Shown: positions 1 to 64,000 of the stretch, piece after piece
How positions within the stretch are numbered: the first letter of the stretch is position 1
Layout: each line of letters begins with the position of its first letter
Origin: Antedon mediterranea
Taxonomy: Eukaryota; Echinodermata; Crinoidea; Comatulida; Antedonidae
Assembly (NCBI RefSeq): GCF_964355755.1
Contig: NC_092673.1
Coordinates: 32,621,648-32,685,647 of the forward strand
Direction of reading: 5' to 3'
DNA: 64,000 nt
Made by a program: the position numbers and the translations under genes
The notes under the pieces: model-generated
The model's database searches: none
What the model was told of the DNA's origin: nothing
What the model saw: the letters and a program-made list of their open reading frames with translations, nothing else

Positions 1-10
1 CTTACGTTAA

Positions 11-1623
11 AGGGGGGTTCCGGGTTTAAAATGAATAGTAAAAAATGTAAAATATATTTGTTTGTCTCTTGAACGGTAAAAGTTTCAATTTATATAAGCG
101 CCCAGTGAAGCAGAACGAAGGCTGTGAACTCAGGCCAGATTACAAGTGCAGCTACGGCAAAATCACACTGTGGTTACAAAATAGGAAATTCGTGAAATGG
201 TCCATCTTCCGACGACTCGTTATCATAAACCATATCAATTACTTTTGTAAAATTATACTTATCTGATGTAATTTTAGTCGGTCTTCCCATTTATAAAGTC
301 AATTTTTTATGAAAATTTATCAAAACAGTGAAAAATTTGATATGTTTGCACTTTACGTTTGCCGATTTTCGCACCGACTTAGGGAAAAATCAAAATCAAT
401 GAAGCGTAACGTATACTGTACATTCCTGCTGAGGATCGAGCGAGACGACGATACACGTGCTCTGTCTCTGCTGCCCATGCCTGGCATCGTCACGTGATAA
501 GCAGATACAACAATACCAAACTGGTCGGGTCGAGTATACCCCGTCTATAATCACAACATGAACGATGTACAGTATTTGATTGAAGGTCGACTTGACCTAC
601 CGGAATGGTATAGATAATATAGCTCGAATGAGAGAGTTGGAATATTTGTGTAGTGCAGCCTATAGTAAAAGGCCTGGTAGTATCAATTCGCATAGGGTCT
701 TCTACTACACTAGCTAGCTCAATTTTTAACTGGGCCGGATCGGCTAGGTCTCCTTCCTACTACCTGGTCTACTTGCTTGATGCATGAGTATCCGCTTTTT
801 TGGAGAGTAAACTAAGCCTATTTTATTTTAGGCCTACTTAGACGATCCATGGAGGTATATATACCTCCATGGACGATCGGGACACCATACGTGTGGACGG
901 CGATCGGACCTTGTTTTGCTTCAATATTTACAGCCGATTTTGTAGAACGTTTTAGGTTTAGATTGTTTAGGAGTTTGGTTGATAGGATGGGTTTTGTTAT
1001 TCATGGGCCAATCGTCTAGTAGTAGGCTAGCTAGGCCCATGGGCCCCATTGTTTTAACGTAGCCATCGTGGCATGGAATCCCTAGTCAGAATGGCTCTCG
1101 CCCATATTATTATTAGGCTAGGCCTAGAGTAGTATTGTACGTGAAGCCGATAATACGATCTGTACTATAGAGTTATAAAAATAGTATAATTTATGACTCC
1201 GTATCTGTACTAAATTTTGTATTTCATTAAATGTCAAATAAATATAATTATGCTACTACTGTTATTATTACACTTTAGGCCTAGCTTAGAAAATCTACAA
1301 AAAATGTATTTCACAATGATCGGGTGGTCGTCGTTTGACAGGGGAGAGAGATGTAAATTAGTTGACAAACACAACGTACATGACGTCGTGAGTTTGGAAT
1401 CCACTGGTGACGTGATTTTGTGAATATCTCATGAATATTAATGAGCTTCCCTAAGCTGCTGAAAAACAGACTTTCCATGAATTTACCCTAAAATGTATAT
1501 GAAATTTAATTTTTTTAATTTCTCGTTATTACTTCTTCATTCTGACATGTCTATATTGTTATAATATTTTTTATTTAATAAATAAACGATATTTAAAAGC
1601 AATTTTAAACCCAGAATCCCCCT
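11..1623 (+). mobile_element. TTAA-flanked non-autonomous DNA transposon, copy A
   Basis: The two ends are inverted repeats: the left end reads AGGGGGGTTCCGGGTTTAAA and the right end is its near reverse complement. Both are directly bordered by TTAA (7-10 and 1624-1627). The whole element is repeated in inverted orientation at 48386-50020. No ORF longer than ~70 codons and no recognisable transposase are visible, so it is non-autonomous. TTAA target duplication is typical of piggyBac-type elements; that assignment is inference because the TIR start (AGGG) is not a textbook piggyBac end. Confidence 0.8.
841..878. repeat. 24-bp perfect palindrome flanked by a 7-bp direct repeat
   Basis: A perfect palindrome, CATGGAGGTATA followed by its reverse complement (848-871), sits between two copies of GACGATC (841-847 and 872-878). 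The sister transposon copy at 48386-50020 lacks the palindrome at the equivalent point, although the flank there is also rearranged. A related palindrome with longer spacing lies at 17717-17754. Confidence 0.7.
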
Positions 1624-1627
1624 TTAA

Positions 1628-3630
1628 GTTGTTTACATTACGTCAACATATTTGTTTCGTCATCGGCCTAACCTTAGTCATCAATTTGTTGACAAATCTC
1701 TGCACTAATAATGTTCTACTATGCTGGACTCAAGATTCGGTGTTATTTAGTCATGTTGCTGTTGGTTTCGTAATCTTTTTATTTCTTTCGTCATGTTTCG
1801 TCATTGTGTTAAAGTTCGTCCTCACATTAATTCGTCGTTTTTGTTTGGTCATAAATAAAAAATGAAACGTTTTTCATCGTAAACCCTCTCTGGCTTAAAT
1901 CGTAGCTACTAAAGTGTCTCAAGTTGTGATTTCATAATTATTATCAAAATGAAATTAGATTTGATATGACAACAACCCGACAACAGTCACCTATTTTTTT
2001 TTTCAAATGAAGCTGAACTCGGGAATTCGAAGTCATGTTGTTTCGTAAATTATTTTAGTTCGTCATAATTTTTAATTTTATCGCAAATGTACTGGATTAA
2101 AAAAAAAATAGAATAAATGTCACGAGACCGTTGAAGAATTAGGATGAATGGTGGGCGCTATAGTTCCGTTTCGCACCTGTCGTTTATTTCGACTCAACAT
2201 TGGTTAAGTAACTTTATCGTGAGTACCACACCTTAGAATTAGGCCTCAAAAATACTTTTACGAAGGAGATCACACAAAAAGTAAAAAACAAATCCTTTAA
2301 ATTGATGAATTTACAGACGTGTTTCTCGCACATCGGTTCGTGAATTTCGCATACTCCATGTTCAATGTTGTTGTTTCTATGGAGCGCCAAAAGAGCAATC
2401 ATAATAGAGGGCTAAAAACTCAGTAAATTTCGTATATTTAATGCATTTATTGGTAAAAATTACGTTCAATTTTATCATATTTTGTCAATGTTAATGCAAC
2501 AAAAATATTAATGTTGATACTGTACATGGTTTTTGCAGGATTTTTTAGGAATGAAAATCGACAAATTCATCATCATATTACATGTAGGGCCTACTGTAGG
2601 GGTATATCTGATCTAAATAATATTCCTCTTAGTCTTAGTATTACTCTTAGGCCTAGGGTTGGTTGCAAAACAAATTATTAGCAGTAAAATTTTACAGCAT
2701 TTTTATTGACAAAATATATTAAAATTAAACGTTTATTTCAATAATAAATCGTTAAAATTTCCGGAAGAAATTAAGTACTACATGTCGGTATAGTTCAATC
2801 AAGACATACTTATAATATCACTTCATTACATTCTTGTCTTTTTATTGTTGTCATTGATTAACTTCCAAAACCAAACAACTCTATTGTCTTACTTCCTTAC
2901 CATCGTTAACCATTGTCTTTTTCAAATTAAATAACATCTCCATTGTTGTTTTACTTCCTTACCATTGTTTACCATTGTATTAATTATAATAGGATTAACT
3001 AATGTCATCCCCTCAAGCGCCCTCTACGGGGGCTGTACCTGCATGTATTACTACTACAGTAATAATTGTTTGTTCTCTAAATGTCAATATTACTTGAAAG
3101 TGAAAGTTAAAAACCACCATAAGCCAATATACAGCGTAATTTTAAATGATCTTTTTAAATAAAATTAAGCAATTTAGCAATGCATTCATATCAATGATTT
3201 AGATCAGACTGTGTGTAAAGCACATCAGCAATAGAAAAGTCATTGTTTTGCAGCCTGTCACTGTCATGAACACAATGGTTGTCTTCCATTCTCAGTTGTC
3301 TCGAACTTCGTAGAGTTAATGCTTCAATTCAACGCTGTAATTAACAGAGCCTGTTGAAAATAAAGTTTAAAATGTTAAATAATAATTATACTCATTTTCA
3401 TTGTCATGCATACAACATTAATTTATAATGTTATGTGCTGATCATATTCCCGTTCATTTCTATGCCATTTTTGTTTGTTTTGTGACATTTTATTAAGGTT
3501 ATTAAAGTTTTTAAGCAATAGAGTAGTCACTGTTTACGTTGCTATTACTATCGTTCCATGTCACGCCGCATATCAATTACCGTTATATATAGAGGGTGTC
3601 AGAACATCAATATTATCTGTTTTTGACATA
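1628..3630. other. Intergenic, no gene seen
   Basis: AT-rich DNA with only short open frames (under 80 codons) that lack family resemblance. No RNA gene or transposon end was recognised here. Confidence 0.5.
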
Positions 3631-3690
3631 TTCAATTCAATTCAATTCAATTTCTTTATTTCTGCAAATGCCATCAATGGCTAATATCCG
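3631..3690 (-). mobile_element. Retroposon 3' tail with (TTGAA)n
   Basis: On the minus strand a short unique stretch ending in AATAAAG is followed by four to five TTGAA repeats. This layout (3' UTR end plus pentameric tail) is typical of LINE or SINE 3' ends. A similar arrangement with an (AAATG)n tail lies at 42720-42875. Only the tail is present, so the family cannot be named. Confidence 0.4.
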
Positions 3691-4078
3691 CTTAAACATA
3701 CTACATCATACAAACATAATTATACATATTTACATTTAAAATTTAAACACATAGTCATTACTACTGTAGTGGTTGTTTTTTTTTTAATTAGGCCTATTGT
3801 AATTATTGTTATTGTGATTATTGTTATTGTTATTATAATAATTAATAAAAGAGTAATAAATTATAGGTTACATCTTAAGGGCAGTTTTAATTTCAAGCAC
3901 AGAAGAGGAAGACACGTTAAGATAAAAATATTGAGCGAGTGAGAGGGAATGAGGTAGAGTAGAGTGAAGAAAACGAGTAGTATGTCCTTTAAAGGGAAGA
4001 TGAGAAGAGAAGAGTGTCCGGATAAGCTCCTGATTGGTATTGATATTAAAATAATTAAAATAAATCATTACCTTAGTA

Positions 4079-7000
4079 TTATAGGTTGTACAAATCAATC
4101 ATATCCTTCTTTGCTGCTTCCCGTGTGATTTCTCTCCATCCAGCTGGTATGTCAGCTTCCCTGCATCCATAAAATTCGGCTAACTCTTTGTTATACTTTG
4201 TCATAAACCATTTCCAGTACAATTGTGTTTTTGGATCCAGACTTGGGTTGATTTCCCATGAATTGTAACGTTCATTGACCTCACGATAGTTTTTAAATTT
4301 GTGCCATTTTTTATCAATATTTTGTTTTTTAAACATTAGTTTAGAGTCAGATTTAACTACCGTTGTACATAGGTCTGTGACTAGTTTATCTTTACGTTCT
4401 CGTTTACCAAAATCTGAGCTCCATTTCTGACCACCCACTCCCTGAGGCCGATGACACTCGGTTCGATGTATTTTACATCCTGCAATGTTATCACATGGGG
4501 CTTCACAAAACGGACATGCCTCTTCACAGCCAATAAGATCGTCCTCAAAAAAAATAACAACTTCTCCAATCTCACTCTTTAATTCGTTATCTAAATCAGA
4601 ATGGCATTTGGCTACTAATTCTTTTTCTTCTGCTTTTAGTTCGGACGAAATTTGACGAAGAAAATCTTCACTTTTAATTTCATTATTTCCATCAAGAAGA
4701 TCAGTTGCGAGTTCCGTCATTGCCGTTGTTTTAGACGTGGAATTTATTTCTTGCATCAAACCGTTTATTTTGCAAGTAGGTCCAGTTTTATCACAAGATT
4801 TGGTGATTGCTTCAATTTCTTCTTTGATTACACTATTTACGCGTTGATAGTAGATGCTTTGTAAGATCGTTAGGCCGTTTATTGTTAATTTCAATCCTCT
4901 TAAAATGTATTCTAGCAACCAACACCGCATAATATGTGAGGGAGATACCAAATAACCTAATAATGAATCACATGAGTCCTTTTCAGCAAGATCAATGAGC
5001 ATTTTCGCATGAAAGGTTTTCTTATTGATAAACGTACATTTATGATCAACTGAGGTTCTGAAATGATTTATAACATCTCTAACAAAATGTTGTTTAACTG
5101 CTTCGCCAATAGCATTTTTTAATTTTCTGGAAAGTTTGTTAGCTGCTGTCAATGATTGTTCCACCAGAACGCATTCGTTCTTGAACATTTCCCATATTTT
5201 TTTCTTTTGAGACATCATGTATACTCTTGGATCATGTTGTTCCTTATAAGCGGCCTTGAGTGATTGCAATTCTGGTATTAATTTCCAGACAATACACACG
5301 GTATGTTTAGCTATTGCTTTTAGTGTAAATTTACCGGTAGTAAATGTAGTAGTGATTGGCGGCTTTTCCAGTGTTTCATATACTTCACTGACGGTTTTAT
5401 GTAAGAAAGGTTCATTGCAATTATTTCCCCGACGTTTGCATTCATAAATGGCAATAGTTGCCTTTCTTTGAGCATCCTCAATTTTAATTTGGGCGAACCT
5501 CTTTAGGTATGACTCTGATTTAAGGATTTTAAGTTTTATTTCTTTTTTAATATCACCGGGTTCATACTTAACTGTGTGTATACTTACTCCATTATCCTTC
5601 AGTATATCTTGAACAACATGTTTAACTTGTTCACATCTCGCACAAAGTACACGGTGAAGTGTTTGCTCAATATCTATCTCGTTAGAAAGTTCTGGTGTGT
5701 CTTTGATCCATTTATCCCATTCTGTGTTAAACCGTTTTTCTAATTCTGGATCTTTTATACCGGTCGTTCTGAGTTGGTCTGCGAGGGTACGTGATTTTTT
5801 ATTAATTTCCAGCTGGTACTTCTCCATGTCTTTGTGGACTTTAGACCTCCATGAGACGGCTTGTTTGACAAGTTTATACTCGTCTTCAAGTATACTTTGC
5901 ATTTCGGTATGTAACCAACTCATTCTTTGTTGTATGTGCTGTTTCCAATGTATCACCCTTGGACTGCTCTTAATATACTCTTCCATTTTAGTGGAGAAGA
6001 TTTCATAGTTTTCCATTAATTTACCTTTCTGTTCTTCGAATTGTTTCTTTCCCTCTGTTTGAAATGTTTCTGTTGGAATGTTTCTGCATATCCTGATAAG
6101 ATCATTGCAATTAGTCCTGCATGCTTGTCTAAAATCCCGTGAAACCTCAATATACTCGTTTTCTAAGGCAGTATAAGCTTGTATTTCCAAAGTATTTTTG
6201 AAGGAAAAGATAAAGCCTTCACAGAGAACAGCCTTCCACAGAGCACTGATTTTGTGTCTAAATTCATCAAGAGTGTTTCCACGTTTGTCCATAATATGTT
6301 TACAAATAATTCTTCTAAGATCAAAAACACCGCGGGCGTACTCAGGATTTGGAGGTGCCATTGGTGGGGCTCCTTCCCATAGGTTTGACATTAAAACTAC
6401 ATGTTCCCTATGCTCAAAACTGATAACATCTGTAAATGAAATATCGGGTTTTCCTTGTAAATCTGCAGCTATTTTTGTAGTCTCTTCGAGTAGATTTCTC
6501 AACTTTATTTTTTGCGTCGTGGTTTTCAGTGAAGCCTCTCTATCAGTTATATTCTGATGAACAAAAATACAGCTAGGTTTTAGATTTGCTATTTCTATCG
6601 TCATCAGAGCATACACGACGATCTGTAGAATATCTTGAATATCAGAATGGTTTTCACCCATGATGTTTATAACTGTGGCATCTGCCAAACCAATTATAAA
6701 CGTCGCCATTTCATTATCACGATTATTTAACGTAACATTCGATAACTCGGGAGCGCGTAAGCCCTCTGTGTCAACCACCAAGATGTAGTCACTTTTAGAT
6801 TTCTTTTTCAGTTCTTCATCAAGAGGGACTAACTGTGCAAACGCACCCTTGGTACACCTGCCAGCACCGACTGCAAACTTTAAACCAAATAAGAAGTTAA
6901 GCATGGTTGATTTCCCACTTGCTTGCACACCAAGTACTGACAAAACAAACATCTTCTTATCTCCAATCTTTGCTTTAAGACAGGTAAAAACAGCATTCAG

Positions 7001-8817
7001 CCAAGCTATAGGAACATACGTTGCGTCACCATCCATAATTTCAAGTGGCTGTCCATCGATTAACATTTCTGCAGCTATTTCCGGTAATTTCTCGATATCT
7101 CCTTTGTTCTCGATTTTCTCAATTGTTGACACTTCTGATGCCATCTCATATATTTGAGCACATTCTCTGATGACATGTTCTAAGCCAATACTTTCGTTAA
7201 AAAGTTTACTTTGAAAGTTTTTAACAAAGGATCTGTCATGTCCACGTTCGTTTTGATAAGCATTGTTGTATTCTTCTCGTATGTTTTGTAACCAGTCACC
7301 AGAGTACCTTTCTAACAGAGCACTTGTCCAGTTATAAAAGTATAACCTTTCGATAGAATCTGAAAAAGCAGACGCTATAAATTGTTTAACCATAACCATT
7401 TTAGATTTATTTTTCCATTGCTCCAACTGTGTCACTCGTAAACTGTTTAAATCTGATGAAAGCGTTTCGAGATCTTCCTCCCCTTGTATATCTTCATTTT
7501 GTTTTACCTGTAATAGTTCTCTACTTTTGGTAGCAATGTTTAATGATAGAAACTGCAATGGAAAATGCATAAGTTTTTCTTTATTTTCATGCAAGTTTTT
7601 CAGTAATTTTTTTGACTTCAACTTACAATCAGCGATGTTACCATTAGTTTTGTAATCGATTCGAATATTGGTCGAAATTGCGATATCTTCCAAATCCTCC
7701 AGATTTTTAGAACGGGTTGTTGGATTAGACAAACACTGTTTCAGTGCGTCTTCAAGCGATATGGATACATCTTTGGTTTCATCCCTGACAATTAGATGAA
7801 CCATTTTATTTGCACCGATAAAAGCTGAATTTATAGATGTAAGGAATGGTTTCCATTCATGATTTGGTTTTTTATCAAACACAAGAACAAGATGGCTTGG
7901 TTGGTCATTCCAAGATGTAATCAACTTCATCTCTTCCACGTCCGACATGTCACTTTGGCAGAAAAGAATACTTATTGATGATGTCTTCATTATGAACTCC
8001 TTTTGTACTGGGTGATTGTAAACATTACCACGTAGGTTCATCATCCCAAAAGCAGTTGAAAAGCTATCTCCATCATTTCCCATTGGAAGATACCACATTA
8101 TCTCTAGTACTCCATTGGCCATTACTTTTTTAACATTTCCACCCTTACTTTTATAATTTACAAAATGATTATGTTTCGAGTTAATGGCTTGATTGAGCAG
8201 CTCTGATTTTGATAGCGTAGGTCTTCCTACACGCAGAGCAGATACTATTGGTAATGGATACATTGCCAGTGATCGTTCACGAGATGGCTCTGAACAGGTC
8301 TTGCATAGCTTTCGTAGTGTACTCATTGCCCAAGAAAGCATTTCAATGTTGGGTGTTCTTGACGGGGCGTCTATACCTGGTAATATCAACGGAATGCCTA
8401 ACTGACACTGTGCCAACTTTTCTACCAATATTTGTCTGAGGAAGTCATCACTACATAAAAATAGTGACGTCAGTACGTCTAAGGGATGTACCTGTATTTC
8501 ATCATCTGTATCATCACCATTTGGCTCCAGGGAATCATCATCCAGAAAAAGAGACAGTGAGGTAGTACTCTTTACTGTGTGCGTTGGTCGATTAAGTTTG
8601 AACGACAATCCTTCGTAGTTGCATGCGATAATATTTTGTAGCATAAACCAAGGAAGTTGTCGCGGATGTTCGATATCTGAATGTTTAATAACATTTTCTG
8701 TAAGTTTCAGTGCTCTCTGTCTTGTAATTTTTTTTGGAAACAAGTCATGTAGTTCCAGTAATTTTAATAAACTACACTTTTCATAGTCAGGAAGAAGCGC
8801 CATTGTTTGATCATTAC
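4079..8817 (-). CDS. Very large GTPase (VLIG/GVIN1/URGCP-like), giant 3' exon, gene 1
   Basis: Large GTPase of the interferon-induced very large GTPase family, expected to act in the cytosol or nucleus; vertebrate members respond to interferon or affect proliferation, but the role here is unknown. The frame is open from 8899; numbering residues from there, the N-terminal family segment covers about 27-110, the region with the family-like LPIVSALRVGRP about 215-300, the P-loop GVQASGKS is 657-664, DTEGL 710-714 and HQNITD 781-786. A long helical, probably coiled-coil region follows. A Cys/His cluster (C1458, C1462, C1465, C1469, C1475, H1478, C1482, H1483) precedes the conserved tail with YWKWFMTKYN and ADIPAGW. 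The true exon start is best placed at 8817, after an ATTTCAG acceptor in phase 1; the 27 residues upstream are probably intron. Upstream exons were not found. No frameshift or internal stop. Single-exon coding of the main body matches vertebrate VLIGs. Confidence 0.9.
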
Positions 8818-8994
8818 CTGAAATGATAATTTGTAATAATGCCCTGAAGTATTTTAGTTTATTTAGTTTGGTAGTACAGTAGTTATATTCTTTATTCATC
8901 GGGAAGAGTGAGAGAATAAGATATGAATAAATATTGTATTGTGCACATTTTTATTAGCTTTAATTGAATTTATATTTATATAGTGTTAAATTGT

Positions 8995-10372
8995 TTTTAG
9001 TCGCGTGGACGCGACTCTATAGTTCACAATGTCGGTCGGTCTGTTGGTCTGTCTGTCGGTCCGGTATCACTATGCGTTTTATCGCCTTTCTATATTTTTT
9101 GAACTGTTTTGATGTACAGACAATTAGTCGCGTGGGTGAACGCGACTCTATAGTTCACTATGTCGGTCGGTCTGTCTGTCGGTCCGGTATTGCTATGCGT
9201 TTTATCGCTTTTCTGTACTTTTTGAACTGTTTTGATGTAGAGACAATTAGTCGCGTGGGTGGACGCGACTCTATAGTTCACTATGTCTGTCGGTCTGTCG
9301 GTCTGTCTGTCGGTCCGGTATCACTATGCGTTTTATCGCTTTTCTATATTTTTTGAACTGTTTTGATGTACAGACAATTAGTCGCGTGGGTGAACGCGAC
9401 TCTATAGTTCACTATGTCGGTAGGTCTGTCGGTCTGTCTGTCGGTCCGGTATTACTATGCGTTTTATCGCTTTTCTGTACTTTTTGAACTGTTTTGATGT
9501 AGAGACAATTAGTCGCGTGGGTGGACGCGACTCTATAGTTCACTATGTCTGTCGGTCTGTCTGTCGGTCCGGTATCACTATGCGTTTTATCGCTTTTCTG
9601 TACTTTTTGAACTGTTTTGATGTACAGACAATTAGTCGCGTGGGTGGACGCGACTCAATAGTTCACTATGTCGGTCGGTCTGTCGGTCTGTCTGTCGGTC
9701 CGGTATCACTATGCGTTTTATCGCTTTTCTGTACTTTTTAAACTGTTTTAATGTACAGACAATTAGTCGCGTGGACGCGACTCTATAGTTCACTATGTCG
9801 GTCGGTCTGTCTGTCGGTCCGGTATTGCTATGCGTTTTATCGCTTTTCTGTACTTTTTTAACTGTTTTGATGTAGAGACAATTAGTCACGTGGGTGGACG
9901 CGACTCTATAGTTCACTATGTCTGTCGGTCTGTCGGTCTGTCTGTCGGTCCGGTATCACTATGCGTTTTATCGCTTTTCTGTACTTTTTGAACTGTTTTG
10001 ATGTACAGACAATTAGTCGCGTGGGTGGACGCGACTCAATAGTTCACTATGTCGGTCGGTCTGTCGGGCTGTCTGTCGGTCCGGTATCACTATGCGTTTT
10101 ATCGCTTTTCTGTACTTTTTAAATTGTTTTGATGTACAGACAATTAGTCGCGTGGACGCGACTCAATAGTTCACTATGTTGGTCGGTCTGTCGGTCTGTC
10201 GGTCCGGTATCACTATGCGTTTTATCGCTTTTCTGTACTTTTTTTAACTGTTTTGATGTACAGACAAGTTTTAACTATGTCGGTCGGTCTGTCGGTCGGT
10301 CGGTCGGTCTGTCGGGTATCACTTTGCGTTTTTCTGTACTTTTTGAACTGTTTTGATGTACAGAAAAGTTTT
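8995..10372. repeat. Minisatellite, about 11-12 units of ~120-133 bp
   Basis: Each unit contains TAGTCGCGTGGGTGGACGCG, then GACTCTATAGTTCACTATGT, a run of CGGT/CTGT repeats and a segment ending in GAACTGTTTTGATGTA. Units begin near 8998, 9126, 9248, 9381, 9512, 9633, 9763, 9888, 10014 and 10146, with two shorter diverged units to 10372. Length differences come mainly from the number of GTCGGTCT repeats. The open frames here on both strands are by-products of the periodicity. It lies just upstream of gene 1's giant exon, so probably in an intron. Confidence 0.9.
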
Positions 10373-11346
10373 AAAGGCCAGGTGCGGGCAAAACATTTCT
10401 ATTGATCATACATTCCAATAATTATCGATCTATAGTTTCCCCTATGTTTCATAATTTTTTTGGGATTTTATTTGTGTTACATGAGCTTATTGAAAATAAG
10501 CACTTTCTTATCAGTGGGGGGATAGTTCAAATTACACAGTAAAATCTCTATTCTTTTGAACACACATTTTGTAAATAGAGAGGCATTTTAAAAACCTATG
10601 AAAAATAAACGGTGTGGTAAAAAATGTTATCAGATGACTAAATATAGGTAATATAACTTGAATTTTACATTTCTGGTATTTTTATTCAACTTCAGATTTT
10701 TATTTTCATGCTATAGCTAAAATTATCCACCGTATATCCACCATCTTTTTTCACTTTGTAGGGAGTCACCAGACATGTTATTACATTAGGTTATACTACC
10801 TAACTACTGAAAAAAAGTCTTTCTGGTTTTTATGGCAGAATTTTGCCAAATTTTGTATTTGACCGTATTAAGAGAAATTCATGTTTTTTCGTCTTGATTT
10901 CTGTTACAAATATTTGATTTATGTACAATTAACCAGATATTATATTTAAAATTCATGCCTGTACCTGAGCTTTAAAGTACTTTTTGAAAGTTCATTTTTT
11001 TCTGAGAGCACGCGACTTATGGCTGTTGGCCTTGTTTTTTAAAAGGTAGAAATGCAAGTTTAATTCACTATAGTCCTATTCATATTCGTCAGTATGTATG
11101 CTACCTTATAGGTCTAGGTTAGTTTTGGCGCTGAGATTATCTCAGATAACATAAGGAAAGGATTATATTCGCAAATGGAATACCATTTGGATTTAATTTA
11201 TTTATTATTTATTTATTTATTAATTTGGAAATAATTATCAGAACTACTGTGCAATATGACTTATAATTATTATTATAATTTATTACTTTTATTTAAGATA
11301 AATTATAAGGTTTATAAAGGAAAAGTAGTGTTTTATATTTGATAAT
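10373..11346. other. AT-rich non-coding DNA, no gene seen
   Basis: No ORF with family resemblance. A short CACGCGACTTATGGCTGTTGGC string near 11009 recalls part of the adjacent minisatellite. TTTATTTA-rich runs occur around 11200-11300. Confidence 0.4.
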
Positions 11347-11349
11347 CAT

Positions 11350-12112
11350 ATGACACCAAATATACACCTTTTATCGTTAAATGTTAGAGGAACTGGGGAA
11401 AAACAAAAACAAATTATTATATCTAAATGGGTCAATGACAACAAAGCTGATGTCATCTTCATTCAAGAATCACATTTGACAAATGATAAAACCCAGTCGC
11501 TCGATGATATATGACAAGGTGATTCCTACCAATGCTTCGGATCATCACACTGTAGAGGAATATCCACATTTATTGAGATGGTAAATTCAACACAGGGTAA
11601 CAAAACAATACAAAGATATTAATGGTAGATTTTTACTTCTAAGAATTGAAATAGATGAAAGCTGTTTCATTCTTGTTAATTCATATGCCCAAATTATGCA
11701 AAAGATAGATGTTCTTATTTTAGGACTTTACATAAAACAATTATTGACTTCAAAGAAAGCAATAATGATAAAATAATTATAGGTGGTGATATTAATTGTG
11801 CTCTAGACAGAAAATTTGACCAAAAGGTAGTGTCTATAAAGTAGATAATTCTGTTTTTACAATAAAAAAAACCCTAATCTTAATAATATTTGAAGAAAAC
11901 ATAACCCGGTTACATGTCAATTCACATGGCGAAGGAAATCAACCCAAACTTTCAGAAAGATGGACTATTTTTTATATATCTAACGACTTATGTGAATATG
12001 TTAACACATTTTATATCAGGCCGTCAATCATGTCTGATCACCAAGCCATATCCTTAAAAATAAGTTTGACTAATGACGAAAGAGGCCCGGGATTATGGAA
12101 AATGATTAGTAG
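11350..12112 (+). pseudogene. L1-like retrotransposon endonuclease relic
   Basis: Translation from 11350 gives LLSLNVRGTGEKQKQIIISK, then DVIFIQESHLTND, matching the start of AP-like endonucleases of L1-clade LINEs. After an in-frame stop and frame changes, IIIGGDINCALDRK (about 11779-11820) and SDHQAISLKIS followed by RGPGLWKM (about 12028-12105) match later endonuclease motifs and the segment after them. The reading frame is broken several times, so it is dead. It is cut off near 12112 by a tRNA-derived sequence; reverse-transcriptase pieces of the same type resume near 12590. Confidence 0.75.
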
Positions 12113-12480
12113 AGTTGTGGCTTGGTGGTTATGATGCTTGGCTACCGCTCAAAGGGTCCTGTGTTCAAGTCCTGTCACATGTCAGGATTAAAATTAAGGA
12201 CAAAATTACAACTCCACTCCCAAAACCTGTTAATTAGACTTTGTTTATATAGAGCATCTGTATATTTATAGGCCTGTGTGTATGTTGGTTTTGTGAACCC
12301 ATTGAGGGTCCCTAATGATCAGCAATTGCTTGACGGATCACCCTTATTAAATATGGTAAAAAAAAACAATTCTCATTTAGATAATGCAGATTATATAAAC
12401 ATTAACATTAACATTTCAATTTATATAGCGCCTTTACAAGGATCAAAGCGCTTTACAATGACCGATCATCTGGTGAACAT
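12112..12480 (+). mobile_element. tRNA-derived SINE-like insertion
   Basis: The head has an A-box-like TGGCTTGGTGGTTATGATGC and a B-box-like TGTTCAAGTCC with tRNA-like spacing (about 12119-12175). Further on, TTTATATAGCGCCTTTACAA and CAAAGCGCTTTACA (12420-12460) resemble a conserved SINE/LINE 3' segment. It interrupts the L1-like relic. The exact 3' end is uncertain, and the piece from 12200 to 12410 is unrecognised. Confidence 0.5.
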
Positions 12481-12552
12481 AATTATTTCGGGAAAAGATG
12501 GGTTTTCAAGAGTTTTTTGAAAATTATGAGAGAAATGCGATATGTGAGGGTC

Positions 12553-12554
<2 letters not shown>

Positions 12555-12584
<30 letters not shown>
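12555..12584. repeat. (CT)15 microsatellite
   Basis: Pure CT dinucleotide run inside the broken retrotransposon region. Confidence 0.95.
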
Positions 12585-12586
<2 letters not shown>

Positions 12587-12589
12587 AAA

Positions 12590-12905
12590 TGTGAGCAAGC
12601 AATAAAGAAAATGAAAAAGGATGGATGTCCCTTGTCGACTCTGCTGTTTATTTTAGTAGCTGAAGTCCTAGCTACGAAAATAGGAACATGTGATATGGTC
12701 AAAAGCCTGATTGTTCCTGCAGGCAATGGTATATTTAAAGATAGTAAGATTACACAGCTAGCATGACACTGTACTTTTTCTAAAGGATATAAATAGTATA
12801 GATAACAGCATAAGCATTATTGAAAAGTTTGGAGAGGTTTCTGGATTAAAATTAAATAAGAAAACAAATGAACTATATATAAAACTAATACTATTATATA
12901 ATATA
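12590..12905 (+). pseudogene. L1-like reverse transcriptase relic
   Basis: Translated pieces include GCPLSTLLFILVAEVLATKI, then GIFKDSKITQLA, followed by IIEKFGEVSGLKLNKKTNE. These match the RT region around the catalytic box of L1-clade elements, but the expected ADD catalytic residues are lost to a stop and frame change just after ITQLA. It is presumably the same inserted element as the endonuclease relic at 11350, with the middle deleted. Confidence 0.7.
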
Positions 12906-13081
12906 AAAATTAGGAAAATCTAACATTCATATTTTGAATAATGATCGAAAAAAAGATATAAAAATGTCAGCTTATTGGGTGAAGAGGGCTAAAGCAGAGT
13001 ATGCGGATCACGTGTAGTGAAACAATTTATCTTCATGATTTGGATGTATAATAATGAACCGAATTTTACATCACTTATTTC

Positions 13082-13136
13082 CTACAGTGGTGTATATTTC
13101 CTACAGTGGTGTATATTTCCTACAGTGGTGTATATT
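13082..13136. repeat. Short tandem repeat, ~18-bp unit, three copies
   Basis: CCTACAGTGGTGTATATT occurs three times head to tail. No function is evident. Confidence 0.8.
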
Positions 13137-13324
13137 CAGACTATAGTTTTTTATACCCATCTGTATACTTATATTAAGGTAATTTTAGGAGCAGATCCCA
13201 AAACTGTATGCATTTTGACAGAAATTATTGGTGGATGTCCACTTATTGTGGTTTATGATTAAATTGTACTCACCATGTGTAGTATTCTTGCAAGTCTTCA
13301 AAATTTCCAATTCATTGAGAACAC

Positions 13325-13415
13325 TTCAGTGCATCTAGCCAAGCCCGTAGAGAGTTCAGTGCATCTAGCCAATCCCGTAGAGAGTTCAGTGCTCTAGTTA
13401 AGCCCATAGAGAGTC
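13325..13415. repeat. 30-bp tandem repeat, three copies
   Basis: The unit containing CAGTGCATCTAGCC and CCGTAGAGAGTT is repeated three times, the last diverged. On the minus strand a good donor-like sequence, ATGGTGAGTA, lies about 55 bases downstream (near 13270), but no matching exon could be built. Confidence 0.75.
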
Positions 13416-13419
13416 GGAT

Positions 13420-16400
13420 CCATGTACTTGGACCGAAGCCTAAGTATCAAATGACGAAGTTGTATTCGTAAATGTTTGATTTGGTCCCAATTTAGGTGAT
13501 TAGAAGCAGAGTAATCGACACTTCCTATGTAGACATATGATTGTTTTGTTTGTATAAAGTTGGTAGTAAATGTTTGCTTTGATTCTTTACCTGAGCAACA
13601 AACTGATACTGTATGAATTTCTTCTGGATAACAAATGTAATTGCTCTGTTTGTTGAATTTTCCTGATACTGCCATCGTCTGTAATGTTTGCTGGCAATCA
13701 TTGTAGGCATATAAACGGCCACGCCTACTTGATGACATGTTTGTTTTGATCGTATTGTATGTGATTACTGCATAACCAGGGCATCGAACTGATTGCTTAT
13801 CATTCGGCGACAATTTTATTATTTTGTTTTATAAGTTGCTAGTCAAATGTTTACCTCGATTCTTTAGTATCTGAGCAACACAGTTGATATAATCTTTTTG
13901 TCGGTAACTTCTGGATAACTTTGATTACAGTTAGTATTGACATGTACTATCATAAAAAAAAACTCATAGGTTTAAAAACTACAAGGTCATAATGACATTG
14001 CAGTGTAAAGTCACACATATGGAGATTGTGTTGCAATGTTTGAATATCTCTGTACAATGAAGCATGACCGAACGTAAAGTCATAGTGCTTAATTTATATG
14101 TATGTTGGATCGAGGGAAGAGTGAAATTTCAATCTTTCCTAGTTGGAACATGTAAGCCGAATAAAAATTATTTATCCAAATAACAAAAGTTGAATAATTT
14201 TAATTAAACTTATATAGTAGATGCTCTTCGCTTATGAATTGCCAGACAGAAATAACAATATAGCGTGGTTCCTTTAAAATTGGCCAATACTTCAAATTGG
14301 GTTAGAAGCATGATATTTGGTATGGCAAACTCGTATCGGAAATTCTTTTAAGATTTTAAGATAATTTAAATTTTACTTTTGACTTCAGATAATGTCCGAT
14401 ACCTCAGAAATAGTAAACCGTACATCCTAGAAACACGAAAACAATGGCAACTGATGTAGAAACAATACTTTCTATTCATGTTTCACCCAATACTATAAGA
14501 GATATTTAAAAATACTATATCTGGACCTATTTAGCGAACCTTCAAAATGAAAAAGATGCACTAATAAGATATTAAGTTCTGCATTGGTGATCCAACTTCA
14601 TCACTACAGTAATTATGTAAAAAGGGAAACCATTCTTTCTCATTAGTATGCTGTGTGTATCTTAAATTAAAATATAACTGTAATCCAGCCCTCTCACAAA
14701 CATTTACTTAAAAGGCAAAAAGGCCGTGCTCAGTTTAGTGAAACAATTTTACCAACCAAAAAAAGATGTTAAAATCAATAATAAATGACCAAACAATGCC
14801 ATAGGCCTATATCATTTCCAAACGTGCCACCTTATTTTCGCCAAGTATAAGTTGTGAGACCCATGAATACTTTTTAGATTTCGTTTAGTAAAAGCTTGCG
14901 TCATCCATTTTGACCACAGAATCTATTATAATCCCAATGTTTTATATTACAGTATAATATTTTATTTTCCATACAGGGTTGCATTCATTGTGCAAGCTAA
15001 CCATTCTAGATATCACAATTTTAATTACATTTAATTTTACATTTTTTTTGGTAGCTGATCATACTCTAGACCATGAATAAGCAAATGAACACATTACTAC
15101 ATGGTAACTTTAACTTTTAAACACTGGCACCAACCATGACACTAAGTATTACCATCGGCATAGATCTGTTTCAAACACGTAATTGTTTGCAAAAATAATG
15201 GTGTTATTATAAGGTTTATTTCTTGACTTGATCACATAGATCCCAGGGTCGAAAAATCTTTTAGGAATATAGACCTGGAAACATTTTTCAGAATGACTGG
15301 GCATGTGTTATCACGGTGATATTACTGTAAACGAATTATTTTAAATAAACAATACTTGATATGTGATATAATAGTTGCCAAAAAAAACCAAACTCATGGT
15401 TTAATATGACTCTACCAGAAAATGAAGCGAATTTAAGTAGAACTACATGATCAACGATATTGCACCCTCTTTTTTATTGTTAATTTTACTGTGAATAAGT
15501 ATGATAATTCATATAAGCATTGGAATTCACTTTCAGTTCTGAACCGAAAATACTCATTGAAAGTTACATAATAATGCGCACCAATTAAAAAATTTAAACA
15601 TAAATATTCATGAACTATATATATACGTATACGTATACGTGTGCGACGTTTCGACTTGTTTTTAACAAAGCTTTATCTGGCAATGACTAGATTTTAGTGG
15701 TTGCAAGGAGTACTGTTAGATTTGCTAGTTGTAGAGCAGCGCCCCATTATTCGTAACCTAGAGTCTGCTTTTTGCCGATGTTTTCGGCTTGCCAGATGAA
15801 GATTTGTTGAAAAGATAGTTAATATAAAAACCAGATGAAACATTTTTCGAATATTCATGAAGTTGATAAAAGTAAAGGATATACTATAAAGTTCATTCTT
15901 TTAGGGTATTGGCAAGCATAGTCAATCAGCTGCAATCAGTTGTGAAACGTCCACAACATAGTGCCATTATCTGACGTGATTCGAATTCTAAAAGCACAAT
16001 TTATTTTTAAAACATAATCACCAAACACTTTTAGTTAGTATACGATTATTGTTATGATCATATATTTAAAAATATATAAGCCTATCGTAGGCCTACAATA
16101 TTGTGAATAAAAGAATATGAATTTGTTTTGGCCGTCTTTGGAATGTTTTGTAATGATGTTGGTTGATTAGAACAAGAAGAAAACAGACTATCGGCGAAAA
16201 CTCTGCAAATTATGTCTGTATAAAGTATGTAATGTATAAATGTATGGAAATTATATCGCGTGTGATACATTTTTGCTTTTACTCTGGCTGATTAGAATCT
16301 GAACAACAAACTGACAAACTTTTGTCAACTTCTGCAGACTTTGTAACAATGCTGGTTGCGTTGTTTGATTTGTTGATAACGTTGAATTTCTGTGTTAAAA

Positions 16401-17003
16401 GCGGTTAAAATGATATGGTTGTCGCTGATTACACTCAGATTGACATATATTATCATCACGAAAATCCCCCAAAAGTTTTATTAGATAGAAGATCATTACA
16501 CAGGTCATACTTAGGTTATTGCAGTGTAAAGTCAGCAGACAGTAACGTTTATAGATATATTAGAGGATAGAAGAGGCACCAATCAAATGTATAGCAAATA
16601 TACACATTATTCAAACAGCCAATCAAATGATACTAGGTTTAAGGAATTAGTATGCCTCATCAGGAGAATTATTTCTTGTACCGAATTATTTCAATTTGGG
16701 TAAAGTAAGCATGTGTATATGCATTCATGTGATAATAAAATATAAACAAATATCGTTTTGATTTTAAACTATAGTGAGCAAATCTAGCATAATTATGTTA
16801 TCTAGCATAATTTTGATCCATCTAGCATCTAGCATTAATTCTAGACATAATTTTTCTAGCATAATCTGACATAGATCCATTTTGCCAAGCATATTTCCAT
16901 TATTTTCTATGGTTTCTTTGGTGAAGATTAGGCATAATTTTGTTAGGCATCGTCTTGCATAATTTTGTGCTGCCGCCTATTTTCCATCGCTGGCCATCCA
17001 GTT
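13420..17003. repeat. Low-copy duplicated non-coding DNA
   Basis: Segments here recur elsewhere in the window. A stretch around GAGCAACAAACTGATACTG (13590) recurs in diverged form near 13870, 16305, 25525 and 28300. The stretch at 15970-16075 with GATTCGAATTCTAAAAGCAC recurs at about 20265, 30695, 31615 and 61710. The block at 16560-17000 aligns with about 29990-30290, and its last part also with 30815-30893. The ORF at 13394-13813 lies within this repeat family and looks spurious. Confidence 0.65.
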
Positions 17004-17007
17004 TTAA

Positions 17008-19559
17008 AGATGTATTGTTCCCCTGAACAAAATTTTTTTTTTTTTTAAAGGCCATTTTAATGATACATAAAAGTTATTCACTTTGAAAAAAAATTGGATC
17101 AAAAAAAAAATTATTTACCTTAGAAAATCGTAATTTAAAGTAAAAAATAGTCAACCGGAAGTCGGTTGGCTGGCAGCCAGCTGGCTTCCAGTTTAATTTA
17201 ACCCTTGACCTGAATTAGCTTATGAATTATGCATATTGTATGATTCTTGTGCGTGTATGTGACCTCTAGGTCATCAGAAAAAAAAACGACGTGATATGGC
17301 GAGACGACGATGTGGGAAAGTTCTGTAGTTTAACAACAACAAAAACAACTCCTAATTGAAGAAAAGACTATGGCTAGGCCCTAGCAGATTGGTAAGTAAG
17401 AACTGTAGTTTCTATGGTGCAGCTTTGTTAGTTAGTATAGAAAGCCTAGCTAGCCCATTACAGCTGTACTGGCTATCTAGTGTACTATCCCCTATCTATT
17501 GGCTAGGCCTAGAGTAGTAGCTAGTCTAGTAGTAGTAGTAGTACTAGGCCTAGTTGTAGGCCTGAGTGAGGGTTCACCCTGAGTGAGTAGCAGGCCTAGC
17601 TAATACTAATAGATACAACTTGTAAGCCTTATTAATAGCTATTGCCAACCTAGCTTTAAATAGGATTAGGCCTATAACATTCATCTGTGAGCGTGGAGTA
17701 AGGAATAAGGTTTTAGCATGGAGGTATAAAAATAAAATATTTTATACCTCCATGGTTTTATTGTGACTTGTGTGAATTTCGACACCACCAACTCGTCTTA
17801 TTTTTAGTATAATACTATAATATTAATAATAGTTTTTAATTTATCATTATTCATATCACTTCATTCATTTTAAAACATTTAATTTTCTTTTCTATGTAGA
17901 GTTTGTGATTTAAAAAAATTATACATAAGAGCAGCGAAACTCAAAAAGCGAAAACTTGTGAATGGCTGCCAAAAATAGAAAATAAGGTCACCACCAGGGC
18001 CAGGAGAGATTATGGTGCTTGGTTTTTCCTTCATGATTAATTAGATTTTAATGCTAATATAAATTTGTGAAAATTGTAACTAGGCCTATACTGTACATCC
18101 AATAATGTAATTATTTTAGAGAAAATGACCAAATAATCTAAGTTAAATATTTTTTGGAATGTGTACTTTACAGTACTTAGTACCGTTATGTTGAAAATTC
18201 TTCCAACGCAATAACGTTCAAACCAACATTCACACAATTAAACTTTTTATGTACATATTTTAATAAATAATGTCTTTCTTTTAATAGGTATTAACACACT
18301 TGAATGAACAATATGAGCAAGTAGTGGAAAATGGTGAAGAAATCAACACAAAATGTGGTAGCAACATTCACAATATTTATTTGAACGTTTCTTACTATGA
18401 CACTTTAAAATGGATGAACAACCACAGAAGACAAGCTATTGCTGTAATGCCACAATCAACACATCAATTAATAGTTGAAAATAAATTGTCAACAATAATG
18501 CAGAAATTCAATGAAATATACTAGTAATTAACTCATTTTTTACTGTACTGTACTGTAAATCTTCACACATTAAAATTATGGTGATTTTATCTCATGTACT
18601 GTAGTAGTATTTTTTATTTATTTAATGCTGTATACAAATGTTATTGCTCGAATTATGAAAACTATACAACATTTTAAAAGCTGGAAAACAACCAACACAT
18701 TTGCCTAATGCTTTATGATAGTCATCCAATATTTATCTTGTGTTCCACTACCGAGTCTACTGCCAGTTGCCTTTAAAATGCTGTATGGGTGTAACTTCTG
18801 TTCCAGTCTTCATTAGCTTAAGTCTATAAATTGAAAAACAATGATGTATAAATACAAAAGTCAAATAGAAAAGTATCAGTGGTACATCAACATAGTAGGC
18901 CTATTTCCTGTAGCTAGTTGTGGAGTGATGGCTTAGCTAGGTGAGTACGATATATAGGACCTAGCTAGGCCTCAAAGTGGGTTCCCGCCTACTTTTCTGA
19001 CCCGATTATCTGCCTGCCTACAGCTGCTGCTACACTACACTACACAGTAGTAAACTACAGTACTAACTAGGCCTAGGCCCTACTAGATAGTAGAAGTAGG
19101 CTTATATTATAGCCCTAGCCTAGATAGCTAAGCCTATAACTATACGCCAAAAACTATTATAGGAGGATGTGTCATTCATCTAAAATAGAATTCTACTTAC
19201 CAGCAAATTAACGGCAGAGCTTTTTACATCATACGATCAGGGAAACCCCAACACTTTTTTCTGTTCTTCGCACATGTTTGTTTACGTGGTGAACAGATCG
19301 GATCTCCCCTGTTTGGATACTCATTAACATATCATGCATATTTATGAGCTGTTAGTTAACCATCGTTATTTTGGAATTTCTGAACTTATGAGTTCGAAAA
19401 AATGGTAAACTTATTTTGATTTTTTATAAGCGAAATCAATATTTTTTCCGGATTTTTTTTTCGGCGAAAGTGAATAACTTTATTATAACTACAAAATGGT
19501 CTATTCAAAATTTGATTTTTTTCATCTTTATTTTTCATGTTTTGGGGGACAATACAACT
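17008..19559. mobile_element. TTAA-flanked DNA transposon, 2.55 kb
   Basis: Inverted ends: the left begins AGATGTATTGTTCCCC, the right end is GGGGACAATACAACT. Both are bordered by TTAA (17004-17007 and 19560-19563). The paralogous segment at 30893 has CTATTTTAACCCAAAATACA with a single TTAA and no insert, which is an empty-site comparison. The interior is rich in TAGGCCTA-like strings and holds a 74-codon ORF at 18300-18524 just after an acceptor-like TTTTAATAG; it matches no family I know. No transposase recognised, so it is probably non-autonomous. A relic of the same right end is at 29070-29235. Confidence 0.85.
17710..17761. repeat. Palindromic mini-insert, second copy of the CATGGAGGTATA hairpin
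   Basis: Arms of 15 bases (CATGGAGGTATAAAA and its reverse complement) occupy 17717-17754 around an AT spacer. They are flanked by GTTTTAG and GTTTTAT, which agree at six of seven positions. The first 12 arm bases equal those at 848-871 in another transposon. Confidence 0.7.
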
Positions 19560-21317
19560 TTAACCCAAAATACATACAATTTAACACAAATGTAAATTTT
19601 AAACGTATGGATAAGCCTATACAGCAATCACTACCAAAAGGTGTTTGATAACATCCTTTCCCGCGGTTTGATTTGATGGTGGCTGGGAGATACCGTACCC
19701 TTCTCCGGCACGCAGTGTACTCTTATGAAAGTTGTGGTTCACTGTTTTACCCATGGCGTATGTAACTAAATTAAAAAGTGATAGGTAAATGTAATTTGTT
19801 TTACTCTGGTTTTCTCTCTCTTATCCTTCCCACTTCCGTTAGCCTTTAACAAATTGTAACATGCCACCACCGTCTTTTCCCTCAACATTATTATCTTCTA
19901 TAGCGTTCTATTTATCGTCATGTTCAAATTTAGTTTCAGTGACTTGTTTATAACACAGCGGAAACCATCCCGATCATCATATTTGTTATATGTTACTCGT
20001 CAACTCATTTTTATTTGTTGTTTTCGTTTTTTTAATTTTTGCAGTCGGATTGTGTTTTCATCTTTTTAAAGGTTTATCTGTCATTTTTTTTTGCATTGTT
20101 CCCGTCGTCATAATTAACACTTTAAACCTGTTACTTTGTATTTATACTTTGTATTTATACAAATATAAATTTATAGTAATTTATTTATCTTCATCGTTTT
20201 TTTGTTCTACTTACTACTTACTGCTTCATACTAACACAATAAAGCACACACACAGAACGTGATTCTAATTCTAAAAGCACAATTTATTTTTAAAACCAAA
20301 TCACCAAACAAATTTACTTAGTTTATACGATTATTATTTATGAGTATATATTTTATATATTTTAAAATACTAAAGTAATAGGCTTATCCCTAATATATAT
20401 ATCACTAATATATCACTAATATATATTTATATATTTAAAATACTAAAGTAATAGGTTTACCACTAATTTGAGCATATGAGCATTACATGCAGTAACATTA
20501 ACATATCACCTAAACTACAATATTTCGATTAACTACGGTAGTTATATATTTATCATTAAAGCAAAGTTGAATATAGTAATTTACTGGCTGCTGTAATGAT
20601 AGACCAGAGGACAAGCAAAACAGCGACCTCTAGTCTAGGTTCTAGACGTACGGCAATTCGGCTTAATATATTGATAAAAAAGAAAACAATTTTGGCATAT
20701 ATGGCGTGCCATAACTATACTAGGTAAAAGAAACAAAACAAATTGCCCGCTGATGGCGCTACGTAAAATAACGAAACAATCAAGACTATAAGCGATCTCA
20801 CGCGGAAACAGTAATATAATGTAATATCATTATTGTTCATAAATTCTTCAATAAACTGGTAAAGCTTAACTAATTGCAAACATTTCTCAAAAATAGTTTA
20901 AAATTGTTACTTATTTTTCTCAAAATCATTTAAATTAATATTTCAAAACAGAGAATTAAACGTATAGGTCTACTACAAACTTGTAAACATTACACAACAC
21001 TACTAAATTAACACATTAAATGAAAAGAATAATTATTATACAATAATATAGGTAATCTACATTATATAGGTATACATTAACAATAAGAATACAATAGCAT
21101 AATGAAATGCAACTATATTAGCCTAAAACTATACAATATTACCATTACACCATTACAAACATATTAATTACGAAAATTATACGAAAAAACAACAAAATAA
21201 AATATATTTATGTTAATCAAAGGTAAAAACAAAATTTAAAAATATTTTGTTAATTCACCACGGCAAGTTAACTAATACTAATGATATACGAATTGATACA
21301 ATAAATGTGAATGGATA

Positions 21318-22391
21318 ATTGCGAGTGGATACAACGTACGAGTGTGGATAATAGTAATATACGAGGGATACAACGTACGAGTGTGGATAATAGTAATATA
21401 CGACTGGATACAACGTACGAGTGTGGATAATAGTAATATACGAGGGATACAACGTACGAGTGTGGATAATAGTAATATACGACTGGATACAACGTACGAG
21501 TGTGGATAATAGTAATATACGAGGGATACAACGTACGAGTGTGGATAATAGTAATATACGAGGGATACAACGTACGAGTGTGGATAATAGTAATATACGA
21601 GGGATACAACGTACGAGTGTGGATAATAGTAATATACGACTGGATACAACGTACGAGTGTGGATAATAGTAATATACGAGGGATACAACGTACGAGTGTG
21701 GATAATAGTAATATACGAGGGATACAACGTACGAGTGTGGATAATAGTAATATACGAGGGATACAACGTACGAGTGTGGATAATAGTAATATACGACTGG
21801 ATACAACGTACGAGTGTGGATAATAGTAATATACGAGGGATACAACGTACGAGTGTGGATAATAGTAATATACGAGGGATACAACGTACGAGTGTGGATA
21901 ATAGTAATATACGAGGGATACAACGTACGAGTGTGGATAATAGTAATATACGAGGGATACAACGTACGAGTGTGGATAATAGTAATATACGAGGGATATA
22001 ACGTACGAGTGTGGATAATAGTAATATACGAGGGATATAACGTACGAGTGTGGATAATAGTAATATACGAGGGATACAACGTACGAGTGTGGATAATAGT
22101 AATATACGAGGGATACAACGTACGAGTGTGGATAATAGTAATATACGAGGGATACAACGTACGAGTGTGGATAATAGTAATATACGAGGGATATATAACG
22201 CACGAGTGTGGATAATAGTAATATACGAGGGATACAACGTACGAGTGTGGATAATAGTAATATACGAGGGATACAACGTACGAGTGTGGATAATAGTAAT
22301 ATACGAGGGATACAACGTACGAGTGTGGATAATAGTAATATACGAGGGATACAACGTACGAGTGTGGATAATAGTAATATACGAGTGATAT
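21318..22391. repeat. 39-bp minisatellite, about 27 units
   Basis: The unit is GGGATACAACGTACGAGTGT followed by GGATAATAGTAATATACGA. Some units begin CTGG instead of GGG, adding one base. The equivalent point in duplicon copy 2 (32586-32627) has about one unit. The long ORFs here exist on both strands because 39 is divisible by three and the unit lacks stops in several frames; they are not genes. Confidence 0.97.
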
Positions 22392-22769
22392 AATAATGAT
22401 TATTACACAATTATATGTGAAACAATAATTTTGAAAATATTCTTCTATCTCAAGTTAAGGTAACTATTTCCTAATAAAGCAAATCTAACTCTAAATTTAC
22501 AATTTGTATTAAAAAAAATATTCATACATTCATTCATTAATTTATTCAATAATATGTAGGCCACTGGCCCAAGTACAATAATAGAAAATAATTAAAATAT
22601 ACATTACATTGAGTAGTGGTAACAGCAAAATAACTATTTTTTTTTTATATGCGAAAAGGGTTTACTAACTATAGACGATGTTTTAATGTTATATATAAGG
22701 CTAACATTACTTAATACCGCACAATTTGCACAGTAATATTATTGAAAACATTCATCACTGAACTAGAAT

Positions 22770-24375
22770 TTAATTCGTCACTTTGACGAATTATAGGTGA
22801 TCATTTTATCATTTTAATAAAATTAACATTTTTTAAACATGCATGTACGTTAACATACGATCGTTAAAAGTTGATGTACGCCATCCTATGACATGATGCA
22901 TATACACTTATAGTGCTGTGTTCTACCTATTATGTGTCATACAATATGTACAGTACTGTATATCTATATACAGTGTAGCATAGGTGAAATTACGGGACTC
23001 ATATCGTGTTCTAATTTTTTGGTATGATGGAATTTTCAAAATAAACTCGAAGATGACAATTTCGAAAGATAATGAATTGAGCAAATAAATATAAGGATTG
23101 GAAGAAAATTTGACACGTAGAAGCGCAATGCGCGGTCTTTGAAATGTGTATAACTTTGACTAAAGAAATTTAAAAACTACTTTTTAACTTCAACTGGCCA
23201 TATGATAACATCACAACATCCGATAGGCTTAATTTTAATATGAATTCATATCTAAATTTTATTAGCTTTCATAATAAGTTACAATCTTCAAGGTCACCTT
23301 TAATTCTGAAGAGCTATAAGATATTAAAATGTATGGTGTAGCTGAAATTACACGACCTAGGTTATTCAGGTTTTTACGCGTGATGACGTCATCAAAATAA
23401 AAATGTTGACAACTCATTAGAAGAATAATTAATTGAGCAAGCACATACTAAAAGTTGTGCAAAAATCGGGCTCAAATAACGGAGATGCGCTCTATTGAAT
23501 GTGATAAACCACACAAAAAGATAAAAATTCCTAATTTTTAAATTCAAGTGGCTATTTGATGACGTCATACCATTTTGTACGTCTAATGTGTATATACATT
23601 TGTATCTACAACTTATTGGCTTCCATAATAAAAATTGGGAGTCATCTGCCATTCTGAAGAGTTATATTCATTTTAAAAAGTCCTTATTTTTTACCATTTT
23701 TAGCACTTTTGTACAATTCGTGTGCGCATTTTGTCATTTTTAACGTGCTCGTATAGCGTTATTTTAAGTCGGAATGGACTCAAAATTGGTGAATGTACTA
23801 AGGATTGTGAGTAGAAGGTGATTTATACATCAAATTTTATTTTTTACGCATTTTAAGAATCGTGCGCACAAAAACGCATTTTTGCGCAGTAATTTTTTGA
23901 AACGCGCAAATGGCCTAATTCATGCTCTAAATTGATCAAAACCTAATTTTGCGCGTTTTAAATTTTTAACGCGCGATTTCACGTGCATGACCTTGAAACG
24001 CGCAACTTTTTAATTGCTAATATTTTTACCCTTGACCTGAAGTTTACCTGTAGTGAATTTCATTAATATGTCATAATGAATTATGGAGATATGATTGATA
24101 ATGTGATTTCACAAAATGGCGTATAAATGACGTCACGGATGAGTGATCACGATGGAAAGCTAATTAGGATTAAGTTATATTATTTGAAAGATATTCTGAA
24201 ATTTTGGTAATCATTGACATTAAACTTTTTGAGATAATTGTTACACAAAATAGTGTACAGAAACAATAAAAAGAAAAAAAATAATAATAGTAAAGATTTC
24301 ATACAATAACAATAGGTGATCATTTTATTCTAAATGATCACCTAATTAGATAATGATGACACCAATATTACAGAG
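22770..24375. mobile_element. Insertion in duplicon copy 1, unclassified
   Basis: Absent from copy 2, where flanks corresponding to about 22765 and 24380 are close together. The motif AGGTGATCATTTTAT occurs near both ends (22795 and 24314), and the right end forms a palindrome with AAATGATCACCT (to 24343). The interior has GATGACGTCAT strings, GCGC-rich stretches and internally repeated segments (about 23100-23290 versus 23450-23630), related to 42600-43300. No ORF of note. Class unknown. Confidence 0.55.
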
Positions 24376-24850
24376 TAGGTTTATTATTATGTTTTAATGA
24401 AAAATATAATTGACAATTGACAATGATCAAATTAAAACGTATAGATATGCCGTCACATTTTATATTGAATTGTTCTCAACTGTTACAAGTGTCGTCTTAT
24501 TAAATTGTATTGTTCCGATGGTCCCCATGATCAGCTTCAGCTGGATGGACCACCCTATTGCATAATAAGTAAACATTGATTTAATACCTATGTTAATAGG
24601 ATTATGCATAGTGTGGAATATACATTTAAATAATGTTATATTTTAAGCTTCAACATTAATCCAAGTATTTAGTACTTTACTACAATAAAATACAGCTATA
24701 AAATTCAATGTATGATGATACTATATAAATGGCAATTTGTATTGTTTTTAGACAATCTTCCAAAAACTTGCAAATTCCTGTTATTATACAACAGTGTAAT
24801 ATTTCAGAATGCCATGGAAATCCTACATGCCACTGTCCCGTACACATATA

Positions 24851-27800
24851 ACAGTACATGTCATTCAAGTAAAAGTAATAAAATTGCAGGTCTCTCACTC
24901 AAAGGCAATACATATGCCATCCGAAACCAGTCATTGACGGACTGATACTAGGGAGCTTTTGCATCAGGACAATAAACGACAAAAATCAAAACGCCGACTG
25001 GGGGACTAACATAAAAAAGGACGATAAATGTAGACGCGTGCATTCGCTTTGTACTGATCGACCATTTTTTATTGTTGTTTCAAAATGACGTCATAAACTT
25101 TGCTAAGTAACAAATGATTGTGTTTGCTGAAGCAATCCAATCTGAACCAATTTATTTACTGAGCTGCAAACGAAATTATATTGCGACAGGTAATATTCAT
25201 TGTGGTAATTTTTTTCTAATAAAGCGCACTGTGGTTACTGAATGAGAATAAAGCACAAACAAGGCAATCTCAATCAAATGTGCGTGATATGTGGTTAGAA
25301 CAGGGAGTTCAACTCCCTGGTTAGAACTTTTAAGACTGAAAACCAAAATCAGTTTTCGCCATCTTCTGCATGTTTTGTAATGGTCTTGGTTAGTTAGCAA
25401 CAGGGCAACAAATCAATCTGTGAAAACTCTGTCAATGTGTTGAGTGTGTATAAAGTTGATAGGATTTTGAAATTATATCGGTCATGTGATGTTTCATTTT
25501 ACTCTGTCTGAGGAATTAGAAGCTGAGCAGCAAACTGATACGAATTTGTTTTCGGCAACGTCTGTATGCTTTGTTACAATGTTGGTTGCTTAGTCTTCAA
25601 AGTATGTGATACGTTACATTTCTTTGTTAATATTTGTTTAAAATCTTTGTAGGTGGTTGTCGCTGATTGATTACTAAGATTGACATATTTTACTTATTTA
25701 ATTACTTTACTTTCTTGTACTAAAACCACGAAACTAGTTATAATGTAACACAAAACAGTTACCAAACGCACAGCAATAGAGAATCAGATATTAAAAAAAA
25801 AATACTTTAATGTTCTTACATTAGAGAAATACTACGAATGATTTAAATAAACTTTGGGGCATTTGTTCTATTATGATTTTTTTTAAATTGAGGTTAAACA
25901 TTGTTTTAACTTTTGCATTTTTCATTTGTCTAATATCAGTGCGTGCTCCAAAATCGAAAAGAAAGTGTGTGCTATTTTCAACAAATATGTGCGTATAATG
26001 GGGAAGCACTTTGGCCAATGTGAATGTCCGATAAACGACCGTAAATATTTGAAGTTACTGCCTTGGCTCAGCATTGTGAAACACATTAATTTTGGCCAAC
26101 TATGCATTCATTTTAATATTATTGATCTTCATGAAGATCCGTCTCCAGCATTCTTTTACTACTGTTTGCACATTATATATCACAAAAACCAGACACGTTG
26201 ATTTCTGCTACCTTATTTAAGGATAATAAAACCGACTGTAAATCTTCCTACCTCTCGTGACCTTGTTTTCTCTTTTTAGTCATGCTAAAGTTTAGTTGTA
26301 AAGACTTGTTGTTACATAGCAGAAACATAATAATGTTGAAAGAAATAAAAAAAAAATTATTTTGACATCTTTATTATTGACAACGGTTTTCAGCGAAGCA
26401 AAAATGAAACGCTACCACAAAAAAAATGCGCAATTTAGATTGCTTTTTTATTAAAGTTTGTTATTAGTGTTTCCAATGTATGCGATAATATTGTCATCGT
26501 CCGTATGCATATTTGCTCAACAATATTATAATGTAGGGTTTATAGACAAGCGCGGTTTTCAGAGAGGAAAAATGAGACGGGACAATAATTTTATCTCTTC
26601 GATGATTCAACAAAGTTTCTAAATGTGAAAAAAATGTGCAATTGAATAAAATTACAGTAGTACGCCATTCAAGTAAGGGCAATACAATTTCTGGTTTCTC
26701 ACTGAAAGGCAATGCACAGTGTCATCCGAAACCAGTCATTGACAGCCTAATACTGCTCTCAATTATGAGGACGCCTAACAAATCAAATAACAAGTAATAC
26801 AGGCATACACTTTCAGGTGAACTGACAACAAAAATTATAATGTGACACGTAATATTCATCTCATGTTTCGTCGTAGTAGTTATTTGTCTCAATAGAGAGA
26901 TAGATTTTATATAAATATCGCACACACAAGAGACACCCTATTAACGGGTTGCTCATTATACCTTCCACAATGCGAATAAACCAAATCAGTCTTAATATCT
27001 TAATTGTATGTAAATTATATACTATAGTGAGCGAAGATAGCAACCAACCGAGAAAACATACGCTGGACACGCGAACACGCAAGTGCACACGTTCCTCCCG
27101 GGTTGACTTTACGCTGAATACATTTTTACGTTGTTTACACCGGTCTATATTTCCACATTTCTGCGTCCCGGGTACGACTCGGATTATACAATTTTTGATC
27201 ATTTCCACATGTAAAAGTGACGTATTACTGTTGCATAATCTTTTATTGATTATCCATTGAGTATTTTAGTAGGCTTACGTATAGTAACGTGATCTTTCAA
27301 ATCACATTCTGCTCTATGATTTTCTTATGTCCTGTTTTTTTTTTCTTTTATTATTATTATTATCCTGTTTTAATCTTTCAAAATAAGTCGGTTATTCTAA
27401 CTGTGTTTTTAAATTCAAGAATAATTTTAGTGAGTAAAATCAATTTTGTTTTAATGGAAATTTCTTCATTTTGTCTCTTTCTCTCTCTCCACTCTCTCTT
27501 TTCTATTTAGGCAAATTGCCAGGGATAACCATAAGCGAAATCATTCACATCCTTCTTAAAGGTTGCAATCCCATTCACAAGACAAATATATAAACAAAAT
27601 GCTCTGCATATTACAAGTGGAATTGTATTTTGTCAAGCATAATAACCACGACGCCACTCAAACACTTCGGCATTGTAGTTTTCGTCATCACTTTATCATC
27701 ATTATACTATTGTTCAAGAATATATATTTAAAATAATTTGAACATATCCTGTCTACGCACAATACAAGCAGACATATTTAACACACTAATCAACTAATTT

Positions 27801-29900
27801 TACATTTATTTAAAAAAAAAACAATTATTCGTAAAAAGACAATAATTTTGGCATTATGGAGTGGGGAGTGTCATAACTATACTTAAAAAATAAAAACGTC
27901 CACACCGATGGCGCTAGGTAAAAAGAAGTAATAACTAGAAACTTGTATAAAGGTCTAAGCGTTCTCACGGGTGATAGCCCTTAATATTAGTATTAGGCAT
28001 TATTAGTGTATAATGCATAATATTTTAGAATATAATTTCATATTCTTGAATAAACTGCAAAAGCTTAACTTAATTGTAAAATCTTACAATAATAGTTTTG
28101 AACCTTCTGATCGTTTTGCAGTCCTCCATCATACACCGTTAAAATGTGATGTTGACCAAATTAGTTTGTGTCACGTAAAACATAATTTGACTGTTTCGCG
28201 TTGTAATTATGTTTGTAAAAACGCAATTTAGTTACTGAAAGTGATTACAAATATACAAAGAACGCATTCTCAATATAATGTACGTGGTACTAGATTAGAA
28301 CTGAATTAGTTTTGGGCAACTTCTGTATGCTTTGCAACAATGGTGGTTGCAATGTTTGTTCATAGTATGTGATAATTATTATCTGTGTTAATATTTGCTA
28401 TATATCTTTGCAGGTGGTTGTCGCTGATTACAGGTTGTCGTACTCAAAAGTTTTATTTGATAGAAGATCATTAACTGGTCATAATTGGGTCATTACTCAG
28501 TAATGTCACTGATTCAACAAGTTTTCTAGATTTGACACCGAAAAACGTTTTATAGATCAGAAAATCGAAGGATAGGTCATAAATAGTTAAATTGTACTTT
28601 GCACTGAAATATGAACGACATACAGTGTTCACAATTTTCGCAAATCTGTTTATAAATTGTATCAATTTGTTCAGCTTCAAATTTTCTTATTTTGTAGTTA
28701 TAATATAGATAGTATATAAACATAACGCTTTTTCGAGTAAGCAAAGAAACAGATTTTTGCTTTGATTAAACAAAAAATAACATTCAATTAATGACATGAT
28801 GTGTCAATATGTTTTAATAATGTCGGACATACACTAAATATAAGGGACAATTGTTTGCAGCGAAAAAAAATAGATCGGCTCAAGACATTATTTCATATCT
28901 CACTCTTCTGTGATTCCACACATTTTCTACAAAAAAACCAATCCAATAAGCAGTAGTATACGTCGTCAACCAAGTAAAGACCAAAGGCATACTGCATACA
29001 GTTGCTGGTCTCTCATCCACAGGCAATACATTTATGCCATCCAAACCAGTCAAAAAAATGCTTAAATTGTCTTTTGTCAGATTGTGGTTTAAATTAACCG
29101 TTTCCTTTGTCTTTTTATAAGTGAAATAAATATTGTTTTTGGTTTTCTTATTTTACAGAAAAATTTCAAAATTTCCTATTTAAAGTCTGATTTGATTAAT
29201 CTTCATTTTTAATGTTTTTGGGGGACAATACACCTTTAACAAAACAGGAGCTAATTGACTGTGTACCTTCAGGTAATGTTATTTAAACTAAATTATTGAC
29301 TGCAAATAAAATCATATTATTGTGACACGTAATATTCATTTAACTTTTTCATCGTGATTTGTTTTAATCCACACTTAGGCATAAAGTTACTAAAGGTGAT
29401 TAAAGGTACAAAGAAGGCGTCCTCAATTTAAAAATTAATGTGTGTGGTGTGATTCGAATTATACAGACTGATATTAATGTTAGAGAGTCCACAACAACTC
29501 AGCATGGTTGAGGGCGAGTTTCGTCGATTTTAAAATTATGACACCTATGGTCGGAAATGACACTCTCACGTTATTATAAATGTATTGATATTTTAAATAT
29601 GAAAACTTAGATACTAGACTATTAAAAGGTGACCTTTTCCCCTATTTTGTGAGGATTTATTTTTAAAGGCAACATAAATAGAAATTTTAAATAGACGAAA
29701 AAGCTTTCGCGCGCGCCGACCATGGATCAACTCTGGCGAATTCGGGCTTGTTGGTTGTCTAGAAACAGGGCAGCTAACATATTATTATAATAAGTTATCA
29801 AGTTCAACTCTCCTCTCCTTTATTCTATATATAGACCACGTGGCCTTAAAACATAAAAGTTTCATAGTGTGTCAAATAAAATGTTCTTTTCTTGACAGCA
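24851..29900. repeat. Block of degenerate repeated units, no gene seen
   Basis: A unit containing a CTCACT...GGCAATACA...CATCCGAAACCAGTCATTGA pattern occurs near 24870-24940, 26680-26750 and 28990-29055. A second module, CACGTAATATTCAT with an AAAGTTACTAAAG-type continuation, occurs near 25185, 26845 and 29325. These look like decayed copies of one multi-kilobase repeat. ORFs here (up to 115 codons) are not shared among the copies. Confidence 0.55.
29070..29235. mobile_element. Right-end relic of the TTAA transposon family
   Basis: The sequence ending GGGGGACAATACACCT followed by TTAA (29236-29239) matches the right end of the element at 17008-19559, including the upstream CTTTTTATAAGTGAAAT and TGATTAATCTTCATTTTTAA stretches. 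The left end is missing. Confidence 0.65.
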
Positions 29901-29989
29901 CATACAATACAATTTGCTAATAACTTAATCGGTTTTGGGTTTCCAGACTTAAATAATGAAACATATTTGAAATGTAATTTGGAATGAGA

Positions 29990-30785
29990 CGATTCAATCA
30001 AATGTTAGCAAATATACACGTCATCCAAGCAGCCAATCAAATTAGACTATGTTTAAGGCATCGGTAATCAAAATAACTATTTTCTGTAACGATTTATTTC
30101 AGTTTTGGCGAAATAAAGCATGTGAATGAGCATTCATTCGAGAATGTAATGTGTATAATGTAAATATCGTTTTGATTTTAATCCAAAATCTAGTATAATC
30201 ATTTTGGTAACAATAATTATTTTTATCTATAGCATCGTCTGGAATAATGTTGTGCTGCCGCCTAGATTTCATCGGTGGCCAACCTGTTTTAACCTAAAAA
30301 CCGGGCCTAAAAATACAGACAATATACAATTTCACACAAATTTACACTTTAAACTTCAAAATGTTTGATGACCCATCCTTTCCCATCGTACTACGGTATG
30401 ATTACTTAACAATGGTGGACATTAGATCCGTTATATAACCTTATCCAGCACTCTTATGAAAATGTTTGGTTTACTGTTTACGCATGGCGTATCATAACTA
30501 CAAAAATGATAGGCAGAGTTTTTTGTTTTGTTTAATTCAATAAAAAAATAGTGTTGTTCCAAATAAATATTATATTATTATTATTATATTTTCAAGCATA
30601 GATAATTATTTATTCATTTAATAATTCCCTTCGTGGTTTTACTACTACCTACTGCTTCATACTAACATACTAATACACATACACATAACGTGATTCTAAT
30701 TCTAAGCAGAATTTAGTTTTCAAATCAAATCACCAAATTGTTTTAGCTATTATACGATTATTGTTTATGATCATAATTTTATATT
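29990..30785. repeat. Duplicon fragment (third partial copy)
   Basis: The block at 29990-30290 aligns with 16560-17000. The block at 30290-30790 aligns with about 19564-19780 plus 20260-20350 and, in tandem, with the start of copy 2 at 30890. The GTTTTAACC junction at 30288 again lacks the transposon found at 17008. Confidence 0.65.
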
Positions 30786-30892
30786 TTAAAATATAATCTA
30801 AGCCTCTAAGTCTATGGTTTCTTTGGTGAAGATTAGGCATAATTTTGTCTAGCATCGTCTTGCATTATTTTGTGCTGTCACCTAGTTTCCAT

Positions 30893-33640
30893 CGCTGGCC
30901 ACCCTATTTTAACCCAAAATACATACAATTTCACACAAATGTACACTTTAAACGTATGGATAGGTCTATACAGCAACCACTACCAAAAAGTGTTTGATAA
31001 CTTAACTTCCCACGGTTTGATTGCTTTAACAATAGGGACTGGGAGATACCATACCCTTCTCCGGCACGCAGTGTAACTCTTATGAAAGTTGTGGTTCACT
31101 GTTTACCCATGGCATATCTAACTAAACTTTAAAAGTTATAGGTAGATGTTCTTTTTTTTACTCTTGTTTTCTCTCCCTTCCTTCCCACATCCATTAGCCT
31201 TTACAAAATTGTAACATCCCACCACCATCTTTTCCCTCAACATTATTTTCTTCTATAGCGTTCTATTTATCGTCATGTTCAAATTTAGTTTCAGTGACTT
31301 GTTTACAACACAGCGAAAACCATCCCGACAATCATTGTTGTTATATGTTACTCGTCAACTCATTTCGTTGTTTTCGTTCTTATTTATGCAGTCGGATTGT
31401 GTTTTCATCTTTTTAAAGGTTTATCTGTCAATTTTGTCTGCATTTTCCCGTCGTCATAATTAACATGGTAAAACTTTAATCCTGTTACTTTGTATTTATA
31501 CAAATCTAAATATAAATTTATAGTAATGCATTCATTTAATTTTCTCCATGGTTTTTTTTCTACTCACTACTTACTGCTTCATACTAACACAATAAAACAC
31601 ACACATAGAACGTGATTCTAATTCTAAAAGCACAATTTATTTTTCAAACCAAATCACCAAACAACTTAGTTTATAAGATTATTGTTTCTGAGTATATATT
31701 TTAAAATACTAAAGTGATAGGCTTACCACTAATTTGAACCTATGGTCAGTACACGTAGTAACAACACATCACCTAAACTACAGCATTTCGATTAATTACG
31801 GTAGGCTAGTTATACATTTATCATTAAAGCAAATTTGAATATAGTAATATACTGGCTGCTGTGATGATACACCAGTAAGTAAGTAAAACAGCGATCTCTA
31901 GTATAGGTTCTAGACGTACGGTAATTCGGCTTAATATATTAATAAAAAAGAAAACCATTTTGGCATATATGGCGTGCCATAACTATACTATATTAAAAGA
32001 AAAACTCCCGCTGATGGCGCTACGTAAAAATTAATAACAAACAATAACTGGCAAGATCAACTATAAGCGATCTCACGAGGAAACAGTAATACAATGTAGC
32101 CTAATAATATCATTATTGTTCATAAATTCGTCAATAAACTGGTAAAGCTTAACTAATTGCAAACATTTATCAAAAATAGTTAAAAATTGTTACTTATTTT
32201 TCTCAAAGTCATTAAAATTAATACAGTATTTCTAAACAGAGAATTAAAAGCATAAGTCTACTACAAACTTGTAAACATTACATTATACTAAATTAACACA
32301 TTAAATGAAAAGAATAATTATTATACAATAATTAACAATAATAATACAATAGCATAATGAAATGCAACTATATTAGCCTAAAACTATACAATTATTACCA
32401 TTACACCATTACAAAAATATTAATTACGAAAATTATATGAAAAAACAACGAAATAAAATCTAATTATGTTAATCAAAGGTAACAACAAAATTAAGAAATA
32501 TATTTTGTTAATTCACCACGGCAAGTTAACTAATACTAATGATGTACGAATTGATACAATAAATGTGATTGGATATAATTGTGAGTGGATACAACGTACG
32601 AGTATGGATAATAGTAATATACGAGGGATTTAATAATGTGAGTGAATGATTATTACACAATTATATGTGAAACAATAATTTTGAAAACATCCTTCTAACT
32701 CAAGCTGAGGTAACTATTTCCTAATAAAGCAAATCTAATTCTAAATTTACAATTTGTATTAAATGAAATTCATTCATTCATTTATTCAATAATATGTAGG
32801 CCACTGACTCAAGTGCAATAATAGAAAATAATTAAAATATACATTTCCATTTGAGTAGTGGTAACAGCAAAATAACTATTTCTCTTTTTATATTCGAAAA
32901 AGGTTTACTATAGACGATGTTCCAATGTAATGTTATGTTATGTTATTTATTTATTATTCAACATTTTTTGTTTTGTTTTTGACGTTATCAAATTGTAATT
33001 TTCTTTTAAGTTCTGTTGTTTATTTGTTAATTTCTTAGCTTCAGTTAGTTAAGATAAAAGGTACCAAGCTTGATTAGCTTCGGCTATACCTTGGCTACCT
33101 TTTGTATTGAAATTGTTTTTGTTTGATACAATAGAGAAGAAGAATATATAATGCTAACATTACTTAATACTACACAATTTGCACAGTATTATTATTGAAA
33201 ACATTCATCACTGAATTAGATACTTAAATTAGTTTCATTAAAATGTTTTAATGAAAATATAATTGTGATATGACAATGATCAAATTAAAACGCAAGGATA
33301 TACCGTTACATTTTATATTTAATTGTTCTTAACTGTCGTTGTCTTAATAAATTGTATTGTTCTGATGGTCACTAATGATCAGCTTCAGTTGGATAGACCA
33401 CCCTCGTAATAAGTAAACATTCATAATAATAGGATTATGTAATAGTGTATGTATTAAAAGTTTCAACATTAACCCAAGTATTTAGTACTTCACTAAAATA
33501 AAATACAGCTGTATGATATTGTATTGTATCGAAAAACAAGCACAATTCCTGTTATTATACAACAGTGTAATATTAAAAAATGCAGCAGAAATATTAAATT
33601 CCACTGTACCGTACAAAAATGTATGCAAAATAATGAAGTT
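30893..33640. repeat. Segmental duplicon, copy 2
   Basis: Direct counterpart of 19564-24850. It ends about 70 bases below the stop codon of gene 2, so the duplicated unit includes the 3' flank of a very large GTPase gene. It carries one minisatellite unit (32586-32627) and a ~200-bp insertion (32925-33145) missing from copy 1. Confidence 0.85.
32925..33145 (+). mobile_element. Short retroposon-like insertion in duplicon copy 2
   Basis: Duplicon copy 1 reads directly from GACGATGTTTTAATGTTATA into TAAGGCTAACATTACTTAA, whereas copy 2 has an extra segment including GGTACCAAGCTTGATTAGCT and ending in a GAAGAAGAATAT tail. It resembles a 3'-end fragment of a LINE or SINE. Family unknown. Confidence 0.5.
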
Positions 33641-33711
33641 GGTACCGTACAGGTGCACGTCCAATAGCCATAGATGAACAGACAGAATTTACCAATCGAT
33701 CTATTTGTTGT

Positions 33712-36700
33712 TTAAATATCGTACCATTTTCTCATATCTCTCTTCGCGTCTTCCATTGTAATAGAATTCCATCCGTCTGGGATATCAGCCTTGTTAGCAT
33801 GGTAGTATTCAGCAAGTTCAGTATTATATGTTGCCATGAACCATTTCCAGAACGTTTCTGCCTCGCCTGGAAGTGGTTCAATTTTCCATGATGCGTAGTA
33901 GTCATTGACAGTCCTATAATCTCGAAATTTAATAAATTTGAGGTTGGTGTGTTCATTCAAAAAAGGATAATTACACAATACTGAAGTTGTGCACACATCA
34001 GTAACGAGCTTTCCAGAAAAAGTATGCTTGTATCCAGCAATTCCTTGTGGCATGTGACACTCTGTACGATGGTGATCATGTGGGCCATGAAGTTCGCATA
34101 GTGCATTACAAAATGGACACACATTCTGACAAGCTAGTAGGTCAGCTGTAAAGAAGTCACAGAAGGATGTGCTTATGTCACTGAAAAGTCTACTATCGTA
34201 GGCGTTTATTATGGTTTCTTGGACGTTGTCTAGTTCCAATATTAATTTATCACTAAGTTCTTTCACATCCAGTTCTGTCTCTTCATCAAAAAACATCATA
34301 TCTGTTTTGACGCATAACTCTTTATCAATATATTCAAGTAAGATTGACCACCATAATTTCATTGTCATACTGTCACAGTAAATCATACCGCTTGCATTTA
34401 CATTAATGATAGCCTGCTTTAATCTAGCTAATATTTCACGAACTTTACAATTGTATATTTCTCGATGTACAGAGCTACCAGAATTGTCTTTTTCCTGAAA
34501 ACACATTTTCTCTATTTGTTCAGAGGTAAACGTTTTGATGGACTGAATTGGATTAGATAAATACTGCACAAAGGATTTAAAATCACCTTTCTCTGCCATT
34601 TCAACCAGCATCCATGCATGGAGAGACATCTTACTAGAAAACCCTTTACCCGAAGTGTATCTTAGATTGTCGATTACTCCAAGTTTGCATTTCTCTGGAA
34701 GCGATGTTTTAATAGCACTCGCAAACTCCCGAGATATAGCCGATACAACTTTTACAAGTATGTTCAGATCTTTACATTCTTCTTTGAACATTTGCCACAA
34801 TTTTTCTTTCTGAGACTCCATGTACAATCTCGGGTCACTTTCCTGTTTATATTGTTCTTGCATTTTTTCCAAGCTTGGTATTAATGTAACCTTGAAATTA
34901 GACACAGCTAGTCGAATATTTGATTTTTTATGAATGCAAACTTTCTCATCCATGTTTATTTCTCCAAGTTCACTTGACAGTGAGCTGAAAAGTTGAAATC
35001 CCAGTTGTTTTGTATAACTTCTTCCATTCTGTGCATGATTTAAAATTTTTGTTTGAAGTTTTTCCAGAATATCTTGTTTAGTGGAATTGGCCTGATTCAC
35101 ATACGTTACGTTACTTCTGGATCCAGGCTTTGATAAAAATGTCAAATCCTTTTCAAGTACTTCAGTACATTTGGAACAGTCAGACAACAATACACTAGTA
35201 ACTGTAAATTTGTCGTTTTCGGTATAGTAACCCTCAGTGATTCGTTCAAAAGATTTGTGTATGTTGACGTAATCATCAACACGTGGAATTACAGAAACCC
35301 ATTCATTCCAGTTTTTAGCAAACTCGCGTTCAAGAACTTCTTCAGAAAATTGTCGCTTTCGATACACTTCGGTAAGTTTCTTAGCTTTTTGGTAAATCGT
35401 TTGTTCATGCATTTTAATGGTGGCATCAATTTCAGCTCTGCCAATTATTCTGTTTTTAATAGATGTATATACATCCCTCAGGTCTCTTTTAATTTCATTA
35501 CAAAGATCGTCGAGTTGAAGTTCCATTTTACATTTCCATTGGCATGCTTTTTTTTCTTTTTCAAAATAAGACGCCATGCTTGATTGGAAAGTCAGAATGT
35601 CTTTCTCTAATTTCATTAAGTAATCATCAAGGATTTGTTCCTCTTTAACCTTTTCAGCTGTTAGTTTTTTACATTCATTTTGAAGTCCGTAGCTGTATTC
35701 TAGTGCATTTCTTCTGAAAGTACGGGCATGCTTCACATATTCTACATTCAAAGCATTAAAAGCTTGAATCTCAAGAGAATTTTTGAAACTGAATACAAAA
35801 TCTTGACCTAATATTGCTTTCCAAAGATCAGACAGCAATATTGTGAACTCATCGATATGTTTAGGTTCTGAATTCTTCATAATTTCCAAGACTTGTTTCT
35901 TTACTTGAAGAATGCATTTGCTGTAACCGGGATTAGGGGGCGCCATCGGTGGATCTCCTTGCCAAAGGCCGGAAATGTACATTATATGTTTGTTTTCTTG
36001 AAAATGAATGACATCAGAAAACGATTTATATTTCTCACCGCAATTTTCAGCTTCAGCTGCGATTTGTGTGATGTTATCCAATATTTCTCGCATGCTTCGT
36101 TTTTGCACCGTATTCAAGTCAGATGCTGTAACATCGTTGACATTTTGGTGTACAAATAAGCAGCTGGGCTTGATATGATGAACATTTTCCATTTTCATAA
36201 AAGCGTGCACAGCAATTTGAAGTGTGTCTTGTATGTCCGTTGAATTTTCTCCCATAATGTTTATTATGGTAAGATCACCCATACCAATCACAAACGTGGC
36301 TAATTCATTGTCCCGATTATTAGTATGTTGAATTCCGGATTCAGAAGATCGCAAACCCTCAGTGTCTACCACTAGGATGTAATCACACTTTGTGTCTTCT
36401 CCTAAACCTGTATCTAAAGATACTAGCTGGGCAAAAATACCTTTCGTACATCTGCCGGCGCTAACGGAAAATTGTAAACCAAACATGGCATTCAACAAAG
36501 TTGATTTTCCACTACTTTGAATACCTAGTACAGATAACACAAACATCTTTTTATTGCCAATTTGGTATGCAAGAGATTTGAGCACGGCTCTAATCCAAGC
36601 GATAGGCACATGGACTGCATCACCGTCCATCAGCTCAATTGGATATCCATGTAGTAACATTTCAGCAGCAACTTCTGCTAAGTGGAAATTATCAAAGTCA

Positions 36701-38432
36701 AGTTTTGGTGATTTAAAATCTGGTAAAAATTCGTAATTTTGACCAATTTCTCTATTGAAATGTTCTAATCCCACTGATGCAGAAGACAGTTGTTGTTCGA
36801 GTTCATCAAGTTGATATTTCAAGGTTTCTAATTGCTCATTAGTCGTTTCTGGTGCTTTTTTTTGGTCACATAACTCATTCCACTTGCAGATGTACTCGTC
36901 ACGTATTGGTTGTAGCTTGTCGATGCTATATTGGTCAGTCATTATCTTCACAAAACCAAAGAAATATTTTCTTTTTATAAGTGTGTTTGAGAAGGAGGTT
37001 CTGAATATTTGATATGCACAAACGTTTAGTCTTTGTTTGTTAATTTCTAACTGTTGCTGACGTAGGCATGCCATCTCTTTTTGTAGTTTATCAACGTATT
37101 CTTGAATTTGCATGTTTCCCTTTCTTTCTAGACGATGTTGTTCTCTTTTTGTCTCTGCAATTTTTAGTGTTATCTTCTGCAAAGGTAGCTCGTTTGCTTT
37201 TCCTTTTAATTTAACAAACTCTAACAATTCCTTAGCACTCTGTTTTGCTTCTGAACAATCACTTTCCATTTCATCAACGTGATAATTCACTGTATGCGCT
37301 AATTCAATGCACTCTTCAATACTCCTATCAGATACAACATCCCGATGGTCTCCTTTAAAATTTCTTCCAAGCGATTTCCAAATATCTTTGCTTATTGTCA
37401 GCTCGTTCTTGCCTGTTGATATAATATATTGTACTTGTTTCTTTACATTCTTTATACTTGTTTCCATTGTATGAAGTGCCTTCCCTAAATCTTTCAAAGC
37501 ACGTTTATCTAAGATGAAAATCACGTGGCCATTTTGCATGTAAAATGATTCAAGTAACTTGGTGTCATACTCCTTAAAATCATCAGCTGCCACGAATACA
37601 ATAGACACCAGTGATATCTCAGATAGAAACTGTGCCTGCTTTTGGAAATCTGATGCATTCCCTCGCAAATTTATAAATGTGAGTGCATCTGCAAAAGCAT
37701 CCGTACGTTCCTGTATGGGAAGGTACCATGCCATTTCTAATAAGCCATCTGATAATTTTCGTACCAAATTTCCACCTTTGCACCCGTAGTGAAAAAAAAT
37801 ATCATGATTCTGCCCAATAATGACATAGTTAGCAACTTTAGATTTGGATATTTTAGGTTTACCTAGTCGCAAAGCAGAAACAATCGGTAACCTCTCTACC
37901 ACCATTGATCGTTCACACGACAAACCTGAAATCGTTTGCCATTTCTTTGTGATTGTGCTCATTCCCCACACAATCATTTCCCATTCTTTGTCCTCTACGT
38001 CTGTTACTGGAATTAGTAAAGGAATAGCTAATTGACATATCGACAATTTTTCGATCACAATTTGCCTTAAAAAGTTGTCACAACATAAGAAAGTAACTAC
38101 CAGTGCATCTATTGGACTAACTTTACTGTTTTCAGTACTGTGATTTATTGATTCTTCACTTTCTTCTAGTGCAGAAGAAAGTGAATAAGCATTTTCATGA
38201 GAAGATTGACTTTCTTCTAAATCAAAACACCTTCCTTCGTAGTTACACATAATAAGATTTTGCAGCATGTACCAAGGTATTTTGCTTGGATCATCATTGA
38301 GTTCATCTGGTAAATTTACATTTTTAGAAACTAAAAATAATACCTCACGTGTTAGTTTTCTGGGAAAATATTTCTGTAGTCCTAGATGTTTAACTATCTG
38401 CTTGTACATTCCAAATGTACTGTCCGTCTTAT
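33712..38432 (-). CDS. Very large GTPase (VLIG/GVIN1/URGCP-like), giant 3' exon, gene 2
   Basis: Paralogue of gene 1, collinear throughout. The frame is open from 38481, but a clear acceptor (TATTTTCTTTAG) puts the exon start at 38432 in phase 1, so the first codon is completed by the previous exon (G plus AT, Asp). Counting from 38481, the N-terminal segment LGLQKYFPRKLT is at about 33-44, the P-loop GIQSSGKS 653-660, DTEGL 706-710 and HQNVND 778-783. Coiled-coil-like helices follow. A Cys/His cluster starts at C1451 (CQNVCPFCNALC, then HDHHRTECH), and the tail has FWKWFMATYNTELAEYY and ADIPDGW. No internal stop. The mini-exons at 40131-46180 share its strand and splice phase and are its best candidate 5' exons. 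GTPase activity is inferred from the motifs; the biological role is not known. Confidence 0.92.
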
Positions 38433-39240
38433 CTAAAGAAAATATACAATACAAATGTAAATAAAGAAACAAAAGTTTCAAATTTGAGTATAATAATAGT
38501 CGTTATCTCGGGACTGTTCTATGGCCACCACCAGGTAGGCTTACTTCATGAACGCTTCTATGAATGGATGAATATTTGGGAGCAGGAACGATAGTAGACC
38601 AAACCCAGTACCGTTTTTTATTACGATCATGTGGGAAATTACCTAACGACATTATATCTCTAAGATAGTTTAACAGTTCTTTAATTCCACCATTAATTCT
38701 GATAATCTTTCAATCTCCATAATCTCCGTATTTATAACAAATTACCCGATGGAAATGAAAAAAAATTAATTTTTAACTTTTCAAGTAAGGGTCTGTTTCT
38801 GCTAAAAAAATTAAAATAATTTCCTAAGTACCACAAACCATAGAATTGACCGCGTTGCAACTGAAAATTTTATCCGACGTTAATCGGTTATCTGGTAATC
38901 GCTTATCTGGTAATCGCTTTTTAAAAAGCACGTCATCCATACCCACAACACAGTTATGGAAGGCCGATGAGAGTCGGTTTGTTTACATTCTATCGCTGCC
39001 TAAATCTCTCACATGTAGGATTAAAAATTAAAAATTTAACTCTTACGTAAAGCTATATTATTTATAAAATAAACATCTAGGCCTACTACCGTACCACATA
39101 CGACAGAAAAATGATGTTAATAAGGGCACGTCGGCAAGAAAAGTTCGTTTCGCCATTGGTTCTAATCTAGGACCTAGCTAGTTTCTACCGAAACAACAGG
39201 CCTAAAAAGGACATGCAAAATATCGTTAGCCTGGACTTGT
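38433..39240. other. Intron of gene 2, no other feature seen
   Basis: Between the giant exon's acceptor and the SINE. Contains a short internal repeat of GGTAATCGCTTATCT (about 38884-38915). No exon was recognised. Confidence 0.5.
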
Positions 39241-39269
39241 GGGATGTGTGTGTGTGGGTGTGTGTGTGT

Positions 39270-39301
<32 letters not shown>

Positions 39302-39680
39302 CTGTGAACATCCTGGAGGCCACAGTTTTAAAAACTAACAAAAAAATATTTTAATGCCTAGAGACCACAGTTTTTATCCGATTCTCACCAAACTTAGCCA
39401 CAATGATCAATGACTCATCATATAATTGTGGTTAAATTTTGACGGGTCAGGGTCAAAGATCAAGGTCCACAAAAAAAAAAAAAATGTAATAAAAAAAAAA
39501 ACCTCGGCGGGAATTGAACCAGCGATATCAACTGTGAGATGCTGGATGCAGTTCGCCTATTTACACTTAGAGCTAATAAAAAATAAATAAAACAAAATAT
39601 ATATATTTTCCGGGGACATTTTATGTAGGGGAATTTTACAGTAGGCGGAGGTTTGTACTCTCGGAGTACTCTCTAGTTAT
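39241..39680 (-). mobile_element. tRNA-headed SINE, minus strand, with (CA)n tail
   Basis: Reading the minus strand, a leader with ACCTCCGCCTACTGTAAAAT is followed by a tRNA-like region with a B box GGTTCAATTCCC (about 39500-39520). Next come a body with GATCTTTGACCCTGACCC and CCTCCAGGATGTTCACAGA, and a CA repeat (39241-39302). The leader recurs, on the opposite strand, at 45740-45805. It lies in the intron between the last mini-exon and the giant exon of gene 2. Confidence 0.6.
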
Positions 39681-40130
39681 TATATATTACAATATTGGAT
39701 AAGATCAGACGTCATACTCTGACAACTGTCATCTGTCTTTCCAGTATAGTATTATATATTATTCATATTGCATATCACAAATATCGGATATGAGCAGTAG
39801 TCATAATGGCAACTGACCACGCATCTCTTAATATATTATATCTTCAATATTATTAATACTATTCTATATCAGAACATCGGGTTTAATCAGCATGCAGTCA
39901 TAATTTGAGTATATACAAACGATCATAACAATTGGTATAATCCCACACAGCACCAATACCATAATTAAAAGTAAAATAGATTATGGCAGGAAATAGTGCA
40001 CCTACCATCGTTGCATTTTTAATTGGTATAGCATCACATGAATGCAATAACTAACACTAGATAAACAATAAAAAAGGGTCTTCTAAATCTAAAACTCACT
40101 ACAATATTTAACATAACGTCACTATCTTAC

Positions 40131-40199
40131 CTTGTATTACAACTTGTTCTGATGATCCCTGTTTCTTTTCAGTATCGGTTTTTGCTTGGTTTAATTCAT
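40131..40199 (-). CDS. Mini-exon A of gene 2 (69 bp)
   Basis: Acceptor ATTAAACAG and donor GTAAGATAGT bound 69 bases open in phase 1: DELNQAKTDTEKK, then QGSSEQVVIQ. Its last G joins the AT opening the giant exon at 38432 to make Asp, keeping the frame. It is the copy nearest the giant exon and lacks the central TCEKE block of its siblings. Confidence 0.8.
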
Positions 40200-40230
40200 C
40201 TGTTTAATAAAAAAAAAAGTAGATAATTAG

Positions 40231-40737
40231 GGAGGTTTCACAACCTTACGAATACGATAACGAAAACGGATACGTCATACATTTGTGAAACTTTTGAGCT
40301 GATCCCCATTTCATATTCGTAAAGCGTATTCGTGTTGACGAATATCACCAGTCATATTCGTAACTACAAAACGAGTATAGTTTTTGATCTATTTTGCACA
40401 TTTTGCATTTGAATCAGGAATGATTCATGATTATAATAAAATTATAGATTTATTGAAAGTAATTTACTAAAGTAATTTACTAAAATGCCAAGTCAATTTT
40501 GATAAATAGCAGTTTTTAAAGTCCTCACTCGCTTTGATGTTACGCTATGCCTAGGCAGCAAAGCACCAAGCAACACGTACCTGCGCTTCGCTAAAATTTA
40601 CCGCAGTCATATTTTGGACGCGCCTCAATATTTCGTTGCCATGCGAAACAGATTTTTTTATGGCTTACAAAAACGAATACGTGTGCGTGGCGTATCAGTT
40701 TTCGTTATCGTATTCGTAAGATTGCGAAACCGCTCTA
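40231..40737. mobile_element. MITE-like element with ~45-bp inverted ends
   Basis: The left end contains CCTTACGAATACGATAACGA, and the right end carries the near-exact reverse complement with AAACCGCTC. The inside has further CGAATA/TATTCG strings and no ORF. It sits in the intron between mini-exons A and B. Confidence 0.75.
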
Positions 40738-41064
40738 ATGTTAAATAATGGAATCAAAATATATGATGATTGTTAAATATAGAACATAGTTGTCAACATA
40801 ATTGTAACTGGAAGCGAGAGTACATTGTATTTAATGTCGGTATATTCCAAACCTCTTCTTCATTTTTTAGGTATTTTGGCCGGCATAATTGGTCGGTAAT
40901 ATTTTACTTTAACCCCAGTTAGATGTATTGTTATTAGATTTATTAATAATACTTGTTTAAAATTTGTATATACATTTGTATGCAATTTTATATAATATTT
41001 AATTAAATGGCACAAAATAATTATAAATTGCTTAGCAAACCGTTTGTTCACAAAAGTATCTCAC

Positions 41065-41157
41065 CTGTTTCTGTTACAACCTGTTCGGGTGATTCTTGTT
41101 CCTTTTCACATGGGATTTCCAACTCCTCAGTATCTGTTTTTGCTTGGTTTAATTCAT
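41065..41157 (-). CDS. Mini-exon B of gene 2 (93 bp)
   Basis: Acceptor ATTAAAAAG, donor GTGAGATACT. Open in phase 1 with both ends in the same phase: DELNQAKTDTEELEI, then PCEKEQESPEQVVTET. Full-length form of the repeat. Confidence 0.8.
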
Positions 41158-41358
41158 CTTTTTAATAAAACAAGAGATAACATTTTTAAATATCGATCAT
41201 CTAGTTATATTTATTGTTGTAAGATTATCATTAATTTCTAATTAGTTTTAAAATAACAGTTAATTGTATTTTATTAAAACAATCTCACCAACAGACCCTT
41301 CGTGTATCATATTTTACATACTAAAATCTGCAGTATACTAACTAACGCATTGACTCAC

Positions 41359-41442
41359 CTGTTTCTGTTACAGCCTTCTGGGGTGATTCTTGTTCCTTTT
41401 CACACGTGGTTGCCACCACTTCAGTATTTTCGTTGAATTCGT
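41359..41442 (-). CDS. Mini-exon C of gene 2 (84 bp)
   Basis: Acceptor TTAAACAG, donor GTGAGTCAA. Encodes DEFNENTEVVATT, then CEKEQESPQKAVTET, in the same 1-1 phase. It is three codons shorter than mini-exon B in the first half. Confidence 0.8.
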
Positions 41443-42009
41443 CTGTTTAATAAAATCATTATATACAATGTTTATTAGATAAATTGTTTAGACATTTAGC
41501 CAAACATGAGTAACCATAACTTGTTACAAAATCCACCTGAATATTTAAATTCTCACCTGTATAAAGGTATATTTAACAAGACCGTTGTTGTTCGGCGTAA
41601 CAACGAAACATGTATGCACAAATGTTTTTTTTTAATCAAACTGAAGTTTAATGTTGTTATGCTGTCGGAAGTTCGACAACATTATTCATCACCTTAAACA
41701 CTTCGGTGTCAATCAAGGACTTACGAAAGTCGCAAAAGCTCTCAAAACAAATCCGTAAAAGCAACAGCTGATAAACTACTTATAAAATTGTAAAACGTTC
41801 GGCTTATTTACAAAATGTATTAATATTATTATTGTTGTTAAAATACTTGGTTCGAATGTTCTTATCATTAATTTCTATGTAGTTTATGATAATATTCTAT
41901 TGAATGTATTTTAGCAATACAATTACATTGAATGGCACATAATTATTATACATTTCTCAGCAGACCGTTTGTGAATTTCATATCTCACAATCTAACTGCA
42001 GTAACTCAC

Positions 42010-42102
42010 CTGTTTCTGTTACAACCTGTTGGGGTGATTCTTGTTCCTTTTCACATGTTTTTTCCAACTCCTCAGTATCGGGTTTTGGTTTGTTTATTTC
42101 AT
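42010..42102 (-). CDS. Mini-exon D of gene 2 (93 bp)
   Basis: Acceptor TATAAACAG, donor GTGAGTTACTGC. Encodes DEINKPKPDTEELEKT, then CEKEQESPQQVVTET. Full-length copy, intact phase. Confidence 0.82.
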
Positions 42103-42364
42103 CTGTTTATACCAAGAGATAAAATGTTTAGATATTGCCTAACTGTGTAGCCGGCCAGCAAATCAATTAGATTTATTTTTACAAAATTTATAAAAAAAAA
42201 ATACTTGGTTCAAAATATGTCATATCAATTTCTATGTAGGTTTATTAAAATATTTAATTGTATCTTAGTAATACAATTACATTGAATGGCACTTAATAAT
42301 TATTATAAATTGTTTAGCAGACTGTTTGCGTGTCATATTTCACAAACTAATTGCAGTAACTCAC

Positions 42365-42451
42365 CTGTTTCTGTTACAACCTGTTGGGGTGATTCTTGTT
42401 CCTTTTCACATGTGAACTCACCATTATCTGGTTTAAGTTGGTTGAATTCAT
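42365..42451 (-). CDS. Mini-exon E of gene 2 (87 bp)
   Basis: Acceptor TTAAACAG, donor GTGAGTTACTGC. Encodes DEFNQLKPDNGEFT, then CEKEQESPQQVVTET. Intact phase. Confidence 0.82.
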
Positions 42452-42589
42452 CTGTTTAATAAAAACAATACAATTTTAACTCTTCACGGTGACGAGTTAT
42501 TAGGCTATCGCGCAACGCATGTAACACATGCTATGTATTAGGCTTAGTCTACAGTGGGCGTAAACGGTTTAGTTGACGGTTAGTTTTTA

Positions 42590-43300
42590 TTTTACACCGC
42601 TATAAAAAAAATTTTCATATGTCTGAAGCAGAATTGTTTGAGTAATAACATATTGAAAATTGATAACGTTTACGTGATATGCGTTCTATTAAATGTGACG
42701 AACTGTCCCAAATATGTTTGATTCCACTTTTATTTATTCTTTGATTTCTATTTGAACTTTATATACTGTTTTATGCCTGTTTTAAATGTTTTTATATTTG
42801 TAAGTATCATGTAATTCAGCCATTGGCTGCGATTTTGATATGCAATAAAATGAAATGAAATGAAATGAAAAGAAAGATAAAAATCCAATTTTAAAATTCA
42901 GATGGCCATATGATGACGTTATAACATTACGGTCTAAATTTTACATAAACTAATATCTACAACTCATTAGCTTTTATATTAAGTTAAACAATAGAGAGAG
43001 AGCTATAATCGATTCAAAATAGGCATATTTATTTTTACACAAATTTGCATGAAATTATCCATTTTCAGGCGCACGATTTTTAAAGTTTGACGTACACGTG
43101 TGTCATTATTTTACATTCACAATATATCATAAAAGTATAAAGAACAATCAAGTACAAAAATTATCTTTCTAAGCTAAGTACGAGCTAAGTGCGCAAAAGC
43201 TCGCGCGCAACGCGATTTTTTTTAATGTGAAATAAAAAATATCCTGAAACATTTTGAAAAAATCTCCAATCTTCAAACTGTTGCTGATGATACAAAAAGA
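42590..43300. repeat. Dispersed repeat related to the 22.8-24.3 kb insertion
   Basis: Segments with ATATGCGTTCTATTAAATGT, AAATTCAGATGGCCATATGA followed by TGACG, and GCGCGCAACGCGATTTTTTT match pieces at about 23110-23290, 23480-23570 and 23930-24000. A retroposon tail with (AAATG)n is embedded at 42720-42875. The block lies in the intron between mini-exons E and F, explaining that unusually long gap. Confidence 0.5.
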
Positions 43301-43808
43301 TGATTGGGATTAATGTATTTAATTTTATAAATAACTTCACTTTAGTGTATGTAGTCCTAATGTATTATATTAGATTTTTTTTTTTTATTAAATAATGTTT
43401 TTGATCACATTTACTGCCGTCATCTTGTTGTTCCTGTTGGAATCACTTTTCAGTCTGTAGTACGCCCTCTAGCCTTCGGCTTATTACACCTCTCTGGCAC
43501 AGGCGTCTATTAGTGCGTACTGCGTAGGGCGTATCTGATTGGTCGATTATCGTGTTGGTTCCTTCTCCATAAAAAATAACTTTTTGATCTTTTGCGATCT
43601 AGCCTTTGGCTTTAAAATATTTGGAATTTATATTCAATTGATTAAGAATTTCGCGAAAATCGCGCGTAGTTACGCTACGCGACCATATTTTCATTAAACC
43701 AAAGTCAATTTTTTGACAATAAAAATCAATTAAACATTTGCCAAACCCCCAAAATTATAATTGCTTAGCAGACTGTTTGCGTGTCGTATTTCAAAAAAAC
43801 TAAGTCAC

Positions 43809-43907
43809 CTGTTTCTGTTACAACCTGTTGAGGTGATTTTTGTTCATTTTCACATGTGGTTGCAACCACCTTCTCAGTATCTGGTTTTGCGTCAAGGGTT
43901 AATTCAT
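43809..43907 (-). CDS. Mini-exon F of gene 2 (99 bp)
   Basis: Acceptor TTAAACAG; the donor is GTGACTTAGT, weaker than its siblings. Encodes DELTLDAKPDTEKVVATT, then CENEQKSPQQVVTET. Longest copy, intact phase. Confidence 0.75.
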
Positions 43908-44146
43908 CTGTTTAATAAAAATGATATAAAAATGTTTAGATATTTATCAAAGTCCTCCCGTTAGATTTATTGTTATTATATAGATTTATTAAAACATATT
44001 TGGTTCGAAATGTCATATTAACTTCTGTGTAGTTCCATTAATTGTATTTTGATAATAAAATTACATTAAATGGCAAATAATAATTGTAAATGCTCAGCAG
44101 ACCGTTTGTGTATCATATCTCACATACTAATATTGCAGTAACTCAC

Positions 44147-44242
44147 CTATTTCTGTTACAACCTGTTGAGGTGATTCTTGTTCCTTTTCACATATGATTG
44201 CCAACTCACCATTATCTGGTTTTGTGTCAGGGTTTAATTCAT
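44147..44242 (-). CDS. Mini-exon G of gene 2 (96 bp)
   Basis: Acceptor TTAAACAG, donor GTGAGTTACTGC. Encodes DELNPDTKPDNGELAII, then CEKEQESPQQVVTEI. Intact phase. Confidence 0.82.
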
Positions 44243-44472
44243 CTGTTTAATAACAACAATAGATAAAATGTTTAGATATTGGCCAAACCTGTGTATCTAT
44301 AAGGTAGGTTCGATTAATTAAAAATGGTTGGTTCGAAATCTCAGTTCAATTTCTAATTAATTTAATGATAAAATTTAATTGCATTTTAGTTAAACAATCT
44401 CAGCAGACCGGTTCGTGTATCATATTTTACATACTAACTGCCCCAGTATACTAACTAACTGCAGTAACTCAC

Positions 44473-44541
44473 CTGTTTCTGTTACATCCTGTTTGGTTGA
44501 TTCTTGTTCCTCTTTACATGTGGTTTCCAACTCCTTAGTAT
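44473..44541 (-). CDS. Mini-exon H of gene 2 (69 bp, 5'-shortened)
   Basis: Starts later in the unit: the acceptor is AATACCAG, followed by DTKELETT, then CKEEQESTKQDVTET. Donor GTGAGTTACTGC. Still 1-1 phase despite the loss of the first ten codons. Confidence 0.75.
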
Positions 44542-44629
44542 CTGGTATTAAATATAATAAAAACAAGAGATACTTTAATTTTTAATAAATAAAAGAATTA
44601 CAAAAAATTAAATAATATATTTGCTAAAC

Positions 44630-44695
44630 CTGTGCAACCATGGGATCTGCTTGAATGTTTTTTGTCGTTATCTGATTTTACTTCCTTTAATTCAT
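44630..44695 (-). CDS. Mini-exon I of gene 2 (66 bp, 3'-replaced, doubtful)
   Basis: A normal acceptor (TTAAACAG) is followed by DELKEVKSDNDKKHSSRS and HGCT. The second half of the unit is missing and the exon would end at a non-standard donor, GTTTAGCAA, in sequence that is intron in sibling units. Phase would still be 1-1. It may be a decayed copy. Confidence 0.45.
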
Positions 44696-44932
44696 CTGTT
44701 TAATATATTAAACAAGAGATATATTTAAACATTGGCCAAAACTATGCATCCATGAGGTCCTCCAGTTAGATTTATTGTTATTAGGTTATTAGTTTTGAAT
44801 GTTCATATAATTAATTTCTATGTAGTTAAGCCTATATAATAATATCTTAATAAATTAAATGGCTCATATTAATAAATTGCTCTGCAGACCGTTCGTGCAT
44901 CATATTTTACTTACTAATTGCAGTAACTCACC

Positions 44933-45024
44933 TGTTGCTGCTACAATCTGTTGGGGTGATTCTTGTTCCTTTTCACATGTGATTGCGAACTCCTCAGTAT
45001 CTGGTTTGGCTTGGTTTGATTCAT
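44933..45024 (-). pseudogene. Mini-exon J of gene 2 (92 bp, frameshifted)
   Basis: Splice borders are as in the siblings (TTAAACAG and GTGAGTTACTGC) and the frame reads DESNQAKPDTEEFAIT, then CEKEQESPQQIV. The last codons have lost one base (ATTGTAGAGCAACAG), so inclusion would shift the frame. Either it is skipped or dead, or there is a single-base sequence error. Confidence 0.6.
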
Positions 45025-45536
45025 CTGTTTAATATAATATAAGAAGAGATAAAAATGTTTAATATATAGATATTAAATAGATATAAATATTTGGCAAACA
45101 TGTGTAGCCATAGGGTCTGCCAGAATATCTATTGCCATTACCTGCTGATGAACAAGTAATGTTCGAATTTTTCTTAGTAGTTATGTATCCCATTACGGTA
45201 AGTATTTTACCTTTCATCAGTACAGTAAATGTAATTTACATCTAATGTGGTGCTATATAAAACTCCATCATTATCATTTTAATTCTGAATTAGACGGACA
45301 AAATGCAAATATTAAAAAAAAAATAACCGTCTCATATACTATACTAGCTGTCTCAGTAATTTCGCGAATTGGTTTGATAACATTATAGTATAACCCGACC
45401 AAATTATTTCAATCGATTCAGTAAATTTATTTACTTTAATCGGTTGCAAAACATGTTTTGTTCTTGTTTGTTTGTCATTAATTGTTAAATTTCAATTATT
45501 TTCTTATAAATATAATAGTATTATTTATGTACAATT

Positions 45537-45600
45537 GAAAAGGGCAGATTTGAAATTGAAAAGGGCAGATATGAAATTGAAAAGGGCAGATATGCCTCTT
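45537..45600 (+). repeat. 21-bp tandem repeat, three copies
   Basis: AAATTGAAAAGGGCAGATATG-type units occur head to tail, running into the retrotransposon 3' fragment. Confidence 0.85.
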
Positions 45601-45735
45601 CCTGGACACCATCGGAATCACGACTCTGTCGTCTTTGTAACACCGGTGAGGTTGAAGATGAGCTTCACTTTCTATGAAATTGTAGTCATTATGACAACAT
45701 ACGTAAGAAACTATATAATAACAAGAAAGCCACTC
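45590..45735 (+). pseudogene. LINE C-terminal fragment
   Basis: One frame reads SRLCRLCNTGEVEDELHFL, then a stop, then NCSHYDNIRKKLYN. CxxC followed by EDExHF and C..Y..iR is the pattern often seen at the C-terminus of animal non-LTR reverse-transcriptase proteins. Only this tail remains, broken by a TGA where an aromatic residue is usual. A SINE leader fragment abuts it at 45740-45805. Confidence 0.5.
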
Positions 45736-46102
45736 TGAGAGTGCATACCTCCGCCTACTGTAAAATTCTCCTACATAAGATTTCTCCGGTGCGGGAATAT
45801 ATATATATCTGTGTGTCTAATGCTGTGTTTGATTTAGGCTAATTTCACTACAAGCATGTGTATGCGAATTTAGTGTACTGGTTATGTAACCAGCCTTTCA
45901 ACTAACAATAGTGTCAGTTGACTAACAATAGAACAGCAACGCCAAAAACAAGTCTGTTAACGTTTAGTATTTATTCGGATTGTGACGTCAGATATAACGT
46001 ACATGCGGTACGTTAATTAGTTAGGTGTGGCAGGGCTAGTTACATCATCATGTTTTGGATCGGTACAACTCCACTACAATTGACATAACTGCAGTAACTC
46101 AC

Positions 46103-46180
46103 CTGTTTCTGTTACAACCTGTTCGGATGATTCTTGCTCCTTTTTATATGTGGTTTCCATCTCTTCAGTATCCGGTTTTG
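46103..46180 (-). CDS. Mini-exon K of gene 2 (78 bp), most upstream copy seen
   Basis: Acceptor TATTAAG, donor GTGAGTTACTGC. Encodes KPDTEEMETT, then YKKEQESSEQVVTET, in 1-1 phase; the cysteine of the other copies is tyrosine here. The start of the unit is shortened. No further copy or start-codon exon was recognised upstream, so the gene's 5' end is unknown. Confidence 0.75.
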
Positions 46181-46279
46181 CTTAATAAAGGAATAGATGG
46201 GTTATCCAGTTAGACAGATTTATTTTCAAAAGAACAAGGTTCGAATTTGTTTGACCATTATCAGTTTATGACATTTTTA

Positions 46280-47556
46280 AAGGCCAATTTACATACAGGA
46301 GCGGTAACGGTAAGCGGTAAAGGTAAGCGGAAAATACAAAAATAGAATCTATGTTATTTCTTATGACCATTTACACAGAACGCGGAGAGGACGAGCGGTT
46401 GAGCGGAAATCCGCTCAGGATAGAAACAGATTCAATTTTGTAAAAATAACGCGCAGTAATTATGGATTCTGGCCAACCAACGACATGATTGATATGACGT
46501 CATCTATCAACAACTTTTTTGCTTGAGTCCGTCGAGTCAAAGACGACAATAAATACGAGTGCCGTAGTAGGCTTAAGGCCAATTTACACAGACGAGCGGT
46601 AACGGTAAGCGGTAATTGTAAGCGAAAAACCGCGTGGCTTTTTCCATTTACACAGCGCGCGGAGTTCACGAACAGAGTTGTGGAAAGTAGGTGCGTGTAG
46701 GCGGCCTCGAGGCTAATGCATGTTACAGTCACTGCTGGCCTGGATGTGACTGACTGTCAGTAGGCCTAGCACACACAGGCCTAAGTTTTAGAGGGAATTG
46801 TTGCCTAATAACGTACTAAAATGTATATTTTCTTTTCACTATCCTTATACGAACATTAGTCACGTCGTAGGTGTTTTTATTTCTGAATAAAAAGAAGAAG
46901 AAACTATAGGCTATAGGCCTACTAACGGCACTCGTATTTATTGTCGTCTTTCACTCGACGGACGCAAACAAAAATTGTTGATAGATGACGTCATTTCAAT
47001 CATGTCGCTGGTTGGCAAGAATCCATAATTACCGCGCGGTATTTTCACAAAATCGAATCTGTTTCGATCCTGAGCGGATTTCCGCTCAACCGCTCGTCCA
47101 CTCCGCGTTCTGTGTAAATGGTCTTAAGAAATAACATAGATTCTATTTTTGCGTTTTCCGCTCAACTTTACCGCTTACCGTTACCGCTCGTCTGTATAAA
47201 TTGGCCTTTAGCCTAGTTTTGGAACTTCTTATTATTCCGAAATACAAACAAACGACGACGACAAACTAGGACGTGACTGATTGTTTGTATAAGGATAGTG
47301 AAAAGAAAGTATACATTTAGGACGTTATTAGGCCCTCTAAAACCTAGGCCTGTGTGAGCTAGGCCTACTGCCAGTCAGTCACGTCCAGACCAGCAGTGAC
47401 TGTAACATGCATTAGCCTCGAGGCCTACAAGCACCTACTGTCCACCACGGGCCACTCGCGAATTCCGCACGCAGTGTAAATGGGACAAGCCACGCGGTTT
47501 TCCGCTGACAATTACCGCTTACCGTTACCGCTCGTCTATGTAAATTGGCCTTTAGG
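46280..47556. mobile_element. Two interleaved inverted-repeat (fold-back) elements
   Basis: Four terminal sequences of the type AAGGCCAATTTACA...ACGAGCGGTAACGGTAAGCG are present: two forward (46281 and 46575) and two reverse (ending 47213 and 47555). Arm P (46281-46574) pairs with 46915-47213; arm Q (46575-46914) pairs with 47214-47555. The order is therefore P, Q, P', Q', not the nested order of a simple insertion. No ORF beyond ~90 codons. Probably PIF/Harbinger-like or another MITE class; not determined. Confidence 0.75.
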
Positions 47557-47559
47557 AAA

Positions 47560-48150
47560 ATTTTACTAGACAAATTAGTTGTATTTCCTTATACTAAATT
47601 CAAAAGCCTATTTAAAATTACAAGGAAATCGCATATTTCTACTGGTCTAATTCCATCTTCATTTTATATTCAATAACCTAATAAGATGTATACGATAGGA
47701 CAGGTTAACTCAAGATAATACACATGATGTGGTGTGACTATGATTTGAATCGAGAAAAATATTATTATTTATTTGCGAAATATTATTTTGAAGGAATACA
47801 CTACTCTTGTGTAAACAAAATAATATTTCGAGGGAACAAAATTATATTTTGATGGCAAACAACAATATTTCAAGGGAATGAAATACAAGTTTGAGGGAAC
47901 TAAATACTGGAACGATATAGTATTTTGCGGGAGCAAAATAATTATTATTTCATAATAAAGAAATAATATTTCGGGGAAAGAAATATGGCCATGTCCCTTT
48001 TTACATTAGCGTGTATATAAAAAGGTCAAAAAAGGATGTGTACTGTTTTGAGAATAGCTATTTGTATATTGAAGAGAATGCCTATCTTTGTTGTAACTAC
48101 TATTAAGAGAGAATCGATGCAAATGTGATTATGACTTCTAACGATTTCTG
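47560..48150. other. AT-rich, no gene seen
   Basis: Contains several diverged repeats of an AATAATATTT(C/T)GAGGGAA-like phrase between about 47760 and 47990. No ORF with resemblance to a known family. Confidence 0.4.
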
Positions 48151-48385
48151 GTTTTATAAAAAAAAATTCAACTAGACAGCCATTGGCTCATATTGTACAT
48201 GACAACACGCATGCGCAGTGTGAAATAAATGTATTTATATGTTTAAATATTTATTAAATGACACACCCATGTATATCTAAGCATTGTGAGTGTGATTGAT
48301 GAAGAAAATCTACTCTCAGTCACATTCTCCATCAAGAGTATTTTGCCCCACCGTTATTTCGAGCTAATCTAACACATTTTCTTAA

Positions 48386-50020
48386 AGGGGGATTCTGGGT
48401 TTAAAATTGCTTTTAAATATCGTTTATTTATTAAATAAAAAACATTATAACAATATAGACATGTCAGAATGAAGAAGTAATAACGAGAAATTAAAAAAAT
48501 TAAATTTCATATACATTTTAGGGTAAATTCATGGAAAGTCTGTTTTTCAGCAGCTTAGGGAAGCTCATTAATATTCATGAGATATTCACAAAATCACGTC
48601 ATCAGTGGATTCCAAACTCGCGACGTCAAGCTTGTACGTTATGTTCTCTCTCCTCTGTCAAACGATGACCACCCGATCATTGTGAAATACATTTTTTTGT
48701 AGATTTGCTAAGCTAGGCCTAAAGTGTAATAATAACAGTAGTAGCATATATTTATTTGACATTTAATGAAATACAAAATTTAGTACAGATTACGGAGTCA
48801 TAAATTATACTATTTTTATACCTCGAATTAATAGTACAGATCGTATATCGGCTTCACGTACTAGTAGGCTAGGCCTAGCCTAAATCATTTTATTCATGCC
48901 GGGGTGAGAGCCATTTCTGACTAGGGATTCGATGCCACGATGGCTACGTTAAAACATTGCATTGGGGCCATCATTCATGGGCCTAGCTAGCCTATTACTA
49001 AACGATTGGCCCATAAATAACAAAACTCAGTGGATTCCAAACCCATCCTATCAAAACCAAACTCCTAAACAATCTAGGCCTAAACCTAAAACGTTCTACA
49101 AAAATCGGCTGTAAATATTGAGGCAAAACAAGGTCCGATCGCCGTCCGCACGTCTAATAAGTAGGCCTAGTTAGTTTACTCTCCAAAAAAGCGGATACTG
49201 CATCAAGCAAGTAGACCGGTAGTAGGAAGGAGACCTAGCTAGCCTAGCCTAGCCGATCCGGCCCAGTTAAAAATTGAGCTAGCTAGTGTAGTAGACCCTA
49301 TGCGAATTGATACTACCAGGCCTTTTACTATAGGCTACACTTGTTAAAATTAGCAATACTGTACTTATGTTTACAAATATTCCAACTCTCTCATTCGAGC
49401 TATATTATCTATACCATTCCGGTAGGTTGAGTCGACCTTCAATCAAATACTGTACATCGTTGTTCATGTTGTGATATAGACGGGGTATACTCGACCCGAC
49501 CAGTTTGGTATTGTATACTGTATCTGCTTATCACGTGACGATGCCAGGCATGGGCAGAGAGAGCACGTGTATCGTCGTCTCGCTCTCCTCGCTCAGCAGG
49601 TGGTGCAGGATTGTATACGTTACGCTTCATTGATTTTGAAGGCTTTCCCTAAGTCAGTGCGAAAATCGGCAAACGTAAAGTGCAAACTTATCTAATTTTT
49701 CACTGTTTTGATGGATTTTCATAGAAAATTGATTTTATAAATGGGAAGACCGACTAAAATTACATAAGATAAGTATAATTTTACAAAAGTAATTGATATG
49801 GTTAATGATAACGAGTCGTCGGAAGATTGACCATTTCACGAATTTCGTATTCTGTAACCACAGTGTGATTTTGCCGTAGCTGCACTTGTAATCTGGCCTC
49901 ATTTCACAGCCTTCGTAATGCTTCACTGGACGCTTATATAAATTGAAACTTTTACCGTTCAAGAGACAAACAAATATATTTTACATTTTTTACTATTCAT
50001 TTTAAACCCGGAACCCCCCT
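48386..50020 (-). mobile_element. TTAA-flanked DNA transposon, copy B (inverted sister of copy A)
   Basis: Flanked by TTAA at 48382-48385 and 50021-50024, with ends AGGGGGATTCTGGGTTTAAA and the reverse complement of AGGGGGGTTCCGGGTTTAAA. The full length aligns with 11-1623 in reverse orientation; it lacks the palindrome found there at 848-871. No recognisable transposase. It falls inside the duplicated segment that starts near 48160. Confidence 0.85.
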
Positions 50021-52134
50021 TTAAGTGTTTTAACATAATTTATGGTGTTATACTTTCAGTCTAGATACTACCAACATAATCTTCGCACATTTGAAATCGA
50101 TATTCTACCTAACTTATTATAACTGTATGTCTACATTATCAAAATTGCCTACTGCGTTTTAAAAAGTATGTATGCAAACAGAAGTTTAATGAATATACGA
50201 ACCTTTAATTTTTGTCCGAACTTACACAACTACAAAAGTACGTCATGTTGTCTGAGCGAAACGTATCGCAATGTGACGGTTCGTTATTGTTCGTTTAATT
50301 TTGGGAAATTCTAACTTTGCAGCAATTGGTTAATACAACAAAAGGGTATTTTTTAATAATTTGCATAACCATTTATTGTACTGTCCTACGTAACATGCAC
50401 TTTATGTTTCAATGGCAACCAAAAAAAAAATGTTTTCATGACATGAATGTAATCGATAGTATTATTCTACAGTCATTTTCCTGAATTCTTAAATATTGAT
50501 TGTATAACCTATAATTTAGATTATTATACAAAATACTAGTGATTAGTGTTAAACATCTCAAGAAACATACGTTGTTCTTTATAATAATATAAAATATGAT
50601 AATTATAGTGCAAATTAGTGAAAAATAAATAATTTCATTATGATAATTATTATTCCTACTCTTCCGAAAGGTACACGTGTATACTGGACATCCAGTTTTA
50701 ACTTCCTTGTCCGAGAAGACTTTGTAACTAGAACCAATACAATGAGAGCCTTGTGGCTATGGTTTGCGCTGCCCTTGATTTAACTGCTATACTAGTAATT
50801 TAAAGTCTTAATCGCATTCTTTTTATATCTTTCAAACTGGCATTCATTTTTTGTGTACTTTACTGGAAAAGTATAATGTATACAGAAAAGAATTAAACAT
50901 AGGAATGTATGTATTTCTCTGCCTGCGACTGCAATCATAATTATCTAATTATAGGAAAGGCTTTTCAAAACAGCAGTGTTTTCATGTAAGGCCTACGTAT
51001 GTATGTACACACAATACGTGCTCTTATTGGACGTATTTAATATATTAAGCCATGATATTACTTTATATAAAGGAATGCGTAAATGCTATGTTGGAAAACC
51101 ATAATCAACACAAGAGTGTGTAACTATATCGATACACGACCTAAACTAGGTCTTCTTAGTGTTTTTTAGGCTTAGATAACAATTTCTTTAAACTTCCGAG
51201 AATATTTAAGGTTTTTCTGGATTCATTATTCCAGTAACTTCCACAGAAAATATAAAATAAAAATCCCACTAAAAATTTGGATTTGGCGGTTTTTGGTTTC
51301 TATATCAAGCACAATTTGAACTTTAACATTATAGATAAATTTGATATTACTTTTGTTTCACCATCCATTTGGTGAGAAAGTACCATCATGGATTAAAAGT
51401 TCTTTGTAACCTGCAGCAGCATGCATCTGCTACACATCGATTGTAACAAAACTGTGGATGGAGATGCAAAAAAACAAAACAATGCCATTGATCAATACCG
51501 AACTCCAGGTAGAATATAGATCACCTTCCAAATACTGATAACAACAAAGTTATTGATTTTAATGTTCGATTCTTCTCGGAAACATTAACCTAACAAATGT
51601 CGTGAGTTTCAAAACAACATTTTGAACAACAACTTATTATCAATAAATATTGATTTGTCCGCGAAAAAAATTGTTTTACTAAACGATAATAACAAAAGTT
51701 AAACACTTTTTTATCTAGGAGTTTAGTTTTGAAAAAAATGAAGAAATTAAAAGTAATACAGGCTGCTAACTAAAATATTAAACTCGTCAAAATATAGGCT
51801 TACAAAAACGTAGGAAATATACAACATTTTCAAAACAAAACTCTCAAACTTTGGAGTGGTTTTAGGAAAACTACCCCCTGATTATTATTATTACAGGTAT
51901 TATTTAAAGCTAATCTTGAGTTCCGTCGAACTATACATTAACAACGATTTATAGGAAAAGAGGCAAAAGATTTATACTGCGGATAAATTTTGTTGTCGCT
52001 ATAATTTTTCCCTAGTATTCTTTTAACATCATCAGTATTATCGTCTCAGTTTATAATAGTATTCTAAAATGTATGCAATATCATGAATACAAATATAGCT
52101 TACTGTTAAAGAACAAGGCCCTATACATGGCTGC

Positions 52135-52242
52135 AGTCGCGTGCTCAAGTTAGTGTTTACAGACCAACCGACGACCAACCAACCAACCAACCGACCGACC
52201 GACATAGTGAGCTGTAGAGTCGCGTTGCACGCGACTAAAAAT
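52135..52242. repeat. Dispersed GACC-repeat hairpin related to the 9-kb minisatellite
   Basis: GCAGTCGCGTGC is followed by (CCAA/CCGA)n, then CGACCGACATAGTGAGCTGT, AGAGTCGCGT and GCACGCGACT. This is the minisatellite unit of 8995-10372 in opposite orientation as a single copy. A second single copy lies at 55160-55253. Confidence 0.75.
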
Positions 52243-52321
52243 AATAGGTCTCAATGTGAATGTGTGCTGTAGAAAAAGGAATATTTATTTTATGGTTCAC
52301 ATAGCGTAGGCCTCTATTGAA

Positions 52322-52645
52322 TAGAGAAATGTGGCCGAGCGGTTAAGACAGTGGAACCGTAATCACGTAGCCATAACATCGGCAGGGGTTCGAGGCTCAC
52401 TCACTCCATGGTTCTGGTGGTAGAACGAGTCTTCTCGGATAAGGACTATAAACCGTAGGTCCAGTGTACACAACTTGCTCGTGTGCACTTTAAAGAACCT
52501 AGTACATCTTTCGAGACGAGTAGGGGGTTACCCCGGTGTATTAGTACATCACAGCCACTGATCACCAACTGGGCCCTTTGGGAGATCAGTCTTTGACTGA
52601 AGAGGTCACCCAGTATAAAGATAAAACAAACAAACAAACAAAATA
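52322..52645 (+). mobile_element. Full-length tRNA-derived SINE
   Basis: The head has A box TGGCCGAGCGGTTAAGAC and B box GGGGTTCGAGGCTC, then a conserved-looking middle with GTGCACTTTAAAGAACC and GTAGGGGGTTACCCCGGTGT, a 3' part, and an (AAAC)n tail at about 52624-52642. Layout and polymerase III boxes make it a SINE rather than a tRNA gene. It is absent from the duplicate segment near 55300. Confidence 0.8.
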
Positions 52646-53111
52646 GTTTCCTCGACTACAGGTGTGAATCAAGAAGTATTTACATAGAAAGGGCGTTGTT
52701 ATAAAAACCGAAATGATAAAACTTTGATTATAATGATTATACCCTGATATATTAATACAAATTAAAATATTCAAAGTGTGATAAATTGTGTGTAACTTTG
52801 ATTGGAGTACGATTGTATTATGGTGGAATAACCATCTAAATCCACAGTCACGACGGAATTCCATTAGTATAGCTTTGCATGATACGTAAGTAACACATAC
52901 ATTTTTTTAGTAACTGTACATTTTATGTACATACTCATTTACATTTTCAATTATTTTTAGTTTTACTGGAAATTCCAGCTTGACAGCCATTGGTCCAAAT
53001 TATATACCTTTTTATTAGATCTACATGAGAATACGCACGCGCAGTATTGAATACATTTATTTATAAATCCCACCTACGTATCAACAGCCATGCTGATCGG
53101 GTATATTATTA

Positions 53112-53590
53112 TAAAAAGATTTACTTTAAATCGCATTCTTCAAAAATAATAATCAGCGCTATGATTCAAGGTTCTTATGTAAAAGATTGTTAAGATAAAT
53201 AACAATCAAGACCTTAATGAAATCAAGACCTCATCAAAATCGGACGACCATTAGTTAGTATTTGAGAATATTTTTAAAATCTGGAATGTTGATCTTTATA
53301 TTTGAATTTGTATAATTGTTCCGGAAAAGTCCTAAAGCTCTGTCTACACTATCAAACTAGTTTGATTAAAACGTGTGATGTGCCCAAATTATAGTGATAT
53401 GGCCAAATATGGTAGTGATATGACATCATCATGTCCATATATGGGCACATTGCATTTTTTAGATAGTGTAGACAGAGCTTAAAGATAAAAGTTGCATTCT
53501 TTTCAAATTAGACAGGACCCATCGAGGTATTATTAGATTGGTAGTTGTATAGTAAATAGACCATAGACAGCTTAACGGCTCCACTGTTTA
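53112..53590. repeat. Duplicated segment shared with 60060-61115
   Basis: CTTTAAATCGCATTCTTCAA, AATCAGCGCTATGATTCAAG, CTGGAATGTTGATCTTTATA and GACAGGACCCATCGAGGTAT all recur in the same order near 60072, 60105, 60829 and 61041. Both copies carry the same MITE at the same place. Confidence 0.8.
53335..53480. mobile_element. Small MITE with AAGCTCTGTCTACACTATC ends
   Basis: The inverted ends match over about 18 bases: AAGCTCTGTCTACACTAT and its reverse complement ATAGTGTAGACAGAGCTT. The inside has ATGTGCCCAAAT and GTGATATGACATCATCAT. No coding capacity. Confidence 0.85.
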
Positions 53591-53796
53591 GACAAATTGT
53601 GCCTAGACAATCATTGGCTCTATTGTACATGACAACACGCGTTCGCAGTGTAAAATAAATGTATTTATAGGCCTATATTTTAAATAAATGACACACCCAT
53701 GTACATCTAAGAATTGTGATTGGATATGATTGAATAAAATATACTTCTAGTCACATTCACCATCGAGCTGATGTAAGAAATGAATAAAGATGTATC

Positions 53797-53811
53797 CTCC
53801 CCCCCCCCCCC
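53797..53811. repeat. Poly(C) run
   Basis: A run of about 15 C residues. Its exact length may be unreliable in raw sequence. Confidence 0.8.
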
Positions 53812-54029
53812 CACCTCCCAAAAAAACCCATGCAAAATGAAGATTACTAAAATTAGACAATGAATTATGCCATTATGCAGTTTAATAAAGTTATTCACTT
53901 CCATAGAAAAATACGAACAAAAAAATGATTTAGCTTAAAGACGGTTAAATTTAACACAAAAACCCCACTGTCTGACAGACAATTTGAGGATGAGCAAATT
54001 TCTCAAATAGTAGTTTAATAAATGATCCT

Positions 54030-55650
54030 TTAATTTTTGTCAGAAATTACACAACTACGGAAGTCGTAAAAATGCGTCAGTTGTCTGAGCGAAACATAAT
54101 CGCAATATGACGGTTGGTTTGTTCGTTTAATCTCAATGTTGGCAAATTCCACCTTGCAGCAATTGGTTAATACTACAAAGGATATTTTTAATAATTTGCA
54201 TAACCAAAAAGTTCTACTGTCTGAAGTCACATACACTTAAAGGTTTCATCCGTTGCTAAGCAACCTACAAACATGTTTTCGTGGCATTAATGTAATCGAT
54301 AGTATTATTCTACAGTCATTTTCTTAAAAAAACTTCTTTAAATATTGATTTAGATTATTCTACACATACATTTCAATGAGTTACTAAGCAACAACAAAAA
54401 ATTAAAAAAATGTATTGCATAAATATAATCGATAGTCATTGTCCTCAATCCGCCATTAGGTTTCTTACTTTGCAAACATAGGAATATCTGTATTTATCTA
54501 CCTATCGACTGCAAACAAAATTGGTAGAGAAGGAAAGCTTTTCAAAACAGTGTTTTCATGTTAGTTCTGTACACACAATACGTGCCCTTTTAAAATCATA
54601 TTTTAAATGCTCAAGTGCCATATTTAGACAGCATAATCAACACAAGATTCTAAATATTTTCGATTCATTTCAAGTAGGTCTTCTATAAAATAGTGTTCCT
54701 TATTTATTTTTTTTTATTCTACATAGATATGTGTAAACGTCAAAGTAGGCCTATAGGCCAACACAAAGTTAGGATAAATGCAAAATGTGTATAACCAAAA
54801 TTGGACTGTCACACTTTGAAATGGTTTTTGGGCTTCCCATGTATAGCCTACAGTTTTATTTGTATTTTCAGATTCTAAATTTGACTTTATTTTGTCTTTT
54901 AAAAGGAATAACAAATTAGTGAGTGCATTATTATTATTTACAAGTTGTTTTTTTTTCAGTTAACATTGAGTTGCGTTTAGTTATACATTAAGTTAACAAC
55001 AATTTATAGGAAAATAGGTAAAATTATATTTACGGGAACTTTAACTTTAATTTTCTCGTTTTCACACTGATATTTCGTATTAATCAGTTTTACCATCTCA
55101 GTTTTATAATTGTACAAAAATATGTGTTACTGCTAAAAGAACAACACCATATACATGGCTGTAGTCGCGTGCGCAAATTTGAGTTAGTGTTTACCGACCG
55201 ACCAACCGACCGACCGACATAGTGAGCTATAGAGTCGCGCTGAACGCGACTAAAAATGTAGGTAGAAATCTGTATATGTGTTTTTTTTTATAAGGTACAC
55301 CATATGCATTAGCGTAGGCCTACTATTGAATAGGGTATAGTAAGAAAATGCAAGAGATGTTTGCATAGGAAAGACGTAGTTGTAAAACCGAAATAATAAA
55401 CAATAATAATAAGGATTATATCCCTGCTATAACAAAACATTCAAAGTTGGATAAATTATGTGTAATTTGATTGTATTATAATTTTCTATTATTTTTAGTT
55501 TTACTGGAAATTCCAGCTTGACAGCCATTGTTCCAAATTATACCTTTTTAAAGACTTACACATGAGAATACGCACGCGCAGTGTTGAGTAAATGTATTTA
55601 TAAATCCCACCTACGTATCGACAGCCACGCTGATCGGGTATATATCTATA
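54030..55650. repeat. Duplicated non-coding segment, copy 2
   Basis: Counterpart of 50190-53110, without the SINE. Contains the GACC-rich hairpin (55160-55253) and the CACGCGCAGTGTTGA module (55570-55590), which also recurs near 48212, 53037 and 53640. No gene seen. Confidence 0.75.
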
Positions 55651-55659
55651 TATAAATTT

Positions 55660-57800
55660 ACGTAAGGGCAAAATTCGATAAGTCTCGGTTAATTTATAGA
55701 ATTTTTACTCGATGGTATATAAAGTTGGTTCATACTTTTGGTACTGATTTTAACCATCTGACATAACCCTGTTTACTAATTAAATTGAGTTAGGTAATTA
55801 GTTATTGACGATTAAAACGAATTTAGGTTCAACGATTTGCCCCAAATAGGGGTGTTTTCCGATCGTGGTATACACTGTCTAATGGATGTTCATCTTGAAA
55901 AATACCCGCCACAAAAATGCGAGGAGGCTTCGCATTTTCCTATCTCCTCCTACGATAATTGTTTTTAATAGCTGAAAACTGGCTGAACAGCTAGAGTACA
56001 GCATCATAATGTTGAAGACAGGCCGATTTTCTTAAAAAAATACTATTTTGATAGATTTAATATACGATTATACAAATGTATTGATTTGCGATGAATGGAA
56101 CATCCCAGAGTTTGGTTTAACACAAGTAGGTAAATTTATGAGCCCTTGGTTTAACACATACGGTAGGTAAATATATGGGCCCTTTGAGAATAAACTTGCA
56201 ATACTTTGACAATACTGTAAATACCTATTAACTATTTTTGGTCGTCATTTGAATCGAACATTTCTTACTGAGAATGTTCATACTGTTATATGTAATATAA
56301 CAATATATACAAATAAACTTTATTACTGAGATTGTGGTTAGGCTCTACTGATATATAAACACATTATTATATACAAATAAACTTTATACTGAGAGTTCCT
56401 TCTCAACGTTTGTATTAATTAATAATTACCAATAATATAAACGTCGTAGTGGTGTATCGTGACATGTACTTTGATATTTCAATCGATTATGACAGTGACA
56501 GTTTTAACAAAGTATTAAATCGCAAATGTTTTACTTTATTTAGAGGTATATTATTTATAGGCCTATAAAACATGAAAAAAATATTTCGTTACTGAGTGGA
56601 TAAAGAATATATTTAAAAATTATTCCTCTTTGTACCTATCCGCTTTCCCATCCCTCAACCCTAATGTTACATACAAAACACAAATTGGGTTTCTTTAAAT
56701 GAGTCCAACTCAAAAATTTGGACTCATTTTGTGATAAGTTTTTCCTTCGGAAGTAATTCCCAGGGTGCTAATTTTAGTTGACTACATAAATCATCGTGTC
56801 TATTTATTCGTTTCTGTAAACGACAATGTATTATAGTCCTGCGGTACGTACATTTGAAATCGCCAGTTTTGTTACGCTGAAATTACTGTGTATTCGAGAA
56901 CCATCTGTGGGCACGACCTAGATGGTACGCGAGCGAAGCGAGCGTACCATCTAGTCTATATATAAATTATGGTTAATTCTGACATAGGCGAGCACAATGC
57001 AAAAACTTCGGTACAAATCTCCGCCTTGGATACCTACCTTATCTATCCGAGATGTACCGCGAAACGTAGATTTGATAACATTAGCCCGGTCAAAGTAATT
57101 TCCGGGTTTAAGATAAGTTCACCTTGCAACAACCTGGTTTCAAATATTTTCTCTCTTTTATACACAAGGGAGCAGTTAAAATAATAGATTTGACCCTAAA
57201 GGTGACTGGAAACAGGCACTTTCCATCAATCAATACAGTGTCCCTTTGGAAGACGAAAAAAAATCAGATAGTAGGATTGGAGCTTAAGTTGGCCATTAGT
57301 CATAGCCATTTCAGTTTTTTGTTTATTTTAAAACATACCGCGCGTGTGTGAAGGTACAGTAGTTAAATATTAGAAATTATACTGCAAATTAATAAAGATC
57401 AAATTAAATATTAAAAGAATCAGAATATATTGTGGGGAATAGTATTATAAAATTACATAGGGAGATTTGATGATAAGACATTTTTCGAGTGAAATCCCGA
57501 TAGCTGTATATTGAGTAAGCTTGCAGGAATAACTGTAGGCTATCTTCCTGTGTCCCGTTAGGACCGAGATGTCTGCTCATGTTGCAAGCCGTAATGTCTT
57601 CTTTCTTGGGCCCACTCTGTCACGGCAGTTAGTTTCAAAAGATGATTAAATTAAATAATTATTAGGATGGTATTCATTTGAATAAACGCCTATCCAATAA
57701 AACATCACTTTGAATAATAAACCCCCCCTTCCCCCCACCTTCCCCCAACCCAACTATCTAATAAACGTCCATCCACATATTTATAATAACACAATTATAC
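55660..57800. other. Non-coding, no gene seen
   Basis: Short ORFs only (75 codons or less). Holds a 12-bp-stem hairpin AAATGAGTCCAA / TTGGACTCATTT (about 56697-56729), the GAGCGAAGCGAG hairpin at 56918-56954 and C-rich runs near 57720-57760. Confidence 0.45.
56918..56954. repeat. 37-bp hairpin around GAGCGAAGCGAG, copy 1
   Basis: Arms CTAGATGGTACGC and GCGTACCATCTAG pair perfectly around the core. A second hairpin of equal length and identical core but different arms is at 60016-60052, with a similar upstream flank (GAGAACCATC). Confidence 0.8.
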
Positions 57801-57802
57801 AA

Positions 57803-59660
57803 TTTTTTTTTTTTTTTTTTATTTTTTTTAATTTCATCACCACCCTACAGTGACCAAACACCACCATTAACAGGGTTGAAAGTCGTAAAATATAACATAT
57901 TATATACAAGCAAAAATCAACAGATAACAAGACAACATTTAAATATTACTGACATTAGACAAAAACTTGTGACGGAAACAAGCAAGTGAATCAAAAAAAA
58001 TATCAACAGATCCATCAATTTTACATAGTGAGTGGTATAACTTAGGCAAACGATTAACAAAACCATTTTTAGTAATATTTACCCTCCCTCTTGATATAGA
58101 AAATAAAGCAGGATTACGCAATTGATATTGTGGAACAGAAATAGGAAAGTACAGTTCAAAATTACCATGAAAAATTGAGTTCACAGCCTTAAAAAGAAAA
58201 ATTAAATCAAATAACTTACGCCTATCCGCTAAATTAATAAGAACGTCTTTGCTAATAGAACCAAATTTACGCACATAAAATCGACAAAACTTGTTCTGTA
58301 CACTTTGTAATCTAGAAGACTGGGCAATAGAAATAGAGTTAAAAATAACACTGCAGATTCGACCTAACTAAAGATTTGTATAAAATAACTAATGCCTTTT
58401 TATCGTTAATATGTCTGCAATGTCTCCAAAGAAAACCCAAAAGTCTATTGCATTTAGAGACTATAAAATCAATATGTTTACACAAGGTTAATGAACTATC
58501 TAAAACAATACCAAGGTCTTTGTGAACAGAGACTCTTTCAAGTATAATATTCTTAATATAAAAGTCAAAATAGATGGGTAAAAGGCATTGATTTGCATTT
58601 AGAGGCATTGACTGACATATTCCAAGTGTCGCACCAGTGAATGAGTCTGTCAACGTCTTCTTGTAACAACAACAACATATCATTTAAGGTTTGTATAGAC
58701 TTAAATAATTTAATATCGTCAGCAAACATAAGAACATTAGAATGACGAGGAACAAAGGAAAAATCGTTGATAAACATAATGAAAAAAGGAGGCCCCAAAA
58801 TAGACCCCTGAGGCACGCCAGATAAAACTGGAAGCCATTCAGACGTGTTACCATCAAAAGTGACTCTCTGAAACCTGTCCGATAAATAACTTGTAAAAAA
58901 TAAAATTAAATCTTGATTTAAACCAAATTGTTGAAGTTTGAACAAGAGCAACTTATGGGAGACCCTGTCAAAGGCTTTAGCCATGTCTGTATATACAACT
59001 TCGCATTGCCCTTTTGCATTTATTGCTTCATACGCATGTGACAACAGAACAGACAAATTTGTTTCACAAGACCTCCCTGTGTAAAATCCGTGTTGATGGT
59101 CACTAATGACTGGTGATATATGTTTAAAAATTTGGTCGTGAACAATTTTTTCAAATACTTTAGAAATAGTTGGCAACAATGAAACCGGTCTACAATTGCG
59201 TACATCAGATTTAGAACCAGCTTTAAAGATAGGGCACACGTTAGCTTGCTTCTATTTTATCGGAAAACGTTTCTCAGAAATGCATCTTTCAAATAAAATT
59301 TTACAAGGGAAAGAAAGAGGTTTGGCAGCTAAAGACAAAACAATATTACTTAGACCATCATTACCTGAAGCCTTATGAGAATCAATTTCATTAATGTGCT
59401 TTTCTATAACCTCCTGATTAAACTCAAGTTTAGATAAGCAATGAATGGGATATTCAGGAAGATTAGGAATATCCAAATCGTTGTTAACAGGACTAAAAAC
59501 AGAATAAAAAAATTGATTAAGTAAGTTTGCTTTGTCTTTTACAGTGTAAGCTGACTGATTATTAAAATGAAGTTCCGAAGGGATGTTATTATTATTTTTT
59601 CTTGAGGATTTTATCCAAGACCAAAAACGTTTCGGATTACAACTTAAAATACAACATAAT
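57803..59660 (-). pseudogene. 5'-truncated, broken non-LTR retrotransposon (LINE) reverse transcriptase
   Basis: Read on the minus strand from about 59655: NPKRFWSWIKSS, then LLNQFFYSVFSPVNND, HKASGNDGLSN, a stop codon (59252) where FP(K/I)xW is expected, ANVCPIFKAGSKSDVRNCRP, then TDMAKAFDRVSHKLL, GVPQGSILGPPFF, LMFADDIKLF, a frameshift near 58600, and HKDLGIVLDSSLTLCKHI with a C-terminal thumb-like region to 57939. FADD is the RT catalytic box; the order is that of CR1/Jockey-group LINEs. A poly(A) tail (poly-T at 57803-57820 on the plus strand) marks the 3' end. The endonuclease part is missing. Not functional. Confidence 0.88.
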
Positions 59661-60015
59661 GAATGTAGTAGAATTCACCGCACTGTTATCTACAATTTAC
59701 CAAGCATTTGTTATTCTTTTTTACCAGTTTTCATATCTATTAGAGGATTTCATTTGATTTTAAATGTTACCATATTATTAAAACTAAAAAAATTAACATA
59801 TATCCCTCGAATAAGCATCTCCCTCAAATGACCTCCGCCTCCCCAAAGGGCCCTACCAAACAATAAAAACTATACTTTAAAATGTTATTAATCATCTAAA
59901 ACACTGTGAAACAAAGTAGTTTAGTTTTACGAATGTCAAGCATTTTCAATAATGGTAACCGACAGAAAACGTATAAGGAGAACATTATCATTCCGAGAAC
60001 CATCGTCTACACTTC

Positions 60016-60052
60016 CTAGAGGGGGAGCGAGCGAAGCGAGCTCACCCTCTAG
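60016..60052. repeat. 37-bp hairpin around GAGCGAAGCGAG, copy 2
   Basis: Arms CTAGAGGGGGAGC and GCTCACCCTCTAG pair with a single mismatch. Same core and length as the hairpin at 56918, but unrelated inner arm bases. Confidence 0.8.
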
Positions 60053-60059
60053 TTACAAC

Positions 60060-61115
60060 AAAACGATTGACTTTAAATCGCATTCTTCAAAAATAATAAT
60101 CAGCGCTATGATTCAAGGTTCTTATGTGAAAGATTGGTGAGGTAAATAACAATCAAGGCCTTAATGATGTTATGATTTTCGTTTTATTTCAACTATGTAA
60201 ATTGTTCGGTTTTGCTAACACTATCAGTACAATTTTACATATTTTATATTTATTGTTTTACTTTTGTATGTGCGAGGTGTAGCATGGAGAGCCAATTTGA
60301 TAGTGCTTAGCACTTAAGGTAATCCTACAGCTGCTGCACCTTTGCCATTTGTATAATGATGTTGATTGAATACTGTTTCTGAAAATTAAATTAAATAAAA
60401 TATAAACAAAAGAAGAAGATAAATGCCATATAACTAATACCGTGATTCTCCTTAATGATATTTGTAAAAGCAACAATACCCAGTATTGTAGGGTATTTCT
60501 AAATAGCTGTACAATGTCTGTATAGAAATTAACACAAGTTTATAGAATGATTGTTTGTAGCTGTGTATGTATAGCATTGTGTAACTATTTCGCGGCTCTC
60601 TATAAGTAACTAGGAATCAGCTTGTGATATCGTAAAATAACTATTAACAACGAAACGTACCCATGTATAAATTGTATGCTGTCTGATTGATCTGTAGTCG
60701 AAAATTTATAATTGAAGAATAACAAGAAAATGTTGCTGAACAATAGATTTAATTTCATCAAAATCGGACGGAAAGTTAATTTTCTTACGACCATTAGGCC
60801 TACTTAGTATTTGAGAATATTTTTAAAATCTGGAATGTTGATCTTTATATTTGAATTTGTATAATTGTTCCGGAAAAGTCCTAAAGCTCTGTCTACACTA
60901 TCAAACTTAAAAAAACGTATGAAATATGATAGTAATATGCCCAAATATGGTAGTGATATGACATCATCATTTTCTTATAGGGGCACATCAGTGTAGTGTA
61001 GACAGAGCTTAAAGCTAAGAGTTGCATTCTTTTCAAATTTGACAGGACCCATCGAGGTATTATTTTGATTGGTAGTTGTATAGTAAATAGACCATAGACA
61101 GCTTAACGACTTCAG
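60060..61115. repeat. Duplicated segment shared with 53112-53590, with insertion
   Basis: Longer than its partner because about 60170-60750 is extra. That insert contains a stretch ending in AAATTAAATAAAATATAAAC that looks like a retroposon 3' end. The MITE at 60884-61010 matches the one at 53335-53480. Confidence 0.7.
60884..61010. mobile_element. Small MITE, second copy
   Basis: Same inverted ends (AAGCTCTGTCTACACTAT) and inner ATGGTAGTGATATGACATCA as at 53335-53480, with small internal differences. Confidence 0.85.
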
Positions 61116-61299
61116 CACATTATTTTAGTAAGCATGAACATATATTTTAGCATAACGCATTGAATGACAAAATTTGAACGGAAAAAATGATATAGACGAC
61201 ACATTTTAATTTTTAAATTGTGTTTTTCTTCCTTTTCTGTCCTTTTTCTTTTATTTCCCCTTCTAACCTTATAAATTCATTGGTGCTACATATGTGCAG

Positions 61300-61500
61300 T
61301 TGCTTTTTTCGTCGGTGTTTTTTCGTCGATGTTTTTGTCATCGTTTTTGTCGTCGTTGATTTTTCATCGTTGTTATTTTTTCGTCGTTATTTTGGTCGTC
61401 ATTTTTGTCATCGTTGCTTTTGTCATCGTTATTTTTTTCGTCATTGTTTTGTTGTCGTTACTTTTTGCGTCGTTTTTGTAATCGTTTTTGTCATATTTAT
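61300..61500. repeat. Degenerate (TTTTTCGTCGT)n-like array
   Basis: Repeated phrases TTTTTGTCATCG, TTTTTCGTCGTT and TTTTGTCGTCG run for ~200 bases. The ORFs on both strands (61220-61516 and 61373-61591) are low-complexity by-products. Confidence 0.8.
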
Positions 61501-61699
61501 ATTTGTAGTTATTTAAACAAATAATTTCTTGTTTCTCGCAGAAATACGTAATTTGCATCGTTATTGGCGGTATCTTGCCAATGTAAAACATTTATTCTCT
61601 GACTATCTTTACATATTATTTTGAGTACGCATTTAATTATCTCCATTTATTTATTATTTCGACTCACCGACCACTTCTTTATAATGTAACAACAAATCA

Positions 61700-61800
61700 A
61701 TAAAACACACACACGGAACGTTATTCTAATTCTAAAAGCGCATTTTATTGTTCAAACTAAATCACAAAATAATTTACTTATAATATACGATTAATGAGTA
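61700..61800. repeat. Fifth copy of the ATTCTAATTCTAAAAGC module
   Basis: CACACACACGGAACGTTATT followed by CTAATTCTAAAAGC matches modules at about 15975, 20262, 30690 and 31612. It lies ~1.5 kb below the stop of the third GTPase fragment, much as the 31.6-kb copy lies ~2 kb below gene 2. This suggests a shared, duplicated 3' flank. Confidence 0.6.
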
Positions 61801-61804
61801 TTTT

Positions 61805-63260
61805 TGTTTAATATTAAACTACGTTTGAGCATATATATACCTACTCTAAAATATCAAACAAAAAAAGTAATTAAAACGCAATTATTAAAATTAAAATGAT
61901 AAACTAGTATTACTATTAATTACTGGTATACATTTTTAGAATTTCCATTTAAAATGTCTTCTATCTCTTTATTTTGAGTTTCTCACATTTGACTTTGTCT
62001 GAACATTTTCAGTGGAACGTCTAGTATTCAATCAATCAATCAATCAATCAAATAGAATGCAATAATTGTTATATATTTTAAATAAGTAAAAATACATACA
62101 AGAGTAGTATATTGCTTCCTACACACTTAAGAGGCCCAGTAAACATATACTATAGCAATTTTATAAGTGGTCCGAATCGTAATGAACAGCACAGTTTAAT
62201 TATTTACATCAATAGCCTAGTTATCATAGATTGTTAATAATTATTTTCTAGAATAAACAGCTTATCTAAAACATTACAAAATAAGCCCAATAATAATAGT
62301 TTCAAACCACAGAGTGAAAACTAAACTAAAAAAACAAATTGTCAAAAACTTTTAATAAAATTATTATTTAGAAAAAAGGAAATTTAAGTTCAGTATGTTT
62401 TTAATGATTAGAACAAACGTTAGATCAGAACAAACGTAAAACTGTATACATAATGCATGCACGATTAGAATAGTATTGGATTGTTACAATTTTATATTCT
62501 GGATAAACTAGGAAATTGTCATAAACTTACATCTATAATCTTAGCTAAAAAGCAAATTATTTAAATATTGTATTAAAGAATACAAACACACTTATACGGT
62601 AACCATTACTACTAAGTTACCGTAACGCTTCATAAAATATGTTTTAAATTGTTATACTTTAGTGCACTTTTTTTCTCATGTAAATGATTAAAACGGGATC
62701 GGTTTATAAGAAACAAATGCAAGGCTATGTACATAATAAACGTAAAACAACATTACGCTTACTGAAGCATCAACACATGTTAATATTATACTGTATTACT
62801 GTATAATTATGTTAAGCGTGAAAATAATGTCACAAAAAGAGTGCCAGCTATCGGTTCTTTTGGAGAAAAAAAAGTGTCTCACATAAGTAAGGTCCGGTTT
62901 CATTGTAAACATATAACGTATAGCTTGTAAAAAACCCTTTTTAAAGGAATGTATTAAGATAAACACATTTCTTAAGCCTTATTTATTTGTTATTGGTGGT
63001 ACAGTTGTTTTTTAGCACTGTAGAGATATGTTCCCTGATAGAAATATGGAAATATAAGAATTTTTTTCTATATCCGCATTCTTCGAATATTAATTAGAAA
63101 ATGAAATGGCCAGTATGAATAAGTGTGAATTTAAAAGGCCACGCAAAACATAATCTCCAGGAAAGGCCATGGTAAACAAATTGTACCGTGGACATTTAAT
63201 GTATATGACAAGGAAGTTCAGTTATAGGAATAGTCGGTGTTTATCAATCAATGTTATCAA
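61805..63260. other. AT-rich, no gene seen
   Basis: No ORF over 60 codons. A short (CAAT)n run is at 62031-62052. It probably corresponds to the 3' flank of the GTPase fragment. Confidence 0.5.
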
Positions 63261-63273
63261 TTTTGTTGGTTGA

Positions 63274-63606
63274 TTAAATGTCGTACAATGTTTTCATATC
63301 ATCTATTGCTTCTTCCTTTGTAATATCCTTCCATCCGTCTGGAATATCAGCCTCCTTAGCATTGTAGTATTCAGCAAGTTCAGTATTGTATGTTGCCATG
63401 AACCATTTCCAGAACGTCTCCGACTCGCCAGCCAGTGGTTTCCTCGATGCGTAGTATTCATTGACAGTCCTATAATTTCTGTAATTAACGACTTCGTTGC
63501 TTGTATCTTTATTCTGAAAACTATAGTTAGACAACAATCCAGTTGTGCACAAGTTTGAGTTGAGCTTTCCAGAATTCACCCAGTGATATCCGGAAACTAT
63601 ATCCAT
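63274..63606 (-). pseudogene. C-terminal fragment of a third very large GTPase
   Basis: About 100 of its 110 residues align with the end of genes 1 and 2: GYHWVNSGKLNSNLCTTG, then NYRTVNEYYAS, FWKWFMATYNTELAEYYNAK and ADIPDGWKDITKEEA. Similarity starts just after where the Cys/His cluster and CHxPQG would be; that cluster and everything upstream to the window end are absent. It is closer to gene 2 (FWKWFMATYNTELAEYY is identical) than to gene 1. There is no good splice acceptor at the homology start, so a truncated copy is more likely than a last exon. Same strand as the other two. Confidence 0.7.
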
Positions 63607-63810
63607 TTTAAAAAACCTTAAAAAGGACAAAATTTGTAAAAACCACAAATTTGGCCGTTGCCATAGAAATATACTTGTGAAATAAAAAATACTTCATATT
63701 TGATTTCTCTCAACACATATAGCCATGTGCAAAATTTAAAAGAAATCCATTTTTTTTAGTCTGTCACTCTTTTTGATATTTCTTTGATTCTTACAGAAAA
63801 TGGCTCTTAA

Positions 63811-64000
63811 GCCGATTTTCCACTAGGCGAATTTGTTCGCGCGAATCGAAAGCGTCATGCTATGCACATGCGTATTCGCGTTTCTGTCTGTCATACTGCC
63901 TTCTTCGACGAATTCTATTTCCTTTGATTTTTCGCTTCAGCGAAATTTACTAGTTCGAATTGTTTCTACTTTTTGCGAAGCGAAATATTGCGCAGCCAAT
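63811..64000 (+). mobile_element. Possible left end of a MITE-like element, cut by window end
   Basis: TTAAGCCGATTTTCCACTAG, followed by GCGAATTTGTTCGCGCGAAT and more TTCGC/GCGAA palindromes, resembles the start of an inverted-repeat element. The other end would lie outside the window. Confidence 0.35.

Follow-up and report, generated by a model that had tools for sequence, protein, structure and literature searches.

The PEVK segment of titin (TTN) is encoded by many small exons and has low complexity; in the excerpted text of PMC6469411, exons are gained and lost through repeats and isoform length is set by splicing. In Schistosoma MEG genes the exons are short (up to 81 bp), mostly multiples of three and separated by long introns; the products are disordered and secreted, and alternative splicing occurs (PMC10526429, excerpt). 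In Dscam-type arrays tandem homologous exons lie within one gene (PMC1397879, excerpt). A role for one giant VLIG/GVIN GTPase was reported only lately: according to the excerpted text of preprint PMC11974893, human GVIN1 builds a coat on Burkholderia thailandensis, and a prediction gives it an N-terminal domain that a flexible linker connects to the first GTPase domain. In the titles and abstract openings of the papers listed, neither a mini-exon array nor a DED-like exon was found together with a VLIG.

We analyzed a 64,000-nucleotide stretch of Antedon mediterranea DNA (contig NC_092673.1, positions 32,621,648 to 32,685,647; the window), in which ten open mini-exons and one broken unit (array 1) lie on the minus strand 5′ of a giant GTPase exon. 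The gene shares its Pfam domains, its single giant exon and its position in a gene cluster with VLIG/GVIN1/URGCP, but differs by the array and, in sister genes, by a DED-like exon ahead of the giant exon. The proposed mini-exon linker is best compared to the titin PEVK exons. Tandem homologous exons of one phase and a disordered composition also occur in the VLIG arrays. Titin is an unrelated protein, whereas these arrays lie ahead of an immune-type GTPase and have about ten units each, which would be spliced in. MEG genes likewise have short, mostly multiple-of-three exons, but the mini-exons (69–99 bp) precede a giant GTPase exon while MEG products, in the excerpt, are secreted; seven of the ten array 1 units exceed the MEG size limit, and the units of array 3 (see below) are exactly 81 bp. 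Dscam exons are used singly, whereas the mini-exons are symmetric linker units that could be concatenated.

Anatomy and coding character of the array

The open frame at 33712–38502 on the minus strand encodes 1,596 residues in a single giant coding exon with no internal stops. Its assignment to a VLIG/URGCP-type GTPase in the earlier note was borne out by scores above cut-off for the URGCP-like GTPase domain PF25683 (401.5 bits, cut-off 55) and the URGCP domain PF25496 (244.8 bits, cut-off 27). The translation, read by eye, contains GIQSSGKST and DTEG; we take GxxxxGKS and DTEG to be GTP-binding motifs. The acceptor reads TTCTTTAG/ATAAGACGG. The exon has no ATG where sister genes start, and its first Met is the eighth whole codon (FGMYKQ).

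Eleven tandem units had been claimed upstream. In ten of them an open frame lies between an acceptor AG and a GT donor, but the eleventh (44695–44630) is counted as broken, its unit-like start giving way to intron-like sequence with a poor donor. The claim of symmetric exons sharing the phase of the giant exon was confirmed: all ten open units have lengths divisible by three and are phase 1-1, and an identical split Asp codon (G/AT) is found at the unit junctions and at the giant-exon acceptor. The acceptor TTAAACAG occurs at 7 of 11 units and the donor GTGAG at 8 of 11. The open units sum to 861 nt or 287 aa, which corrects the 278 residues given earlier. Coordinates are listed in Table 1.

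Table 1. Features of the array 1 locus, in window coordinates
Feature	Position	Strand	Remarks
Mini-exon 1	46103..46180	-	78 bp; AKPDTEEMETTYKKEQESSEQVVTET; contains in-frame ATG
Mini-exon 2	44932..45024	-	93 bp
Broken unit	44630..44695	-	unit-like start, then intron-like sequence; poor donor GTTTA; nhmmer E 0.026 only
Mini-exon 3	44473..44541	-	69 bp; its acceptor aligns to the interior of other units
Mini-exon 4	44147..44242	-	96 bp
Mini-exon 5	43809..43907	-	99 bp; donor GTGAC
Mini-exon 6	42365..42451	-	87 bp
Mini-exon 7	42010..42102	-	93 bp
Mini-exon 8	41359..41442	-	84 bp
Mini-exon 9	41065..41157	-	93 bp
Mini-exon 10	40131..40199	-	69 bp; donor GTAAG; weakest profile score among the ten
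Giant VLIG/URGCP-type GTPase exon	33712..38432	-	4.7 kb, intact; phase-1 acceptor at 38432

The unit peptides (for example EQESPQQVVTET) are acidic and of low hydropathy, and the charge-hydropathy boundary places their composition with disordered sequences, in agreement with the earlier description. The cysteine then thought to be usual in each unit is not a lasting feature: there are 8 in array 1 (ten units), 4 in array 2 (eight units) and none in array 3 (ten units), so we rejected cysteine as a functional mark. TRAF-binding motifs were considered but seemed to give no consistent fit to the unit. The ATG of mini-exon 1 is in frame at 46160–46158, a position occupied by TTG in four of the nine remaining open units.

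Several comparisons bear on whether the units are coding. The coding frame is open in 10/10 units and the other two sense frames in 0/10 each; the antisense frames of array 1 are open in 5/10, 0/10 and 8/10. Internal gaps in pairwise alignments were multiples of three in 41 of 41 cases for exons, compared to 19/91 and 38/121 for the flanks, counts that are not independent of each other. The p-distance was 0.170 for exons and 0.410 and 0.331 for the flanks. In a neutral simulation all ten units were still open in 0.3% of runs, a figure flattered by the choice of units for being open, and at most one of 11 units was broken in 1.6% of runs. The median dN/dS between units was 0.82 in array 1 (43 of 45 pairs) and 0.77 in array 2 (27 of 28 pairs), which indicates weak constraint at the residue level.

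These data weigh on the alternative that the mini-exons are remnants of an earlier version of the gene and are now unspliced, with the protein starting at the Met of FGMYKQ. The dN/dS near 0.8 is in line with such a relic, as are the broken unit of array 1 and one unit of array 2 that fails the open-exon filter. Against it, the ten remaining units keep just one sense frame open, that of phase 1, exon gaps are all multiples of three, and so many open units seldom survive neutral decay. We consider a relic rather unlikely, also with the start-codon evidence given below.

Sister arrays, DED-like exons and start codons in the VLIG cluster

The earlier note had pointed to other GTPase loci as a place to seek the unit. 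Two arrays homologous to array 1 were found in the same VLIG cluster, 71–99 kb outside the window, and a fourth gene (L014) carries one remnant unit. Array 2, of gene 32765k, has eight open, diverged units and lies directly 3′ of a truncated VLIG exon, which joins half a unit in frame. Array 3 has ten near-identical units spaced about 258 bp apart and is probably recent, given its near uniformity. Unit number differs between the three arrays, which substantiates the copy-number change suggested before. In L012 a DED-like exon is followed by ten 81-bp units and then by a phase-1 giant exon without Met in its first residues. The sister-gene acceptor TTTACAG/TTCTTTAGATAAGATGG corresponds to the giant-exon acceptor of the array 1 gene.

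Since a profile trained on all three arrays cannot prove homology, searches were repeated with models of single arrays or of arrays 1 and 2. When a DNA profile was built from array 1 only, its matches comprised, in array 2, the eight open units (E 5e-25 to 2e-11) and the fused half unit; in array 3, all ten units (E 1e-12 to 9e-10) and two adjacent decayed pieces; and the L014 remnant (E 4e-10). No further locus among the 45 fetched matched at E ≤ 1. The matches were on the coding strand, 5′ of ATG-less VLIG exons. At the protein level, a profile from arrays 1 and 2 gave the ten array 3 exons no more than 4.1 bits; the homology of array 3 rests on DNA including the intron flanks. Genome searches with the units gave, among the matches listed, no site beyond the three arrays, the L014 remnant not being among them.

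This distribution makes it very unlikely that the mini-exons belong to a separate gene, whose transcript would end before or skip the giant exon. The distance of about 1.7 kb between mini-exon 10 and the giant exon would allow it, but each of the three arrays sits ahead of an ATG-less VLIG exon with matching orientation and phase, and no array was listed elsewhere. About as improbable is Dscam-like mutually exclusive use, with one unit per transcript giving variants of one 30-residue segment rather than a longer linker: the units are homologous alternatives of identical phase, but symmetric exons need no exclusion because any number keeps the frame, and ten almost identical array 3 units offer hardly any choice.

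The upstream exon of the three sister genes is named DED-like only, because its Pfam PF01335 score (25.7 bits) is under the curated cut-off of 35.9. Two of the three exons matched PF01335 at E ≤ 1, and none of the four profile matches at E ≤ 10 was a solved DED. A DNA search of the window and 38 loci (E ≤ 1) recovered only the three known exons, none of them in the window. A protein-search match at 49980–49738 (4.9 bits) was not credible. The minus-strand ORF 59250–58567, conserved upstream of several VLIG copies, was rejected as a candidate shared first exon since its translation resembles a reverse transcriptase fragment. The earlier note contained neither the two sister arrays, nor the three DED-like exons outside the window, nor the start-codon difference.

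Start codons were compared in 18 VLIG copies with 5′ ends read. An ATG near the giant-exon start is absent in six, including the array 1 gene, and these begin at the phase-1 acceptor. Units were present upstream of 4/6 ATG-less copies versus 0/12 copies with ATG (9–25 kb searched each), and a DED-like exon upstream of three of the six. Damage was found in 4/6 ATG-less copies versus 4/12 with ATG. Only two ATG-less giant exons are undamaged, those of the array 1 gene and 32765k, and an open array stands ahead of each. The giant exons of 32765k and 33036k are open to the end; stops fall upstream of the exon. In a tree three of the ATG-less copies group together and the other three do not, and a single origin was rejected; 5′ ends were therefore exchanged or altered more than once. 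A relic array would be compatible with the damage in four of the six copies, with the lack of a DED-like exon in the window, and with the Met at the eighth whole codon in both undamaged ATG-less genes, which could start there without the array.

Proposed N-terminal linker

From the sequence we consider it likely that the VLIG gene at 33712–38432 uses the mini-exons as coding exons, which would provide an acidic, disordered N-terminal linker of variable length. Exon anatomy, frame conservation, the homology of the three arrays and their link to ATG-less copies point to this. The weak residue-level constraint, the low protein-profile scores of array 3, the eighth-codon Met, the damage among ATG-less copies and their scatter in the tree, the lack of a DED-like exon in the window, and the truncated VLIG exon directly ahead of array 2 tell against it. 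The array would be spliced to the giant exon and translated, with the ATG at 46160 in mini-exon 1 as the probable, candidate start; in the three sister genes the DED-like exon may take the place of this start. Near-repeats of about 30 residues would follow as the linker, and then the URGCP/GTPase body. Loss of the ATG near the giant-exon start may have made these copies dependent on upstream coding exons.

Because all open units are phase 1-1, gain, loss or skipping of units keeps the frame, and alternative splicing may thus add isoform diversity. The near identity of array 3 units suggests that the unit spreads by tandem duplication, in which the unit and its intron, together about 258 bp long in array 3, would multiply jointly. 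As to function, linker length may set the reach of the N-terminal module from the GTPase body, and repeated S-P sites may serve for modification or docking.

A bolder idea, which we put forward tentatively, is that in the VLIG cluster an approximately 260-bp repeat became a coding linker able to grow and shrink, an N-terminal tether of giant coat-forming GTPases that would vary in length and S-P site number across paralogs, individuals and splice forms and would sometimes be tipped by a DED-like signalling domain. If true, this would be a diversifying, length-tunable effector of cell-autonomous immunity. If the array is spliced in, an effector gene would have given up its own start codon and gained an upstream extension with the frame unbroken, and the cluster would be a natural experiment on linker length, with three homologous arrays on one type of enzyme.

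Anatomy and frame of the mini-exon array

The giant exon of the focal gene encodes a VLIG/URGCP-type GTPase across 1,596 open codons, and the mini-exons upstream of it share its phase. All ten open mini-exons of array 1 have lengths divisible by three and are in phase 1-1; the acceptor of the giant exon at 38432 is in phase 1 with the same split Asp codon, which agrees with the phase match described in the earlier note. The tandem array reported there also exists, but one of its eleven units is broken and the ten others join to 861 nt or 287 residues rather than 278.

The coding frame was open in 10/10 units, the two other sense frames in 0/10 each and the antisense frames in 5/10, 0/10 and 8/10. 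Pairwise differences were 0.170 for the exons against 0.410 and 0.331 for the flanks. When exons were compared in pairs, each of the 41 internal gaps was a multiple of three, with 19 of 91 in the upstream and 38 of 121 in the downstream flank, counts that overlap one another and come from units selected for being open. In simulations ten units of array 1 stayed open in 0.3% of runs, a generous figure since the units were selected as open, and in 1.6% with the broken unit included; the corresponding values for array 2 were 0.7% and 3.4%. Constraint on the residues is weak, the median dN/dS among units being 0.82 (array 1) and 0.77 (array 2). Adjoining the array on its upstream side, the two halves of 46300-47500 resemble a long inverted repeat by eye, possibly a mobile element.

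Features of the window and of the related arrays
Feature	Position	Strand	Remarks
Second VLIG	window 4079-8950	minus	36% identical to focal VLIG, distant, own ATG
Focal VLIG giant exon	window 33712-38432	minus	acceptor at 38432
Array 1	window 46180-40131	minus	10 open mini-exons, 1 broken unit
Reverse-transcriptase fragment	window 59250-58567	minus	label from translation; apparently non-LTR retrotransposon
Further VLIG copy, C-terminal fragment	window 63277-63597	minus	62% identity to residues 1488-1596 of protein P0001
Array 2 (locus L001)	32756.6-32759.2 kb		8 open units, 1 unit failing open-exon filter, 1 fused half unit
Array 3 (locus L012)	32782.4-32784.8 kb		ten 81-bp units, spacing about 258 bp

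Related arrays in the VLIG cluster

In the searched genome (354 Mb, 18 contigs) 32 matched VLIG pieces were listed, forming a cluster on contig 4 (32.62-33.04 Mb) and a second one at 6.56-6.62 Mb, with further copies on contigs 1 and 7. Protein and DNA searches with units of each array placed units at three sites among the matches listed, all in the contig-4 cluster, and overlooked at least one remnant unit. The array profiles were cross-tested on the window and 45 fetched loci. Built from array 1 alone, a DNA profile matched the fused half unit of array 2 and its eight open units (E 5e-25 to 2e-11), every one of the ten array 3 units (E 1e-12 to 9e-10), two decayed pieces adjacent to array 3, and the remnant unit of copy 33008k (E 4e-10); no other locus of this set gave a match at E<=1. 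Reciprocally, array 2-only and array 3-only profiles recovered the other arrays including the ten window units, mini-exon 10 being matched weakly (E 1.5e-4 and 0.2). Every match had the same orientation as the VLIG that follows it. Since the ten array 3 exons reached 4.1 bits at most with a protein profile built on arrays 1 and 2, array 3 is connected to the others through exon and intron DNA, phase and position; its units, intron included, are 95-100% identical to the query unit.

Upstream of array 2 (L001 1413-4473) a truncated VLIG exon continues in frame into the latter half of a mini-exon that has a phase-1 donor. This join is probably a recombination product and could make a chimeric protein.

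Start codons and upstream exons

For 18 VLIG copies, a subset of those listed, the giant exon was read at its 5' end. Twelve carry an ATG near its start, including the second VLIG of the window and the contig-1 and contig-7 copies; six (focal VLIG, 32765k, 32787k, 32832k, 32845k, 33008k) lack it and start at the phase-1 acceptor. The start-codon difference is local, with the junction reading ACAG/TTCTTTAGATAAGATGG in 32817k versus TTCTTTAG/ATAAGACGG in the focal gene. Units lie upstream of 4/6 ATG-less copies (focal VLIG, 32765k, 32787k and, as a remnant, 33008k) versus 0/12 with the ATG (Fisher's test about 0.005, by hand, on related genes with about 9-25 kb searched upstream of each); for the second VLIG none was found in about 25 kb. 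Since distant copies carry the ATG, its loss looks derived. A tree from about 1.3 kb of the giant exon grouped 32787k, 33008k and 32845k (support 0.91) and placed the other three ATG-less copies elsewhere, the focal gene beside two ATG-bearing copies (0.99).

Among the ATG-less copies the giant exon is undamaged in the focal gene (1,596 codons stop to stop) and 32765k (1,578 codons), each preceded by an open array and with its 8th whole codon encoding Met. Damage affects the remaining four: 32845k has an in-frame stop, 33008k is split, 32832k shows stops and fragmentation, and 32787k has a single frame change at a stretch of ten A's, possibly an assembly error. Four of the twelve ATG-bearing copies are also damaged (32693k and the contig-7 copy each by one stop, 32876k by stops as well as a frame change, 32753k by truncation).

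An exon resembling the death effector domain (DED; Pfam PF01335) lies 2.5 to 10 kb upstream of 3/6 ATG-less copies (32787k, 32832k, 33008k); the exon listing scored 150 of 458 candidates, and for 33008k sequence beyond 10 kb was included because that listing indicated a site there. Its 25.7 bits fall below the Pfam cut-off of 35.9 and it is therefore not classed as a DED. Such exons form a large family on many contigs, with at least 150 matches; upstream of the focal gene none was found in the window. Array 3 presents the complete order: a DED-like exon comes first, ten symmetric units follow, and then the phase-1 giant exon, whose first residues include no Met. By eye, the DED-like frame can finish with a GTATGT donor in phase 1. 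Three other VLIG copies (L002, L014, L015) are preceded by ORFs similar to the reverse-transcriptase fragment.

The predicted linker

The acidic, disordered character proposed for the extension in the earlier note fits the joined arrays 1, 2 and 3, which carry net charges of -57/287, -30/249 and -40/270 residues, have low hydropathy and no Trp, and all lie beyond the charge-hydropathy boundary, on its disordered side. They contain 7, 8 and 9 S-P or T-P sites, and one Ser is invariant in 21/21 aligned units (ten, eight and three from the respective arrays).

The titin PEVK region is the closest analogue (excerpts of PMC6469411), followed by micro-exon genes (excerpts of PMC10526429). Among the matches listed in open-licence literature on VLIG in connection with DED, invertebrates, echinoderms or tandem exons, two fish transcriptome studies among them, no title or abstract opening described such an architecture. 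According to excerpts of a preprint, human GVIN1 coats bacteria and is predicted to carry a flexible linker that connects its N-terminal domain with the first of its GTPase domains (PMC11974893). The mini-exons and their frame are established here. Their splicing to the GTPase exon is reasonably likely, and alternative splicing and copy-number variation between individuals are possible.
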